Shown piece by piece: positions 1 through 64,000 of a stretch of DNA of 64,000 nucleotides. Position 1 is the first letter of the stretch. Every line of letters begins with the position of its first letter. Under the pieces are notes generated by a model. The model searched no databases, had not been told where the DNA came from, and saw nothing but the letters and a program-made list of their open reading frames with translations. Source of the DNA: Candidatus Siliceabacter maunaloa (GTDB lineage Bacteria; Actinomycetota; Thermoleophilia; Solirubrobacterales; Solirubrobacteraceae); assembly GCA_024330185.1 (NCBI GenBank), contig JANDLV010000005.1, positions 1-64,000 on the forward strand, given 5' to 3'. A program made the translations under genes and the position numbers.

Positions 1-52
1 CCGCCCAGCGGACGCGATCAACCACGCCCACTTGACAAACCGCCGTCCATAT

Positions 53-327
53 CAGTGAGAGTCCTACCCGCCCGTATTGATGGGCGAGGAAGGACGCGCG
101 ATGAAGGCACGCAGGCGCACCCCGAGCAGGTCATCCCGAAGCTGTGCGAGGCCAACCGGCTGCTGGGCAAGGCAAGGGAGGCCGAGGTCTGCCGGCACCT
201 GAGATCAGCGAGCCGGCCTACCGCCGCCGGCGCAATCGGTAAGGCGGGATGGAAGGCCGCCGATGACGTCAGCGCCTTGGAGCTGGCGCGCGAGAACCAG
301 CGGCTCAAGGCGATCGTGGCCGACTAG
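53..327 (+). pseudogene. IS3-family orfA remnant (older copy)
   Basis: This stretch is a degraded copy of the start of the IS3 orfA gene found intact at 462. Both copies share the leader (gtgagag, then a tacccgc run) and the start MKARR-TPEQV, and both end with the ENQRLKAIVAD motif. The older copy has lost the terminal inverted repeat, has several indels within the helix-turn-helix region (SENTYHRW is unreadable) and stops at a TAG after VAD. No orfB follows it. It is a relic left by an earlier insertion or by partial duplication of the element next door, and should encode no active protein. Confidence 0.7.
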
Positions 328-400
328 GCGCTGAAGTGCCCTATGGACTTCCTCCGAGATCCCCGAAGCGAGCTCATTCGAGGTGGCGTGACCCCGGGGG

Positions 401-422
401 TTCGGTCCGGTGCTTGTGAGAG
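401..422 (+). repeat. IS3 left terminal inverted repeat
   Basis: This sequence begins ttcggtcc and ends gtgagag. It matches the reverse complement of 3190-3211 at about 16 of 22 positions, with the mismatches in the middle. Confidence 0.65.
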
Positions 423-461
423 TTCTACCCGCTCGTGATCATGGGCGAGGAAGGACGCGCG

Positions 462-797
462 ATGAAGGCACGCAGGCACACCCCCGAGCAGGTCATCCGC
501 AAGTTGCGGGAGGCCGATCGGCTGTTGGCCGAGGGCACGACGACCGCGGAGGTCGCGCGGCACCTGGAGGTCTCCGAGAACACGTATCACCGCTGGCGCA
601 CCCAGTACGGCGGGATGAAGGCCGACGACGCCAAGCGGCTCAAGGAGCTCGAGCGCGAGAACCAGCGGTTGAAGGCGATCGTGGCCGACCAGGCGTTGGA
701 GTGCCGCGCGCTGAAGGAGGTCGCGCGGGGACGGATGAAAGTCAAGTTCCCGTCATCGCGTTGGCGCGTTGGCGTTGTTGGTGGTGCCAGTCGGTGA
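462..797 (+). pseudogene. IS3 transposase subunit OrfA, 3' end replaced by IS110 insertion
   Basis: OrfA is the small helix-turn-helix subunit of IS3 transposases and contributes to the OrfAB fusion. The start at 462 is preferred because an AAGGA ribosome site lies 6 bases upstream, and MKARRHTPEQ is the usual OrfA beginning. The helix-turn-helix is visible (TTAEVARHLEVSENTYHRWR), followed by a leucine-zipper-like helix (LKELERENQRLKAIV). The true reading frame runs to position 731. The last residues (after ALKEVARG) come from the inserted IS110 element, which replaces the native Asn-Trp-stop. Joining 731 directly to 2218 gives that native ending, which also places orfB in its usual overlapping frame. 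Confidence 0.8.
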
Positions 798-1965
798 CGG
801 TGCGCTCGTAGGCGGCCTGTGCGTGTTCGGCGGTGGCGCGCTCGGCCTGGCGGCGTTGCTCGCGGTTGAGCGGCTGGCGCGGCCCGCCGGGCTTGCGCGG
901 GGCGGCGCCGGCCTTGAGCTCGACGCCGCGGAGCTTCTTGTCGGTAGCGGTCGGCATGGTGTAGGCGTAATCGCGTTGGGTGGTCAGCAGGTGCCAGAAC
1001 AGGGTCGCCATCTTGCGCGCGGTGGCGACGATCGCGATCTGCTGGCCGCGGCGCCCGCGGGTGCGTTCGTAGAAGGCCTTCAGCGGTCCGGGCGTGCGGA
1101 CGGCGGTCAGGGCGGCCTCGACGAGCACGTGGCGGACCTCGCTGGCGCCTTCCTTGCTGATGCGCCCGGTGTGCGCGGGGCTGGCGCCCGACTGACGGAC
1201 CCGCGGGTCAAGGCCGAGGTAGCCGACCAGCCGGCGCGTGTCGGGGAAGCGGGCGATGTCGCCGACAGCGGCCAGGAACACGGTCGCGGTGATCATCCCC
1301 ACGCCGGGGACGGTCATCAGCCGCTTGGCCTCGTCGCTGTCAAGCGTGTAGCGGGCCAGATCGCGCTCGAGCGTGGTGATCTCCTCGGTGAGGAAGTCGA
1401 TCTGGCGCAGCCCGGCGTTGACCGTGTCGCGCTCGTCAACGGGCAGCGCGAGCGCGGCGAGCCATTCGCGGCCGGCGACGCCGAAGACGTCGGTCATCGG
1501 CGGCCTGGGCTTGAGGTTGCGATGCAGCACCGCGAGGATCTCGTTCTTGAAGCGGGCACGGTGACGGACGAGCTTGGCGCGCCGCGCGGTGCGGCGCCGC
1601 AGCGCCCGGATCGTCTCGTCGGGCTGCCAGCAGTCTTCCAGCAGCCCGGCGTGCAGCAGCTGAGCGATGGTGCGCGCCTCGCGTCGGTCGGTCTTGTTCT
1701 TGGCCTGGGCGATGACCGCCAGCCGGCGCGTGTTGGCCACGATCACCTGCTTGACGTGGGGCCCGATGATCCGGGCGATCTGCAGCGCGTTGCCCGTGGC
1801 CTCCATCGCGACGCGATCCTGCGGACCGAGCTGCTCAGCGAACTCGCGCAACGCGCCACGCCCTGTCGCGACCCGCGGGCCGCGGCGCACGCAACCGTCT
1901 GGCTCGCAGATCGCGATCTCGCAGAAGTCGCGATGCACGTCCATGCCGATACTGCGTCCCTCCAT
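742..1965 (-). CDS. IS110-family transposase (DEDD recombinase)
   Basis: This is the recombinase of IS110-type elements, which in studied members is guided by an element-encoded bridge RNA to pair donor and target DNA. At 407 residues it is family-sized. The N-terminal RuvC-like domain shows the acidic residues of the DEDD set in GMDVHRDF, VAMEATGN and KTDRREAR. The C-terminal Transposase_20 domain shows TVPGVGMITA, YLGLDPRVRQSG and the GRISKEG loop associated with the nucleophilic serine. The ATG at 1965 is chosen over the in-frame upstream start at 2019 because AAGGGGG lies about 8 bases before it. The frame is intact, so the protein may be active. Confidence 0.9.
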   Translation of the reverse strand: MEGRSIGMDVHRDFCEIAICEPDGCVRRGPRVATGRGALREFAEQLGPQDRVAMEATGNALQIARIIGPHVKQVIVANTRRLAVIAQAKNKTDRREARTIAQLLHAGLLEDCWQPDETIRALRRRTARRAKLVRHRARFKNEILAVLHRNLKPRPPMTDVFGVAGREWLAALALPVDERDTVNAGLRQIDFLTEEITTLERDLARYTLDSDEAKRLMTVPGVGMITATVFLAAVGDIARFPDTRRLVGYLGLDPRVRQSGASPAHTGRISKEGASEVRHVLVEAALTAVRTPGPLKAFYERTRGRRGQQIAIVATARKMATLFWHLLTTQRDYAYTMPTATDKKLRGVELKAGAAPRKPGGPRQPLNREQRRQAERATAEHAQAAYERTVTDWHHQQRQRANAMTGT

Positions 1966-2213
1966 CGACTGCCCCCTTCTCGGTTGTGATCGAACAGTGC
2001 GTCGCAGGCGTTCGGGCACGCGACAGTGACGGATTCGTGCTCAAGGCACACCCGGGCGAGTCGCAGGGGCGGCCATGGAAACTGTCGAGCTCGAAGCTCA
2101 TCCCTGTTGGCACGGCCTGCCCGTTGCGCGTGATCTCCGACAGAGCCCCATAGCCCGGTCGAACCCTTGGTTCGGCCCCGGTGCCATCGAGCCTGCCCGA
2201 CCATTCTCATGCC
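1966..2213 (-). ncRNA. candidate IS110 bridge RNA region
   Basis: The 248 bases between the element edge and the transposase start hold no convincing ORF. This is the position where IS110-group elements encode their bridge RNA. A short stem (GAGCT, 3-base loop, AGCTC) occurs near 2086-2098 in transposase sense. Next to it, at 2077-2084, the transposase-sense strand reads CAGTTTCC, the same eight bases found in the target DNA immediately left of the insertion point (read in the same orientation), as expected of a left target guide. The RNA ends, the donor loop and the right target guide were not resolved by eye. Confidence 0.4.
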
Positions 2214-2222
2214 GGGAAACTG

Positions 2223-3059
2223 GTGAGCCCAGCCCGCCGGCGCCGGGCGGTCGCGATGGTGCGCGGCCGCCTCGGTGTCAGCGAGCGCTGGGCCTGCCGG
2301 GTCGTTGGGCAGCACCGCTCGACGCAGCGCTACGAACCGACGGTCGCCGACGATGACGGGGCGCTGCGTGCCGCGTTGCGCGAGGTGGCCGGGCAGCGGC
2401 CGCGGTGGGGGTACCGCCGGGCGCACGCCAGGTTGTGCGAGGAGGGCTGGGCGGTGAACCGCAAGCGCGTGCAGCGGCTGTGGCGCGAGGAGGGCCTGCG
2501 GGTCGCGCCCAGGCCGCGCAAGCGGCGTGTGCCGGCCGGTCAGCCCGACCGCTCGCAGCTGCGGGCCAGCGGCCCGGATGAGGTGTGGGCGGTGGACTTC
2601 CAGCACGACATGACCGCCGACGGCGGCCCGATCAGGCTGGTCAACGTCATCGACGAGCACACCCGCGAGGCGCTGGTCATGCACGTGGCGCGCAGCATCA
2701 GCGCCGACGACCTCGTCACCTGCCTCGAGACGGCCGTCGTCGCGCGGGGCCGGGCCCCCAGGTTCCTGCGCTCGGACAACGGCACCGAGCTGACCGGTCA
2801 CGCGCTCAAGGACTGGTGCCGGTTTCAGGACCGCACGGAGAGCGCGTTCATCGCGCCCGGCGCGCCGTGGCAGAACGGGTTCGTCGAGTCCTTCCACGCC
2901 CGCGTCCGCGACGAGCTGCTCAACGTCGAGCACTTCGCCTGCCTGGCCGAGGCGCGCGTGGTGATCGGTGACTGGCAGCAGGACTACAACACCCGGCGCC
3001 CGCACAGCTCGCTGGGCGGCCGGCCGCCGGCCGTCTACGCCGCCACGCTCGTCGCCTGA
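2223..3059 (+). CDS. IS3-family transposase OrfB (DDE integrase core)
   Basis: This is the catalytic subunit of IS3 transposase. It starts at GTG 2223 (LVSPARRRRAV), the classical OrfB beginning that overlaps the end of OrfA. An HTH_21-like segment (PRWGYRRAHARL) is followed by the rve integrase core, with the DDE triad seen in VWAVDFQHD, LRSDNGTE and GFVESFHARVRDEL. The C-terminus NTRRPHSSLGGRPPA is typical. The frame is complete (278 residues), but the natural -1 frameshift fusion with OrfA is impossible because IS110 sits between them. Confidence 0.9.
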   Translation: MSPARRRRAVAMVRGRLGVSERWACRVVGQHRSTQRYEPTVADDDGALRAALREVAGQRPRWGYRRAHARLCEEGWAVNRKRVQRLWREEGLRVAPRPRKRRVPAGQPDRSQLRASGPDEVWAVDFQHDMTADGGPIRLVNVIDEHTREALVMHVARSISADDLVTCLETAVVARGRAPRFLRSDNGTELTGHALKDWCRFQDRTESAFIAPGAPWQNGFVESFHARVRDELLNVEHFACLAEARVVIGDWQQDYNTRRPHSSLGGRPPAVYAATLVA

Positions 3060-3189
3060 CCCACCGCCCCGGGGGCACCGGTCGCGCGCGCGGACCGATC
3101 GCCCGCCGCTCGCGCTCGCCTACGGCTCGCCCTTCGCGGCAGGCGATCCGTCCGGCAGGCCTCCTAGCGTTCCTGCCTCTACCCACCAG

Positions 3190-3211
3190 CTCTCACAGCA
3201 GGTGGACCGAA
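3190..3211 (-). repeat. IS3 right terminal inverted repeat
   Basis: Its reverse complement begins ttcggtcc and ends gtgagag, pairing with 401-422. It lies 130 bases past the orfB stop. Confidence 0.65.
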
Positions 3212-3231
3212 GAACGGGGTCCCTCCAGAGG

Positions 3232-3792
3232 CTATGGCACCGCGCGAAAGTACAAGTCGCGCTCGTGTACCGGTGCCGTTCGCAACCGCTCGAGCAGCGA
3301 TGCATGGAAGTGTGGCTCGTGCACTACGACCTGCGTGAAGCGAAAGCTGGAGCCATCGGTCCGCTCGATGACGTCGGCCAAGGGCCGGTCTGGTCCGAGG
3401 AGCGGTAGGCGCGCGATCGGCTCTGGGTCCGGAGGATCGTCCGGCTCGCTGTGAGCCGCCCTGTCCTCGGCGGTCCAGACCTCCCACGCGTAGCTACGAC
3501 CGTCGCGGCCCGTGGCGAAACCCTCACAGAAGGTCAGAGCTTGGTCAGGCGCGAGCTCGAGCTGTGTCGCGACCTGTGCGACAGGCTCGCCGGCGAGGGC
3601 GAACCCGACTATGCCGAGATCGTCGAAGTCGGGGACCGAGTCCACGGTGGCGTGGATCGTTTCACACGATTGAACGACCCAAGCCGACCGGCGCCCCGAG
3701 TCCCTTCCTGCAGCGTGACCCGACGCATCTCTCCTGGGCCTGACGCAAGCTGGCGATTTGCCGCTCGTTTCGCCTTCGAAACGTCCCCTCAT
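3232..3792 (-). CDS. hypothetical protein
   Basis: I do not recognise this protein. The part from about residue 50 (SVPDFDDLGIVGF) to the end looks like a real globular sequence: acidic, with mixed aliphatic residues, an FRFTQVVVHEP strand-like segment and no low-complexity bias. The first 40-50 residues are arginine- and serine-rich and may lie upstream of the true start; a GTG in frame just before DSVPDF is an alternative. No signal peptide or membrane segment is seen. Its 3' end lies about 20 bases from the IS3 right end, so the element inserted just beyond it. Base composition is less GC-rich than the core genes. Confidence 0.4.
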   Translation of the reverse strand: MRGRFEGETSGKSPACVRPRRDASGHAAGRDSGRRSAWVVQSCETIHATVDSVPDFDDLGIVGFALAGEPVAQVATQLELAPDQALTFCEGFATGRDGRSYAWEVWTAEDRAAHSEPDDPPDPEPIARLPLLGPDRPLADVIERTDGSSFRFTQVVVHEPHFHASLLERLRTAPVHERDLYFRAVP

Positions 3793-3988
3793 GCCGCGAT
3801 GGTGGACCCATGACGGATTCGACGGGAAGGTCCCGGGCCTCGCGCCGCCCCGCGTGCAGCGCAGACGTCACAAGGCTGCCAACGGCCTGCGGGCCAATTC
3901 ATCCCCTGTCGTCGACGCCAGCGACCAACGAGGCCACCGAGCTCGGGAGTCGCGCTCGGTACGAATGGTCAACGAGGAGGTCCCGGTC

Positions 3989-4345
3989 GTGAGCGAGCAT
4001 CGCCTCGCCGCGGCGCTGCTGGACTCTCTCGACAACGAGGCCCTTGCCGCCTTGGCCGAACGGCTGCGCCCCCACCTCGCCGAGCGCGATCCTGGCGGCG
4101 GCGAACTCCTGAGCCCTCGGGAAGCCGCCGGCCGGCTCGGACTCCATGAGCGCACGGTAGCTCGGATGGCCAGAGAAGGGCGCATTCCGGGCGCGGTGAA
4201 GATCGGGCGCAGCTGGCGCTTCCACTCAGAGCGACTGTCGCCACGGCCACCCCTGCGATCGGTCGAAGCAGGTCCAAGGCCACGCGACCTCGGGAGGCGC
4301 GAGGCCGGCCTGACATCCGTGCGTGCCATTCGCGGCGCTGGGTGA
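3989..4345 (+). CDS. excisionase-like helix-turn-helix DNA-binding protein
   Basis: This small protein (118 residues) has a MerR/excisionase-type winged helix in its middle: LLSPREAAGRLGLHERTVARM, then EGRIPGAVKIGRSWRF, the wing that in this family inserts into the minor groove. An N-terminal helical region (LAAALLDSLDNEALAALAERL) precedes it. The GTG at 3989 is preferred over the in-frame ATG at 3966 because GAGGAGG lies 8 bases upstream of it. It sits 70 bases before an integrase gene on the same strand, so a role as recombination directionality factor is likely by context. A small helix-turn-helix regulator is the alternative. The last 35 residues are basic and disordered-looking. Confidence 0.7.
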   Translation: MSEHRLAAALLDSLDNEALAALAERLRPHLAERDPGGGELLSPREAAGRLGLHERTVARMAREGRIPGAVKIGRSWRFHSERLSPRPPLRSVEAGPRPRDLGRREAGLTSVRAIRGAG

Positions 4346-4415
4346 ACATGACCGAGCAGACCGAGAGGTACGAGGAACAGGTGCATCTCGACCGCAGGCG
4401 CGTTAGAACGCTCTC

Positions 4416-5642
4416 GTGAGCGTCCATCGTCAGACCGATGGGTGGCGCGTCAAGTGGCGCGAGGGCAGCCGCCAGCGCTCGCGCACGTTCGAGCGCAAGC
4501 GCGACGCCGAGGTCTGGGACGCCGAGGTCAAAAGGCGGCGCCAGCTCGGACCGCTGGCCGTGCAGCAGCTCACCGAGCGCGGCCCGACGCTGGGCGAGTG
4601 GATCACGCAGCGCTGGTCGCGCGAGCACGGCGCCACGCTGGCCAAGCGCACGCGCGACCGCTACGCCAGCTCCTACGAGCTGCACGTCGCTCCGTGGCTT
4701 GACGACGTGCCGATCCGCGAGCTGACGGTCTCCAGGCTACGGGCGTGGCAGGCCGAGCGCACCGCGCAGGGCGAGAGCGCGGACACGATCCAGAAGGCGC
4801 GCACGTTCCTGTCCTCCGTCCTGCGTCATGCCGCCGAGTCGGAGGCCATTCCGGCCAACCCGCTCGCGTTGGTGCGCGCGCCACGCGCCGAGCACCGCGA
4901 GGAGGTGGTTCCCCTGGCTCCCGCGACCGTCGAGGCGATCCGCGCCGTGCTCGCTGCGCCCATGCCGGTCGCGGTGGCCGAGCGCGCGCACGGGACGCGG
5001 CGATGCCGCGCCTACGAGCAGCCGGACCAGCGCAGCGCGGCGATCCGCCAGCGCGACGCGTGCCTTGTCTGCCTGTTGGCCTACAGCGGCCTGCGTCCCA
5101 GCGAGGCCGGCGCATTGCGCTGGGCCGACGTGCGGGACCGCACCCTCCTCACCCAGCGCGCGACCGAGGCCGACGGCACCGTGAAGTCCACGAAGGGGCG
5201 CAAGGCCCGCACGGTGCGCCTGCTGGCCCCTCTCGCCACGGACCTGCGCGAGTGGAGAATGGCCGCCGGCAGGCCGCCCGACACCGCACTGGTGTTCCCC
5301 AGGAGCGACGGCGCGGCATGGACGAAGGAGGACTGGGGGAACTGGCGCTCGCGGACTTGGCGCGCGGGCTGCGAGCGAAGCCACCTCGACCCGGTTCCGC
5401 GCCCCTACGACCTGCGCCACTCCTTCGCCTCCCTGCTGCTGGCCGAGGGGCGCACGATCCACTACGTGGCCGCCCAGCTCGGCCATTCCCCCGCGCTGAC
5501 CCTGGGCACCTACGGCCACGTCCTGGCTGAGTACGCGGAGGGCGACTCCATCGACGTCGAGGCGGAGATCGTCAAGGCTCGCGCCGAGAATGTTCCCTCA
5601 GAGTTCCCTCAGTGGCGATCCGGGCTACGTGCCGAGCGATGA
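4416..5642 (+). CDS. tyrosine recombinase / phage-type integrase
   Basis: Site-specific integrase of 408 residues starting at GTG. The N-terminus (MSVHRQTDGWRVKWREG) is the AP2-like arm-binding domain, residues ~60-160 are the SAM-like core-binding domain, and the rest is catalytic. Active-site residues are Arg in SGLRPSEAGALRW, Lys in the KSTKGRKARTV hairpin, Arg in YDLRHSFAS, His in QLGHSP and the nucleophile Tyr in LGTYGHV. The first His of the HxxR box is Tyr, a common variant. An insert of about 30 residues (RAHGTRRCRAYEQPDQR) precedes box I. The 3' end lies 43 bases from the 3' end of a tRNA-Asp gene, a classic attachment site. Confidence 0.92.
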   Translation: MSVHRQTDGWRVKWREGSRQRSRTFERKRDAEVWDAEVKRRRQLGPLAVQQLTERGPTLGEWITQRWSREHGATLAKRTRDRYASSYELHVAPWLDDVPIRELTVSRLRAWQAERTAQGESADTIQKARTFLSSVLRHAAESEAIPANPLALVRAPRAEHREEVVPLAPATVEAIRAVLAAPMPVAVAERAHGTRRCRAYEQPDQRSAAIRQRDACLVCLLAYSGLRPSEAGALRWADVRDRTLLTQRATEADGTVKSTKGRKARTVRLLAPLATDLREWRMAAGRPPDTALVFPRSDGAAWTKEDWGNWRSRTWRAGCERSHLDPVPRPYDLRHSFASLLLAEGRTIHYVAAQLGHSPALTLGTYGHVLAEYAEGDSIDVEAEIVKARAENVPSEFPQWRSGLRAER

Positions 5643-5685
5643 CCGCGTCCCGCGACACCGCCGGTTTGCAGGGAGATCCCGGGAG

Positions 5686-5759
5686 CGGGAGCGACGGGAC
5701 TCGAACCCGCGACCTCCGGCGTGACAGGCCGGCGCTCTAACCGACTGAGCTACGCCCCC
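5686..5759 (-). tRNA. tRNA-Asp (GUC)
   Basis: Cloverleaf of 74 nt on the minus strand. The acceptor GGGGGCG pairs with CGCUCCC (one G-U), the anticodon stem is GCCGG/CCGGC-like with loop CUGUCAC giving anticodon GUC, the T loop is GUUCGAGUC and the discriminator is G. CCA is not encoded. Its 3' end faces the integrase gene, so it is the probable att site of an integrative element extending to the left. Confidence 0.95.
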
Positions 5760-5866
5760 TCGAGAGGAGGCAGTCGAGTATCGCAGACACTGCGCACAGA
5801 CCTCGACGGCGCGGACGTTCCACCACCGCCTCGCCGCCCGGCCCGCGCGACGTGCACAATGCCCCC

Positions 5867-6247
5867 ATGGAGCGCGAGGCGGACATCAACGTCGTGGGCG
5901 GCTCGCTGCTGCCCTGTTCCACCGATCCCGTGACCGGGTTCTTCCGGGACGGCTGCTGTGCCACCAGTCCCGAGGACATCGGCAGCCACACCGTCTGCGC
6001 GATCGTGACCGCCGAGTTCCTGGCGTTCAGCGCGAGCGCGGGCAACGACCTGTCCACCCCGCGCCTGCAGTGGGGGTTCGCCGGGCTGGCACCGGGTGAC
6101 CGCTGGTGCGTGTGCGCGGCCCGGTGGCTGGAGGCCTACGAGGCCGGTTGCGCACCCCCGGTCGTGCTCGGGGCGACGCACGCGCGAGCCGTGGAGATCG
6201 TCGGGATCGACGCCTTGCTGGCCCACGCCGAGCAGGCGGTCGAGTAG
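5867..6247 (+). CDS. DUF2237 family protein
   Basis: The whole 126-residue protein matches the DUF2237 pattern: NVVGGSLLPCSTDPVTGFFRDG near the start (quoted in part), then CCATSPEDIGSHTVCAIVTAEFL and LAPGDRWCVCAARW, ending in an HARAVEIV segment. The family is widespread and of unknown biochemical role; the conserved cysteines suggest redox or metal chemistry, which is only an inference. The ATG at 5867 is chosen over the GTG at 5852 because conservation begins at the DINVVGG segment. It is followed within about 60 bases by a P450 gene on the same strand. Confidence 0.85.
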   Translation: MEREADINVVGGSLLPCSTDPVTGFFRDGCCATSPEDIGSHTVCAIVTAEFLAFSASAGNDLSTPRLQWGFAGLAPGDRWCVCAARWLEAYEAGCAPPVVLGATHARAVEIVGIDALLAHAEQAVE

Positions 6248-6308
6248 CGCTTTGTCGCTTATCGGCCCTCCGCCGCCGCCCACGACCAACCCGCTGCGAC
6301 GGCTGGGG

Positions 6309-7694
6309 ATGGACGTGCGCAACGACCGCCGGGCCCACGAGCCGCCTTTCCCCCCGGGCGACGTCAACTACAGCCTCGCCCGGGCGCGGCGGATGGTGCG
6401 CGACCCGCTCGGCGTGCTGCTGGACGCCTACGAGCGCTATGGGCCGGTGTTCACCCTGCGGGTCTTCCACGAGCGGATCGTGTGGGTGCTGGGGCCACAG
6501 GCCAACCACCACGTGCTGGTCTCCAACGCGCCCAACTTCCTCTGGCGCGAGGGCCACTTCCGCGAACTGCTGCCCCTGCTGGGCGACGGCCTGCTGACCA
6601 TCGACGGGGACTTCCACCGCCGCTCGCGGCGGATCGTGCTCCCCGCCTTCCACCACGAGCGCATCGCGGCGGCGACGGGGCTCATGGTCGAGGAGACTCA
6701 GCGGGCCATGGCCGGGCTGCGCGACGGCGCGCGGATCGACTTCTACGCGTGGATGCGCTCGCTGGCCATGCGCATCGCCATGCGGGCGCTGTTCGGGCTT
6801 GACCCCGACCGCGAGCGCGAGATCGACGCCGCAGCCGAGTTCCACCAGGCGCTGGCCTTCTACGGCAACGACTACTGGATGCAGGTCGCCCGCGGGCCCG
6901 GCTCCCCCTTTGCGCGCATGCAGCGGGCGCGGGCGCGGCTCAACCGCCTCGTCTTCGGCGAGATCGCGCGGCGGCGGACGACCGGGGAGCGCGGTGAGGA
7001 CATCCTCTCGCTGCTGCTGGACGCCCAGGACGAGGACGGGTCGCGGCTGTCGGACAAGCACGTGCGCGACGAGGTCATGACGCTGCTCTTCGCAGGGCAC
7101 GACACGACGACGGCGACCGTCGCCTTCCTGGTCCACGAGCTGGCCGACGCGCCGGCGTGGGCCGACCGGGTGGCCGAGGAGGGCCGTCGCGTGCTGGGCG
7201 ACCGCGCGCCCGACGCGGCGACGCTGATGGGCGGTGGGCTGCCCGAGCTGGACATGGTCCTCGACGAGATCCTGCGCCTGTATCCGGCGGCGTGGGTCGG
7301 GCCGCGCCGCTCGGTGGCGCCCTTCGAGATCGTTGGCGTGCGCGCGCCGGGCGGTGTGCCGGTCAACTACTCCTCGTGGGCCAGCCACCGGCTGCCCGAC
7401 GTATGGGACGCGCCCGACGCGTTCCGTCCGGAGCGATTCGGGCCCGACGCTCGGGCGCGGATCCCCAAGGGCGCCTACGTGCCCTTCGGCGGCGGCTCGC
7501 GCATCTGCCTGGGGATGCGCTTCGGCCAGCTCGAGATCAAGGTCATCGCGACGCTGCTGCTGCGTTCGTGGCGCTTCACGTTCGAGCCGGGCTGGCGCCT
7601 GGCGGTGCGCCAGACGCCGACCATCGGACCGGCGGATGGGCTGCCGGTGCGGGTGAGCCGCACGCCGGCACCGGCTCAGCACGCCGCGGCCTGA
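6309..7694 (+). CDS. cytochrome P450
   Basis: Heme-thiolate monooxygenase of about 461 residues. The I-helix oxygen-binding motif is FAGHDTTTA, the K-helix ExxR is in DEILRLYP, the PERF-like segment is FRPERFGP and the heme-ligand loop is FGGGSRICLG with the cysteine ligand. The proline-rich start (PPFPPGD) is the usual hinge, and no membrane anchor precedes it, so it is probably soluble. The ATG at 6309 is used; a TTG at 6252 would add a proline-rich extension. No ferredoxin or reductase gene lies nearby, and the substrate cannot be told. It resembles CYP102/CYP110-like bacterial fatty-acid or terpene hydroxylases in general layout only. Confidence 0.93.
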   Translation: MDVRNDRRAHEPPFPPGDVNYSLARARRMVRDPLGVLLDAYERYGPVFTLRVFHERIVWVLGPQANHHVLVSNAPNFLWREGHFRELLPLLGDGLLTIDGDFHRRSRRIVLPAFHHERIAAATGLMVEETQRAMAGLRDGARIDFYAWMRSLAMRIAMRALFGLDPDREREIDAAAEFHQALAFYGNDYWMQVARGPGSPFARMQRARARLNRLVFGEIARRRTTGERGEDILSLLLDAQDEDGSRLSDKHVRDEVMTLLFAGHDTTTATVAFLVHELADAPAWADRVAEEGRRVLGDRAPDAATLMGGGLPELDMVLDEILRLYPAAWVGPRRSVAPFEIVGVRAPGGVPVNYSSWASHRLPDVWDAPDAFRPERFGPDARARIPKGAYVPFGGGSRICLGMRFGQLEIKVIATLLLRSWRFTFEPGWRLAVRQTPTIGPADGLPVRVSRTPAPAQHAAA

Positions 7695-7713
7695 CGAGCG
7701 GCGGTCGGGCAGG

Positions 7714-8601
7714 ATGGCGTGGATGGAGCGCCCTGCCGTCGATGTCGTCGTGCCCTACGCCGGGAGCGCGGACGGCCTGGCGACGGTCGTCGCCCGCCTG
7801 GCGGACCTGGAACTGGGCGACGACGACACCGTCACGGTGGTGGACAACCGCGGCGTGCCCGGCGTCGGGCGCGGGCGGGTCCGCGTGGCCCGGCTGGCTG
7901 CGCCGCGTAGCTCCTACAGCGCGCGCAACCTCGGTGCCGCGCTGGGCAGCGCGCCGTGGCTGCTGTTCCTCGACGGCGATGTCGAGCCCCCCGCCGACCT
8001 GCTGGAGCGCTACTTCGCGCGGGAGCCGGCCGGGGGTGTGGGGGTGCTGGCGGGAGCGGTCATCGATGCGCCGGTGGAGATCGGGGGGCCCGCCGCGGCG
8101 CGGTACGCGGTGCTGAAGGCCTCGACGAGCCAGGAGACCACGCTGGCCCACGGGCGGTGGGCCTTCGCGCAGACGGCCAACTGCGCGGTACGCCGGGAGG
8201 CCTTCGCGGCGGTCGGCGGCTTCGCCGGCGGTATCCGCTCCGGCGGAGACGCCGACCTTTGCTGGCGGCTGCGAGCGGCGGGCTGGACGCTGGAGCGCCG
8301 CGAGGAGGCCGCGGTCGTGCACCGCAACCGCGTAACCGTGGCGGGGATGCTGGGCCAGCGCGCGCGCCACGGAGCGGGCGCCGCTTGGCTGGGCCGCCGC
8401 CACCCGGGCGCGCTGCCGGCGCGGCGCCGGCCCGGGCTTGCCTGGTGGGCGACGCGGCGGGCGGCGGCGGGGAGCGTCGCCGCCCTGCGCGGCGACCATG
8501 ACGGCGCGCTGCTGGGCCTGCTCGACGGCCCGGCGGTGTGGGCCTTCGAGCTGGGTCGCGTGGCGCCCAACCGGCCGCTGAGGCGGTGGGGAGGGCGGTG
8601 A
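7714..8601 (+). CDS. glycosyltransferase family 2 protein
   Basis: GT-A fold nucleotide-sugar transferase of 295 residues. It opens with the GT2 strand VDVVVPYAGSADGLATVV, carries the DXD-like motif in LLFLDGDVEPP, the acceptor-loop signature CAVRREAFAAVGGF and the general-base region GGDADLCWRLRAAGW. The C-terminal third is rich in Arg/Ala/Trp and may lie against the membrane; no clear transmembrane helix is seen. It starts 20 bases after the P450 stop, so the two are probably co-transcribed. The acceptor is unknown. It faces a second GT2 gene convergently. Confidence 0.85.
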   Translation: MAWMERPAVDVVVPYAGSADGLATVVARLADLELGDDDTVTVVDNRGVPGVGRGRVRVARLAAPRSSYSARNLGAALGSAPWLLFLDGDVEPPADLLERYFAREPAGGVGVLAGAVIDAPVEIGGPAAARYAVLKASTSQETTLAHGRWAFAQTANCAVRREAFAAVGGFAGGIRSGGDADLCWRLRAAGWTLERREEAAVVHRNRVTVAGMLGQRARHGAGAAWLGRRHPGALPARRRPGLAWWATRRAAAGSVAALRGDHDGALLGLLDGPAVWAFELGRVAPNRPLRRWGGR

Positions 8602-8784
8602 GAGACAAGGTGGTCGAAGCTCCGTACCCGCATCGGTGACGGAGAAGGTCGTCGGGCCTGGAGCGGAGCGGGATCGTCCGCCGGTCGGCGGGTTGGCCGT
8701 CACTGCTCCGCGGGTGCTGCTATCCCCCGCTATCAAGCGGATATCCCCCGCTTGCAGCACTCCGGAGGCACCCACGTTCCGGCC

Positions 8785-9720
8785 TCAGCGGTAGGCGCCG
8801 CGCCTCCCGACGCGGCCACGGACGCCCGGCAGCGCGAGTGCCACGAGGCGAGCCGCGTCGCGAGGCGACGGGCCGTGCAGACGCATCGACCCCCGCAGCG
8901 CCACGCGGGCCTCGCGGTGCGCGCCGCGCGCGGCCAGGCCGTCGGCCAGCGCGGCCAGGTCGCGGGCCTGCGCCCGCCGGCGCGTGCGGTCGTCGACGAG
9001 GCCGGCGTGGCGCGCGTGGAGGCGGTGCTGGGCGCGCGCGAGCGCCTCGACGTCGGCGGTCAGCCCGCCGGGGTGGCGGCGGTAGCGCACCACCGCCTCG
9101 GGCACGCAGCGAAAGCGCGCTCCCCGCGCGGCCAGGCGCAGCCACAGGTCCCAGTCCTCGGCCACGCGCAGCCCCGCGGCGAAGCCACCGGCGTCCTCGA
9201 GCGCTGCGCGGCGCAGGACCACCGACGAGGTGCACAGCGGGTTGGCGGCGTAGAGCAAGGATGTCAGCGCCTCGCCCTCGTGCGACCCCCCGGCCGGCTC
9301 GGCCCAGCGCTCCCCGGTGGGCCGCCCGTCGGGCCCCACGACCGTCGCCCGGCCGAAGGCCAGCGCCGCGCCCGGGTCCTCGCGCAGGGCGGCCAGCCGC
9401 GGCGCCAGCGACCCGGGCTCCCAGGCGTCGTCGGCGTCGCACAGGGCGAGCACCTCGATCGAGTCGTCGACCGCCTCCACCCCCGCCGCCCGTGCCACCG
9501 CGGGCCCGCCGGCACGGTCGCGGCGCACGAGCGTGCAGCGCTCCACATGGTCGGGATGCAGGCACAGCGGCTCGGGCGAGCCGTCGTCGACCACGACCAC
9601 CTGCGCGGGCTCCTCGCCCAGCACGCAGTCCAGCGCCTCGGCCAGGTAGGGCGCGAAGCCGTGGACGGGGACGATGGCGGCGGCGCGCACGCCATGGCAC
9701 GGTAATAGCCTTCGCTGCAC
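8785..9720 (-). CDS. glycosyltransferase family 2 protein
   Basis: A second GT-A enzyme, 311 residues. Motifs are AAIVPVHGFAPYLAEAL at the start, VVVVDDGSPEP, the DXD in LALCDADDAWEPGSL, NPLCTSSVVLRRAALEDAGGF and the catalytic-loop EDWDLWLRLAARG. The C-terminal 100 residues are Arg/Ala-rich helical. The listed start is GTG at 9720, only five bases from tRNA-Val; a GTG at 9690 fits the conserved beginning equally well and neither has a strong ribosome site. It lies convergent to the GT2 gene at 7714, and the two are not close copies of one another. Confidence 0.85.
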   Translation of the reverse strand: MQRRLLPCHGVRAAAIVPVHGFAPYLAEALDCVLGEEPAQVVVVDDGSPEPLCLHPDHVERCTLVRRDRAGGPAVARAAGVEAVDDSIEVLALCDADDAWEPGSLAPRLAALREDPGAALAFGRATVVGPDGRPTGERWAEPAGGSHEGEALTSLLYAANPLCTSSVVLRRAALEDAGGFAAGLRVAEDWDLWLRLAARGARFRCVPEAVVRYRRHPGGLTADVEALARAQHRLHARHAGLVDDRTRRRAQARDLAALADGLAARGAHREARVALRGSMRLHGPSPRDAARLVALALPGVRGRVGRRGAYR

Positions 9721-9724
9721 CCCG

Positions 9725-9798
9725 GGGCGCGTAGCTCAGCCGGCCAGAGCACCTCGTTTACACCGAGGGGGTCGCCCGTTCGAGTCGGGCCGCGCCCA
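9725..9798 (+). tRNA. tRNA-Val (UAC)
   Basis: Cloverleaf of 74 nt. The acceptor GGGCGCG pairs exactly with CGCGCCC, the anticodon stem CCUCG/CGAGG encloses loop UUUACAC with anticodon UAC, the T arm is present and the discriminator is A. CCA is not encoded. Confidence 0.95.
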
Positions 9799-9826
9799 CT
9801 GCGCCACCGTCCGCCACAATGGCGCG

Positions 9827-10177
9827 ATGGATGTTCGGACCCTCTGGCGCGCGGCGCTCATCCAGGCCGCCCTGGTGGCCGCCGTCGCGGTGACGCTCGG
9901 CCTCGCTCTGGACCGCGACTTCTTCGCGAGCTGGGGATGGCTTGCCGGGCCCGCCGTCTGGTTCGCCTGCGCGCTGGCCACCGCCCGCGCCCTGCGCCTG
10001 CCCATCGGCCCGACCCTCGCCGGAGCCGCCCTGGCCGGCCTACCCAGCCTCATCGCGGTGCCCTTTGGCATCCACTGGGTCGGCGCCGCTGTCGGCATCC
10101 CCCTGTTCGCGGCGTGGTGCGCACGCCTCGCCCAGAGGCACGACCTAGACTCCGCAGCGCCCGCCCCCATGGTCTAG
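9827..10177 (+). CDS. small integral membrane protein, C-terminus overlapping tRNA-Glu
   Basis: A 116-residue protein with four hydrophobic segments (IQAALVAAVAVTLGLAL, WLAGPAVWFACALATARAL, PTLAGAALAGLPSLIAV and GAAVGIPLFAAWCARL), so probably a four-helix membrane protein. I do not recognise a family. The ATG at 9827 starts the first helix-forming segment. Its last five codons and TAG stop lie inside the tRNA-Glu gene that begins at 10163. It is flanked closely by tRNA-Val (28 bases upstream) and tRNA-Glu and may be co-transcribed with them. Confidence 0.6.
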   Translation: MDVRTLWRAALIQAALVAAVAVTLGLALDRDFFASWGWLAGPAVWFACALATARALRLPIGPTLAGAALAGLPSLIAVPFGIHWVGAAVGIPLFAAWCARLAQRHDLDSAAPAPMV

Positions 10178-10235
10178 CGGTCATGACGCCGCCCTTTCAC
10201 GGCGGAGATCGTCGGTTCGAATCCGACTGGGGGTA
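10163..10235 (+). tRNA. tRNA-Glu (UUC)
   Basis: Cloverleaf of 73 nt. The acceptor GCCCCCA pairs with UGGGGGU (one G-U), the anticodon stem CCGCC/GGCGG encloses loop CUUUCAC with anticodon UUC, the T arm has GGUUCGAAUCC, and the discriminator is A. Its first 15 bases are also the 3' end of the membrane-protein gene at 9827. Confidence 0.95.
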
Positions 10236-10258
10236 TGAGCAGCCGTACGAGAGTTCGC

Positions 10259-10831
10259 CTAGGTGATCCTGTAGGTGATGCCTCCGGCTGAGAACGGTCG
10301 AGCGCTATTCGTCACGATCACATGTGCACGGGGACCTAGCCACGAGAGCCGCTTCTGTAGCCGTGTCGTCCACGCCAGAACTGCTACGGCCTGCGTCCGA
10401 GGCACCTCGATGCAGAAGAGAACGAGAAGATCCCTGGTCGGTTCTCCTGCCAGCGCAGCGAACCCTTGCGCCTCTGAAGACCGGTTGCCGTCCCCGTCGT
10501 GGGCGAACGTTGCACCGCAGAGAGTGTCGATCACCTTTCGGACGAGACCGGCCATCAGCTTGTCGGAGGTCGCATCCAATGCCTTCTGTGCCCGCTGCGA
10601 CGCGGGGATACTCGTGTGCTCGTAATCCTTGAACTCGGCGACGAGCAGAGTCCGAGGGCCTCTGTTGACGGACACGCCCACGACATCCGAGGCCTTTGTG
10701 GGCACCGCATCGCTGAGTCCGTGGAGTGCTGCTTCGAGATTCCCGATGTACTCGCGTGCAGCATCCCACTTGACGACTGACCAATAGGCGTCAAAGTCGA
10801 GATGCTGGCGCTGTTCGCTGATCGTGGTCAC
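10259..10831 (-). CDS. predicted PD-(D/E)XK-like nuclease partner of an AAA ATPase
   Basis: A 190-residue protein I cannot place in a named family. Residues ~45-75 carry an arrangement typical of restriction-endonuclease-like folds: an Asp in SDVVGVSV, about 15 residues on, then the strand-embedded ExK in LLVAEFKDY. Later strands are LLVLFCIEVP and HVIVTNS. This suggests, but does not prove, a PD-(D/E)XK nuclease. Its ATG overlaps the stop of the upstream ATPase gene by four bases (ATGA), so the two are translationally coupled. GC content is clearly lower than in the neighbouring housekeeping genes, and the pair lies between two tRNA genes, suggesting acquisition by transfer. Confidence 0.6.
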   Translation of the reverse strand: MTTISEQRQHLDFDAYWSVVKWDAAREYIGNLEAALHGLSDAVPTKASDVVGVSVNRGPRTLLVAEFKDYEHTSIPASQRAQKALDATSDKLMAGLVRKVIDTLCGATFAHDGDGNRSSEAQGFAALAGEPTRDLLVLFCIEVPRTQAVAVLAWTTRLQKRLSWLGPRAHVIVTNSARPFSAGGITYRIT

Positions 10832-11930
10832 CGGCTCGAGCGTCGCCCCCGCTGGGACATCTGCTGCGCAATGAGCTGCTGCTCACGGTCGTGGTGATCG
10901 AGGAAGGCCTCCAACAAGGGGTTGCTCTCGAGCTCGCCGAACCGATCCGCGGTTTCCACCCGCACCCCCTCTTCGTCTCGGAGCAGTTGAAAGAAACGCA
11001 CCGAGGCCTCGCTCTTTAGTACATCCCGGTATTCAGACCAACGGGAGATCGCATCGGCTATGAGATAGTCGTGCGTCGCTACCACGATCTGCACACCACC
11101 TTCGGCTAGAGCCCCCAAGCATTCGACGACCACTTCAGCGAGCCGAGGATGGAGGTTCGCCTCCGGCTCGTCCCAGATCAGTAGTCCTCCTTGCCTGAGC
11201 ACTCCATTGTTGATGAGATGTGCGATAGAACCGACCTTGCGAAGACCCTCGGCGAGAAGGTGTGCCTCAAGTCGGCCCTGGGAGCCATAGAGATAGAACC
11301 GCGCGCCCTCGAGGCGGATCTTTCCGCCGAGTTCCTGTTCGAGCCGGTCGACAACCGCTCGTAGCTTCTTGGGCTTGGGACCCCGTAGAGCGGCTGCGCT
11401 GAGCGCCACAGCTGCGTCATAGTAGGTCTCATCGAATGACAGCTCACGCAGCTCGTAGGCAGCCACGAAGCCTTCGTAGATTGCCAGCACCTCGCGGGAC
11501 GGCATGAAGATCGCGGGGACCCCCGTGTCCGGTCGCGGTGATCCACCGTCACTTGCCGTCGTTCTCGGGAAGTCAAGATCGAGACCGGAGTGTTCCCGCC
11601 GGTCGAGATAGTCGCCCGCACCGGATCTCGATCGCTCAGCTCGATGCGAATCCTGCTGTTCGCCTTGCCCTGTACGCGACTCACCAGCCGTCGGATGTCC
11701 CCGTCGTCCGGGCGGAACACAGCAGCGAGCTTCTCGCGAAGCAGTTCTCGAGACGGCACCCCAGGCGTTGCCTCCGGGCCCAGCCCCTTGAGGGTGGCAT
11801 AGAGGGCTTTCGCGGCGAACGTCTTCCCAGTGCTGTTGGCCCCGAGAAGCACGTTGACTCCTGGGCACAACTCGAAATCGGCCTCACCGAAGGGCCCGAA
11901 GCGCTCGAGTGTGACCCGTGTCACCGGCAT
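10828..11930 (-). pseudogene. AAA/OLD-like ABC-type ATPase, frameshifted
   Basis: An ATP-binding protein of about 365 residues if the frame is restored. The N-terminal half reads RVTLERFGPFGEADFEL and Walker A GANSTGKTFAAKAL. The C-terminal half reads, in another frame, GLLIWDEPEANLHPRLAEVV (Walker B with the Q/D-loop typical of AAA_15/AAA_21 proteins) and VVATHDYLIADAI. The frames switch near 11560-11590: the first continues as nonsense after NTPVSIL while the second takes over at DFPRTTAS, so one base appears to be missing. OLD-type ATPases paired with small nuclease partners occur in several phage-defence systems; that role is inferred. It could also be a sequencing error in a live gene. 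Confidence 0.75.
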
Positions 11931-12015
11931 TCAGAACAGTTTCGCGCATGCGGGCCACTTTCCTCCGGCCTTGGGTCGCCCGAGGCCCGAGGCCAGCACT
12001 TGCCGCTGGGCTGCA

Positions 12016-12088
12016 TGCGCCCCCCGAGGATCGAACTCGGACCGCCGGTTTAAAAGACCGGAACTCTGACCAATTGAGTTAGGGGCGC
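12016..12088 (-). tRNA. tRNA-Lys (UUU)
   Basis: Cloverleaf of 73 nt on the minus strand. The acceptor GCGCCCC pairs exactly with GGGGCGC, the anticodon stem CCGGU/ACCGG encloses loop CUUUUAA with anticodon UUU, and the T arm has GUUCGAUCC. The discriminator is A; CCA is not encoded. Confidence 0.95.
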
Positions 12089-12106
12089 CGCGAGATTCTG
12101 GCAGCT

Positions 12107-13735
12107 TCACGCCGCGCGGCCTGCGCGGCGGGCGCCGCGCCGGTCAAGCTCCTTGAGCAGGAGGTCGATGGAGGCTTGGAGCTGGTCGAGGGACGCGTCG
12201 TCGACGCGGGTGATGGCGGTGGCGCGGTTGAGCCAGGCGTTGATCTCACGGTGCGAGCGGCCGTCCTCGCGGCGCAGCTGGCCGACGAGGGCGTGGCGCT
12301 TGTCGCGCAGGCGGGCGCGGCGCTCGTAGGCGGGGAGTTGCGCGTCGTCGAGCTCGTCGGCCGCCGGCTCGGGCGACACGGCCGGCGGGAAGGCGGGAGC
12401 CGCCCTGGCTGGGGGCGGGCCGCCGCCGAAGAGGGCGAGCTGGGGCGCGACGTCGGCGGCGACCGGCTCGAAGTCGAGCTGCTCGGTGGGCTCGGTCGCT
12501 CGGCGCTCGGCGGGCTCGTCGAGGGCCAGGGGATCGGCGTCGTCGGGCGGGCGCAGGACGTGGCGCAGCTCGGTCTCGACGTCGGCCGCGAGGCTGCGCA
12601 GGTGCGGGTCGGCGGGGAGGAAGAGAAAGCCCGGCTCGCCGGCGGGGCGGCCCGCGATGACGCGCACGAAGCGGCCCACGATCTGGCGGAAGATGAGCGG
12701 CGTGCGCGCCGCCGTCGCGTAGACGCCGACCCGCAGGCGGGGGATGTCGACGCCCTCGCTGACCATGTTGACCGCGACGATCCAGCGGTCGCGGGCCTCG
12801 CGGAAGGCGGCCAGCCTGGCGTGGGCGCGACTGTCGGTGTGCAGGACGACCGTGGGCGCCTCGCCGGCGATCTCGCGCAGGACCCTGGCGATGGCCCGCG
12901 CGTGGGTGGCGTCGGCGGCCACGACGAGGCCACCGGCGTCGCGGTGGCCCTCGGCCCGCACCTCCTCCAGCCGCGCGTGCGCGGCGCGGATGATGCGGGG
13001 CAGCCCGTCGGGCAGCTCGACGGAGATCGCCGTGCGGTAGCGGCGGCCGGCCTCGCGGTCGGCCAGCGCGTCGGCGAACGAGCACTCGACCACGTCGTCG
13101 CCGCTGCGCCACTGCAGCTCGCCGTCGTATGGGATGAACGAGACCGGGCGACAGACCCCGTCGCGCACCGCGTCGGCGTAGGAGTAGGTCACGTCGGGCA
13201 CGCAGACGCCGTCCTCGTAGCGCACGCCGGGGATGGCGCTCTGGTCGGAGCGAAAGGGCGTGCCCGACAGCAGCAGCCAGCGCCTGCTGGGACGAAACGC
13301 GGTGGCGAAGCCCTCACCCCAGGCGAGGTCCTCGCCGAGATGGTGGGCCTCGTCGGCGATCACCAGCGTGCCCTCGGTGCACTCGCCCGCCCAGCGCTTC
13401 GCCGACGCCACGGCGCGCGCGTAGGTGACGCAGACGCCGTCAAAGCCCGACGGCGGGCGCAGGCGCTCGGCGTCCGGCGCGAGCTCGAGGCCCAGCCCAG
13501 CAGCGGCCTGCGCCCACTGGCGCGTGAGCGGCGTGGTCGGGCAGACCACGACGACGCGGCGAACCGTGCGGGCACGGAGAAGGTCGCGGGCGAGCACCAG
13601 CGCGGGGCGGGTCTTGCCCGCGCCAGGGGCGGCGGACACGAGGAACGGCGCGCCGCCGTCCCACCCCGCGAGATGCCCGAGCGCGCGTTGCTGCCAATCG
13701 CGGAGAGCAGGTTGCGTGGAGAGGGCGACCGTCAT
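12107..13735 (-). CDS. DEAD/DEAH-box superfamily 2 helicase (XPB-like)
   Basis: A 542-residue SF2 helicase. Motif Q-like start LRDWQQRALGHL, Walker A SAAPGAGKTRPAL, motif Ia VVVCPTTPLTRQW, motif II VIADEAHHLG, motif III LLLSGTPFRSD, and in the second RecA domain VNMVSEGVDIPRLRV and RQIVGRFVRV (motifs V and VI). Such XPB/UvrB-like actinobacterial helicases are thought to act on DNA in repair, but the role of this subfamily is not established. A C-terminal region of about 130 residues is rich in Pro/Ala and then helical (EINAWLNRATAI). It stands alone, 19 bases from tRNA-Lys on the same strand. Confidence 0.88.
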   Translation of the reverse strand: MTVALSTQPALRDWQQRALGHLAGWDGGAPFLVSAAPGAGKTRPALVLARDLLRARTVRRVVVVCPTTPLTRQWAQAAAGLGLELAPDAERLRPPSGFDGVCVTYARAVASAKRWAGECTEGTLVIADEAHHLGEDLAWGEGFATAFRPSRRWLLLSGTPFRSDQSAIPGVRYEDGVCVPDVTYSYADAVRDGVCRPVSFIPYDGELQWRSGDDVVECSFADALADREAGRRYRTAISVELPDGLPRIIRAAHARLEEVRAEGHRDAGGLVVAADATHARAIARVLREIAGEAPTVVLHTDSRAHARLAAFREARDRWIVAVNMVSEGVDIPRLRVGVYATAARTPLIFRQIVGRFVRVIAGRPAGEPGFLFLPADPHLRSLAADVETELRHVLRPPDDADPLALDEPAERRATEPTEQLDFEPVAADVAPQLALFGGGPPPARAAPAFPPAVSPEPAADELDDAQLPAYERRARLRDKRHALVGQLRREDGRSHREINAWLNRATAITRVDDASLDQLQASIDLLLKELDRRGARRAGRAA

Positions 13736-13780
13736 CGAGCGCCGCAGTGTCCGCGACGGACCGGACGGATCGAGGGCCCC

Positions 13781-14176
13781 TCAGCCGCCGCTCTCCTGAT
13801 AGGCCGTCGCCTCGATCTCGACGAGCAGTCGCGGGTCCAGCAACCTGGTCACCTCGACCATCGTGACCGCCGGACGAACGTCCCCGAGGGCCTCGCGGTG
13901 CGCGCGGGCGACCTCCTCCCAGTGGTCGGCGTCGGTCATGTAGATCCGCGTGCGCACGACATCGTCCACCGTGGCACCCATGCGCGATAGGGCATGGGCG
14001 ACGCCCTCCAGCGCGTAGCGGGCCTGGTCGTAGGGGCTCGCGCCACCCTGCACCGCGCCGTCGGCCGTCATCGCAGTCGTGCCGGCCACGAGCAGGAACG
14101 GCCCGGCGCGCACGACGCGGCTGTAGCCGACGATCTCCTCCCAGGGCCCACCTGAGCCGAGGCGCTCGATGGGCAC
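13781..14176 (-). CDS. RidA/YjgF/Rid family protein
   Basis: A 131-residue Rid protein. Visible family features are YSRVVRAGPFLLVAGTTAM, the YDQARYALEGV helix, RTRIYMTDADHWEEV and the C-terminal RPAVTMVEVTRLLDPRLLVEIEATA with the arginine that binds the carboxylate in RidA deaminases (here in the GDVRPA segment and LLDP). RidA hydrolyses reactive enamines and imines from pyridoxal-phosphate enzymes; members outside the RidA core may do other chemistry. It lies four bases downstream of purH on the same strand, so it probably belongs to that transcript. Confidence 0.88.
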   Translation of the reverse strand: MPIERLGSGGPWEEIVGYSRVVRAGPFLLVAGTTAMTADGAVQGGASPYDQARYALEGVAHALSRMGATVDDVVRTRIYMTDADHWEEVARAHREALGDVRPAVTMVEVTRLLDPRLLVEIEATAYQESGG

Positions 14177-14180
14177 GGGA

Positions 14181-15776
<1,596 letters not shown>

Positions 15777-15849
15777 GATCGCGAGCATACCGAGGGCCGC
15801 GGCCGGGAAGGCGGTCCTCCAGCAACAGCGACCCAGGGAGGCAGCGCCA

Positions 15850-16095
15850 GTGGCAGGAGAGGACCCAGAGGAGCAGCTCGAGCACGACACCGAGGAGCTC
15901 GACCAGCGCATCGACCGCGTCGAGGCGCACATCGACGAGTCGCGCGACAAGCTCAAGGCCCGCCAGGAGGACGCTGACGAGATCGACGAGGAGGAGGTCG
16001 ACGACTCGGAGGCCGAGGACGGCGAGGGCGGGGACCCCGCCGGCTTCGACGACCCGGAGGAGGTCGACGAGCTCGACGTGGACGAGGAGGCCTGA
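15850..16095 (+). CDS. small acidic coiled-coil protein
   Basis: An 81-residue, strongly acidic protein. Residues 5-45 form heptad-like helix (EEQLEHDTEELDQRIDRVEA, then SRDKLKARQED), followed by an almost wholly Asp/Glu tail (DEIDEEEVDDSEAEDGEG). The GTG start is supported by AGGGAGG about 10 bases upstream. No family is recognised. It is transcribed away from purH, its start being 73 bases from the purH start, and ends 11 bases from the convergent purN. The opposite-strand reading of this region is not coding-like. Confidence 0.6.
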   Translation: MAGEDPEEQLEHDTEELDQRIDRVEAHIDESRDKLKARQEDADEIDEEEVDDSEAEDGEGGDPAGFDDPEEVDELDVDEEA

Positions 16096-16106
16096 GCCTC
16101 ACCGCG

Positions 16107-16730
16107 TCACCGCCGCGGCGGGCGCAGCGCGCCCGCGGCGAGGCGGCGCACGGCGTCGGGCAGGAGGCTGTGCTCGAGGGGTCGCAGGGCGGCCAGCACC
16201 GCGGCGGGATCGGTCGCGTCGGGCAGCTCCACCGCGCGCTGGGCCACGATGGGCCCGGTGTCGACGCCCTCGTCGACGAAGTGCACGGTGACGCCGAAGA
16301 CCTTGACGCCGTGCTCGACGGCCTGCTCGACCGCCCGCAGGCCGGGGAAGGCGGGCAGCAGGCTCGGGTGGACGTTGAGCACGCCCGCGGGGAAGCGGGC
16401 CAGGAAGCCCGGCGTGAGCAGGGCCATGTAGCCGGCGAGCACGACGGCGCGCGCGCCCCGGTCGGTAAGCCAGCCGGCCATGGCCTCGTCGCGGGCCGCA
16501 CGGTCGGGGAAGTCCGCGCGCACGAAGGTGGCGGTGGGGACCCCGGCATCGCCCGCGCGGCGCAGGGCGGGCGCGGCGGGCCGGTCGGACGCGACGGCGA
16601 CGATCCGGGCCTCGCGACCGTGGACCGTGTCGAGCAGCGCCTGCAGGTTGGTGCCCTGGCCGGACGCGAGGACGGCGATGGGAAGCGGGCCGCCGTAACG
16701 CTCCGGCCCGCCGCCCTCGCCGCCGGTCAC
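16107..16730 (-). CDS. purN: phosphoribosylglycinamide formyltransferase
   Basis: PurN transfers a formyl group from 10-formyl-THF to GAR, step three of purine synthesis. At 207 residues it is normal length. Motifs are PIAVLASGQGTNLQALLD (substrate phosphate loop), VLAGYMALLTPGFL, the catalytic VLNVHPSLLPAFPG with Asn and His, and VHFVDEGVDTGPIVAQ with the Asp. It starts at GTG 16730, overlapping the recQ stop (GTGA), so its translation is coupled to the helicase gene upstream. Its end nearly touches the convergent small gene at 15850. Confidence 0.95.
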   Translation of the reverse strand: MTGGEGGGPERYGGPLPIAVLASGQGTNLQALLDTVHGREARIVAVASDRPAAPALRRAGDAGVPTATFVRADFPDRAARDEAMAGWLTDRGARAVVLAGYMALLTPGFLARFPAGVLNVHPSLLPAFPGLRAVEQAVEHGVKVFGVTVHFVDEGVDTGPIVAQRAVELPDATDPAAVLAALRPLEHSLLPDAVRRLAAGALRPPRR

Positions 16731-18658
16731 GCCGCTTCGAGCTTGGGGAACGCCCCGCCCGTGGAGCGCAGGCGCCCGGCGGCGATCAGCTCGTCGACGC
16801 GGCCCAGCACCTCGCCGGCGGTGAGGTGGTCGAACGTGCCGTAGCCGGGCAGGCCGTCGTAGGCGTTCTCGCGGATGGTCCTCGCCTGGCTGCCGCGCAG
16901 GATCTCCACCGTGCGTGTCCGCCCGACCTTCGGCCGTGCCGTACGCACGATCCCCACGATGGCGCCGTCGAGGTCCTCGCCCACGGGGTGAACCCCCCGC
17001 GGCGCGCCGGCCCCGGCGCCCGGGCGCCCTGCGCCGCTCGCGCCCGCACCACGTCGCCCGTCGCCGTCGCGCTGCGCCCCGCCCGCCGGCGCGGGCGGCA
17101 CGAGCGCCGGGTCGCAGGCGTCGCAGCAGGGCACGCCGGCCATCGGGGCCGGCGCGGCGTCGTCACCGAAGTGGCTCAGCAGCTCGCGCCGGCGGCAGCC
17201 ATTTCCCTCCACGAGCGCCCAGATCGCGCGGTACTGGCGCCAGCGCGCCCGCTGGGCCTCGCCGGCCGAGGCCTTGCACGCCGCCCGGGCCCGCCCGTCG
17301 AAGGGGCCCTCGACCGCGCCGCGCACCCGGTCGGGCGTCGAGGGGGCCGGGCGAACGACGCCCGCGCGCGCGAGGTGGCCCACCACGGCGCGGACCTGGT
17401 CGTCGCCGCCCTGCCCCTCCCCGGCCAGTGAGGCCAGCTCGTCTAGGCCTACGTCGTAGCGCCCGCCCTCGGCGCGCTGGGCGAGCCGCTGCGCCACGCG
17501 GCGCACGAGCCCGTCGTCGACCTCGGCGCGCTGGATGAAGAACACGTGCAGCCCCTTGTCGCGCCCCTCCGCGAACAGGAAGGCGCGGGCAGGGGCGCCG
17601 TCGCGCCCGGCACGGCCGGCCTCCTGGTACCAGGCCTCCACGGAGGAGGGCACGGCGTCGTGGCAGACCGTGCGCACGTCGGACTTGTCGACGCCCATGC
17701 CGAAGGCGTTGGTGGCCACCACCACCCCGGCGCCGCCGGCCATGAACCGCCGCTGCACCGTCGCGCGCTGCTCGCGGTCCAGCCCCGCGTGGTAGGCGGC
17801 GACCTCGCAACCCAGGTCGGCGCGCAGCAGGGCGGCCACCTCCTCGGTCGCCGCGCGCGTGCCCGCGTAGACGATGGCCGGCCGCGCGGCCGGGTCGGCG
17901 AGCACCGCGGCCAGATGACGGCGCTTGGCCCGCTTGGAGGCGCAGCGCACCACCGCGAAGGAGAGGTTGGGCCGGTCGAAGCCCGTCGCCACGCGCACCG
18001 GGTCGCGCAGGCCCAGGCGCCTTTCCACGTCCGTGGCCACCTGCGGGGTGGCGGTGGCCGTGGCGCCCATGATGGCCCGCGCGCCCAGCCACCGCGCCGC
18101 GTCGGCCAGGCGGAAGTAGTCCGGGCGGAAGTCGTGGCCCCACTGCGAGACGCAGTGGGCCTCGTCGACCACGAACAGGCCCACGCGCGCGTCGCGCACC
18201 GCGTCGAGGAACGGCCGCGACGAGAACCGCTCGGGCGCGACGTAGAGGAGGCGCAGCTCGCCGCGCGCCGCGGCGGCCAGGGTCGCCCGGTTCTCCGCGC
18301 CCGAGCGCTGCGCGTTGACCAGGCCGACCCGCGAGCCGGCCACCGCGGCCAGGCCCTCGACCTGGTCCTGCATGAGCGAGACCAGCGGCGAGACCACCAG
18401 CGTCAGGTCGTCGCGCACCAGGGCGGGGAGCTGGTAGCACAGCGACTTGCCCGCACCGGTCGGCATGACGACCAGCGCGTCGCGGTCGGCCAGGGCCGCT
18501 TCCACCGCCTCGCGCTGGCCGGGGCGGAAGCCCTCGAAGCCGAACAGGCGGCGCAGCGCCCCCTCGGGGTCGGCGGGGTCCAGCGGCGGCACGCCGGCTG
18601 CCGCGGAGAAGAGATCCAGCCCCGTCTGGGGGATGTGCGGCTGGGGGACGACCGTCAC
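16727..18658 (-). CDS. recQ: ATP-dependent DNA helicase RecQ
   Basis: A 3'-5' DNA helicase of 643 residues used in recombination repair. Motif 0 is FGFEGFRPGQREAVEAAL, Walker A is MPTGAGKSLCYQLP, motif II VVDEAHCVSQWGHDFRP, and motifs V/VI are VVVATNAFGMGVDKSDVR and YQEAGRAGRDG. The RecQ zinc-binding cysteines are CKAS...GNGCRRRELLSHFGD...CCDAC. The C-terminal domain (DLDGAIVGIVRTARPKVGRT) resembles the winged-helix end of short actinobacterial RecQs; no HRDC domain is evident. The GTG at 18658 is used because conserved sequence begins right after it. It is coupled to purN by a GTGA overlap. Confidence 0.93.
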   Translation of the reverse strand: MTVVPQPHIPQTGLDLFSAAAGVPPLDPADPEGALRRLFGFEGFRPGQREAVEAALADRDALVVMPTGAGKSLCYQLPALVRDDLTLVVSPLVSLMQDQVEGLAAVAGSRVGLVNAQRSGAENRATLAAAARGELRLLYVAPERFSSRPFLDAVRDARVGLFVVDEAHCVSQWGHDFRPDYFRLADAARWLGARAIMGATATATPQVATDVERRLGLRDPVRVATGFDRPNLSFAVVRCASKRAKRRHLAAVLADPAARPAIVYAGTRAATEEVAALLRADLGCEVAAYHAGLDREQRATVQRRFMAGGAGVVVATNAFGMGVDKSDVRTVCHDAVPSSVEAWYQEAGRAGRDGAPARAFLFAEGRDKGLHVFFIQRAEVDDGLVRRVAQRLAQRAEGGRYDVGLDELASLAGEGQGGDDQVRAVVGHLARAGVVRPAPSTPDRVRGAVEGPFDGRARAACKASAGEAQRARWRQYRAIWALVEGNGCRRRELLSHFGDDAAPAPMAGVPCCDACDPALVPPAPAGGAQRDGDGRRGAGASGAGRPGAGAGAPRGVHPVGEDLDGAIVGIVRTARPKVGRTRTVEILRGSQARTIRENAYDGLPGYGTFDHLTAGEVLGRVDELIAAGRLRSTGGAFPKLEAA

Positions 18659-18968
18659 GGGCGAGCGACCATAGCGCCGCCTCCGGCGGCTGGAGGCGGC
18701 CTGCGCAGAGTTGTGACGCCCCGGCGGGGCGACACCGCCGCCCTGGGCCGACCCAGGCGCGAAGATGGGGCCCAGGACCCATGGCGGCGCGGGAGGGCAC
18801 GCCCCATACTCGGGGCATGGTGCGCCGCCAGCATGGGCAGTCCGCCGTCGAGGTTCCGAGCGAGCCGCCGCCCGCACCTCCAGAGCCGGGGGACCCTCCG
18901 CTCCCGGAGGCGACCGGCCGAGAGGGACGTTCCGACCAGCGAACGGACCCCGGGAGAGAGCAGGGCCG
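18659..18968. other. divergent intergenic region, no feature identified
   Basis: About 310 bases separate recQ (minus) from a lipoprotein gene (plus). The region must hold both promoters. It is GC-rich; small open frames run through it but have neither a ribosome site nor coding-like composition. I see no riboswitch, terminator or repeat. Confidence 0.5.
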
Positions 18969-19454
18969 ATGACCGGGCTCGACGTGCGATGCGCGCTGTG
19001 GGCGGCGGTGGTGGCGCTCACCATGGCGATCACGGCCTGCGGCGGCGCGGAGCGAGAGCAGTCGCCTGCCGGAGAACCGCGCGACCGTCTGGGCGGGGCG
19101 GAGACGGCGCCCAGCCCGGAGGAGATCGAGCAGTTCGCAGAGGTGGAGTTACCAGCGGACACCGAGGGCTTGCAGGCTTGGGCTCGCTCGAGCGTCGACA
19201 CGTCACTCTCGTTCCGGCTGGCGATGGCGAGGCGTGACTTCGAACGCTTCTACGAGCGGGCGAGCTTCTCCGAGGAGCTGGTGGAGGGCGAGCGTCCATC
19301 GATCAGCGAGGAGGGCCGCTTCGAATGGAGCCTCGAGGCCATCGAGACGCCTTGGGGGCAGGAGCAGCGCGCAAACGGCTTCAGCCGGCGCATCCTCGTG
19401 GACTTCTCGAGCCCGGACCGGCCGGTGGTCTACATGACGGCATCCACCACCTGA
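18969..19454 (+). CDS. predicted lipoprotein
   Basis: A 161-residue exported protein. It begins with a short signal peptide (LDVRCALWAAVVALTMAITAC) ending in a lipobox whose Cys at about residue 24 is followed by Gly-Gly, typical for lipidation. The mature part is acidic, with a helix-rich TSLSFRLAMARRDFERFYERA segment and a final SRRILVDFSSPDRPVVYMT. I recognise no family. The ATG at 18969 has GGAGAGAGCAGG upstream. It ends 29 bases from the convergent purF gene. Its insertion between purF and recQ-purN divides the purine genes on that strand. Confidence 0.65.
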   Translation: MTGLDVRCALWAAVVALTMAITACGGAEREQSPAGEPRDRLGGAETAPSPEEIEQFAEVELPADTEGLQAWARSSVDTSLSFRLAMARRDFERFYERASFSEELVEGERPSISEEGRFEWSLEAIETPWGQEQRANGFSRRILVDFSSPDRPVVYMTASTT

Positions 19455-19483
19455 CGCTCCGAGTCGGGCGCTCCGAGTCGGGA

Positions 19484-20944
19484 TCAGGCGCGCACGAGCG
19501 GCAGGGCGTGCTCGAACGCGTCCTTGTGCTGCGCGCCCGCGCTGTTGGCCAGCGGGTAGTCGCCGGTGAAGCACGCGTCGCAGTGGCGCCCGCGCTCCCC
19601 GCGCACCGCCTCGTAGACGCCCTCGAGGGACAGGTAGGCCAGCGAGTCGCAGCCCAGCTCGGCGGCCACCTCCTCGACCGTGCGCCCGTGGGCGACCATC
19701 TCCTCGCGCGTGGACATGTCGATCCCGTAGTGGCAGGGGTGCTTGATGGGCGGCGCGCTGATGCGCATGTGGATTCCCAGCGCGCCGGCGTCGCGCAGCA
19801 TCGCCACGATCTGTCGCGTCGTGTTGCCGCGCACGATGGAGTCGTCGACGACGACGATGCGCTTGCCGCCGACGATCTCGGGCAGCGGGTTGAACTTCAT
19901 GCGCAGCCCGTGACGGCGCAGCTCGTGGCCGGGCTGGATGAAGGTTCGCCCGACGTAGCGGTTCTTGATCAGGCCGTCGTCCTGGGGCAGGCCGCTGGCC
20001 CGTGCGAAGCCGCGCGCCGCCGGGGTGCCGGAGTCGGGCACGGGGATGACCAGGTCGGCGCCCGGCGTGGGCGACTCGCGGGCCAGGATCTCGCCCATCC
20101 GCCCGCGCGCCGCCTGTAGCACGTCGCCGTTCATGCGCGAATCGGGCCGCGCGAAGTAGATGTACTCGAAGAGGCAGAAGGCCTCGCGCGCGCCGGTGAC
20201 CACCTGCCTGGTCTCGATGCCCTGCGAGGAGATGGCCACCAGCTCCCCGGGGCGCACGTCGCGCACCAGGCGCGCGCCGATGATGTCGAACGCGCACGAC
20301 TCCGAGGCCACGCAGTAGCGCTCCGGCCCGTCGCCCACCGCGGGGAGCACCCCGAGCACCAGCGGGCGCAGCCCGGCCGGATCGCGGAAGGCCAGCACGT
20401 GGTCGTTGGTCGTCACCACGGTGGAGTACGCCCCCTCGAGCTGGGGCATCACGGCGGCGACAGCATCCACGATCGAGTCGGCCCCGTGGGTGGCCAGCAG
20501 CGCGGCGATGATCTCCGAGTCCGACGTGGAGCGAAAGGCGATCCCCCGCTCCCGCAGCTCGCCGTGCAGCGCCACTGCGTTGATGAGGTTCCCGTTGTGG
20601 GCGAGCGCGAGCTCGAAGCGGTCGGAGCGATGGACGGGCTGGGAGTTCTCCCAGGCGTTCGCACCCGTCGTGGAGTAGCGCACGTGCCCGACCGCGAGGT
20701 CGCCGGCAAGCGTGCGCAGGTCGTGCTCCGAGAAGACCTGGCTGACGAGCCCCAGCTCGCGCCGGGTCATCATGTGGCCGCCCAGGTCCGCGGCGGCGAT
20801 GCCGGCGGACTCCTGCCCGCGATGCTGGAGGGCGTACAGGGCGTAGTAGGCGAGCTTGGAGACCTCGTGCTCGGCGTCCGGGGCAAAGACCCCAAACACC
20901 CCACACTCGTCCCGCGGCCCGTCGCGCCCAGCGAGGTCGGTCAC
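19484..20944 (-). CDS. purF: amidophosphoribosyltransferase
   Basis: PurF makes phosphoribosylamine from PRPP and glutamine, the committed step. At 486 residues it has an N-terminal propeptide of about 13 residues ending before Cys in RDECGVFGVF, the Ntn nucleophile after cleavage. Glutaminase landmarks are YALQHRGQESAGIA and VGHVRYSTTGANAWEN. The phosphoribosyltransferase domain has the PRPP loop KRIVVVDDSIVRGNTTR. Cysteines in CHYGIDMST and CDACFTGDYP match the iron-sulphur ligands of Bacillus-type PurF. It follows purL by 62 bases on the same strand. Confidence 0.97.
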   Translation of the reverse strand: MTDLAGRDGPRDECGVFGVFAPDAEHEVSKLAYYALYALQHRGQESAGIAAADLGGHMMTRRELGLVSQVFSEHDLRTLAGDLAVGHVRYSTTGANAWENSQPVHRSDRFELALAHNGNLINAVALHGELRERGIAFRSTSDSEIIAALLATHGADSIVDAVAAVMPQLEGAYSTVVTTNDHVLAFRDPAGLRPLVLGVLPAVGDGPERYCVASESCAFDIIGARLVRDVRPGELVAISSQGIETRQVVTGAREAFCLFEYIYFARPDSRMNGDVLQAARGRMGEILARESPTPGADLVIPVPDSGTPAARGFARASGLPQDDGLIKNRYVGRTFIQPGHELRRHGLRMKFNPLPEIVGGKRIVVVDDSIVRGNTTRQIVAMLRDAGALGIHMRISAPPIKHPCHYGIDMSTREEMVAHGRTVEEVAAELGCDSLAYLSLEGVYEAVRGERGRHCDACFTGDYPLANSAGAQHKDAFEHALPLVRA

Positions 20945-21006
20945 TCACCGATGGTAGCGGTGCGCTCCGGCGGTACCGCGGTAGCGGACCAATAGAGGAG
21001 CCGGGC

Positions 21007-23325
21007 TCAGGGGAACAGCGGGCCCAGCGCCGCGTGGGCCTCGCGCAGCTCGGCGAGGGGGACGGCGAGGTCCTCGCCGACGGCCAGCGCGTCGCCGCCG
21101 ACCCGGCCCAGCTCGACCAGGTGGGTGCCCGCCTCCAGGCGGTCCAGCCCCTCGCGGTCGCCCGAGACCACGAAGGCGGTCCCCGGCGCCTCGCCGAACA
21201 GCGCGGCGGCCAGCGGCTCGGGCAGTGGGCCGCCACGGGCACGCTTGGCGCGCCGGGGCGTCAGCGCCGTGGCCAGCGCCGCAAACGGCCGGCGCTCCAG
21301 TGCCGCGCCCATGCCGCCGGCCAGGCAGCTCTCGGCCACGGCGACGAGCAGCCCGCCCTCGGCCACGTCGTGCGCGCTGGTCAGGGCGCCGGCGCGCACC
21401 GCGTCTCGCACCGCCGCGTGGGTGCGCTGCGTGGCGGCGACGTCGGCCTCGGGGAGCTGCGTGGGCAGGGCCTCGCCACGCAGCCTGGCCAGCTCGCTCG
21501 CGCCGAGGATCGGCGTGAACGCGCCGACCAGCGCGATCAGGTCCCCCTCCCGCGCGAAGCCGGCCCGCCCGGCGCGCGCGGGGTCGGGCAGCTCGCCGAC
21601 CATGCCCACCACGGGGGTGGGATAGATCGGCCCCTGCGCGCCCTCGTTGTAGAGCGAGACGTTGCCGCCCACCACGGGGACGCCCAGCGCGCGGCAGGCG
21701 TCGCCGAGAGCACGGACGCTCTCGGTGAGCTGCCAGGCCACATGGGCCTTCTCGGGGTTGGCGAAGTTCAGGCAGTTCGTCAGGCCCAGCGGCGCAGCCC
21801 CCACGCACGCGAGGTTGGCCGTGCACTCGAGCACCGCCTCGACCGTGCCCGTGTAGGGATCGGCGGCCACGCGGCGCCCCGAGCCGTCGATGGACACCGC
21901 GATGGCGGCCCCGGTGGGCATGAGCAGCACGGCCGCGTCGGCCTCGCCCGGGCGGCGCACGGTGCGCGACTGCACGAGCCAGTCGTACTGCTCGAAGAGG
22001 GGGAGGCGCGACGCGATGTTGGGTGAGGCCAGGAGGGCAAGGAGGATGTCGCGCACCGAGGGCTCGACCGCTGGGCGGGCATGCTCCCCGGAGCGCTCGG
22101 CCTCGCCGGCGCCGTGGGACGCGGCGAACAGCGGCGCGGGCGCGGGCACCGGGTACAGAGGGCTCGCGGGCCGGCGGGGCTCCAGCTCGTAGACGGGGCA
22201 CTCGTCGACCAGCGCAGCGACCGGCATGTCGCCCACCACCTGCTCGCCGTGCAGGACGCGCAGGCGTCCGGTGTCGGTCACGGTCCCGATGGCCGTCCCG
22301 TGCACCTCCCAGCGCTCGCACACCGCGAGCACCCCCTCTACGCGCGCGGGCTCGACCACGCAGAGCATCCGCTCCTGGGACTCGCTGATCATGATCTCGA
22401 AGGGCGCCATGCCGGCCTCGCGCAGCGGCACGCGGGAAACGTCGAGGTCCACGCCCACGCCGCCCTTGGAGGCCATCTCCGCCGAGGAGGAGGTCAGCCC
22501 CGCGGCCCCCAGGTCCTGCAGCGAGACCAGCAGGCCGCGCTCGAGCAGCTCGAGCGAGCACTCGAGCACCTTCTTCTCCTCGAACGGGTCGCCGACCTGG
22601 ACCGAGGGGCGCTTGTCCGCGTCGCCCTCGCCCAGCTCGGCCGAGGCCAGCACCGACGCGCCGCCGATCCCGTCACGGCCCGTCGAGGCGCCGAAGAGCA
22701 CCAGCGCGTTGCCCACGCCGGCAGCGGCGCTGCGCACCATGTCCTCGCTGCGCGCAAGCCCCAGCGCCATCGCGTTGACCAGGCAGTTGTGCTCGTAGGG
22801 ACCCTCGAAGTAGACCTCGCCGCCCACCGTGGGCACACCGATCGAGTTGCCGTAGTGGCCGATCCCGGCGACGGCGCGGTCGAGCAGGTAGCGCGACCGC
22901 GGACTGCTGGGCTCCCCGAAGCGCAGCGAGTCGAGGACCGCGATGGGCCGCGCGCCGATGGCGAAGATGTCGCGCAGGATCCCGCCCACGCCCGTGGCCG
23001 CGCCCTGGAAGGGCTCGACCGCGCTGGGGTGGTTGTGGGACTCGACCTTGAAGGCCACCGCCCAGCCGTCGCCCACGTCGACGGCGCCGGCGTTCTCCCC
23101 CGGGCCCATGATCACCCGCTCCCCCTCGGTGGGCAGCGTACGCAGCAGCGGGCGGGAGTGCTTGTAGGAGCAGTGCTCGCTCCACAGCACCGAGAACACG
23201 GCCAACTCCACCTCGTTGGGCTCGCCGCCCAGCTTGTCGACGACGAGCGCGTACTCGGCGCGCGTGAGGCCCAGCGCGACGGCGTCCTCGACCGACGGGG
23301 AGACCGCTTGCGCTCCCGGCCTCAC
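21007..23325 (-). CDS. purL: phosphoribosylformylglycinamidine synthase, large subunit (small PurL)
   Basis: This is the synthetase subunit of the three-part FGAM synthase. At 772 residues it is the short PurL, needing PurQ and PurS. Landmarks are [13 protein letters not shown] at the start, [69 protein letters not shown], and in the second half [23 protein letters not shown] and [17 protein letters not shown]. It overlaps purQ by four bases (the GTGA at 23322). A Pro/Ala-rich linker joins the two halves. Confidence 0.97.
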
Positions 23326-23963
23326 GTGCGGGCGAGCGCGAGCGCGGACTCGAACAGCTTCAGGCCGTCGGTCGACCCGGTGAGGGCGTCGACCGCGTGC
23401 TCGGGGTGGGGCATGAGGCCGACGACGTTCCCCGCCTCGTTGGCCACGCCCGCGATGTCGTTGGAGGAGCCGTTGGGGTTGCCGTCGTGGGCGTAGCGGA
23501 ACACGACCCGCGGCTCATCGGGCGCGTGATAGCGCCCGGCCTGGTGCTTGGCCGGGATGGACAGCACGTCGCCCGGCGGGCACGCACGCGTGAAGGCGGT
23601 ACCGGCGTCCAGCACCTCGACGTCGAGCTGGCGGCATAGGAAGCGCAGGCCCACGTTGGGCAGCAGCGCGCCGGGCAGCAGGCCCGCCTCGCACAGCACC
23701 TGGAAGCCGTTGCAGATGCCCAGCACCGGGCCGCCGTCACCCGCGAAGGCGGTGACCGACTCCATGACCGGCGAGAAGCGGGCGATGGCGCCGACGCGCA
23801 GGTAGTCGCCGTAGGAGAAGCCCCCGGGAATCACCACCGCGTCGACGCCGCGCAGGTCGCGGTCGCCGTGCCAGAGGATCTCCGCCTCACCCACGCGCCG
23901 GCAGGCCGCCAGCGCGTCGGCCTCGTCGCACGAGCCGGGGAAGCGCACGACGCCGAAGCGCAT
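23322..23963 (-). CDS. purQ: phosphoribosylformylglycinamidine synthase, glutaminase subunit
   Basis: PurQ provides ammonia to PurL from glutamine. It has 213 residues with a class I glutamine amidotransferase fold: [32 protein letters not shown] (oxyanion loop), the nucleophilic Cys in [15 protein letters not shown] and the His-Glu pair in [12 protein letters not shown]. The ATG overlaps the purS stop by one base; its stop overlaps the purL start. The tight spacing fits one transcript, purC-purS-purQ-purL. Confidence 0.97.
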
Positions 23964-24205
23964 CAGGCCCCGGCCGCGCCCCCGCCGGAATCGACGATCT
24001 CGTAATCCTCGATCAGGGGGTTGGCCAGCAGCTTTTCGCACATGGCCTCGAGCTGGGCGGGGTCCTCCACGTCCAGCTCGATCAGGCGCCCGACGTGGAC
24101 GTTGGCGACGCCGGTGAAGCCCAGCGCGGGCAGGGCGCGCTCGACAGCCACGCCCTGGGGGTCGAGGATGCCCGCCTTGGGGCGGATGAGCACCCGCGCG
24201 CGCAC
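23963..24205 (-). CDS. purS: phosphoribosylformylglycinamidine synthase, PurS subunit
   Basis: This 80-residue structural subunit of FGAM synthase bridges PurL and PurQ. It reads as a typical Pur[22 protein letters not shown], then [17 protein letters not shown] and [16 protein letters not shown] glycine/alanine tail follows. It starts three bases after the purC stop. Confidence 0.95.
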
Positions 24206-24208
24206 GAG

Positions 24209-25087
24209 CTACGGCGCCACGCGCTCGCGCCAGGCGGTGAGCGGCTCGCCGGTGATGCGCTCGTAGGCCTCGGCGTACAGCGCGCCGGTGCGCTGCACCA
24301 CGTCGTCGGGCAGGGCGGGGGCCGGCTCGGTCTTGTCCCACCCGCTGTCGGCCGCCCAGTCACGTACGTACTGCTTGTCGAAGCTGGGCTGCGAGCGCCC
24401 CGGCGAGTAGCCGTCGGCCGGCCAGAAGCGCGAGGAGTCGGGGGTGGCGACCTCGTCACCGACGGTCAGCTCCTTGCGCGCGTCCAGGCCGAACTCGAAC
24501 TTGGTGTCGGCCACCAGCACGCCGCGCGCGGCGGCGTGGTCGGCCGCGAAGGCGTAGAGCTGGATCGAGGCGTCGCGCACGCGGCCCATGAGCTCCTCGT
24601 CACCCACCAGCTCGCAGGCCGCCGAGAAGCTGACCGTCTCGTCGTGGCCCTCCTGCGCCTTCGTGGAGGGGGTGAAGATGGGCTGGGGCAGGCGCTCGCT
24701 CTCCTGCAGGCCGGGCGGCAGCTCGAGCCCTGCGACGGCGCCCGTGGCCTGGTAGTCCTTCCACCCCGACCCGGTGATGTAGCCGCGCACCACGCACTCC
24801 ACGGGCAGCATGTCGAGCTTGCGCACGGTCAGGCCGCGGCCACGCACGTCCTCGGGCACGCCGTCGGTGGCCGAGTCGAAGTGGTTTGGGACGATGTGGC
24901 CGGTGCGGGCGAACCAGAACACCGACAGGCCGGTGAGCACGTCGCCCTTGCCGGGCACCGAGGTGGGATGGACGACGTCGTAGGTCGAGATCCGGTCGCT
25001 GGCGACCATGAGGATCCGGTCGCCCAGGTCGTACATATCGCGGACCTTGCCGGTGGCCAGGAGGGGCAGATCGGCGACTGAGGACAT
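24209..25087 (-). CDS. purC: phosphoribosylaminoimidazole-succinocarboxamide synthase (SAICAR synthetase)
   Basis: PurC joins aspartate to CAIR using ATP, step seven. The 292-residue protein has the ATP-grasp-like signature [37 protein letters not shown], the SAICAR signatures [19 protein letters not shown] and [10 protein letters not shown], and DSSRFWPAD near the end. This is the longer actinobacterial/fungal-type PurC. ATG 25087 is chosen because an upstream extension is not conserved in character. The first 17 codons and 5' leader are repeated about 1.2 kb upstream at 26274-26342, on the far side of a broken fic gene. Confidence 0.95.
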
Positions 25088-25105
25088 TGGTTGCGATGCT
25101 AGACG
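25038..25105. repeat. direct repeat, copy A (purC 5' end)
   Basis: These 68 bases cover the first 17 codons of purC and 18 bases before it. The first 33 bases are identical to 26274-26306 and the rest matches with scattered changes and one indel, ending in the shared gatgctagacg. Confidence 0.9.
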
Positions 25106-25187
25106 AGACCGCGGCCGGCAAGGTCGGTGAGGCGCCCCCGGGTCGAGCTCGGCGGCCCCGATCGCCGCGAGGGCCATCTCTCGTTGG

Positions 25188-26271
25188 TCAGTCGGCTCCG
25201 TCCTGTCCGCGGCGTCCCTCGCCCAAGCGGCGGACGACGTCGTTGCGCAGACTCTCGCTCGCGACGTAGCGCGTGGTGCGACCTTTGCCGCGCTGAACGA
25301 TCAGACCCGTGTCGACAAGTCGCCTGAAGTCGTTGCTCGCGGTCGGCGCCGAGACGTCGGCTTCTGCCGCGTACGAGGCGCGTCGACCCCGTGGAAGAGG
25401 CCCTGCTCGAGGGCGGTGACGAGCCGGTCGGGCCAGTTGCGCCGCTCGACGAGCTCCTCGAGGAAGGACCATCGGGCACCGGCCTCGGCAATCTGCTCGA
25501 GCCGGCGTCGGGCCTGTGCGATGTGGGCCTGGACGCAGAGCCGCACCCAAGGGTGCGGCGTCGCGCTCAGGCTGGTAAGCGCCACCATGGACCTTCTGGA
25601 GGGTCGCGTAGTACGCCTCGGTGTTGCGGCCGAGGTACTCCTCGATCGAGACGAACTCCGGTGCGAGCAGTCCCTCGCGAGCGAGCACGAGTGACTGGAC
25701 GATGCGCGAGATCCGGCCATTGCCGTCGCGGAACGGGCGCACCGAGACGACGTGGAGATGCGCCATCGCGGCGCGGACGGCGACGGGTGCGTCGAGGTCG
25801 CCGTGATCGAGCCAGTCGACGACCTCGTCCATCAGCGTCGGCACCTCATCATGGGGCGGTCCTACGTACGCCGGCGGTCCGCCGCGCGGGCTGGTCACCT
25901 CGATGCCGCGCCGGCGGTACAGCCCCGGCTCCCTGTGCTTCTGGAAGTAACACGCGTCGAAGTGCAGGTCGAGGATGACGCGGTCGACCCATCGGAAGAC
26001 CGGGTCATCCGACATGACGCCGACATGGTCCATCGCGCGGGCGTAGCACGACAGTGCCATGCGATCGTCGTCGTCGGGATCCGGCGACTGATCGCCGCTG
26101 GCGACCGCGAGCATCTCCTCCTCGGGGACGTGGAAGCCCTCGATCTCGATCGAGCTCTCCGCCGACGACGCGCGCCACTGACGGCGCAGCTTGCCGAGCC
26201 ACGCGCCGGCCATGCCGGCCTGGTCACCCAGGCGCTTGCGCAGCCGGTCGAGCTCGGCGAGCTGGCGCGCG
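25188..26271 (-). pseudogene. Fic-family protein, two compensating frameshifts, altered active-site motif
   Basis: Fic proteins transfer AMP or similar groups to target proteins. The N-terminal part has an inhibitory-helix-like SSIEIEG ((S/T)xxxE(G/N)). The Fic core reads VRPFRDGNGRISR, where the canonical catalytic His before PF is Arg. After VHGG (near 25580) the meaningful frame shifts (SATPHPWVRLCVQAHIAQA...RWSFLEELVERRNW), and near 25385 it returns to the first frame for a winged-helix end (ADVSAPTASNDFRRLVDTGLIV, KGRTTRYVAS). The 5' end is replaced by the purC repeat at 26274, so the native start is missing. Two frameshifts plus a lost start make it a probable pseudogene. Confidence 0.8.
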
Positions 26272-26273
26272 CC

Positions 26274-26342
26274 TCGCGGACCTTGCCGGTGGCCAGGAGG
26301 GGCAGACCGGCGACGGAGGGCATGCGGTCCCGATGCTAGACG
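26274..26342. repeat. direct repeat, copy B (second purC 5' end)
   Basis: This copy contains an ATG (minus strand, 26323) followed by [17 protein letters not shown], nearly the same as the purC start [17 protein letters not shown], after which it breaks off into the fic remnant. Confidence 0.9.
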
Positions 26343-26389
26343 GTGCTTGGCCGCTCGCGTGGTGGGCATGCTCATGGCATAGTTAGAGC

Positions 26390-26623
26390 ATGCCGAGGAC
26401 GCGGGTCAGCACGACGGTTGACGAGCAGCTCTTGTCGGCTGCGCGCGGCCTGCGCGGCGGGACCGACGCAGCGTTGCTCGACGAGGCGCTGGCGGCGTTG
26501 CTCGCGCGCCACCGAGCCGTCGAGGTCGATGCTGCCTACGCGGCGTACGACCGCCATCCGCTCACCCACCCAGACGAATGGGGCGACCTTGCGTCATTCC
26601 GCGCCGCTGGCGGCGCGTCGTGA
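26390..26623 (+). CDS. ribbon-helix-helix antitoxin of a MazEF-like pair
   Basis: A 77-residue protein whose N-terminus [21 protein letters not shown] has the strand-helix pattern of RHH antitoxins, followed by a helix [18 protein letters not shown] and an acidic C-terminal segment ([11 protein letters not shown]) that would wrap the toxin. Its stop overlaps the GTG start of the MazF-like gene downstream (GTGA), so the two are translationally coupled. It is intact although its toxin is not. Upstream lies the purC-derived repeat, transcribed the opposite way. Confidence 0.7.
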
Positions 26624-26947
26624 GCGTGCTGCCGACTCGGGGTGAGGTCTGGTGGTGCGAACTGCCTCAGGTCGGCTCACGCCCCGGTCGTGGTGCTCTC
26701 ACGCGATGCGGCGATCCCCCGACTCCGCCGCACACTCGTCGCGCCCTGCACCACAACCGTCCGCGGGCTGCCAAGCGAGGTGCTCCTCGAACCCGGCGCC
26801 GATCCCGTCCCCCGGCCGTCGGCCGTGAACCTCGATTCGGTCGAGAGCGTCTCGATCGGGGTCCTGGTGCAGCGCTTGGGACGTCTCGGGAGCGAGCGGA
26901 TGGCGCAGATCTGCGCCGCGCTCGACGTCGCGGTGGCGTGCGACTGA
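26620..26947 (+). pseudogene. MazF/PemK-family toxin, frameshifted
   Basis: MazF toxins are sequence-specific RNases. The start reads LPTRGEVWWCELPQVGSRP, the usual MazF beginning (GEVWW), then continues in the +1 frame as PVVVLSRDAAIPRLRRTLVAP, VRGLPSEVLLEPG, SAVNLDSVESVSIGVL and RLGRLGSERMAQICAAL, again typical MazF strands. The switch is at the run of four C near 26680; three C would restore one frame of about 108 residues. A single-base insertion therefore inactivates the toxin, or a homopolymer was misread. Confidence 0.78.
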
Positions 26948-27014
26948 TGAGCTCGTCGCGGTGGATCGGGCTGCTGCGGCCCTCTAGCTCGACCCGGCGT
27001 GGCGGATGGGCACC

Positions 27015-27290
27015 TCACGGCCCGGCGGGAGTAGGCACGTCGGGCTCGTCGCGGTCGTAGGCCAGCGCGGAGCGCAGTTCCACCCGGATGCGGATGCCCA
27101 GCTTGCGGTAGCTCGAGCTCAGTGGAGCTCGATCGTGCGGGTGGTCACGACGAGGCGCTCTGCGATGTCGCGGTTGGCGAGTCCGTGCGCCGCGCGGTCG
27201 GCGACGCGCCGCTGCGCGGGGGTGAGCGCCGCCGGGCCTGTGCGGGCCGCTCCGCGGGGCCGCGCACCGGTGCGGCGCAGGTCGCCGAGC
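27015..27290 (-). pseudogene. LuxR-type helix-turn-helix remnant
   Basis: Only the C-terminal DNA-binding domain of a LuxR/NarL regulator is left: LTPAQRRVADRAAHGLANRDIAERL and VVTTRTIELH, then in a shifted frame LSSSYRKLGIRIRVELRSAL, which completes the domain. One extra base near 27120 causes the shift. No receiver, kinase or ATPase part precedes it. At about 27290 the sequence changes abruptly to an unrelated fragment on the other strand, so this is a rearrangement scar. Confidence 0.7.
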
Positions 27291-27291
27291 A

Positions 27292-28080
27292 CGCGGCCTG
27301 TTCGAGGAGTACCGCAAGCACCGCTTCGAGCGCCTGGAGGGAGTTGCGGGCCTGCTCGCGCGCGCACAGCTCTTCCACACCCCGCCGTCACGCCAGGCCG
27401 ACGTCGTGCAGCGCAGGCGCGACGACGACCCGCGCATCGAGGCGAGCTGGCGCGAGCACGCGCAGACCGCGCTGCCGGCGCGCGAGGACTTCGCCAAGCA
27501 GCTCGACTTCCACCAGATCGTCGGCGCCATGAGCTCCTATCCGACCGTGCTGCGCCGCCTGGGCCTCGTCGTCGACTTCGTGCTCGCGCGCGAGGCGTTC
27601 GCCGACAGCACTGACGCCCCGCTGTCGGTGGCGGTGAGATTCGCGGACCGCGCACCGATGGTGCCCCTCGACGTCTCGCCGGTCACGCACGCCGCCCTCT
27701 CGTCGTCGGGGTTCGATGCGGTAACCGATCAGGTGCCGGAGACCGCTGCCCTGCGTGTCCCGGGCCGGCTGCTGGAGATCGACCCCAAGGGCTTCGATCT
27801 ACTGCAGGTGGACGTCGACGGAGCCGGGCTGAAGGTCATGAACTTCGCCCGCTCGCTGCGCCGCCTCGCGCGCGCCGACGAGCGCGTCGACTCCGTCAGC
27901 CGGACCGAGAAGAAGATCGGCGCGCCGGCGCTGCGGACGGGCGGGCTGATGCTCGTGCAACGGCAGCGAGCGGCGATGCTCAAGGGCATGTTCGACGCCA
28001 ACGCGATCAAGAACACCCGCGCGCAGGCGGCCAGCGACGGCGCTCCGGCTCGTCTTCGTGGAGCAGGTCGAGGTGACCTA
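27292..28080 (+). pseudogene. truncated fragment of an unidentified large protein
   Basis: A frame with no start codon of its own runs from about 27292 (RGLFEEYRKHRFERLEGV) through LDFHQIVGAMSSYPTVLRRLGLVVDFVLA and RVPGRLLEIDPKGFDLLQVDVDG to GGLMLVQRQRAAMLKGMFDA. Near 28040 the frame shifts and then ends plausibly as RLVFVEQVEVT-stop. It looks like a piece of a longer protein that lost its beginning at the junction with the luxR remnant. I do not recognise the family. The internal ATG at 27406 has no ribosome site. Confidence 0.55.
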
Positions 28081-28131
28081 GGCGGAGTTCCAGTTCTCTC
28101 AGCTTATGGCATCTCCTGGTAGGTTGGCCCA

Positions 28132-28824
28132 ATGGGTGTCGTCGAACGCAGGCAGGAGCTGTTGGAGAACATCGCGCGGCTGCGTCGGGTCGGTCGGGAG
28201 ATGCCGGGCAACCGCGACATCACGGCGGTCCGTGCGGCGCTGGAGCGCGAGCTGGGCGAAACCGTGTCGCGCCGCTTGGCCGCGCGGGTGCTGGGGGTCA
28301 GCCATACGGCGTTGGGTCGCTGGATCAAGGCCGGGGACCTACCGGTCGTCTATTCGCCGTCTGGTCGGGTCGAGGTGCCGGTGCCCGCGCTGCTGGATCT
28401 GCACGACTCCGTCGAAGCCGACCGGGCCGGCGGTGCGCTGCGGTACCCCCTGACGCCGACGATGACCCGTCAGCGCGATGCCGCGCGGCGCATGCGCGTC
28501 GATGACCTCAAGGATCTTGACCGCGACGACACCCATGATCGCGCCCGGGCGCGCAGCCTGGCCTACCACCGGGCGGTCGGACGGCGTCTGAGCAGGCCGA
28601 TGATCGACGAGGTCCGCCATGTGCTCGCCAGGTGGCGTGAGCAGGGGCGCATCGATGCTCGCTACGCCTCCCGCTGGGAGCAGGCGCTCAACCGACCTGT
28701 GGCGGAGATACGACGGGCGCTCCTCGACGAGAGTCCCGAGGCCGACGACCTGCGCCAGAACTCACCGTTCGCCGGGCTGCTCAGCGAGGCCGAGCGCCGG
28801 CGGATCGTCCGCGAAGTCCGCTGA
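28132..28824 (+). CDS. helix-turn-helix protein paired with a DUF6036-type nucleotidyltransferase (antitoxin-like)
   Basis: A 230-residue protein with a DNA-binding helix-turn-helix at about residues 45-75 (RRLAARVLGVSHTALGRWIKAG) preceded by a helix (NRDITAVRAALEREL), and a C-terminal half of helices (SLAYHRAVGRRLSRPMIDEV, RWREQGRIDARYASRWEQAL). In actinobacteria such genes commonly precede nucleotidyltransferase-like genes, as here, where the next ATG follows its stop directly. An antitoxin or autorepressor role is inferred from this pairing. The gene itself is intact. Confidence 0.65.
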   Translation: MGVVERRQELLENIARLRRVGREMPGNRDITAVRAALERELGETVSRRLAARVLGVSHTALGRWIKAGDLPVVYSPSGRVEVPVPALLDLHDSVEADRAGGALRYPLTPTMTRQRDAARRMRVDDLKDLDRDDTHDRARARSLAYHRAVGRRLSRPMIDEVRHVLARWREQGRIDARYASRWEQALNRPVAEIRRALLDESPEADDLRQNSPFAGLLSEAERRRIVREVR

Positions 28825-29217
28825 ATGCGGCGCGAGGACTTCGAGCACGTCATCGCCGCGGCAGCCAACATCACCGGCGAGGACGACTTCGTGGTCATCG
28901 GCAGCCAGGCGATCCTGGGATCACACCCGGCGGCGCCCGACGCGATGCTGCGCTCGCTGGAGGTCGACCTCTATCCGCTGCGCAGTCCCGAGCGGGCCGA
29001 TGCGATCGACGGAGCGCTGGGCGACGGGTCGCAGTTTCATCGGACGTTCGGCTACTACGCCCACGGCGTCGGTCCCGAGACCGCCAAGGCCCCCTCGGGT
29101 TGGGCTCGTGCAGGGCGATGTACTGCTGGTCCGGAGCGCCGACCTGCCCGTGGGCGAGACGACACGGGCACACGTCGACGAGATCCTGCGAGCCATCGTC
29201 GCTTCGCTTCCCGATGA
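28825..29217 (+). pseudogene. DUF6036-family nucleotidyltransferase, C-terminally truncated
   Basis: The first ~93 residues are typical of the DUF6036/nucleotidyltransferase-like family: REDFEHVIAAAANITGEDDFVVIGSQAIL, then RSLEVDLYPLRSPERADAIDGALG and FHRTFGYYAHGVGPETAKAP. The expected continuation (a GW-R-RLV segment and a further ~90 residues) is absent. After PSGWA the reading is arginine-rich filler, while another frame reads GDVLLVRSADLPVGETTRAHVDEI, part of something else. It is thus cut and joined to a foreign fragment just before purB. If the family acts as a toxin, this copy is probably dead. Confidence 0.7.
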
Positions 29218-29223
29218 CCGCCC

Positions 29224-30501
<1,278 letters not shown>

Positions 30502-30565
30502 GGGCCGGTGGAGCGCGCGATCACGGGCGGGTGGTGCGGGGTCACGCGGCAGGCGGGGAGCTTGC

Positions 30566-31033
30566 TCATGCGGCCGCGCCGAGGATCCGCGCGGCCAGGT
30601 GCCCGGCGTTCTTGGGGTTGTCCAGCCCCACCGCCGCCACGGGCACGCCGGGGGGCATCTGCACCACCGACAGGATGGCGTCCAGCCCGCCCGCCGCGGT
30701 CATCCCGCTGGTCAGCGGCACGCCGATGACCGGCAGGTCGGTGTGCGACGCGGCCACGCCGGGCAGCGCGGCGGACAGGCCGGCGCCGGCGATGATCACG
30801 CGCAGCCCGCGCATGTGGGCGTTGGCGCAGTAGTCGGCCACGACCTCGGGCTCGCGGTGGGCCGACATCACGCGCACCTCGTAGCGGATGCCCGCGGCGT
30901 CCAGCGGCTCGCCCGCCTTCTCCATCGTGGCCAGGTCGCTCTTGGAGCCCATGATGATCCCCACGCGCGGGGCGTCCTCCTCGAGCTCGCCGAGGTCCTC
31001 GAGTGCCTCGGTCTCCGTCCCGGTGTCGGTCAT
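30566..31033 (-). CDS. purE: N5-carboxyaminoimidazole ribonucleotide mutase
   Basis: PurE isomerises N5-CAIR to CAIR. The 155-residue protein has RVGIIMGSKSDLATMEKAGEPL, VRVMSAHREPEVVADYC (catalytic His in SAHR), VIIAGAGLSAALPGVAA and VIGVPLTSGMTAAGGLDAILSV. An acidic N-terminal extension of about 22 residues precedes the fold. The ATG at 31033 overlaps the purD stop by four bases. PurK, its usual partner in the bacterial class I pathway, is not in the window. Confidence 0.96.
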   Translation of the reverse strand: MTDTGTETEALEDLGELEEDAPRVGIIMGSKSDLATMEKAGEPLDAAGIRYEVRVMSAHREPEVVADYCANAHMRGLRVIIAGAGLSAALPGVAASHTDLPVIGVPLTSGMTAAGGLDAILSVVQMPPGVPVAAVGLDNPKNAGHLAARILGAAA

Positions 31034-32280
31034 CCGGCCCCTCCCTGCGCGCACAGCGCGATGTCGCGGCGCAACTGGGCGCCGTCGAAGTGGATGCGGT
31101 CGGCGCCATCGTAGGCCGCGGCGCGCGCGGCGGACACCGTGGGGCCCAGCCCGGTGACGTTTAGCACGCGCCCGCCCGCGGTCACGACGACGCCGTCGCG
31201 CTGCGCCGTGCCCGCGTGGGTCACCTCGATGCCGGCGGGTACGTCCTCGAGGCCCAGGATGGGATCGCCGCTGCGCGAGGAGATCGGGTAGCCCGCGCTG
31301 GCAAGCACCACGCTCACCGCGATGTCGTCGCTCCAGTCCATCGTCGCCCCGGCCAGGCCGCCGGGGCGCGTCGCGCGCAGGCACAGGTCGACCAGGTCGC
31401 TGCGCAGGCGCGGCAGGACCGCCTGGGCCTCGGGGTCGCCGAAGCGCACGTTGAACTCCAGCACGCGCACCCCGGCGCGCGTGAGCATGAGCCCGGCGTA
31501 GAGCACGCCGTGGAAGGGCGTGCCCCGCTCGCGCAGCAGGTTGACCACGGGCTGGTGCACGGTGCGCACGAGCGAGTCGACCTCGGCGGCCCCGAAGCCC
31601 GCGACCGGGGAGAAGGAGCCCATGCCGCCCGTGTTGGGGCCCGTGTCGTCCTCCCCGATGCGCTTGAAGTCCTGCGCGGGGGCCATGGGCAGAGCCCGCT
31701 CGCCGTCGCACAGGGCCAGCAGCGACAGCTCTTCGCCGACGAGGTGCTCCTCGACCACCACCGTGCCGTGCTCGGCCAGCAGCACGCCGAGCGCTGCGCG
31801 AGCTGCGGCCTCGTCGTCGGCGATGACCACGCCCTTGCCCGCGGCCAGGCCGTCGGCCTTGAGCACGACGGGGTAGCGCGTGATGGCCGCCATGCCCTCG
31901 TCCACGCCGGCCACCGTGGCGTGCGCGGCGGTCGGGACCCCCGCCGCGGCCATGACCTCCTTGGCGTGGGCCTTGGAGCCCTCCAGGCGCGCGGCGGCCG
32001 CGCGCGGCCCGAAGGCGGGCACCCCCGCCTCCTCCAGCGCGTCGACCAGCCCGGCGACCAGCGGGGCCTCGGGGCCGACGACCACGAGGCCCGCCGCCTC
32101 GTCACGCGCGGCGGCGACCAGCCCACCGACGTCGTCGACACCGATATCCAAAACACGGACCTCGCGTGCGATCCCCGCGTTGGCGGGCGCGCACAGCAGC
32201 TCGGGACGCTGGGGCGAGCGGGCGAACGCACGCACCAGGGCGTGCTCGCGCCCCCCGCTCCCGACGACGAGGATCCTCAT
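31030..32280 (-). CDS. purD: phosphoribosylamine-glycine ligase
   Basis: PurD makes GAR from phosphoribosylamine, glycine and ATP. It is 416 residues with an ATP-grasp fold: [69 protein letters not shown], the [13 protein letters not shown] loop and [20 protein letters not shown]. It heads the purD-purE-purB group. The next gene upstream (GYD-domain) ends 25 bases before its start and may be on the same transcript. Confidence 0.97.
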
Positions 32281-32305
32281 TGGGCGCTGCGCCCTCCCGC
32301 GCGCC

Positions 32306-32587
32306 TTACAGAGAAGCGATGAAGTCGTCGATGGGGATGGCCGCGAGCGTCTCGTACCTCGCGGTACCCCGCGAGCCCAGCTCGAGCGAGACCCGGGCCA
32401 TGGTCAGGTCGTCGGGCGCCTCGACCACGTTGATGAAGTCGTAGCGCCCCAGCGAGGCCCACTGCGCCTTGACCGTCGCGCCGAGCTGCTCGATCTCGCG
32501 GTTGACCTCGCGGATGCGCGCGGGGTTGTTCTTGATCGTCTGTACGCCTTCGGGGTTGAGCGTGGACAGCATGACGTAGGTGGGCAT
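32306..32587 (-). CDS. GYD domain-containing protein
   Basis: A 93-residue ferredoxin-like small protein of the GYD family: [49 protein letters not shown] (the GRYD motif), then [20 protein letters not shown]. The family's function is unknown. The ATG at 32587 is supported by AGGAGG seven bases upstream. It lies just before purD on the same strand and diverges from the protease gene 82 bases away. Confidence 0.85.
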
Positions 32588-32668
32588 GAGGCCTCCTGTG
32601 GGTGCGGTGGGACGGGCCACTCATCGTTCTACCCGATCGGACCCGCGTTCGGCTACTCTCCACGCACT

Positions 32669-34261
32669 GTGCAGCACGGACGCTCACTACTCCTCGCTCT
32701 GGGGCTCCTTCTCGCCACGGCGCCCGGCGTGCTCGCGGCCCCCGGCTCGCAGCCCGCGGCGCCCATGGCCCCGCCCACCCTCCTGCCGCCCGAGGGCCGC
32801 GCCGCCCGGGCCGTGGAGTCGACATGGCTCATCGGCGCGGCGCGGGGCGCGCGCAGCGCGGCGATCGCCCGCGACCACGGCGCCCGGGCGCTGGAGGTCT
32901 CCGGCGTGTACGTCGTGTCCACGCCACAGACGCGCTCCCTGGCCGCGGCACTGCGCGCCGAGGGCCTGCTGCGCTTCTCCGAGCCCGACCATGTCGGCCG
33001 CCGCGAGGACGCCGAGGACGACTTCACCAACTGGCGCTCGGCCGTGGTGCCGCCCGGGCTCGCCTCGCCGCCCGTCGACCCCGACGGCCCGCTGGTGGCC
33101 GTGCTCGACAGCCCCGTCGACCTGGCCCATCCCGATCTGAACGGTGTGCAGCAGAGCGCCCCGGGCGCCCCCTTCGACGAGCACGGCACCGCCGTGGCCT
33201 CGATGGTCTCAGCCGCGCGCAACGGCTTCGGGATGGTGGGCGTCTGGCCGGGCGCGCAGACACTGGTGATCCCCACCGGCGACGCCACGGGAATCGCCTG
33301 CTCGGAGTCCGTGGACGCGATCTTCGAGTCGGTGCTCGCGGGGGCGACCGTCATCAACATGAGCTACGGCAGTCCCGAGCAGTGCTTCGCCCAGGAACTC
33401 GCGCTGGGTCTGGCGCGCACCAATGGCATCGTCTCCGTCGCCGCCTCGGGCAACGAGTTCCAGGAGGGCAACGCCCCCTCCTTCCCCGCCGCCTCGCCCC
33501 ACGTGCTCAGCGTGGCCGCGACCGACCCCGCGGGCAACAGCAGCGCGTTCTCCACCGCCAACGCCGCGGTGGACCTCAGCGCGCCCGGCGAGCAGGTCGT
33601 CGCGGCGGTGCCCGGTGGCGGCCACGCCCTGGTGGACGGCACGAGCTTCTCGGCGCCGATCGTCAGCGGCGTCGCGGGCTGGGTGCGCGACCGCCGCCCC
33701 GACCTCGACGCCGGCCAGGCCGCCGACCTCCTGCGCATCACCGCCCGGGACATCGACGAGCCCGGCTTCGACGACGACACCGGCTTCGGCCTGGTCGATC
33801 TTCCGGCGGCGCTGGACGCCGACGCGCCGCGAGGCGACGCGCGGGAGGTCAACGACGACATCGGCTGGGTCAACGGCGACTTCTTCGACGGCGACCCGGA
33901 GCCCTACAGCTGGGACGGCGGGCGCCGTGGCGCCATCATCCGCGCCTCGGCCGACTTCCTCAAGGACCCCGTCGACGTCTACCGCATCCGCGTCCCCGCG
34001 GGCCAGCGCGTGCGCGTACTGGTCAAGCCGCTGCGCGGCGATCAGGACCCCGACCTCGAGGTCTTCGCCCGCTCGGCCGATACGGTCTTCGAAGCCCGCG
34101 GGAGCGTGGGCGACTCCGTCCGCGAGGCCGGGCGCAGCGACGTCGTGCGCTTCACCAACCGACTGAACTTCACCCGCCAGTACTTCGTTGCCGTCTACGT
34201 GCCCGAGGAGGCTGAGACGCTCAACGCCGAGTACACGCTGACCGTGCGCCGCGACCGCTGA
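32669..34261 (+). CDS. secreted S8-family (subtilisin-like) serine protease
   Basis: A 530-residue exported protease. A signal peptide ([22 protein letters not shown]) follows the GTG start. Residues ~50-120 look like an inhibitor-type propeptide ([17 protein letters not shown]). The catalytic triad is Asp in [15 protein letters not shown], His in [12 protein letters not shown] and Ser in [16 protein letters not shown]; the oxyanion Asn is in SVAASGNEF. The C-terminal ~130 residues ([20 protein letters not shown]...[10 protein letters not shown]) form a PPC-like beta domain, usually removed on maturation. No membrane anchor is seen. It stands alone. Confidence 0.92.
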
Positions 34262-34326
34262 GGCAAGAAAGTCTACCTCGTCTTGGACGGGAACCGAGCC
34301 AGTGTTCCTTGGCCCCGGCTTCGCGA

Positions 34327-35799
34327 CTACTGCGGACGGGCGACGCCGCCCTTGCGCTTGAGCCCAAAGCCCGCGAGATAGAGGTCACCGATGTCGAAGC
34401 GCCCGTCGAGTCGGCGACGGGCGATACCCAACTCCTCGAGATGCTCGGCAAGTTCCGTCGGGTCGGTTGTGGGTGGCCTCGCGTTCTCGCGCCATGCCAC
34501 GTCCTTGAGGGCGCGCTCAAACTCGCGTCGTGGCATCGGCACGCCATAGCTTGCTTCTCGAAACGTCGTTACGAGCGTCGCCATCCACGGAAACTCGGCG
34601 TACTCGTGCTCGGTGAGCTCTCGAACGCGGGCTTCCGAAACCTCATCGAGGGCACCGCGAAGGCTAGTGTGGTGAAGAAGCGCATCTGCGTCGGCTCGGA
34701 TTCGCCGCTCCTCGAAGTCCGCCGCAGCGTCGAGGAGCCGTATGGCCGGCCGAGGAAACAGCAGTCCGTTCCCGTCCTGCAAGTGATTCGGGATCCACCG
34801 AAACGTGTAGCCCTTGCGCGGGCCGGCGCCCATGAAGCGTCCGACTAGGCGTTCGGCGAAACCCGCGAAGCTCTCTTCCGTCCGCTCCCTCGGGACCAAG
34901 CCGAACACCGGATCGGCGTCAAACGTGATCTTTGCCGGCCCGAGATACTGTCGCAGTGGTTCGCTGCCGTTGACCATGCGCTTGACGAGAAGCGCATAGA
35001 TGTCTCCAGCCGTCCACCGCAACTCAACCCCTCCCAGGGCAATCTTGCCGATATCCGGCCCGACGGCGACGCGACGATAGATGTCGGAGCGCAAGAAGAG
35101 CTTCGGCTGAAGTCGCTGATAGCGACGCCCGGTCAATGACCAGAAGCGGACGAGCTCGCCTATTCCAGCGTGCACGGCGGTCCAATCGTCCGGACTCAGC
35201 ACGTCGAGATCGTCGTAGACCACGAAGAGCCAGCGGTCCTGATCGATCAATGCGCGCTCGATGGAGTCCAGCCAGGCGTGTGTCGCGACGGCGAGCTCCT
35301 CGTTACGCAGCCGATCGACCGCCGGGGTCACGTCGCTCGCGGTGAGGTCACCGAGCTCCGCGACAGGCGATGGCGGAAGCGGGAGATTGAGCTCTTGGCT
35401 CCGCAGCGCACGAACAAGCAGCGATAGCCACGCCAGACGGAAGTCTTTGCCCAAGGTCTTGATCCGACGTCCGAGGACGTCGGGTGGAGGAAACGCCGTT
35501 CCCTCGACGGTGAATCCGGTCACCCATGCGGTCCGATCGAGCGGGGTGGCTCGAACGCGATGGCGGTCGGCTATCTCCCCAAGCCTTTTCGACGCCGTCG
35601 AGTCGGTGAGCTGCCGAAACAGCCCGGACTTCCCGGCTCCCTTGGCCCCCAGAACGATCCGCGCCGTCGGCTCGAGCGCACGCAGATGATCCGTGACTGG
35701 CAGGAAGCCGTTGGCGTCGAGCTGATCTGTTTCCGCCGCACCCGCCCCCATGGCGGCTCGGAGATCGCTTAGAAGGGCACGACGCTTCTCAAGCTTCAT
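34327..35799 (-). CDS. P-loop ATPase of a HEPN / KGGVGR-ATPase operon
   Basis: A 490-residue ATPase, third gene of a three-gene operon. Walker A is VLGAKGAGKSGLFRQL (residues ~48-63) and Walker B is RWLFVVYDDLDVLSP (~190). A sensor-like segment (LQPKLFLRSDIYRRV) and a long alpha-helical C-terminal half follow, with no recognisable nuclease or TIR domain. It resembles the Sll1717-type P-loop ATPases often seen in accessory regions. The ATG overlaps the upstream stop (ATGA), so it is translationally coupled to the KGGVGR ATPase. GC content is below that of flanking genes, consistent with transfer. Role in defence is inferred from company, not shown. Confidence 0.75.
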   Translation of the reverse strand: MKLEKRRALLSDLRAAMGAGAAETDQLDANGFLPVTDHLRALEPTARIVLGAKGAGKSGLFRQLTDSTASKRLGEIADRHRVRATPLDRTAWVTGFTVEGTAFPPPDVLGRRIKTLGKDFRLAWLSLLVRALRSQELNLPLPPSPVAELGDLTASDVTPAVDRLRNEELAVATHAWLDSIERALIDQDRWLFVVYDDLDVLSPDDWTAVHAGIGELVRFWSLTGRRYQRLQPKLFLRSDIYRRVAVGPDIGKIALGGVELRWTAGDIYALLVKRMVNGSEPLRQYLGPAKITFDADPVFGLVPRERTEESFAGFAERLVGRFMGAGPRKGYTFRWIPNHLQDGNGLLFPRPAIRLLDAAADFEERRIRADADALLHHTSLRGALDEVSEARVRELTEHEYAEFPWMATLVTTFREASYGVPMPRREFERALKDVAWRENARPPTTDPTELAEHLEELGIARRRLDGRFDIGDLYLAGFGLKRKGGVARPQ

Positions 35800-37073
35800 G
35801 CTTCGAGGCCGGTCCGTTCCCGAATGCGTTGCAGCAGTTCCCCGTAGCCGAGCCCGTCAGGCGGCACGACATCCCCCGCCCCATACAGGATGGTGGGGTC
35901 GAAGCGCACGCCGACCGGAATGTGCTGCGCGTCGCGATCCTGCGGGGAGGGAACGCCGATCAGCTCATCATCCTCGTCCGCATCCTGCGCGTAGTAGACA
36001 TCGGTGAGAACTCCCAGCGCTCGCTCCTCATATCGGCGCATCGCCGTAACGAAAGTCTCGTCGGCTCCCGTGGCGCCCGGTGCCTTCGCGTAGACCAAGA
36101 CGACGTCCTGCTGCGTCATGTCAGCGGCAACTCGTTCTCCACCGATCTGACGAAGCATCAGCGCGACGCCTGCCCAGGACTCGTCAGTGTCGCGACCGAA
36201 CAGCACGGCGAGATGCGGCGTCCCGTTGACCGCAGCGCCGGTGAGGTCGTGCAGCCCGGCTCGTGCGTCGAGGAGCATCACGTCGAAGTGTTCTCGCAGC
36301 TCCCGCAGCATCGTGGCAAGCGGACCACCGTCCGACCGCCCCGGGTCGACGAGCGCCTCGTAGTCGAGTCGCGCGAGCTTCTGCAGGTACTCGGCGTCCA
36401 CAATTCCGGCGGGTAGGACCGTTATGCCCGGATCGTCCCGTGCTGGATACGTCGCGTCGACCGCCGAACTCGATCCGAGCAGTACGTCGACCAGCCCAAG
36501 TGCGACTCCTGACGCATTTCCTACGCCGGCCGATTGCGGCGGCAGGAGAGACAGGACGCCGGGAGCCTCGAGGTCGAGGTCGACGACGAGGACACGTCTA
36601 CCTTCGCGCGCCAAACCCACCGCGGTCGCAGCTAGCGCGGTGCTTCGACCGAAACCGCCCTTATACGAGGCGAAGGTGATGATTGGCGGACGAGGCTCGT
36701 CGAGGTCCCCGACGAGAGCCCAGGGCGCGATCGTAGGCTCGAACCAGTCGTCTTTCGACCTCCGGCGGTCGAGCAGCCGAACTCCGGAGAGGCCGGTTTC
36801 TCGCCCCGCATTCCATGCCGCCTCAACGACCCTTGTATTGGCTCTGCCCGCGGCGAGAATGACGTCGCCGCTGAAGAACGTCCCGAGAGCAGTGGTGAGA
36901 CCGGTCCGGATCTGGGTCGCCAGGGCATCATGGTCGGCGTCCGCTGCAAGACGCGCGGCGACTCGAAGACGCGCAGCGGGGTCCCAGACCAGCACCACCT
37001 GGTCCCCCGGCCGTGCCGCCATCCAGTCCGCAGCCCACTCCTTCGCCGCCTCACGAGCTTCTCCAAAGGTCAC
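35796..37073 (-). CDS. KGGVGR-motif ParA/MinD-like ATPase
   Basis: A 425-residue protein. Residues ~1-140 form an N-terminal domain without clear relatives (REAAKEWAADWMAARPGDQV). The ATPase core has a deviant Walker A, ASYKGGFGRSTALAATAVGL, in which the second Lys of KGGxGK is Arg; this is the hallmark of the KGGVGR variant. Then RRVLVVDLDLEAPGVLSLL (Walker A' and membrane-type loop), DVMLLDARAGLHDL (Walker B) and VVLVYAKAPG. The GTG at 37073 is chosen over the ATG at 37193 because it overlaps the HEPN stop (GTGA), and the upstream extension is arginine-rich shadow. It sits between the HEPN-like gene and the second ATPase. Confidence 0.8.
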   Translation of the reverse strand: MTFGEAREAAKEWAADWMAARPGDQVVLVWDPAARLRVAARLAADADHDALATQIRTGLTTALGTFFSGDVILAAGRANTRVVEAAWNAGRETGLSGVRLLDRRRSKDDWFEPTIAPWALVGDLDEPRPPIITFASYKGGFGRSTALAATAVGLAREGRRVLVVDLDLEAPGVLSLLPPQSAGVGNASGVALGLVDVLLGSSSAVDATYPARDDPGITVLPAGIVDAEYLQKLARLDYEALVDPGRSDGGPLATMLRELREHFDVMLLDARAGLHDLTGAAVNGTPHLAVLFGRDTDESWAGVALMLRQIGGERVAADMTQQDVVLVYAKAPGATGADETFVTAMRRYEERALGVLTDVYYAQDADEDDELIGVPSPQDRDAQHIPVGVRFDPTILYGAGDVVPPDGLGYGELLQRIRERTGLEA

Positions 37074-37477
37074 TGCGTGACCTCGCCATCGAGCCTGAGC
37101 CCGACGAGAGACCCATCGGCGGCGCTGCGTGCCGCATCCACCAGTTCGGCGGCTACGACGTCGGAGATGAGTCCTTCCGCGGCATACCGCCACTTCGGGT
37201 CCCAGCCGTGGTTACGACCGGTGGTGACCGCTTCCGAAGGAAAGCAGCGGTGCCGGTCAGCCCGCTTGACCGTAGCGGAGAGGGCGAGCACTTCGAGCTG
37301 CTCGAGATCGTGGCTGAACGGCACGGAGCCTCCGCCGGGGCCAGCAATGAGCACCTTCAGCGTGCACTCGATGGCGTAGCCCGCCAAGTAGGCCGCGTTG
37401 GCGACGCGGCCGGACATCAGCAGCAGCCCTGCGTCGTCGCTGTGGCGTAGCCCTGACGCGAAGTAATCATCGCTCAC
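37070..37477 (-). CDS. HEPN-like domain protein
   Basis: A 135-residue protein heading the operon. Residues 5-45 (YFASGLRHSDDAGLLLMSGR, VANAAYLAGYAIECTLKVLI) form the two helices typical of HEPN proteins, with the AYLAGYAIECTLK signature. An HDLEQL segment and the WDPKWRYAAE segment follow, also common in that family. A canonical RX4-6H RNase motif is not certain (candidates are RADRHR and GRNH). It starts at GTG. HEPN proteins are frequent RNase effectors or sensors in abortive-infection and toxin-antitoxin systems. The promoter should lie in the 37478-37646 gap. Confidence 0.72.
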   Translation of the reverse strand: MSDDYFASGLRHSDDAGLLLMSGRVANAAYLAGYAIECTLKVLIAGPGGGSVPFSHDLEQLEVLALSATVKRADRHRCFPSEAVTTGRNHGWDPKWRYAAEGLISDVVAAELVDAARSAADGSLVGLRLDGEVTQ

Positions 37478-37646
37478 AGCCCTGACCGTACCCGAGCCTT
37501 CGGCGTCAGCGTCCGCAAACGCGCTCCCGCCTGGCAGACATTGGGAGACGGCGACACTGAGGCGGACACTCGGGCGTAGTCCCGCGGATCTCGAGGGCCT
37601 TGCGGTTGAACCCGAGGAACCAGTCGATGCTCTTCTGGTGGACTGC

Positions 37647-38789
37647 CTACAGCCCGTAGGTCTTGGCGATGATCTCGCGCTGGATCTCGCTCGTGCCGCC
37701 GTAGATGGTCGACACGAGGGCCTGGCGGACGTGACCCTGCATGTCGTACTCGGTGGCGTAGCCGTAGCCGCCCATCATCTGCATCCCCTCCAGCGCCATC
37801 CTCTTGGCCACCTCGGTCGCCTTGAGCTTGGCCATGGAGGCCTCGCGGGGGAGCATGCGCGCCGGGTCGGAGTCGACCTTGGCCGCGACGTCGTAGATGA
37901 GCAGGCGGGTGCACTCCAGGTCGGTGGCCAGGTCGGCGAGGCGGTGGGACAGCGCCTGGAACGAGCCGACCGGGCGGCCGAACTGCTCGCGCTCCTTGAC
38001 GTAGCCCAGCGCGTCGTCGAAGGCCCGGCGTCCGACGCCGAGCATGATCGCGCCGAGGATGAGGCGCTCGACGTTGAGGCCGGCCATGAGCTGCATCCAG
38101 CCCTGATCGACGGCCCCGAGCACGTTGTCCTGCGGCACGAAGCACTCGGTGAAGAACAGGTCGCTGGTCTCCTCGCCGCCCATGGTCGGGATGCCGCGGA
38201 TCTCCAGGCCGTCGGCGCCGGTGGGCACCTCGAGCATCGTCATGCCCTGGTGCTTGCTGCCCTGGGTGTCGGTGCGCGCGACGAGCAGGACGTGGTCGGC
38301 GATGTGGGCGTTGGAGCACCACGTCTTCTGACCGTCGATCACGAACCCGCCGTCGCGGCGCGTCGCCCGGCACGTGATGGCCCCCACGTCCGAGCCCGCG
38401 CCGGGCTCGGACATGGCGATCGCCTCGACCGCGCCGCGCGCGATGCCGCCCAGCATCGACTCCTTCTGCTCCCGGGTGCCGAAGCGCTCGTAGGCGCCGG
38501 CAACGATGAGCGTGGTGCCGAAGCCGCCGATCGGCGCCATCCCCCGCGCGCTCTCCTCGAGGAACAGGCAGGCGTCGACCATCCCGCCCCCGGCGCCCCC
38601 GAACTCCTCGGGCAGCGCCGCGCCCAGCCAGCCCAGGTCGGCCAGCTTGGCGTAGACCTCGGCGCTGTGGGCGTGCCTGCCGTTGTCGGTCAGACGGTCG
38701 CGCTGCTCACGGGTGCCGACCTCCCGCGCGCAGAAGTCGCGGATGGCGGCGACGAAGTCGCGCTGCTCGTCGGTGAGGGTGACGCCCAT
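37647..38789 (-). CDS. acyl-CoA dehydrogenase
   Basis: FAD enzyme of 380 residues that introduces the alpha-beta double bond into an acyl-CoA. Landmarks are EEFGGAGGGMVDACLFLEE, IAMSEPGAGSDVGAI (signature 1), FVIDGQKTWCSNAHIADHVL, REQFGRPVGSFQALSHRLAD, and the final YGGTSEIQREIIAKTYGL where QREI follows the FAD-binding loop. The catalytic Glu of straight-chain enzymes is not obvious at the GG(T) loop, so the substrate is open. It is the last gene of tetR-thiolase-ACAD; its ATG overlaps the thiolase stop (ATGA). Confidence 0.93.
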   Translation of the reverse strand: MGVTLTDEQRDFVAAIRDFCAREVGTREQRDRLTDNGRHAHSAEVYAKLADLGWLGAALPEEFGGAGGGMVDACLFLEESARGMAPIGGFGTTLIVAGAYERFGTREQKESMLGGIARGAVEAIAMSEPGAGSDVGAITCRATRRDGGFVIDGQKTWCSNAHIADHVLLVARTDTQGSKHQGMTMLEVPTGADGLEIRGIPTMGGEETSDLFFTECFVPQDNVLGAVDQGWMQLMAGLNVERLILGAIMLGVGRRAFDDALGYVKEREQFGRPVGSFQALSHRLADLATDLECTRLLIYDVAAKVDSDPARMLPREASMAKLKATEVAKRMALEGMQMMGGYGYATEYDMQGHVRQALVSTIYGGTSEIQREIIAKTYGL

Positions 38790-39985
38790 CACGCCGCGGC
38801 TGGCTTGTAGACCGACACGACGGCCGCGCCGCCCAGGCCGATGTTGTGCTGCAGGGCCAGCTTCGCCCCGGCCACCTGGCGCTTGTCGGCGGTGCCGCGA
38901 AGCTGCCACGTCAGCTCGCTGCACTGGGCCAGGCCGGTGGCGCCCAGCGGGTGGCCCTTGGAGATAAGGCCGCCGGAGGGGTTGACCACCGGGCCGCTGC
39001 CGCCGTAGGTCGTGGCCTCGCTCTCGACCAGCTTGTGGGCCTCCCCCTCCCCGCACAGGCCCAGCGCCTCGTAGGTGATCAGCTCGTTGGCGCTGAAGCA
39101 GTCGTGCAGCTCGATGACGTCGACGTCGCCGACGTCGACCCGGGCCTCCTCCAGCGCGCGGCGGGCGGCCTCCTTTGACATTTCATAGCCCACGACGCGC
39201 ATCGAGGAGCCGCCCTCGAAGGTCGAGCGCATGTCGGTGACCATCGACTGGCCGACGATCTCCACGGCCTGGTCCCACAGCCCGTGCTCGTCGACGAAGC
39301 GCTCGGAGGCCACGATCGCACAGCCCGACCCGTCGGAGGTCGGGGAGCACTGCAGCTTGGTCAGCGGGTCGTGGATCATCTTCGCGTTCTTGATCTCGTC
39401 CAGCGAGTACTCGGTCTGGAACTGCGCGTAGGGGTTGTTGACCGAGTGCTTGTGGTTCTTCCAGCCGATCCAGGCGAAGTGGTCGGGGGTGGACCCGTAG
39501 CGCTCCATGTGCTCGCGCCCGGCGTTGCCGAACATCTGCGGCGCGGGCGGCGAGGCCTCGGGCTCGCGGGTGGTGAACATCGCCTCGGCGTGCTTGTCCA
39601 TCGGGTTCGTGCGGTCGGTGTACTTGATGCCCAGCGAGCCCTTCTCCATCTTCTCGAAGCCCAACGCCAGGGCGCACTGCGCCAGCCCGCCGCGCACGGC
39701 CTGGCGGGCCATGTACAGCGCGCTGGAGCCCGTGGAGCAGTTGTTGTTGACGTTGACCACAGGGATGCCGGTCAACCCGAGCTGGTAGACGGCACGCTGA
39801 CCGGAGGTGGACTCCCCGTAGCAGTAGCCGACGAATGCCTGCTCGACGAGGTCGTAGGCGATGCCGGCGTCCTGGAGCGCGCGGGTGCCCGCCTCCCTGG
39901 CCATGTCGGGGTAGTCCCACTCCTTGGAGCCGGGCTTCTCGAACTTGGTCATGCCCACGCCGATGACGAACGTGCGGTTGCTCAT
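38789..39985 (-). CDS. thiolase-family protein (SCP-x/lipid-transfer type)
   Basis: A 398-residue thiolase-fold protein. Seen are [36 protein letters not shown] (nucleophile Cys), [31 protein letters not shown] (His in ELHDCF), and [17 protein letters not shown] (catalytic His-Gly). This is the pattern of the SCP-x/lipid-transfer acetyl-CoA acetyltransferases, often used in side-chain degradation of sterols or in branched acyl-CoA breakdown. Start ATG overlaps the TetR stop; stop overlaps the next ATG. The three genes are thus fully coupled. Confidence 0.92.
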
Positions 39986-40608
39986 GTGCTGCCTTCCAGT
40001 CGGGGGAGGAGGTCGTGGATCAGGGTCAGGAGGGTGCCGGTGAGGAGGTCGTGGGCCTGCGCGCGGCTCAGGCGGTTGTGCTCCAGCCACTCGCGGCTGG
40101 CCGCCTCGGCCATGCCGGCGAAGGCGTGCACGGCGGCGCGCACGGCGTCGGGTGCGCCGCCGGGGCGCTCCAGGCCCACGCCGGCGATGAGCCACGCCGC
40201 GGCCGTCTCGCGCGCCTCCGCGAGGATGGCCTCGACGTCGGCGTCGCGGCCGAAGCCCTCGGCCCCCAGGGCGGCCAGCCAGGTGCCGCGGTTGCGCTCC
40301 ACCATGGTCAGCCAGCGGTCGATGGCCAGGTCGACGCGCTCCCGGGGAGTGCCGGCGGCGACCTCCTCGGGGATGGGCCGCACGCGCACCATCTCTCGCA
40401 CCACCTCGAGGTAGAGCGCCCGCTTGGCGCCGAAGTAGTGGTGGACCAGCCCGCGCGTGACGCCGGCCTCGCAGGCGATCTGCGCGGTGGACACCGCGGC
40501 GAAGTGGCGCTCGCTGAACAGCCGGCGCGCGCAGGCCAGGATCTGCTCGCGGCGCTCGTCGTGCTCGAGGCGGGTCCAGCGGGGCGCGGAGGCGGCGGGG
40601 GTCGCCAT
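39982..40608 (-). CDS. TetR-family transcriptional regulator
   Basis: A 208-residue repressor. The N-terminal helix-turn-helix is [52 protein letters not shown]. The C-terminal ligand-binding part is helical and Ala-rich. The ATG at 40608 precedes a conserved TetR start ([14 protein letters not shown]). It heads the operon with the thiolase and acyl-CoA dehydrogenase and probably represses its own promoter. The 12-base tandem repeats at 40647-40682 lie between it and the divergent phosphatase gene and are a possible operator; an acyl-CoA ligand would fit by context. Confidence 0.9.
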
Positions 40609-40646
40609 CGGGAGCGAGAAGCCTAGCGGGCTTGTTGGCACGTCGC

Positions 40647-40682
40647 CAATAGACGCGGCAATAGACGCGGCAATAGACGCGG
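40647..40682. repeat. three perfect 12-bp tandem repeats in a divergent promoter region
   Basis: The unit caatagacgcgg occurs three times without mismatch at 40647, 40659 and 40671, centred between the tetR start (40608) and the GAF-phosphatase start (40722). It could be an operator array for the TetR protein, a promoter-spacing element, or simple replication slippage. Confidence 0.85.
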
Positions 40683-40721
40683 GCACCTGGCCGCGCCGCG
40701 CCCCGGATAGACTCCTCGCCC

Positions 40722-41981
40722 GTGGCGTCGGACGTCTCGCAAGCGATCGCCGACCCGCGGCGACTGAACGCCGTCCACGCCAGCGGGCTGCTCGACACAC
40801 GCCCCGAGGAGCCCTTCGACCGCCTCACCCGGCTGGCCGCCACGGTGCTCGACGCGCCCCTGGCCTTCGCCACCATCGTCGACGACCGCCGCTCCTACTG
40901 GAAGAGCGCCATCGGCGTGACGGGAGACGACGCGCCCTGCGAGAACCCGGTCGAGGAGTCCTTCTGCCAGTACGTCGTGGGCAGCAACGAGGCGCTGATC
41001 GTCGACGATGCGACCACCGATGCCCGCACGCGCGACAACCCCTCGGTGCACAGCATGGGCGTGGCCGCCTGGGCCGGCTTCCCCCTGCACGGCCCCGACG
41101 GCGAGGTGCTGGGCTCGTTCTGCGTCGTCGACACCAAACGGCGCACGTGGAGCGAGCGCGACGTCGAGACCCTGCGGACGCTGGCCGCCTCCGCCGCCGG
41201 CGAGATCGCCCTGCGTGCGGCCGTGGCGCAGGAGCGCGACGCGCGCGGGCGGGCCGACACCCTGGCACGCACGCTGCAGGAGAGCCTGCTGCCGCCGGAG
41301 CTGTCCCTCGTGCCCGGGCTGGAGCTGGCCGCGCGGTTTCGCCCCGCGGGCCGCGGAGTCGAGCTGGTGGGCGACTTCTACGACGTCTTCGAGGACGGCC
41401 GCGGGCAGTGGCATGTGCTGGTGGGCGACGTCTGCGGCAAGGGCGTGGAGGCGGCCAAGCTCGCCGCGCTTGCCCGCTACACCGTGGGCGCCACCGCCCT
41501 GGGCAACGCTGAGCCCAGCGCCGCTCTGCGCCGGCTCAACGAGGCGGTGCTGCGCCGCCACGGCGTCGGGGGACCGTTCGTCACCGCGGTACACGGACGT
41601 CTTGCTCCCCGCGAGGGCGGCGTGGACGTGGTCGTCTGCGCCGCCGGCCATCCGCCGCCGCTGGTGCGCCGCGCCGGCGGAACGGTGGAGCGCCTCGAGG
41701 CGCCCGGCACGCTGATCGGCGTGCTCGAGAAGCTCGAGCTGCACGACGTCGAGGCCCGCCTGGGCCCGGGCGACGCCCTCGTTCTCTACACCGACGGCGT
41801 CACCGAGGCCAGGAACGGCGACGGGCGGCTGGGCGAGGACGGCCTGGCCACGCTGATGGGCGACGCGGACGGAGGCAGCGCCGAGGCGCTGGCCGCCGCG
41901 ATCGATCAGGGCGTGGCCGCGGGCAACGCCACCCAGCGCGACGACGCCGCGACGCTCGTCGTACGCGTGCCGTTGCGCTGA
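40722..41981 (+). CDS. GAF-domain PP2C/SpoIIE-type serine phosphatase
   Basis: A 419-residue signalling protein. Residues ~25-165 form a GAF domain ([26 protein letters not shown]...[18 protein letters not shown]). Residues ~195-418 are a SpoIIE/RsbU phosphatase domain: [32 protein letters not shown] (metal-binding Asp), [20 protein letters not shown] and [24 protein letters not shown]. Such proteins dephosphorylate anti-anti-sigma factors in partner-switching. No anti-sigma gene lies beside it. Soluble; no membrane segment. Confidence 0.93.
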
Positions 41982-41997
41982 GCCATCGGCTCGGGGC

Positions 41998-42266
41998 TCA
42001 GAGGAGCGCTGCGGGCGACACTGCGTGGCCCGGGCCGACGAGATCGCGCTCGTCGAGGCTCACCAACGTCCAGCCGCGAAGCTGGGCGCAGGCGACGTAG
42101 GCGGCGTCGTAGGCGCTGAGGTCTTGGGTCGCGGCCAGGTCGAGCGCCGCGCCGATCACCTCACCCCGGGTGGCAGACGCGACGAGGTCGGCGCTCACCG
42201 CATGATGGCGGTCCCTCAGTCCCGCGACGCGAGCCACACGGTGGCGTCGAGCAGGAGAACGCTCAA
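41998..42266 (-). pseudogene. vapC: VapC-like PIN toxin, internally deleted and frameshifted
   Basis: The start reads LSVLLLDATVWLASRD (first catalytic Asp), overlapping the antitoxin stop (TTGA), and then stops. In another frame the C-terminal half remains: LSAYDAAYVACAQLRGWTLVSLDERDLV, with the later PIN Asp residues. Only ~90 residues are present where ~130 are expected, so the middle (with the catalytic Glu) is deleted as well as frame-broken. It should not be an active RNase. Confidence 0.75.
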
Positions 42267-42490
42267 CGCGAGTCGCGCATCTCGCGAACGTGCACCGTAG
42301 CCTGCCCGTCGTACGAACCGGTGCCGGCGAGCAACTCGTCGATCCGCCGACGCTGCTTGCCTTCCTCGAGCGATACCTCCCGCTCGGTCAGCTCCTGCAG
42401 GAGGCCGCTGCGCGAGGTGCCCCGCTCACGTGCCCGACGATCGAGGCGCTCGTGCAGGTCGTCGGGCATGGAGACCATCACCTTGGCCAT
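42263..42490 (-). CDS. vapB: VapB-type ribbon-helix-helix antitoxin
   Basis: A 75-residue RHH protein: AKVMVSMPDDLHERLDRRARERGTSRSG is the classical CopG/RHH strand-helix-helix, followed by LLQELTEREVSLEEGKQRRR. Its stop overlaps the start of the broken PIN toxin. It is intact and could act as an orphan antitoxin or repressor. It diverges from the sensor kinase gene with only ~40 bases between start codons. Confidence 0.82.
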   Translation of the reverse strand: MAKVMVSMPDDLHERLDRRARERGTSRSGLLQELTEREVSLEEGKQRRRIDELLAGTGSYDGQATVHVREMRDSR

Positions 42491-42529
42491 GTGTCGCGAG
42501 TATATCCAGTATTACCGACCTGGACGCTC

Positions 42530-45500
42530 ATGCTCAGCGGCCTCGGCGTCGATGCGTGCTATGTCGCCTCCCGACGCCGAGGTCCCGCCCGAGTGTCCAC
42601 CGCCCGCCAGCTTCCCGTCCTCTCCCGCCGACCGCTCGGCCTGCTCGCCGCGCTCGCCGTCGCGGGCTTCGTCGGGCTCGCCGTCCTCGCGCTGCTCGGC
42701 TCGGGCGCCGGGGGCCGACGTCCGGCGATCCTGTCCACGGTGCTCGATGACGCCGTGGTGATCCTCGCCGGGCTCATCGTGGCGCTGCGCGCGGCGGTCG
42801 TCCGCGGCGAGCGGGCGGCCTGGGCGACGATCGCAGCGGCCGTTCTCCTCGTCGGCGCGGGCTTCGTGGCCCACTCGCTGCAGGTCACCGATCTCGGCCT
42901 CGTGCCGATCCCCTCGATCGCCGACGTGCTGTGGCTGTCGGCCTACCCCGTGTTCTTCGTCGGCCTGGTCCTCCTCCTGCGCTCGCGCCGTCCGAGACTG
43001 CGCCGTGGCGTGTGGGTGGACGCGGCGATCGCCGTGCTCAGCATCGGCGCCGTCACCTTCGCGGTGCTCTTCGAGCCGATCTTGCGCAGCACGGGAGGCA
43101 GCACCACCGCCGTGATCACCAGCCTGGGCTACCCGCTGGGCGACCTGCTGGTCCTCTCCCTCGTCATGGGCGTCTTCTCCCGCAGCGGCTGGCGACCCGG
43201 TCGGACGTGCGTGGTCCTGGGCTCGTCCTTCCTGCTCTCGGCCGTCGCGGACACCGTCCACCTCCAACAGGTGGCCAGCGGCACCTACCAGCCGGGCACC
43301 CTCCTCGACCTCACCTGGCCGCTCATGATGCTCGCCCTGGCCTATGTGGCCTGGCTGCCGTCGCCCCCTCGCGCCGACGCGAGGCCCTCCTGGCGCGAGG
43401 TCGTGGTGCCGACCGGCTTCGCGATCCTTGCCCTGGGCGTCACGGCCGTCGACAGCTTCGCCCACGTCGGTCTGCCCGCCATCATCATGGCCACCGCGGC
43501 GCTCGCCCTGGCCTTCGTACGCACGGCGACCGGCCTGGCCGCAGTGCGCTCGGCCGCCGGGACGCGGGACCTCCTGAAACGCAACGCGGCCATCCTCGAG
43601 GCCGCGGGCGACGGCATCGTCGGCGTCGACGTCGGAGGGCGGGTCACCTTCCTCAACGCCGCCGCGGCACGGATGACCGGCCACGAGCCGACCGAGATCG
43701 TCGGCCGGTCGCTGCACGCCATGGTGCACAAACCCCACGAGGAGGGCACCCGCGAACCCTTGGCGGAGTGCTCGATCACCGCGTCGCTGTCCAGCGGGTC
43801 GGCGCGCCAGGTCGAAGGCGAGATCTTCTGGCGGGCCGACGGCACGAGCTTCCCGGTCGACTACACGAGCACCCCGATCGTGGAGGGCGACGAGGTCAAG
43901 GGCGCAGTCGTGGTCTTCAAGGACATCACCGAGCGTAGGCGAGCCGAGGCCGCGCTCGCCGCCAGCGAACATCAGACGCGCCAGATCCTGGAGACCGCCC
44001 ACGACGCGTTCGTGGCGATCGACGCCGGCGACAGGATCATAGACTGGAACCCGCAGGCCACGGCCATCTTCGGCTGGTCACGCGACGAGGCGCTGGGACG
44101 CGAGCTCGCCGACACGATCGTCCCGGAGCGCCACCGGGTGGCACATCGGCGCGGCATGGAGCACTACCTCGCGACCGACGAGGGACCGGTGCTCGGCAAG
44201 CGTCTCGAGCTGACCGCACTGCACCGCGACGGGCGCGAGTTCCCGATCGAGCTCACGATCTCCGCCCTTCAGGTGCAGGACGACCGCTTCTTCCATGCCT
44301 TCGCCCGTGACATCACCGAGCGCAAGGCAGCCGAGGAGCTGCGCGAGAGCCAGCGCCACCAGCTCGTCGAGGCCCAGTCGATCGGCGGGTTCGGAAGCTG
44401 GGAGTGGGACCTCGCATCGGACACGACCGAATGCTCCGACGAGCTCTACCGGCTCTTCGGGATCGAGCCCGGGCAGGGCAACATCACCTTCGAGGAATAC
44501 CTCCAGTACGTGCACGAGGACGACCGCGCCGACGTGAGCACGGCGGTGCAGGCCACGTACGCGACGGGCGAGGCGTTCTCGATCGAGCACCGCATCGTTC
44601 GCCCTGATGGTGCCGTGCGCGTCACGCACAGCCGCGGGGAGGTGGTCGCGGGAGCCGACGGAACGCCGCTCAAGATGCTGGGCATCGCTCAGGACATCAC
44701 CGAGCGGCACGCGGTCGAGCGCGCCAAGGACGAGTTCACCTCGGTGGTCAGCCACGAGCTGCGCACGCCGCTCACGTCGATCCGCGGCTCGCTGGGCCTG
44801 CTGGCCAGCGGCACGCTGGGCCCGCTGTCGGACAAGGCCCAGCGGATGGCCGACATCGCGGTGCACAACAGCGACCGCCTCGTGCGCCTGATCAACGACA
44901 TCCTCGACGTCGAGCGGATGGCGTCGGGCAAGATCACGATGGAGCGCGAGGCCTGCGAGCTGAAGGCCCTGGTCGCCCAGGCGGCCGAGGTCATGCGCCC
45001 CATGGCCGCCGAAGTCGGGGTCGAGCTCACCGTCGAGGCACCGAACGCCACGCTGTGGGCCGACGCCGACCGGATCGTGCAGACGCTGACCAACCTCCTC
45101 AGCAACGCGATCAAGTTCTCCCAGCCCGGCGGACGGGTGAGCCTCGAGGTCGAGCAGCGCGACGCGGAGATCCTCGTGGCGGTGCGCGACGAGGGCCGCG
45201 GGATCCCCCAAGACAGCCTCGAGTCGATCTTCGAGCGCTTCGAGCAGGTCGACGCCTCGGACGCGCGCGCCAAGGGGGGCAGCGGGCTCGGGCTGGCCAT
45301 CTGCCGCTCGATCGTCGAGCAGCACGGTGGACGCATCCGTGCCCAGAGCACCCCCGGCGAGGGCAGCACATTCTCGTTCACGCTCCCCATGCTGCAGCCT
45401 GCCGGGCCCGCGCTGCTGTCTCCCGGTCCGGCGCTGCAGCTTCCCCGGCCCGCGCCGGGCGAGCACTCGAGCGACGAGCGCACCGCCGTCCTGGTCTGCG

Positions 45501-46252
45501 ACGACGACGAGGCTGTCCTGGAGGTCGTGGGCGCGATGCTCAGCGCACACGGCTACCGCCCGGTACTGGCCTCCTCGGGAGAGGAGGCGCTGGCCCGCGC
45601 GGGGGCCGATCGGCCCCGGGCCATCCTGCTCGATCTGCTCATGCCGGGCCTGAGCGGCTGGGAGACCGCCGCCGCGCTGGGCGAGCGGCCCGAGACAAGC
45701 GACATCCCGATCGTGATCCTCAGCGTCCTCCCGCCCCAGGAGACCGAGCCCCCGCCCGGGGAGGTGGTCGGCTGGGTCGAGAAGCCCCTCGAGGAGGGCT
45801 CGCTGTTCGCCGCGCTGGACCGGGCGCTCGAGGCCCGGCCGACCAGCGCCAGCTGCGTGCTGGTGGTGGAGGACGACGACGACCTGGCCGGCATCCTGTG
45901 CGCGATGTTCGAGCGGCGCGGGCTGCGCACGGCGCGCGCCGCGACCAGCCGCGAGGCGATCGAGATGAGCCGCCGGCTGGAGCCCGACCTGCTGGTGCTC
46001 GACCTCCTGCTGCCCGACGGCGACGGCTACGAGATCGTGCGAGCGCTGCGCGATCACAACACGCTGCGCCACGCCCCCACGGTCATCTACACGGCCTGCG
46101 ACGTCGACGCGTCCCAGCGCGAGCGGCTGCGCCTGGGCACGACGCACTTCGTGACCAAGGGCACCCTCACCCCCGAGGACTTCGAGCAGCGGGTCATCGA
46201 CCTGCTGGGCTCCGTGACCCGCGAGAAGGAGTACGCCGCCGATGTCGTCTAG
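42530..46252 (+). CDS. membrane hybrid histidine kinase (multi-TM, PAS x3, HisKA, HATPase, REC x2)
   Basis: A 1,240-residue sensor. Residues ~40-330 hold about eight hydrophobic helices forming a membrane sensor domain. Three PAS modules follow (about 355-470, 485-600, 615-725), each ending in a DITER motif. HisKA carries the phospho-His in VVSHELRTPLTSIRGSLGLL (~740); the HATPase has LTNLLSNAIKFS (~850) and GSGLGLAICRSIVEQHGG (~918). Two receivers follow (VLVCDDDEAVLEVV with LLDLLMPG; VLVVEDDDDLAGIL with LVLDLLLPDGDG and its Lys). The start is uncertain: ATG 42530 or GTG 42593. It overlaps the next gene by 11 bases. Confidence 0.88.
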   Translation: MLSGLGVDACYVASRRRGPARVSTARQLPVLSRRPLGLLAALAVAGFVGLAVLALLGSGAGGRRPAILSTVLDDAVVILAGLIVALRAAVVRGERAAWATIAAAVLLVGAGFVAHSLQVTDLGLVPIPSIADVLWLSAYPVFFVGLVLLLRSRRPRLRRGVWVDAAIAVLSIGAVTFAVLFEPILRSTGGSTTAVITSLGYPLGDLLVLSLVMGVFSRSGWRPGRTCVVLGSSFLLSAVADTVHLQQVASGTYQPGTLLDLTWPLMMLALAYVAWLPSPPRADARPSWREVVVPTGFAILALGVTAVDSFAHVGLPAIIMATAALALAFVRTATGLAAVRSAAGTRDLLKRNAAILEAAGDGIVGVDVGGRVTFLNAAAARMTGHEPTEIVGRSLHAMVHKPHEEGTREPLAECSITASLSSGSARQVEGEIFWRADGTSFPVDYTSTPIVEGDEVKGAVVVFKDITERRRAEAALAASEHQTRQILETAHDAFVAIDAGDRIIDWNPQATAIFGWSRDEALGRELADTIVPERHRVAHRRGMEHYLATDEGPVLGKRLELTALHRDGREFPIELTISALQVQDDRFFHAFARDITERKAAEELRESQRHQLVEAQSIGGFGSWEWDLASDTTECSDELYRLFGIEPGQGNITFEEYLQYVHEDDRADVSTAVQATYATGEAFSIEHRIVRPDGAVRVTHSRGEVVAGADGTPLKMLGIAQDITERHAVERAKDEFTSVVSHELRTPLTSIRGSLGLLASGTLGPLSDKAQRMADIAVHNSDRLVRLINDILDVERMASGKITMEREACELKALVAQAAEVMRPMAAEVGVELTVEAPNATLWADADRIVQTLTNLLSNAIKFSQPGGRVSLEVEQRDAEILVAVRDEGRGIPQDSLESIFERFEQVDASDARAKGGSGLGLAICRSIVEQHGGRIRAQSTPGEGSTFSFTLPMLQPAGPALLSPGPALQLPRPAPGEHSSDERTAVLVCDDDEAVLEVVGAMLSAHGYRPVLASSGEEALARAGADRPRAILLDLLMPGLSGWETAAALGERPETSDIPIVILSVLPPQETEPPPGEVVGWVEKPLEEGSLFAALDRALEARPTSASCVLVVEDDDDLAGILCAMFERRGLRTARAATSREAIEMSRRLEPDLLVLDLLLPDGDGYEIVRALRDHNTLRHAPTVIYTACDVDASQRERLRLGTTHFVTKGTLTPEDFEQRVIDLLGSVTREKEYAADVV

Positions 46253-46625
46253 TAGATGCGTCCTGGTGATCGACGACGAGGATCACATCCGCGAGGTCGC
46301 CGAGCTGAGCCTGGAGGCGGTTGGCGGCTGGCGCGTGCTCACCGCGTCGTGCGGCCGCGACGGGGTGGCCGTCGCGGCCAGCGAGCGACCCGACGCGATC
46401 CTGCTCGACGTGATGATGCCCGAGCTCGACGGGCCGGCCACCGTGGGCCGGCTGCAGGCCGACGCCCGGACCCGTGACATCCCGGTCGTCCTGCTCACCG
46501 CGAAGGTGCAGCCCGCCGATCGCCAGCGATTCGCGCAGCTCGGCGTAGCCGCCGTCTTGGCCAAGCCCTTCGACCCGATGGCGCTGTCGGGCCAGGTCAG
46601 CGAAGCGCTCGGGTGGAGCGCCTGA
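46242..46625 (+). CDS. single-domain response regulator
   Basis: A 127-residue lone receiver: RCVLVIDDEDHIREVAEL (acidic pocket), ILLDVMMPELDGPATV (phospho-Asp), VVLLTAKVQPADRQRFAQLG and AVLAKPFDPMAL (Lys). No output domain, so it acts as a phosphate shuttle or by binding. The start overlaps the end of the hybrid kinase gene by 11 bases. It resembles CheY-like proteins that pass phosphate to an Hpt module; the next gene begins with one. Confidence 0.92.
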   Translation: MSSSRCVLVIDDEDHIREVAELSLEAVGGWRVLTASCGRDGVAVAASERPDAILLDVMMPELDGPATVGRLQADARTRDIPVVLLTAKVQPADRQRFAQLGVAAVLAKPFDPMALSGQVSEALGWSA

Positions 46626-46641
46626 GCCGGGTGGGAACGTG

Positions 46642-48693
46642 ATGAGCACCACGACGACACCGCAGCACCCCGCGTCCGCCACCCCCGACGGTGCCGCGGA
46701 CGCGGTCCGCGCGATCTGGGAGCGCCGCCGCGGCGAGGTGCTCGAGCGCGTCGACGTGGTCGAGGCGGCGATCGCCGCGCTGCTCGCCGGGGCGCTGGAC
46801 GACGAGCTGCGCGCGACCGCCCACCGCGCCGCCCACAAGTTGACCGGCGCGGGGGCGACCTTCGGCTTCCCGCGCGCGTCGGAGCTGGCGCGCGAGCTCG
46901 AGCTCGCGATGGACCCGGCCGGCGCGCCGCACCTTGCCGACGCGCCGCGGCTGGCGAGCCTCGCGGTCGACCTGCGCGCCGACCTCGAGGACGAGCCGGC
47001 CGACACGGTGAGGGCAACCGCCCCGGGACACGACGACGGCGACTGCGTGGTCATCCTCAGCGAGGACGAGGCACTGGCCCGGCGCCTCGCGGCCGAGGCG
47101 CTGGGGCGGGGTCTGCGCGCGCACGTCGCCACCGACGTGACCGAGGGCGCCGGCCTCGCCGCTGCGCAGCGTCCGGACGTGGTGCTGCTGGACCTCCACC
47201 TGGCCCGCCAGGGTGCCGCCGCCCTGGGCCTGCTCGAGCAGCTCGCCCGGAGCGAGCCCGCGGCGCCCGTCGTCTGCCTGACCGCCACGCAGTCGTTCAC
47301 GGACCGCATCGAGGTGGTGCGCAGGGGCGGGCGGGGCTACCTGCCGCGGGCGCTGCCGGAGGGCGAGGTCCTCGACGTGGTCGATCAGCTCCTTCGCCGC
47401 CGGCACGCCGGGACCACGCGGGTGCTCGTCGTGGACGACGATCACGCCATCCTGTCCGCGGTCGAGGCGCTGCTGTCCTCCGACGGAGTCGAGGCCACCA
47501 CGCTCGACGATCCCCTGCGCCTGTGGGACACCCTGGAGGCGCTCGACCCAGATCTCGTGGTGCTCGACGTCGACATGCCCGAGGTCAGCGGCATCGAGCT
47601 GTGCCGCGTGATCCGCAACGAGCCGCGGTGGTCTCGTCTGCCCGTGCTCTTCCTCACCGCGCGCACCGATCCCGAGAGCGTGCAGGCGCTCTTCGACGCC
47701 GGCGCCGACGACTACGTCACCAAGCCGATCCTCGCGCCCGAGCTGCTGACCCGGATCACCAACCGCGTCGAGCGCGTCGCGCTGTACCGCAGCCTGTCCG
47801 ACGTCGATGCGCTGACCGGGGTCGCCACGCGCGGTGCGGCGACGGAGGCGCTCGAGCGCCTGCTCGCGCTCTCGCGCCGCGGACGGCCGCTCGCGGTGGC
47901 CGTGATCGACCTCGACGGCTTCAAGCGGGTCAACGACCAGCACGGCCACGCCGCTGGCGACCGCGTGCTCCAGCGCGTCGGAGCCCTGCTCCAGGCCACC
48001 TTCCGGGGAGAGGACGTGGTCGCGCGCTGGGGCGGCGAGGAGTTCGTCCTCGGCCTGTCGGGCAGCAGCAGGGAGGAGGCCGCACGGCGGCTCGAGCGGG
48101 CGCTCGACGTGCTCAGGCACGAGCGCTTCGTCGCAGCCGACGGACGGGGCTTCGCAGTCACCTTCTCCGCCGGCATCGCCGGGCACCCCGACGACGGGGA
48201 CGACCTTCGTGGGCTGTTCGCCGCCGCCGACACGGCGCTCTACCAGGCCAAGGACGCCGGCCGCGACCGGGTCCTCACAGCCGGCCCGCGCGCGGGGATC
48301 TCCGCGCAGCGAGTCGATGTCGTGGTCGTCGAGGAGGACCCGGCGCTGTCGGCCCTCCTCGCCGACAATCCGGGGACGGCGGCGCTCAGCGTGCGCACGA
48401 TCGCCGACGGCGAGGCCGCCGTGTCCGCGCTGGGCGGCCCGGAGCCGGTGCTGCGCGCGCGGGTGGTGCTGCTGGACGTGGACCGGCCCGGCGTCGACGG
48501 GCTCACCGTGCTGCGGCGCCTGGCCGCGGGCCGGGTGCTGCGCCGTACCCGCGTGATCATGCTCAGCACCAGCTCCACCGAGTCCGAGGTCGTGGCCGCG
48601 CTCGAGGTGGGGGCCTTCGACCACATCGCCAAGCCCTTCAGCGTTCCCATCCTGACGCAGCGCATCCGGCGCGCGCTGGAGTCGATGCCGTGA
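46642..48693 (+). CDS. Hpt-REC-REC-GGDEF-REC protein (diguanylate cyclase with phosphorelay domains)
   Basis: A 683-residue signalling protein. Residues ~20-110 are an Hpt module with the phospho-His in HRAAHKLTGAGATFG. The first receiver-like domain (~130-250) is degenerate (ILSEDE, and no Lys at the end). The second (~262-380) is complete: VLVVDDDHAIL, LDVDMPEVSG, DDYVTKPI. GGDEF (~390-555) has the active-site GGEEF and, five residues earlier, RGED, an inhibitory RxxD site, so cyclic-di-GMP synthesis with feedback inhibition is likely. A third receiver-like domain (~560-680; LLDVDRPGVDG, IAKPF) ends the protein. ATG 46642 or GTG 46639 may start it; its stop overlaps the next GTG. Confidence 0.9.
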   Translation: MSTTTTPQHPASATPDGAADAVRAIWERRRGEVLERVDVVEAAIAALLAGALDDELRATAHRAAHKLTGAGATFGFPRASELARELELAMDPAGAPHLADAPRLASLAVDLRADLEDEPADTVRATAPGHDDGDCVVILSEDEALARRLAAEALGRGLRAHVATDVTEGAGLAAAQRPDVVLLDLHLARQGAAALGLLEQLARSEPAAPVVCLTATQSFTDRIEVVRRGGRGYLPRALPEGEVLDVVDQLLRRRHAGTTRVLVVDDDHAILSAVEALLSSDGVEATTLDDPLRLWDTLEALDPDLVVLDVDMPEVSGIELCRVIRNEPRWSRLPVLFLTARTDPESVQALFDAGADDYVTKPILAPELLTRITNRVERVALYRSLSDVDALTGVATRGAATEALERLLALSRRGRPLAVAVIDLDGFKRVNDQHGHAAGDRVLQRVGALLQATFRGEDVVARWGGEEFVLGLSGSSREEAARRLERALDVLRHERFVAADGRGFAVTFSAGIAGHPDDGDDLRGLFAAADTALYQAKDAGRDRVLTAGPRAGISAQRVDVVVVEEDPALSALLADNPGTAALSVRTIADGEAAVSALGGPEPVLRARVVLLDVDRPGVDGLTVLRRLAAGRVLRRTRVIMLSTSSTESEVVAALEVGAFDHIAKPFSVPILTQRIRRALESMP

Positions 48694-50372
48694 GCGCGCC
48701 CGGCCACGCCCTTGCGCGGCTGACCGACCTCCTGCCCAACGGCCGGATGCTCCCGGCGCGGGCGTGGACCACCCGCCACCGCGCGATCGTCGTCGTGCTG
48801 TGGCTGCACGTGGCCGGTCTGATCGCGGTCGGCGTGCTGACCGGCAACGCACCCACCCACGTCGCGCTCGACGCCGGCGCGGTGGCGATCGCCGCCGGCC
48901 TGGCCGGCTGGGCGCGCCTGGGTCGGCGGGGGCGCGAGGCGGTCGCGTCGCTGGGCCTGGTGAGCTGCTCGGCGATGCTCGTCCACCTGTGGGGCGGGGT
49001 CATCGAGGCGCACTTCCACTTCTTCGTGGTGGTCGCGCTGCTGACGCTCTACCAGAGCTGGCTGCCCTTCCTGCTCGGTCTCGTCTACGTGGTGATCCAT
49101 CACGGGCTGCTGGGAACGCTCGCGCCGGAGTCGGTGTACAACCACGCCGCCGCGGTGACCTCACCGTGGGAGTGGGCGCTGATCCACGGCGCCTTCGTGC
49201 TGGCCGCGAGCGCCGCCAACGTCACCGCGTGGCGGTTCAACGAGCAGCTCCTGGAGGAGATCGCCGATCGCCGCGTCGACGAGCGCGGCGCATCGGTCCT
49301 CGAGGCCGCCGGGGAGGGCATCTACACGCTGGACCGCGACGGGCGGGTCACCTCCGTCAACCCCGCCGCGGCGCGCATCCTGGGCTACCCGGCGGCCGAG
49401 CTGCTGGGGCGCGAGCCGCACGCGCTCATCCACCACACCACCGCGGAGGGCCGACCCTACCCCGCCGCCGACTGCCCCGTCTGTGCCTCCTGCCGCGACG
49501 GTCGCACACGCGCCGTCAGCGAGGGGCTCTACTGGCGCCGCGACGGCTCGAGCTTCCCCGTCGAGTACACGGCGGCCGCGATCACCGAGGACGGCGTGTC
49601 GGTGGGCACCGTCGTCGTCTTTCGCGACATCACCGAGCGCCGGGGCGTGGAGCGCATGAAGGACGAGTTCGTCTCCGTGGTCAGCCACGAGCTGCGCACG
49701 CCGCTGACCTCCATCCGGGGATCGCTGGGCCTGCTGGCCGGAGGGGTGCTCGGCCCGATCCCCGCGCGGGGGCAGCGCATGCTGGACATCGCGGTGTCCG
49801 ACAGCGATCGTCTGGTGGGTCTGATCAACGACATCCTCGACATGCAGCGCATCAGGGCGGGGGGGATGGTCATGGAGCCCCAGGACGTCGACGCCGTCGC
49901 CCTGTTCGAGGCGGCGGCGGAGCCAATGGAGGCGATGGCCGCGCAGGCGGGCGTCGAGCTGTGCACCGGGCCGGTCGAGGCCCGGGCCCGGGTCGATCCC
50001 GACCGCATCACGCAGACGCTGACCAACCTGCTCCACAACGCGATCAGGTTCTCGTCCCCCGGCGGGCGGGTGACGCTGGCCTGCGAGCGCTCGGACGAGG
50101 GCCTGGTGTTCTCGGTGGCCGACCGCGGGAGGGGGATCCCCGCCGATCAGCTCGACGCGGTGTTCGAGCCCTTCCGCCAGGGCGACGCCTCGGACACGCG
50201 CGAGAAGGGCGGCACCGGGCTGGGTCTGGCGATCTGTCGCTCGATCGTCGAGCAGCACGGTGGGCGCCTGTGGGTCGAGTCCGAGGTGGGCCGCGGGACG
50301 ACCTTCCGCTTCACCGTGCCCGTCGCCCCGGTCACCCCGGTCGCCCCCGTCACTCCGCTGGCGCGAGCGTGA
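48690..50372 (+). CDS. membrane sensor histidine kinase (multi-TM, PAS, HisKA, HATPase)
   Basis: A 560-residue kinase starting at GTG that overlaps the previous stop (GTGA). Residues ~25-185 contain about five hydrophobic helices, including a His-rich loop (GGVIEAHFHFFVVVALLTLYQ). A PAS domain follows (~205-310; VLEAAGEGIYTLDRDGR to VVFRDITER) with a cysteine pair (CPVCASC). HisKA is VVSHELRTPLTSIRGSLGLL and the HATPase ends GGTGLGLAICRSIVEQHGG; this module is nearly the same as in the hybrid kinase at 42530, so the two are paralogues. It ends with Pro-Val-Thr repeats. Its last 23 bases overlap the clpB relic on the other strand. Confidence 0.9.
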   Translation: MSAPGHALARLTDLLPNGRMLPARAWTTRHRAIVVVLWLHVAGLIAVGVLTGNAPTHVALDAGAVAIAAGLAGWARLGRRGREAVASLGLVSCSAMLVHLWGGVIEAHFHFFVVVALLTLYQSWLPFLLGLVYVVIHHGLLGTLAPESVYNHAAAVTSPWEWALIHGAFVLAASAANVTAWRFNEQLLEEIADRRVDERGASVLEAAGEGIYTLDRDGRVTSVNPAAARILGYPAAELLGREPHALIHHTTAEGRPYPAADCPVCASCRDGRTRAVSEGLYWRRDGSSFPVEYTAAAITEDGVSVGTVVVFRDITERRGVERMKDEFVSVVSHELRTPLTSIRGSLGLLAGGVLGPIPARGQRMLDIAVSDSDRLVGLINDILDMQRIRAGGMVMEPQDVDAVALFEAAAEPMEAMAAQAGVELCTGPVEARARVDPDRITQTLTNLLHNAIRFSSPGGRVTLACERSDEGLVFSVADRGRGIPADQLDAVFEPFRQGDASDTREKGGTGLGLAICRSIVEQHGGRLWVESEVGRGTTFRFTVPVAPVTPVAPVTPLARA

Positions 50373-50860
50373 GCTCGCCATCGGGGTCGACTTCCACGCG
50401 CACGGTGTCGCCATCGCGCAGCTCCTCCGCCAGGACGGCGCGGGCCAGGCGATCGACGAGCTGCGAAGTCGACCGTGCGGCCCTGGCCGTCGGTCAGCCT
50501 ACCGTCGTCCATGAGTGCCAGCAGCGTGTTGAACACGTCGGGGGTGGGCCTTCTCGATCTCGTCGAGCAGCACGACGCAGTAGGGCCGCCGCCGGACGGC
50601 CTCGGTGGGCTGGCCGCCCTCCTCGTAGCCGACGTAGCCGGGGGGCGCGCCGACCAGGCGCGAGACGGTGTGCTTCTCCATGTACTCCGACATGGACGCC
50701 CAGCAGCTCGGGCGCGGTGGTGGGCTCGGCGGGCTGGTCGAGCGTGGGCAGTCCGTCGAGCGCGGCGGCGAGGCTGGTGCGCAGGCCCGCGACGTCGGCC
50801 CCGACCTTGGCCAGCACGCCGGGCGTGCGTGCCCACGGCGAAGGGTAGGCAGGGGACATG
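50350..50860 (-). pseudogene. clpB: clpB relic: three collinear pieces with large deletions
   Basis: Read on the minus strand, pieces of the ClpB disaggregase appear in the correct order but in different frames: an N-domain bit ([20 protein letters not shown], ~50830-50705), the second AAA module ([56 protein letters not shown], ~50700-50470) and the C-terminus (LVDRLARAVLAEELRDGDTV, then LTLAPAE-stop, ~50463-50350). A normal clpB is about 2.6 kb; here about 0.5 kb remains, lacking the first AAA module, the middle domain and Walker A. In many actinobacteria clpB follows hspR in the dnaK operon, exactly where this relic lies. Confidence 0.85.
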
Positions 50861-51076
50861 ACCGACGAGGAGCAACGCGACGAGAAGCCGGGCGCCGACA
50901 GCGAGAGCAAGGAGCCGCTGGGCCCGGTGACGCCCGACGACGACACGCCGATGGGCGACACGCCCGAGGCCCACGACGAGATCAACCCCCGCGATCTGCC
51001 CCCCGACCACCCGGGGCGCAGGGAGGCCGAGCGCCAGTCAGGCGGCGATCGGGGGACGACGCAGGGAGGGAACTAG
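50858..51076 (+). CDS. small acidic hydrophilic protein
   Basis: A 72-residue, highly charged, proline-rich protein ([20 protein letters not shown]...[18 protein letters not shown]) with no membrane segment or recognised domain; probably disordered. The ATG follows a GCAGGGGAC ribosome-site-like sequence. The TAG stop coincides with the left edge of the large hairpin at 51073, which could serve as its terminator. Its start overlaps the 5' edge of the clpB relic on the opposite strand. Confidence 0.55.
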
Positions 51077-51240
51077 GGGTCCGTGCAAGAACAAGTGCTC
51101 GGGTTGGGGTGCCGGATCGTGGATGCCCGGGGTCGCACGATTCCGCCGTCGATACTGGTTGTATCGACAAGGAATCGGGTGGCTCCGGGCGCCACGAGAC
51201 GGTGTCCCAACCCCGCAGTTGTTCTTGGACGGGCCCTAGG
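51073..51240. repeat. large imperfect palindrome / MITE-like hairpin of about 168 bp
   Basis: The whole segment folds back on itself. The core GTCGATAC, 5-base loop, GTATCGAC lies at 51148-51168. Moving outward, paired blocks are CGATTCC/GGAATCG, GCCCGG/CCGGGC, GTGG/CCAC, GGGTTGGG/CCCAACCC, and CAAGAACAA/TTGTTCTTG. The ends are ctaggg/ccctag. Interruptions are few and mostly single bases. No ORF in it is credible. It may be a non-autonomous mobile element (MITE), or a strong bidirectional terminator between the small gene at 50858 and the minus-strand gene at 51320. Confidence 0.85.
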
Positions 51241-51319
51241 TCTCGCCCGCGGTCGTCGCAACCGCCGCTCGCTCCGGCGACGTCACACCCGGTCGGTCGG
51301 AACCGCGACCTCCGCGACG

Positions 51320-52411
51320 TCAGGCGACGGGTTCGCGCAGCCCGCGCTCTTCCTGGAGCTCGCGGATGCGCTCGACCTGCTCCCCGGCATCGTCGTACTC
51401 GGGGAAGCCGCCGAAGATGATCCACGCGTCGGCGACGGCGTCCAGCGCCAGGACCGCGCAGTTGGTGCCCGGCGGGGCGTCCTCGGCGATGTCCAGCACG
51501 GCGTCGGTGGCGTCGCGCAGTGCGTCGGCCGAACGGGTGCCCCGGAGGCTGAGGCGGGCGAGGTCGTCGCCCTCCGAGGCGCAGAAGGCGTCGCGTTCCC
51601 GCCTGTCGGCCGTCTCCGTGCCGGCCTGCGTCGATAGGTCGACTGTCTCGATGGTCAGCGAGCCCAGGACTCCGAGCAGCAGCGCGAGCGCGGCCAGTCC
51701 GCCCGCCACCCAGGGCAGGCGGGCGGCCCACGCGTCGTCTGCGGGCGCCGGCCGGGGCTCACCGCCGCGGGCGGCGACCAGCAGCGCAAGGGCCAGGACC
51801 CCGAGCCCCAGGCCGTAGCCGTAGATGCTGTCGGGGCCGAGGGCTATGAGGCTCCCCACCCCGCCGGCCACCAGCGCGCCGACCAGCGCCCGGTCGCCGC
51901 CGGGCGGGTTGAACGCGGCCACGCGCGCTCCGGCCCGCTTGGCGCCCTGCGCCAGCCCGCCGCCGGCCCGCTTGGCGCCCTGCCCCAACCCGCCGCCGGT
52001 CTGCCCGAGCCGCCCGGCGAGATCGCGTCCGCGCGAGGACCTGGCCTCGCCCCGCGGGGGCCCGGCCGCGGCCGGCTCCTCACCGCGCGGCGTGGCCTCG
52101 GCCCTTTCGTCGGACTGCGTCCTCTCGGCCGTCGCCTCCTCGCGCCGCCCCGGGGCCGTCGCTCCTGCAGTGGGCCCCGCGTCGCGCGGCGCCTCCCGCA
52201 CGCGCAGGGTCACGCGGCTCTCGAGCTCTCCCTCCACGAGCGGGGGATCGCACTCGATGCCCGCGGCGGCCAGTTCGCGGGCGACGCGCTCGCGTTCCTC
52301 GCGGCTGGGGCGGTCCAGCCGCCAGCCCGACAGGGCCTGACGCACGGAGACCTCGACGGTCCCCCCGTGCTGGTCGAGATAATTCCGGATACTCTCCTCG
52401 GGCGCAGCCAT
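51320..52411 (-). CDS. hypothetical membrane protein with internal GxxQGAKRAG repeats
   Basis: A 363-residue protein of no recognised family. The N-terminal ~70 residues are helical and acidic (EESIRNYLDQHGGTVEVSVR, HTH-like). Residues ~75-150 are a disordered linker; then GGLGQGAKRAGGGLAQGAKRAG is a tandem repeat. Three hydrophobic segments follow: LVGALVAGGVGSLIAL, LGLGVLALALLVAA and AGGLAALALLLGVLGSL. The C-terminal ~100 residues are outside or soluble, with cysteines (FCASEGDD, TNCAVLALDAV). The GC content matches neighbours. It follows hspR on the same strand after 69 bases and lies where clpB would be expected to begin. Confidence 0.65.
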   Translation of the reverse strand: MAAPEESIRNYLDQHGGTVEVSVRQALSGWRLDRPSREERERVARELAAAGIECDPPLVEGELESRVTLRVREAPRDAGPTAGATAPGRREEATAERTQSDERAEATPRGEEPAAAGPPRGEARSSRGRDLAGRLGQTGGGLGQGAKRAGGGLAQGAKRAGARVAAFNPPGGDRALVGALVAGGVGSLIALGPDSIYGYGLGLGVLALALLVAARGGEPRPAPADDAWAARLPWVAGGLAALALLLGVLGSLTIETVDLSTQAGTETADRRERDAFCASEGDDLARLSLRGTRSADALRDATDAVLDIAEDAPPGTNCAVLALDAVADAWIIFGGFPEYDDAGEQVERIRELQEERGLREPVA

Positions 52412-52480
52412 CCCCGCATTATGAGCGCTCGGGGATCAGCGCGCGTAGCCACGCTGCCGCCCCTTGCGGTGTCGCGCCGC

Positions 52481-53014
52481 TCAGCCGGCGCCGCCGTCCG
52501 CGGGCGGCTCGGGAGAGCTGCCGCGATCGACGCGGATGCGGTGGCGGCGTGGGGACCTGGCGGCGGGCTCGAGGTCGGTGCCCGGCGGCCTGGCGTAGGG
52601 GACGATCTCCGCGCGGGTGGCGTCGCGCAGCTCCTCGAGGCGGCGGACCTCGTCGCGCAGGGGCTCGAGGCGGGCGACCTCGGTGCGCAGATCCTCCGCG
52701 CGGCGCTCGAGGGCGTCGACGCGGCGCTGGGCGCGTTCGAGCTTCTGCTCGAGCTCGAGCACGCGCTCGACGCCTGCGAGGTTGAGGCCCAGCTCCGCGG
52801 TCATCTGCTGGATGCGGCGCAGGCGCTCGACGTCGGAGTGGGAGTACAGCCGCGTGCCCTTGGCCGAGCGGCTGGGCTCGATCAGGCCGCGCTGCTCGTA
52901 CATGCGCAGGGTCTGGGGGTGCATGTCGGCCAGCTCGGCGGCCACGGAGATCATGAACACGCCGCGACGGGTGTCGACCTCGATGCGGGTGTGGCGTATG
53001 CGCCGGGCAGCCAT
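52481..53014 (-). CDS. hspR: MerR-family heat-shock repressor HspR
   Basis: A 177-residue MerR protein. The N-terminal domain VFMISVAAELADMHPQTLRMYEQRGLI (quoted in part), EPSRSAKGTRLYSHSDVERLRRI is the HspR signature with helix-turn-helix and wing. A coiled coil (LELEQKLERAQRRVDALERRA) follows, then a long basic, proline-rich tail. HspR represses the dnaK operon by binding HAIR inverted repeats with DnaK as co-repressor in Streptomyces. I see no clear HAIR site upstream of dnaK here. Its ATG overlaps the dnaJ stop by one base. Confidence 0.92.
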   Translation of the reverse strand: MAARRIRHTRIEVDTRRGVFMISVAAELADMHPQTLRMYEQRGLIEPSRSAKGTRLYSHSDVERLRRIQQMTAELGLNLAGVERVLELEQKLERAQRRVDALERRAEDLRTEVARLEPLRDEVRRLEELRDATRAEIVPYARPPGTDLEPAARSPRRHRIRVDRGSSPEPPADGGAG

Positions 53015-54171
53015 CAGCCCTGCTCCCCCGTGTCCGCCGCGGCGGCGAACAGGCGCGCACGCGGGTCCTCGTCGGTCGCCTTGGCCAGGGAGTCGACCGC
53101 CCGGCGCTGCTCGGCGCTCAGCGTGGCGGGCACGTCGATGACAAAGCGCACGTGCAGGTCGCCGCGCGCCCCGTTGGCGTTGAGGCGCGCGGGGCCCTCG
53201 CCGCGCAGGCGCTGCACCGTGCCGTGACGGGTGCCCGCAGGCACGCGGACGCGCTTGCGCGCGCCGTGCAGCGTGGGCACCTCGACCTCGGCGCCGCGGA
53301 TGGCCTCGGGGATGGTGAGCGGCACCTCGACCTCGAGGTTGTCGCCCTTGCGGGCGAAGATCGGGGAGGGCGACACGCGCGTGATCACATAGAGGTCACC
53401 GGACGGCCCGCCGTTGCGCCCCGCCTCGCCCTTGCCGGCCACCCGCACGCGGCTGCCCTCCTTGACCCCCGCGGGGATGTTCACGCGGTAGGTCTTGACC
53501 GTGCGGTTGATGCCGCTGCCCGAGCAGGTCGGGCACGGGTCGTCGACGACCACGCCGCGCCCGCCGCAGCGCGAGCACGGCTGGGAGATGGAGAACAGGC
53601 CCTGCCCCTCGGCCTCCACCCCGCGCCCGCGGCACCTGGGACACGAGCGGGGGCTCGTGCCCGGCTTGGCGCCGCTGCCCCGGCACGTGTCGCACGCCGC
53701 GGCCAGCGGCACGGAGATCGTGACCTGGCCGCCGTCCATGGCCTGTGCGAAGCCCAGCGAGACCTCGGTGTCCACGTCGCGCCCGCGCTCCTCGCGGGGC
53801 TTGCGCGGAGCCGCCGTGCCGCCGCCTGCCCCGCCCCCGCCGCGCCGGGCGGCGCTGCCGAAGAGGTCGGAGAGGATGTCGCCGATCCCGCCCGCGTCGA
53901 AGCCGCCCGTGGCGCCACCCCCTCCGGTGCGCGCGCCGCCCGCGAAGCCGCCGACGCCGGCGCGGTCGTAGGTGCGCCGCTTGTCGGGATCGCCCAGGAC
54001 GTCGTAGGCCTGGGAGACCTCCTTGAAGCGCTCCTCGGCACCCGCGTCGTCGGGGTTGGCGTCGGGGTGGTACTTGCGCGCCAGGCGGCGGTAGGCCTTC
54101 TTGATGTCCTCCTGGGAGGCCTTGCGATCGACCTTCAGGACTGCGTAGAGGTCACGGGGTCGGGTGGCCAT
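53014..54171 (-). CDS. dnaJ: chaperone protein DnaJ
   Basis: The Hsp40 co-chaperone that stimulates DnaK. It has 385 residues. The J domain reads [22 protein letters not shown] with the HPD triad in [10 protein letters not shown]; a Gly-rich region ([14 protein letters not shown]) follows; the zinc domain has four CXXCXGXG repeats ([32 protein letters not shown]). The C-terminal substrate-binding domain is normal ([20 protein letters not shown]). It is transcribed with grpE upstream (15-base gap) and hspR downstream. Confidence 0.96.
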
Positions 54172-54186
54172 CGCCGCTTGGGCCTC

Positions 54187-54899
54187 CTACGCGGCGACCA
54201 CGACGCGCGCGGGTCGCAGGACGGTGTCGGCCAGGCGGTAGCCCGGCTGGTAGACCTCGACCACGGTGCCCGAGGCCGCGCCCTCGACCGAGTGCTCGGC
54301 CATCGCCTCGTGGACGTTGGGGTCGAACGGCTCGCCCTTGGGCGTGTAGGCCTCGATGCCGGCGCGCCTAAGCGCGGCGGCCAGCTCGCCCTGCACGAGG
54401 CGGACGCCCTTCGTGAGCTCGGTGTCCTGCGCCTCGGTGGCCGCCAGGGCGCGCTCCAGGTTGTCCAGCGCGGGCAGCAGCTCGCGCGCGAGCCGGCCCA
54501 CGCCGCGCGCCTCGGCCTCCCCCCGCTCGCGCGTGGCGCGACGGCGGAAGTTCTCGAAGTCGGCCTGCGTGCGCTGGGCCAGCGCGAGGTACTGCGCAGC
54601 CCTGTCGTCGTCCTGCGGCGCGGGATCGTCGAGCGCGGCGGTGGCCGCCGCGAGATCCTCGCCAGCGACGCCCTCGTGGGGGGGCTCACCCGCCGCGGAC
54701 TCGTCGCCGGGCGGGACCTCGCCCTCCACGGGCGCGCCCTCCTCGGGCTGGAGGTGGCCGGGAGCGTCCCCTTCGGGCGAGCGCTCCTCGGGGGCGTCCT
54801 CCTGTTCGGCCGCGGCCGGCGCCGCGGCCGCCCCGGCACTCGCCAGGGCCGCCTCGGCCTCCTCGTCGCGCTGCTCGCGCTCGGTGCGCTCGTCGGCCA

Positions 54900-54900
<1 letters not shown>
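54187..54900 (-). CDS. grpE: nucleotide exchange factor GrpE
   Basis: GrpE releases ADP from DnaK. The 237-residue protein has a long acidic, Ala/Pro-rich N-terminus (about 95 residues, low complexity), then the coiled-coil start AQRTQADFENFRRRATRERG, ARELLPALDNLERALAA, and the head domain IEAYTPKGEPFDPNVHEAMA, YQPGYRLADTVLRPARVVV. Its start overlaps the dnaK stop by one base. Confidence 0.95.
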
Positions 54901-56819
<1,919 letters not shown>

Positions 56820-57018
56820 GCGGTGTCGGTCTCCTTCTGCGTTCGCGTCGGGGAAAATCTGCGTGGGAGTATGGCAGATCGTAAGCTAGCGGTCGGATAC
56901 GTACGAGTCCTGCCGTCGATCCCGAGGCCGCCCCTCGGTAGCCTCGAGTACCGCAATGACCCTTCCGATGGCTCCATCGCCAGGCTCCAAGCCATGACGC
57001 TCTAGCTGCTGTTTCGCT

Positions 57019-57039
57019 TGACGGTTGGATTGACCGTCA
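57019..57039. promoter_or_regulatory. inverted repeat TGACGGT-N7-ACCGTCA, likely operator of the toxin-antitoxin genes
   Basis: Perfect 7-base arms (57019-57025 and 57033-57039) with a 7-base spacer lie 16 bases before the GTG of the antitoxin gene. A TTGACG at 57018-57023 and a TAGGGT at 57042-57047 look like -35 and -10 elements, so the repeat overlaps a promoter. Autoregulation by the antitoxin is the natural reading, but is inferred. Confidence 0.6.
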
Positions 57040-57055
57040 TCTAGGGTTCCGTACC

Positions 57056-57571
57056 GTGTTCGCTGTCAAGCCGTCCAGCGCGAAGGAGGAGTTCGAGCAG
57101 CTTCACAAGCTGCTGGGCACCGCCGCTGTGGCCGAGGTGCTCGACAAGCGCCCGGAGTCGGTGTCGCGTCTCAAGAAGCGCGCGCGCTACACGCGTCCGC
57201 TCGAGCGGTTGATCGACGATGTCTGGACCGTGGTGCACGTGGCCACCACGCGTGCGCACTGGCGGGAGGACCAGGTCCGCGCCTTCCTGCTGCTGCGTCA
57301 GCCGCACCTGGGTCTCAAGCCCGCCGCCGAGCTCATCCGCGCCGGCCGTACAGAGGCGGTGCTCGAGGCGATCCCCACTGCACCGCAGTTGACGGGGCGC
57401 CATCGCGAGCACGCGACGCATCCCCCTCGACGGCGTCGACCCCCGGTCGACCCCGCCGCGCGGGCCGCTGCGCAGCGGCGGTTGGCCGAACGAGGGCTCA
57501 AGGGTCTTGACCGTGAGCGCCTCGCGGCCGCCGGACACGAGGCCTGGGGGACCGCCGGGAACGACTCGTGA
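57056..57571 (+). CDS. MbcA/ParS/Xre-like antitoxin (DUF2384-type domain)
   Basis: A 171-residue protein. Residues ~15-95 read AVAEVLDKRPESVSRLKKRARY (DNA-binding helices) and VHVATTRAHWREDQVRAFLL, and ~82-105 read LRQPHLGLKPAAELIRAGRT, the LGLKPAAELI-AGR pattern of the toxin-binding (DUF2384) domain. The tail is Arg/Pro-rich. It is directly followed by a PIN-domain toxin with a 4-base overlap (GTGA). Most MbcA antitoxins pair with RES toxins; pairing with PIN is the unusual point. Start GTG 57056. Confidence 0.72.
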   Translation: MFAVKPSSAKEEFEQLHKLLGTAAVAEVLDKRPESVSRLKKRARYTRPLERLIDDVWTVVHVATTRAHWREDQVRAFLLLRQPHLGLKPAAELIRAGRTEAVLEAIPTAPQLTGRHREHATHPPRRRRPPVDPAARAAAQRRLAERGLKGLDRERLAAAGHEAWGTAGNDS

Positions 57572-58242
57572 CGCTGCTGGACTGGGGCTCCGACGAGCTC
57601 CTGGTGGACAACTCGATCTACGCACGGCGGGACGACCCGATCGTCGAGGCGCGTTGGCAGGAGGCCACCGAGGCGCGCCAGTTGATCCTGGTGGCGCCGA
57701 TGCTCATGGAGGTGCTGTACTCGGCCAAGAACGGCAGCGCGGCCCAACGGGAGCTGGAGGACCTGGAGGCGGCATACGAGATCGAGCTCATCGACGATGC
57801 CGTTTGGGATCTGGCCATCCAGACGCAGGTCGAACTCGCGAAGGTCGGCAACGGCTACCAGCGGCGCTTCTCCGTCACCGATCTGCTCACCGCCGCACTG
57901 GCGCACCAGCGCGACTACGGCGTCCTGCACTACGACGCCGACTTCGACCAGATCCAACGAGACAGTGGTCTGCAGTTCAGGAGTGTCTGGGCAGCGCAGC
58001 CGCCCAGCCTGGACTCACCACTTGAGCCGGACGCCGACGCCAAGGCCCTGCGCAAGTCCCTGCGTCTCCTGCTTGGGACGCTGGACGACACCGATGACGC
58101 GGACCTACTGTCCCAGTTGTTCGAGTCGCTCAGGGGCCAGGTGCAGGAGGCCGGCCTCAGCGCGTCCCCCGCCTGCCTCCTCGTAAGTAGGAGCCGCGCC
58201 ACGGATAGCCCAGCCCCTCCGAGGTGGTGGACCATCCGCTAG
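57568..58242 (+). CDS. PIN-domain ribonuclease toxin with C-terminal extension
   Basis: A 224-residue protein whose first ~130 residues are a PIN domain: DELLVDNSIYARRDDP (Asp), LVAPMLMEVLYSAKN (Glu), and RRFSVTDLLTAALAHQ (Asp) followed by VLHYDADFDQI (Asp). These four acidic residues form the metal site of the RNase. The last ~90 residues (DADAKALRKSLRLLLGTLDD, LSQLFESLRGQVQEAGL) are helical and extra to a normal VapC. Start GTG overlaps the antitoxin stop. The gene is intact. Confidence 0.82.
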   Translation: MTLLDWGSDELLVDNSIYARRDDPIVEARWQEATEARQLILVAPMLMEVLYSAKNGSAAQRELEDLEAAYEIELIDDAVWDLAIQTQVELAKVGNGYQRRFSVTDLLTAALAHQRDYGVLHYDADFDQIQRDSGLQFRSVWAAQPPSLDSPLEPDADAKALRKSLRLLLGTLDDTDDADLLSQLFESLRGQVQEAGLSASPACLLVSRSRATDSPAPPRWWTIR

Positions 58243-58278
58243 TGCTGGTACCACGGCATCGTCTTGGAAGAATCGTGT

Positions 58279-58644
58279 TCAGGGCGCCAGCCAGCACGTC
58301 TGATCGCGCAGGGCGTCGTCGGCGGGGTAGGCGGCGAGGAGGCCGTCGAGCGCGCTGACGAAGGCGCCGAGCGCCCCCATGGAGCGCGGGAGGGTCCTGT
58401 CGCTGGTCAGCACGAGCCCGGCGTGGGACTCACCGGCGCCGAGTCGCTGCGCAGCGAGCGGGACCAAGTGCCTGACATTGTTGGTCACCAGCGCACGGCC
58501 CTCGCGCTCGGCGACCTCGAGGAGAACATGATCGGACGCGGCGCTGAGATCCGCGCGCTCCCCGAGGGCGACGACGTCATGCCCGCGGTCGCGGAGCGTC
58601 TGCGCAAGGGTCGGGCTGTAGTGCTCATCGAGCAGCAGCCTCAA
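58279..58644 (-). CDS. DUF5615 PIN-like toxin
   Basis: A 121-residue PIN-like protein: MRLLLDEHYSPTLAQTLRDRGHDVVAL, DHVLLEVAEREGRALVTNNVRHLVPL, and HAGLVLTSDRTLPRS. The conserved LLDEH and TNNxxH(D) motifs are those of DUF5615, a PIN relative common in bacterial toxin-antitoxin pairs. Start TTG overlaps the antitoxin stop (TTGA). It is transcribed convergently to the PIN gene at 57568, with 36 bases between the ends. Confidence 0.82.
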   Translation of the reverse strand: MRLLLDEHYSPTLAQTLRDRGHDVVALGERADLSAASDHVLLEVAEREGRALVTNNVRHLVPLAAQRLGAGESHAGLVLTSDRTLPRSMGALGAFVSALDGLLAAYPADDALRDQTCWLAP

Positions 58645-59057
58645 CCGACGACCGCCTGGCGGCGCTGAAGCTGCTGGCGCACACGCTCGGCGAACGCCTC
58701 CTGCTCGGCCCCGTAGGCGTCGACCTCATCCTTGAAGTCGGCGTAGTAATCGACGCAGGCCCGGACATCGCGCTCGCCGAGCTGGAGGTAGCGGGCAGCG
58801 CCCGCCACGTCGCGCCCCTCGGCCCAGACGGTGCCCATCACATCCCAAACACTCAGACGGTGGCCGACCAGGGCCGGAAAGCGGGTGCCGCCGCCGCCCT
58901 CGCGAAAGCCGATCAGGGGATGGCGCTCAACACGCAGCGCCTCATCGAGCAGTCGCTGCGCGAGCGCGTTGGCGGAGAGCCCCGTGTCCCGCGCATGCTC
59001 GTCGAGAAGTTCGAGGGTGCTGGGATGGAGGCGAAACGAGCGCTGGTTGGTTGCCAT
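58641..59057 (-). CDS. RHH plus DUF433-like antitoxin
   Basis: A 138-residue protein. The N-terminal ~45 residues are a ribbon-helix-helix (NQRSFRLHPSTLELLDEHAR, GLSANALAQRLLDEALRVE). The C-terminal part reads FPALVGHRLSVWDVMGTVWA, GRDVAGAARYLQLGERDVRACVDYY, the DUF433 winged-helix pattern. DUF433 antitoxins are the usual partners of DUF5615 toxins. ATG 59057 is chosen because the RHH begins at once. It is coupled to the toxin by a TTGA overlap. Confidence 0.85.
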   Translation of the reverse strand: MATNQRSFRLHPSTLELLDEHARDTGLSANALAQRLLDEALRVERHPLIGFREGGGGTRFPALVGHRLSVWDVMGTVWAEGRDVAGAARYLQLGERDVRACVDYYADFKDEVDAYGAEQEAFAERVRQQLQRRQAVVG

Positions 59058-59178
59058 GGGTTGCAGTGTAGTGCAGAGCGTTCGCAGCCACGCGAGCCTT
59101 TTGCATATCAGGGCTTCCCGGCCGCACCATAGGCCCCGCCGCCCAACGCGTCCGGTCGGCTCGCAAGGATGTCCCACC

Positions 59179-62100
59179 GTGATCGTCGTCCATGCCGCCT
59201 GGTCTCGCAACGCGCGCTTGCGGCTGTGGGGAGAGGACTCCTCGCTGCCGCCGCGGACGGGGGCGCGGCGTGGGCGCCCGGCCGCCTCGCCGGCGCCGCG
59301 GCCCCACCCGTTCGCGTGCGGCGCCGCGGCGCTGGACGCGGCGCTGGGGCGCCTCGGCGTGCCGCTGCCGTCCTCCACCGGCGGGGAGTCGGTGCTGACC
59401 TTGACGCTGCCGTCCTCGCGGCGAGGCCCGCAGGCCTCGCCCCAGCTTCTGCGGCCGGTCGAGGACGACCTCGCGGTCGAGCGGTTCGACGGCCTCCACG
59501 CCTGGAACGTCCCGGTGCTCGACCTCCCGGCGAGCTCGGTCCTCGACGTGGCGCTCGCCCTGCCGCCCGGACCGGTGGCGGGGGTCGTCGTCGGCGACTC
59601 GCTGCGGTCGCTGGCCGAGGCGGCCCAGCTCGCGCTCGAGCTCGTGGCGCGCGGACGCCTGCGCGCCGCTCTCGTGCGTCGCGGCGACGCGTGGGCGGCG
59701 CGCTGGCTTGCGGTGACCGACGAAGCGCAGGACGCGACGCGCGTCGAGCTGCTGGAGCGTTCGCTGCCCGCCGTCGTGTCCGCGTCGCCGGATGCCCCGC
59801 AGGCGGTGGCGCGCGAGGTGGTCGACGCGGTCGTCGACGCGTGCGCCCGCGAGCTGCGCAGCGAGGACGCCGACGATCAGCAGCCACGGTCCGCCGTGGA
59901 CGGGTGGCTCTCGGCGCTCGCGCGGGAGGACCCGGTCGTCCGCGGGGATCCATGGGAGCTCGCCGCGCTTGCCGAGCAGCTCGACGAGTGGTGGGACGCC
60001 GGTCAGCGCTACGCCGCGCAGCGGATGTTTCGCACCTGCTTCCGGCTGGTGGCCCCCGACGAGGACGAGGGTCACGACGCCCCACACGACCCGGCAGCCG
60101 GTGACGACGACACGGGCGTCGAGCCGCCGTGGCGCGTCGAGATCCTGCTGCAGTCCAAGGAGGACCCCAGCCTGCTCGTTCCGGCGGCCGAGGTGTGGTC
60201 GCACGGCGAGCGCCTGACCGCGCTGGGGCGGATGCTGGAGAACCCCCAGGAGCGCCTGCTCGGCGGGCTCGGTCACGCGCTGGGGCTGTGGTCCGACCTC
60301 GCGCCCGCGCTGCGCGAGGCCGCCCCGACCGAGGTGGCGCTGGACGCCGACGCCGCCCACCGCTTCCTGCGCGACGCGGTGCCCGCGCTGGAGCAGGGAG
60401 GGTTCGCGGTGCTCGTGCCGCGCTGGTGGTCCGAGCGCCTGCGGGTGAAGCTGCGCGTGGAGCCGACGACGGAGTGGGAGGACTCCAGCGGGCTGCTGGG
60501 CATCGACGGCCTGTGCTCCTACGAGTGGCGCGTCGCGATCGGCGACGCGACGCTGTCGCCGTCCGAGCTGCGCGAGCTCGCGGCGCTCAAGGCGCCGCTG
60601 GTCAGGGCGCGCGGACGCTGGGTCGCGCTGCGTCCCGAGGACGTCGACGCGGCGCTGCGCTTCTTCGAGGGCCGCCGCGGCAAGGGCCAGGCGCAGGCGG
60701 GCGAGCTGCTGCGCGTGGGGTTGGGCCTCGACGGCCACGGCTCGCCGGCCGACTCACCGACCGTGGAGCTCGAGGCCGCGGGGTGGCTGGGCGAGCTCCT
60801 GGCCGCCGACGGGGACCGCAGGCTCGAGGCGATCCCCACCCCGGCCGGGTTCGCCGGCGAGCTGCGGCCCTATCAGCAGCGCGGACTGGCGTGGCTTGCC
60901 TTCATGTCGAGCATCGGGCTGGGCGGCTGCCTGGCCGACGACATGGGCCTGGGCAAGACGATCCAGCTCCTGGCGCTGCTGCTGGCCGAGCGCGAGGCCC
61001 AGGTCGACGGCGCGAAGACCGCGAACGGCGCGCGGGTCCCGCGTCGCCGCCGGGTGGGTCCCACGCTGCTGATCTGCCCGATGTCCGTCGCCGGCAACTG
61101 GCAGCGCGAGGCAGCGCTTCGCGCCAAGCCTGCGGGTGCACGTGCATCACGGGCGCGAGCGGATCACGGGCCGCGCCTTCGCGCGCGCCGCCCGCGCCAG
61201 CGACCTCGTGATCACGACCTATGCGCTCGCGCTGCGTGATCGCGAGACGCTGGGCGCCGTGAAGTGGGAGCGCCTGGTCCTCGACGAGGCCCAGAACATC
61301 AAGTCCGTCGAGACCAAGCAGACCCGCGCGATCCGCGGCCTTCAGGCCAGGCACCGGGTCGCGCTGACCGGCACCCCCGTGGAGAACCGCTTGAGCGAGC
61401 TGCACTCGATCATGGACTTCCTCAACCCCGGGCTGCTGGGCTCGGCGACGGGCTTTCGCGAGCGCTACGCCAACCCGATCGAGCGCTACCGCGACGTCGA
61501 GGCCACCCGGCGCCTGCGCAGTGCGACCGGCCCGTTCGTCCTGCGCCGCCTGAAGACCGACAAGGACATCATCACCGACCTGCCCGAGAAGATCGAGATG
61601 CGCACCGACTGCCACTTGACGCGCGAGCAGGCCACGCTCTACCAGACGGTCGTCGACGAGATGCTCGAGCAGGCCGCGACCGCCGTGGGCTTCGAGCGCG
61701 CCGGGATCGTCCTGGCCGCGCTGACCAAGCTCAAGCAGGTCTGCAACCACCCGGCCCACCTGCTCAAGGACCGCTCGCGGCTGGGCGGGCGCTCGGGCAA
61801 GCTCACACGGCTGGAGGAGATCGTCGACGAGGCGCTGGCCGGGGGCGATCGCGTGCTGTGCTTCACGCAGTTCGCCGAGCTGGGCCACGAGCTGCGCGCC
61901 CACATGCAGGAGCGCCTGGGCCGCGAGGTGCTGTTCCTGCACGGCGGCACGCCGAAGGCCGCACGCGACGAGATGGTCGCGCGCTTCCAGAGCGAGGCCG
62001 GCCCGGCGCTGTTCGTGCTCTCGCTCAAGGCCGGCGGGACCGGGCTGAACCTCACCGTCGCCAACCACGTCATCCACTTCGACCGCTGGTGGAACCCCGC

Positions 62101-62332
62101 CGTAGAGGATCAGGCGACCGACCGGGCCTTCCGCATCGGGCAGCACAAGAACGTCCAGGTGCGCAAGCTCACCTGCGTCGGCACGCTCGAGGAGCGCATC
62201 GACCGCCTGATCGCCGAGAAGCGAGAGCTGGCCGACCGCGTCGTGGGCAGCGGCGAGGCCGGCCTGACCGAGCTGGACACCGCGCAGCTGCGCGAGCTCG
62301 TCGCGCTGTCCGCCGACGCCGTGGCCGCGTGA
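59179..62332 (+). pseudogene. SNF2-family DEAD-like helicase, single frameshift
   Basis: A protein of about 1,050 residues if repaired. N-terminal ~500 residues are the SNF2 N-terminal region (VHAAWSRNARLRLWGED, FGL-like WSDLAPALREAAPTEV) with a SNF2_N / RapA-like helper domain. Walker A is DDMGLGKTIQLLALLL, and the frame then breaks near 61113 (WQREAA, then RFAPSLRVHVHHG in the other frame). The rest reads LVLDEAQNIKS (motif II), LTGTPVENRLSEL, and FVLSLKAGGTGLNLTVANHV, DQATDRAFRIGQHKNV (motifs V, VI). One missing base is enough. It is followed at once by a SWIM protein. GTG 59179 has an AAGGA site upstream. Confidence 0.85.
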
Positions 62333-63195
62333 TGCGCTCCGCAGACTTCGAGACCGCCCGCCCGCTGCCCGCCACCGAGGGCATCGTCGCGCGCGACGGC
62401 GACGGCGAGGCCGTCGCAGCATGGTGGTCCCAGCGCTTCATCGCCGTGCTGGAGTCCTTCGGCGTCGGGGCTCGCCTGGAGCGCGGCCGCCGCTACGCCC
62501 GCGACGGCCAGGTCACCGAGCTCGAGGTCGAACCGGGAATCGTGCTCGCCAAGGTCCAGGGCACGCGCTACACGCCCTACCGCGTGCGCATCCGCGCCAA
62601 GCTGCTGTCCGAGCACCAGTGGCGGCGCGCGGAGCGCGCGCTGGCGGCGCAGGCCCTCCCGCTCGCCCAGCTGCTGGCGGGTCAGATGCCGCGCGACATC
62701 GAGCAGCTCCTGCAGGCCTGCAAGCTCACTCTGTTTCCCGCCACCTACGACGACGTCAACTCCAGCTGCACGTGCCCGGACGCGGAGAACCCGTGCAAGC
62801 ACATCGCCGCGGTCTACTACCTGCTGGCCGAGCGCTTCGACGCCGATCCGTTCCTGATCTTCACGTGGCGCGGGCGGACCGAGGAGGAGCTGCTCAGCGG
62901 CCTGCGCGCGCGGCGGGGCCGCTCGAACCGCAAGCCCCGGACGCCGCCGCCCAGCACGCCCGGGCCCGCGGCGGCGGCCCCGGCCCCGGCCCCGGCGGAC
63001 CGGCCCTTCTGGAACGTCGGGCCCGAGCTCGCCGATCTGCGCATCAGCCCGCTCGCGGGCGAGGCGCCCGAGGCGCTGGTGCGTCGGCTGGGCCCCGCGC
63101 CGACCGCCGCGGGCAGCCTCGACCTGGCCGACGTGCTCGCGGGCATGTACGCGCAGCTCGCCGCGGCCGCCGAGCGGCGAGCGCTGGCCGAGTAG
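62332..63195 (+). CDS. SWIM zinc-finger protein, partner of SNF2 helicase
   Basis: A 287-residue protein whose middle has the SWIM zinc finger CTCPDAENPCKHIAAVYYLL (CxCx8CxH) at about residue 143-160. The N-terminal part (RRYARDGQVTELEVEPGIV) and AKVQGTRYTPYRVRI form the usual lead-in. The C-terminus is a Pro/Ala linker and a short helical end. SWIM proteins next to SNF2 helicases are a known bacterial gene pair, probably acting together on nucleic acids. ATG 62332 overlaps the helicase stop by one base. Confidence 0.9.
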   Translation: MRSADFETARPLPATEGIVARDGDGEAVAAWWSQRFIAVLESFGVGARLERGRRYARDGQVTELEVEPGIVLAKVQGTRYTPYRVRIRAKLLSEHQWRRAERALAAQALPLAQLLAGQMPRDIEQLLQACKLTLFPATYDDVNSSCTCPDAENPCKHIAAVYYLLAERFDADPFLIFTWRGRTEEELLSGLRARRGRSNRKPRTPPPSTPGPAAAAPAPAPADRPFWNVGPELADLRISPLAGEAPEALVRRLGPAPTAAGSLDLADVLAGMYAQLAAAAERRALAE

Positions 63196-63308
63196 CCAGC
63201 GGCGGTGCCGGTCCACCTGTCACCCGACGAGCGTGCCACTGCGGACGGGCGAAACAAATTGGATTGCCTGACGCGCTGGGCTGCGCGCCCGCGCTGGAAG
63301 GTCAGGCG

Positions 63309-64000
63309 CTACAGGCCGAACATCCGCCGCCAGCGCGGGACGCCGCCGGCTTTGGCGGCCGCGGAGTAGAGGGCACCCTTGCCTGCGGCTCCGGCCCTGG
63401 AGGCGGAGCGCCGCGAGCGCACGCTCCTGGCCGGTATTCAGCCGCAAGGGCGCACCGCTGCCGCCCGGCATCAGCGCGCTGAGGTCCGCCACGGTGGCGG
63501 CCACCCGCTCGTACTCCTCGGCGAGGCCCCGCACCAGGGAGCACGCCGGCATGCATGAGCACCGCCGTCTGGAACAGGCGCGCGACCCGTCCGCTGCCAT
63601 CGGCGAACGGGTGCACGTCGGTGATGGCGTAGTGCACGACGCCAGCCAGCACGAACGGCGGGCTGCCCGCCTCCAGCTTGCGATCCAGCCAACGAACATG
63701 CCGACCATCCGCGGCTCGACCTCATCCGGCGGCGGCCCCTCATACATGACCTTGCCGGTGAGGCGGTCGAAGACGACGGCGTGCCCGTCGCGCCAGGCGC
63801 CCTCGTGGTGAGGCTTGAAGTGAGGGTCGTCGTCGCGGCCCAGGCCGCGGGTGGCCGTGCCGTGCAGCGTCAACAGGAACCCTGGCGTCAGCTCCGGAGC
63901 CCCGCCTTCGAGTCGATGGTCGATGAGGTCCAGCGCCTTGACGTAGTTGACCAGTTCGATCTTCGCCCGGCTGTCGGTCGCCAGCTCGCCCCGGGCGGCC
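63309..64000 (-). pseudogene. Fic-family protein, frameshifted and cut by the window edge
   Basis: Pieces in different frames join up as a Fic protein: RAKIELVNYVKALDLIDHRL (from the right edge), PGFLLTLHGTATRGLG, KPHHEGAWRDGHAVVFDRLT, PPPDEVEPRMVGMFVGW, then in another frame FVLAGVVHYAITDVHPFADGSGRVARLFQTAV, where the active-site motif HPFxxGNGR reads HPFADGSGR (Asn to Ser). Then EEYERVAATVADLSALMPGG, and an end in a third frame at FGL-stop (63309). At least three frame changes make it a pseudogene unless the sequence is faulty. The N-terminus lies beyond 64000. Confidence 0.75.

What the first reader, a model, noticed from the sequence alone, without database searches (positions are those of the whole stretch)
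34327..37477. Three-gene HEPN / KGGVGR-ATPase / P-loop ATPase operon: candidate undescribed system
Seen: three minus-strand genes with 4-base overlaps (GTGA at 37070, ATGA at 35796), a HEPN-like protein first, then a ParA-like ATPase with the KGGFGR variant of the deviant Walker A, then a second ATPase with Walker A GAKGAGKS and Walker B VVYDDLD. GC is lower than in the neighbouring genes. Known: HEPN proteins are common RNase effectors in abortive infection, and KGGVGR ATPases recur in accessory islands. Inference: the HEPN protein is effector or sensor and the two ATPases switch or assemble it. I know of no characterised system with exactly these three parts.
Basis: partly seen in the sequence, partly recalled or inferred. 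Interest (0 to 1): 0.82.

Follow-up and report, generated by a model that had tools for sequence, protein, structure and literature searches.

The report
HEPN plus two ATPases: PDC-M28 trio
This is a real, tightly conserved three-gene bacterial unit (an RNA-cutting-type protein plus two ATP-binding proteins) that a public defence catalogue already lists as an untested phage-defence candidate called PDC-M28; it has been inserted between two housekeeping genes here, and nobody appears to have worked out how it acts.

Summary
In detail: three minus-strand genes with 4-base overlaps, HEPN-like (A), KGGFGR ATPase (B), second P-loop ATPase (C), in the lowest-GC part of the window. The 'undescribed' part does not: all three match PADLOC-DB 2.0 models of one catalogued candidate, PDC-M28 A, B and C (1e-12, 2e-52, 2e-62). 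The trio is a genuine unit: in 59 of 63 testable C loci across many phyla A-B-C stand in the same order, the four exceptions being decayed; distance matrices agree (r 0.95-0.98); in some genomes B and C are fused. A same-genus relative has the empty site. Some trios lie inside BREX-2 or between HmaA and HmaB. A folds as HEPN, best match AF0298 (2hsb), with AbiV further down: it lacks the usual Rx4-6H but keeps E-x3-K, a helix 2-3 histidine and an RY arginine, the 'alternative active site' of that group. C resembles ORC/Cdc6 AAA+ ATPases. B has the P-loop lysine replaced by arginine throughout. Best reading: an abortive-infection-type system, A the RNase, B-C the sensor-switch. Defence and mechanism are inferred; no experiment on PDC-M28 was found. 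New member of a known, uncharacterised kind.

The parts
37070..37477 (-). Gene A: HEPN-domain protein, 135 aa (PDC-M28A), predicted RNase effector with alternative active site E37-x3-K41 / H56 / R97-Y98
   Evidence: (PDLC04558, 1.1e-12)
35796..37073 (-). Gene B: 425 aa, conserved N-terminal region plus MinD/ParA-like KGGFGR ATPase domain (PDC-M28B); P-loop Lys replaced by Arg
   Evidence: NF047398, 148 bits, cut-off 90; PDLC04559, 2.4e-52
34327..35799 (-). Gene C: 490 aa P-loop ATPase of the Sll1717 family (PDC-M28C), ORC/Cdc6-like AAA+ fold with a winged-helix-like C-terminus
   Evidence: NF047389, 101 bits, cut-off 75; PDLC04561, 2.2e-62
37070..37073 (-). GTGA overlap of stop of A and start of B
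35796..35799 (-). ATGA overlap of stop of B and start of C
34262..37646 (.). Inserted segment: absent from the same-genus genome G001, where the flanking protease and acyl-CoA dehydrogenase genes are under 30 bp apart

Best explanation
A horizontally acquired PDC-M28 system, most likely an abortive-infection-type phage defence. A is a HEPN RNase whose active site is the non-canonical one of AF0298/AbiV-type HEPN proteins (histidine between helices 2 and 3, the arginine of the RY motif and the helix-2 E-x3-K). B and C act as one module (they are fused in some genomes): C, an ORC/Cdc6-like AAA+ ATPase with a winged-helix-like tail, senses or binds the trigger (probably nucleic acid or a replication intermediate), and B, a MinD/ParA-like nucleotide-binding protein whose P-loop lysine is an arginine, is a nucleotide-state switch that holds A inactive. 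On infection the B-C state changes, A is released or assembled, and RNA is cut so that the cell stops growing. Shown: genes, order, conservation, predicted folds of A and C, motif conservation, fusion, empty site, embedding in BREX-2 and Hma loci in relatives. Inferred: defence function, RNase activity, who senses and who restrains.
For: All three match PDC-M28A/B/C. Conserved unit in 59/63 testable loci, exceptions decayed; congruent divergence r = 0.95 (A-B), 0.96 (A-C), 0.98 (B-C), Mantel p 0.001. In 396 phylum genomes strong A hits and full-length B hits occur only with the trio; otherwise only the KGGVGR domain is met. B-C fusions with A upstream in four genomes. Embedding: inside BREX-2 on a Thiodictyon plasmid, next to PglX or PglW in Streptomyces, between HmaA and HmaB in a Verrucomicrobium, next to a retron RT. 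A: AlphaFold pLDDT 84, pTM 0.82; the PDB hits with probability near 1 are all HEPN, first 2hsb (AF0298), with AbiV further down; E, C, K and R 60/60, Y 59/60; H56 invariant in 41. Anantharaman et al. 2013 (PMC3710099) describe this alternative site for AF0298 and AbiV. C: pLDDT 89, best hits Cdc6/Orc1, with the BrxC N-terminus among them.
Against: No experiment on PDC-M28 was found; the preprint that defines the candidates is not held, so its own tests could not be read. In this window the trio sits among housekeeping genes, not in a defence island. Foldseek E-values for A are weak (best 0.02) although probability is 1.00. Which ATPase restrains A, and whether A cuts RNA, is not tested. The neighbour comparison (301 PADLOC families matched by 104 near genes, 22 by 90 far genes) counts families, not genes, and near genes are longer.
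Confidence: 0.55

Rival explanations
1. A plain toxin-antitoxin or addiction module: A the HEPN toxin, B the antitoxin (as Anantharaman et al. proposed for a HEPN-ParA/Soj dyad), C an accessory; kept for stability of plasmids and islands rather than for phage defence.
For: HEPN-ParA/Soj dyad proposed as toxin-antitoxin in PMC3710099; trios on plasmids and beside integrases.
Against: That dyad uses the MAE_18760 HEPN family with a conserved Rx4-6H, a different family; the constant third gene C and the B-C fusions are more than an antitoxin needs; embedding in BREX-2 and Hma loci points to defence.
Confidence: 0.2
2. A is a non-catalytic HEPN adaptor (nucleic-acid or nucleotide binder) and the ATPases are the active part, for example blocking phage replication through the ORC-like C.
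For: No canonical Rx4-6H in the window A and none at all in 24 of 60 trio copies; PMC3710099 notes that HEPN domains lacking the motif may only bind.
Against: E-x3-K, a helix 2-3 histidine and RY are conserved across phyla, the same residues as in AbiV, whose depositors call it an RNase.
Confidence: 0.2
3. A housekeeping or regulatory operon of this lineage with no role in conflict.
For: In the window it stands between metabolic genes; no known defence gene adjoins it.
Against: Absent from the same-genus genome at an otherwise collinear site; C found in 2 of 61 relatives and 5 of 396 phylum genomes; lower GC; patchy over many phyla.
Confidence: 0.05

Closest known systems
PDC-M28 (PADLOC-DB 2.0 phage defence candidate; PDC entries from Payne et al. 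2024 preprint, 10.1101/2024.01.29.577857, as cited in PMC12988326)
   Same: All three genes, with profile matches for A, B and C that cover most of each model.
   Different: Nothing found; the window copy is isolated in a housekeeping region instead of embedded in a known system.
AbiV / AF0298-type HEPN proteins (HEPN-T)
   Same: Predicted fold of A, Ex3K in helix 2, histidine between helices 2 and 3, arginine without the canonical H.
   Different: AbiV is described as part of a two-component system; no KGGVGR or Sll1717 ATPase partner is reported.
HEPN (MAE_18760)-ParA/Soj dyad proposed by Anantharaman et al. 2013
   Same: HEPN gene beside a ParA-like ATPase.
   Different: Other HEPN family, canonical motif, no third gene.
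BREX BrxC/BrxD and other ORC/Cdc6-clade AAA+ ATPases
   Same: C has the same general fold and a winged-helix-like end.
   Different: C is 490 aa, of its own family (Sll1717), and comes with A and B rather than with PglZ/PglX.

Membership tests
PDC-M28 | M28A, M28B and M28C proteins all present | tested here: met
   1.1e-12, 2.4e-52, 2.2e-62, covering most of each profile
PDC-M28 | adjacent genes, same strand, order A-B-C | tested here: met
   for the window; for 59 relatives
PDC-M28 | protects against phage | not testable with these tools
   no experiment found
HEPN superfamily (A) | HEPN fold | tested here: met
   prob 1.00 to 2hsb, 4nqf, 1ufb, 1wol; Pfam PF05168 only 15.1 bits, below its cut-off of 22
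HEPN superfamily (A) | canonical Rx4-6H RNase motif | tested here: not met
   none in the window A; where such a string occurs in relatives it is at differing places
AF0298/AbiV-type HEPN with alternative site | Ex3[KR] in helix 2, histidine between helices 2 and 3, arginine kept | tested here: met
   definition from PMC3710099
KGGVGR ATPases (NF047398) | domain above curated cut-off, KGGxGR | tested here: met
   148 bits, cut-off 90; R invariant in 32
Sll1717 ATPases (NF047389) | above curated cut-off | tested here: met
   101 bits, cut-off 75
HEPN-ParA/Soj dyad (MAE_18760) | MAE_18760 HEPN with conserved Rx4-6H, two genes | tested here: not met
   motif absent in the window A, third gene constant; membership of the MAE_18760 family itself was not tested with a model

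The most novel reading that the evidence does not exclude
PDC-M28 is a mechanistically new defence type: an AbiV-like HEPN RNase with a non-canonical active site, kept silent by a MinD/ParA-like protein that binds but hardly hydrolyses ATP (P-loop Lys to Arg in every copy aligned) and triggered by an ORC/Cdc6-like DNA-sensing ATPase, with a compact two-gene subtype in which the two ATPases are one protein.
Probability: 0.3. Interest if true: 0.7.

Novelty: new member of a known kind. Interest (0 to 1): 0.4.

Why it matters
The unit is widespread, compact and, as far as found, untested. The anatomy narrows it to a few point mutations (H56, R97, E37 in A; R143 in B; K57 and D196 in C) that would show whether non-canonical HEPN proteins act as RNases under the control of an ORC-like sensor and a MinD-like switch without the P-loop lysine, a combination without a characterised example in the papers searched.

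Tried and rejected
Undescribed system: rejected, catalogued as PDC-M28. Canonical HEPN toxin site: rejected for the window protein. Phage or viral origin: no relative of C in phage records or viral contigs. Close solved structure by sequence: none for A or C. Ends of the insertion: no flanking repeat of note and no integrase seen. Promoter and terminator scan: nothing above chance. A first alignment was too diverse for the collection scan. A survey of the fused form centred on cyanobacteria was not possible with the tool. A full count of defence genes per neighbourhood could not be made from the family tallies.

Full report
OBSERVATION. The segment has 65.6% GC against 72.7% for the rest of the window and is among its lowest-GC stretches.

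IDENTITY. PADLOC-DB 2.0 names all three: A PDC-M28A (1.1e-12), B PDC-M28B (2.4e-52), C PDC-M28C (2.2e-62). NCBIfam gives B the KGGVGR-motif ATPase domain and C the Sll1717 family, both above curated cut-offs; A has no NCBIfam match and only a sub-threshold Pfam HEPN match. [quoted passage not shown] PMC10855318). No held paper mentions PDC-M28, KGGVGR or Sll1717. So the system is catalogued but, as far as found, not characterised. The preprint behind the PDC entries could not be read here.

CO-OCCURRENCE. A scan of 84,980 species genomes with C gave 72 loci. Of 63 with room upstream, 59 have A and B just before C on the same strand; L046, L052, L060 and L091 are visibly broken. Members occur in Cyanobacteria, Bacillota, Myxococcota and other Deltaproteobacteria, Verrucomicrobia and relatives, Alphaproteobacteria, Streptomyces and Saccharothrix. 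Distances between A, B and C copies correlate at 0.95-0.98. In 396 genomes of the window's phylum, strong hits to A and full-length hits to B are only in trio genomes, while the bare KGGVGR domain also occurs in other ORFs, several of them much larger. More distant Sll1717 relatives can lack A and B (L008, L009; L019 on a Streptomyces plasmid has C without B).

FUSED SUBTYPE. In L010 (same family as the window), L011, L017 and L036, B and C are one protein of about 875-925 aa with A just upstream; L036 carries both forms about 2 kb apart. This is the best evidence that B and C form one functional module.

CONTEXT. In the window the trio is a clean insertion: the same-genus genome G001 has the flanking acyl-CoA dehydrogenase and protease genes less than 30 bp apart. 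Elsewhere it lies inside BREX-2 on a Thiodictyon plasmid, next to PglX in L063 and L073 and next to PglW in L076 and L082 (five PglX matches in the pooled neighbour scan), between HmaA and HmaB in L024, beside a retron reverse transcriptase in L022, and beside integrases on plasmids. It was not found in phage records or viral contigs.

MECHANISM. A: the model (pLDDT 84) is HEPN, nearest 2hsb/AF0298, then 4nqf, 1ufb, 1wol, 1o3u, and further down AbiV. Invariant residues are E37, C38, K41, H56 and R97 in the 41-sequence alignment, with E, C, K and R in 60 of 60 trios; in Streptomyces copies a histidine follows an insertion and is out of register in the larger alignment. The usual Rx4-6H is missing from the window protein. 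Anantharaman et al. state that AF0298 and AbiV typically lack the motif's H, keep its R, and have another conserved H from the insert between helices 2 and 3 that could form an alternative active site, with the conserved acidic residue in helix 2 (PMC3710099). Each of those features is met by A: E37 lies in helix 25-45 and H56 between helices 25-45 and 58-71. B: K138 (signature lysine) is kept but the P-loop lysine is arginine (R143) in all 32 aligned copies, which from knowledge of the MinD/ParA class suggests weak or no hydrolysis. C: Walker A and B intact, fold nearest Cdc6/Orc1, BrxC and PABY2304, with a helix-helix-hairpin end like a winged helix. The proposed order (C senses, B switches, A cuts) is inference.

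VERDICT. A well-supported new copy of an uncharacterised catalogued candidate, with a testable active-site prediction.

Noticed in passing
window 10259-11930 (-): A second low-GC, defence-like pair between tRNA-Glu (10163-10235) and tRNA-Lys (12016-12088): an AAA ATPase matching PADLOC HEC-02A in two overlapping frames (8.9e-59 and 3.1e-19), so probably frameshifted, and a 190-aa gene weakly like HEC-02B (3.4e-4).
   Followed up: partly
window 57568-58242 (+): PIN-domain protein (PF01850, 2.6e-7), VapC-like; no antitoxin partner was looked for.
   Followed up: no
L036:8148-16779: A cyanobacterial contig carries an unfused A-B-C trio and, about 2 kb on, a second A with fused B-C: two subtypes of the system side by side.
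   Followed up: partly
window 37480-37646: About 170 bp of unassigned DNA between the acyl-CoA dehydrogenase stop and gene A, absent from G001; one frame reads AVHQKSIDWFLGFNRKALEIRG and may be the tail of a lost gene.
   Followed up: no
L019:4397-6461: Streptomyces plasmid with a C homologue and a small upstream gene not recognisable as A, and no B: a possible variant or remnant.
   Followed up: no
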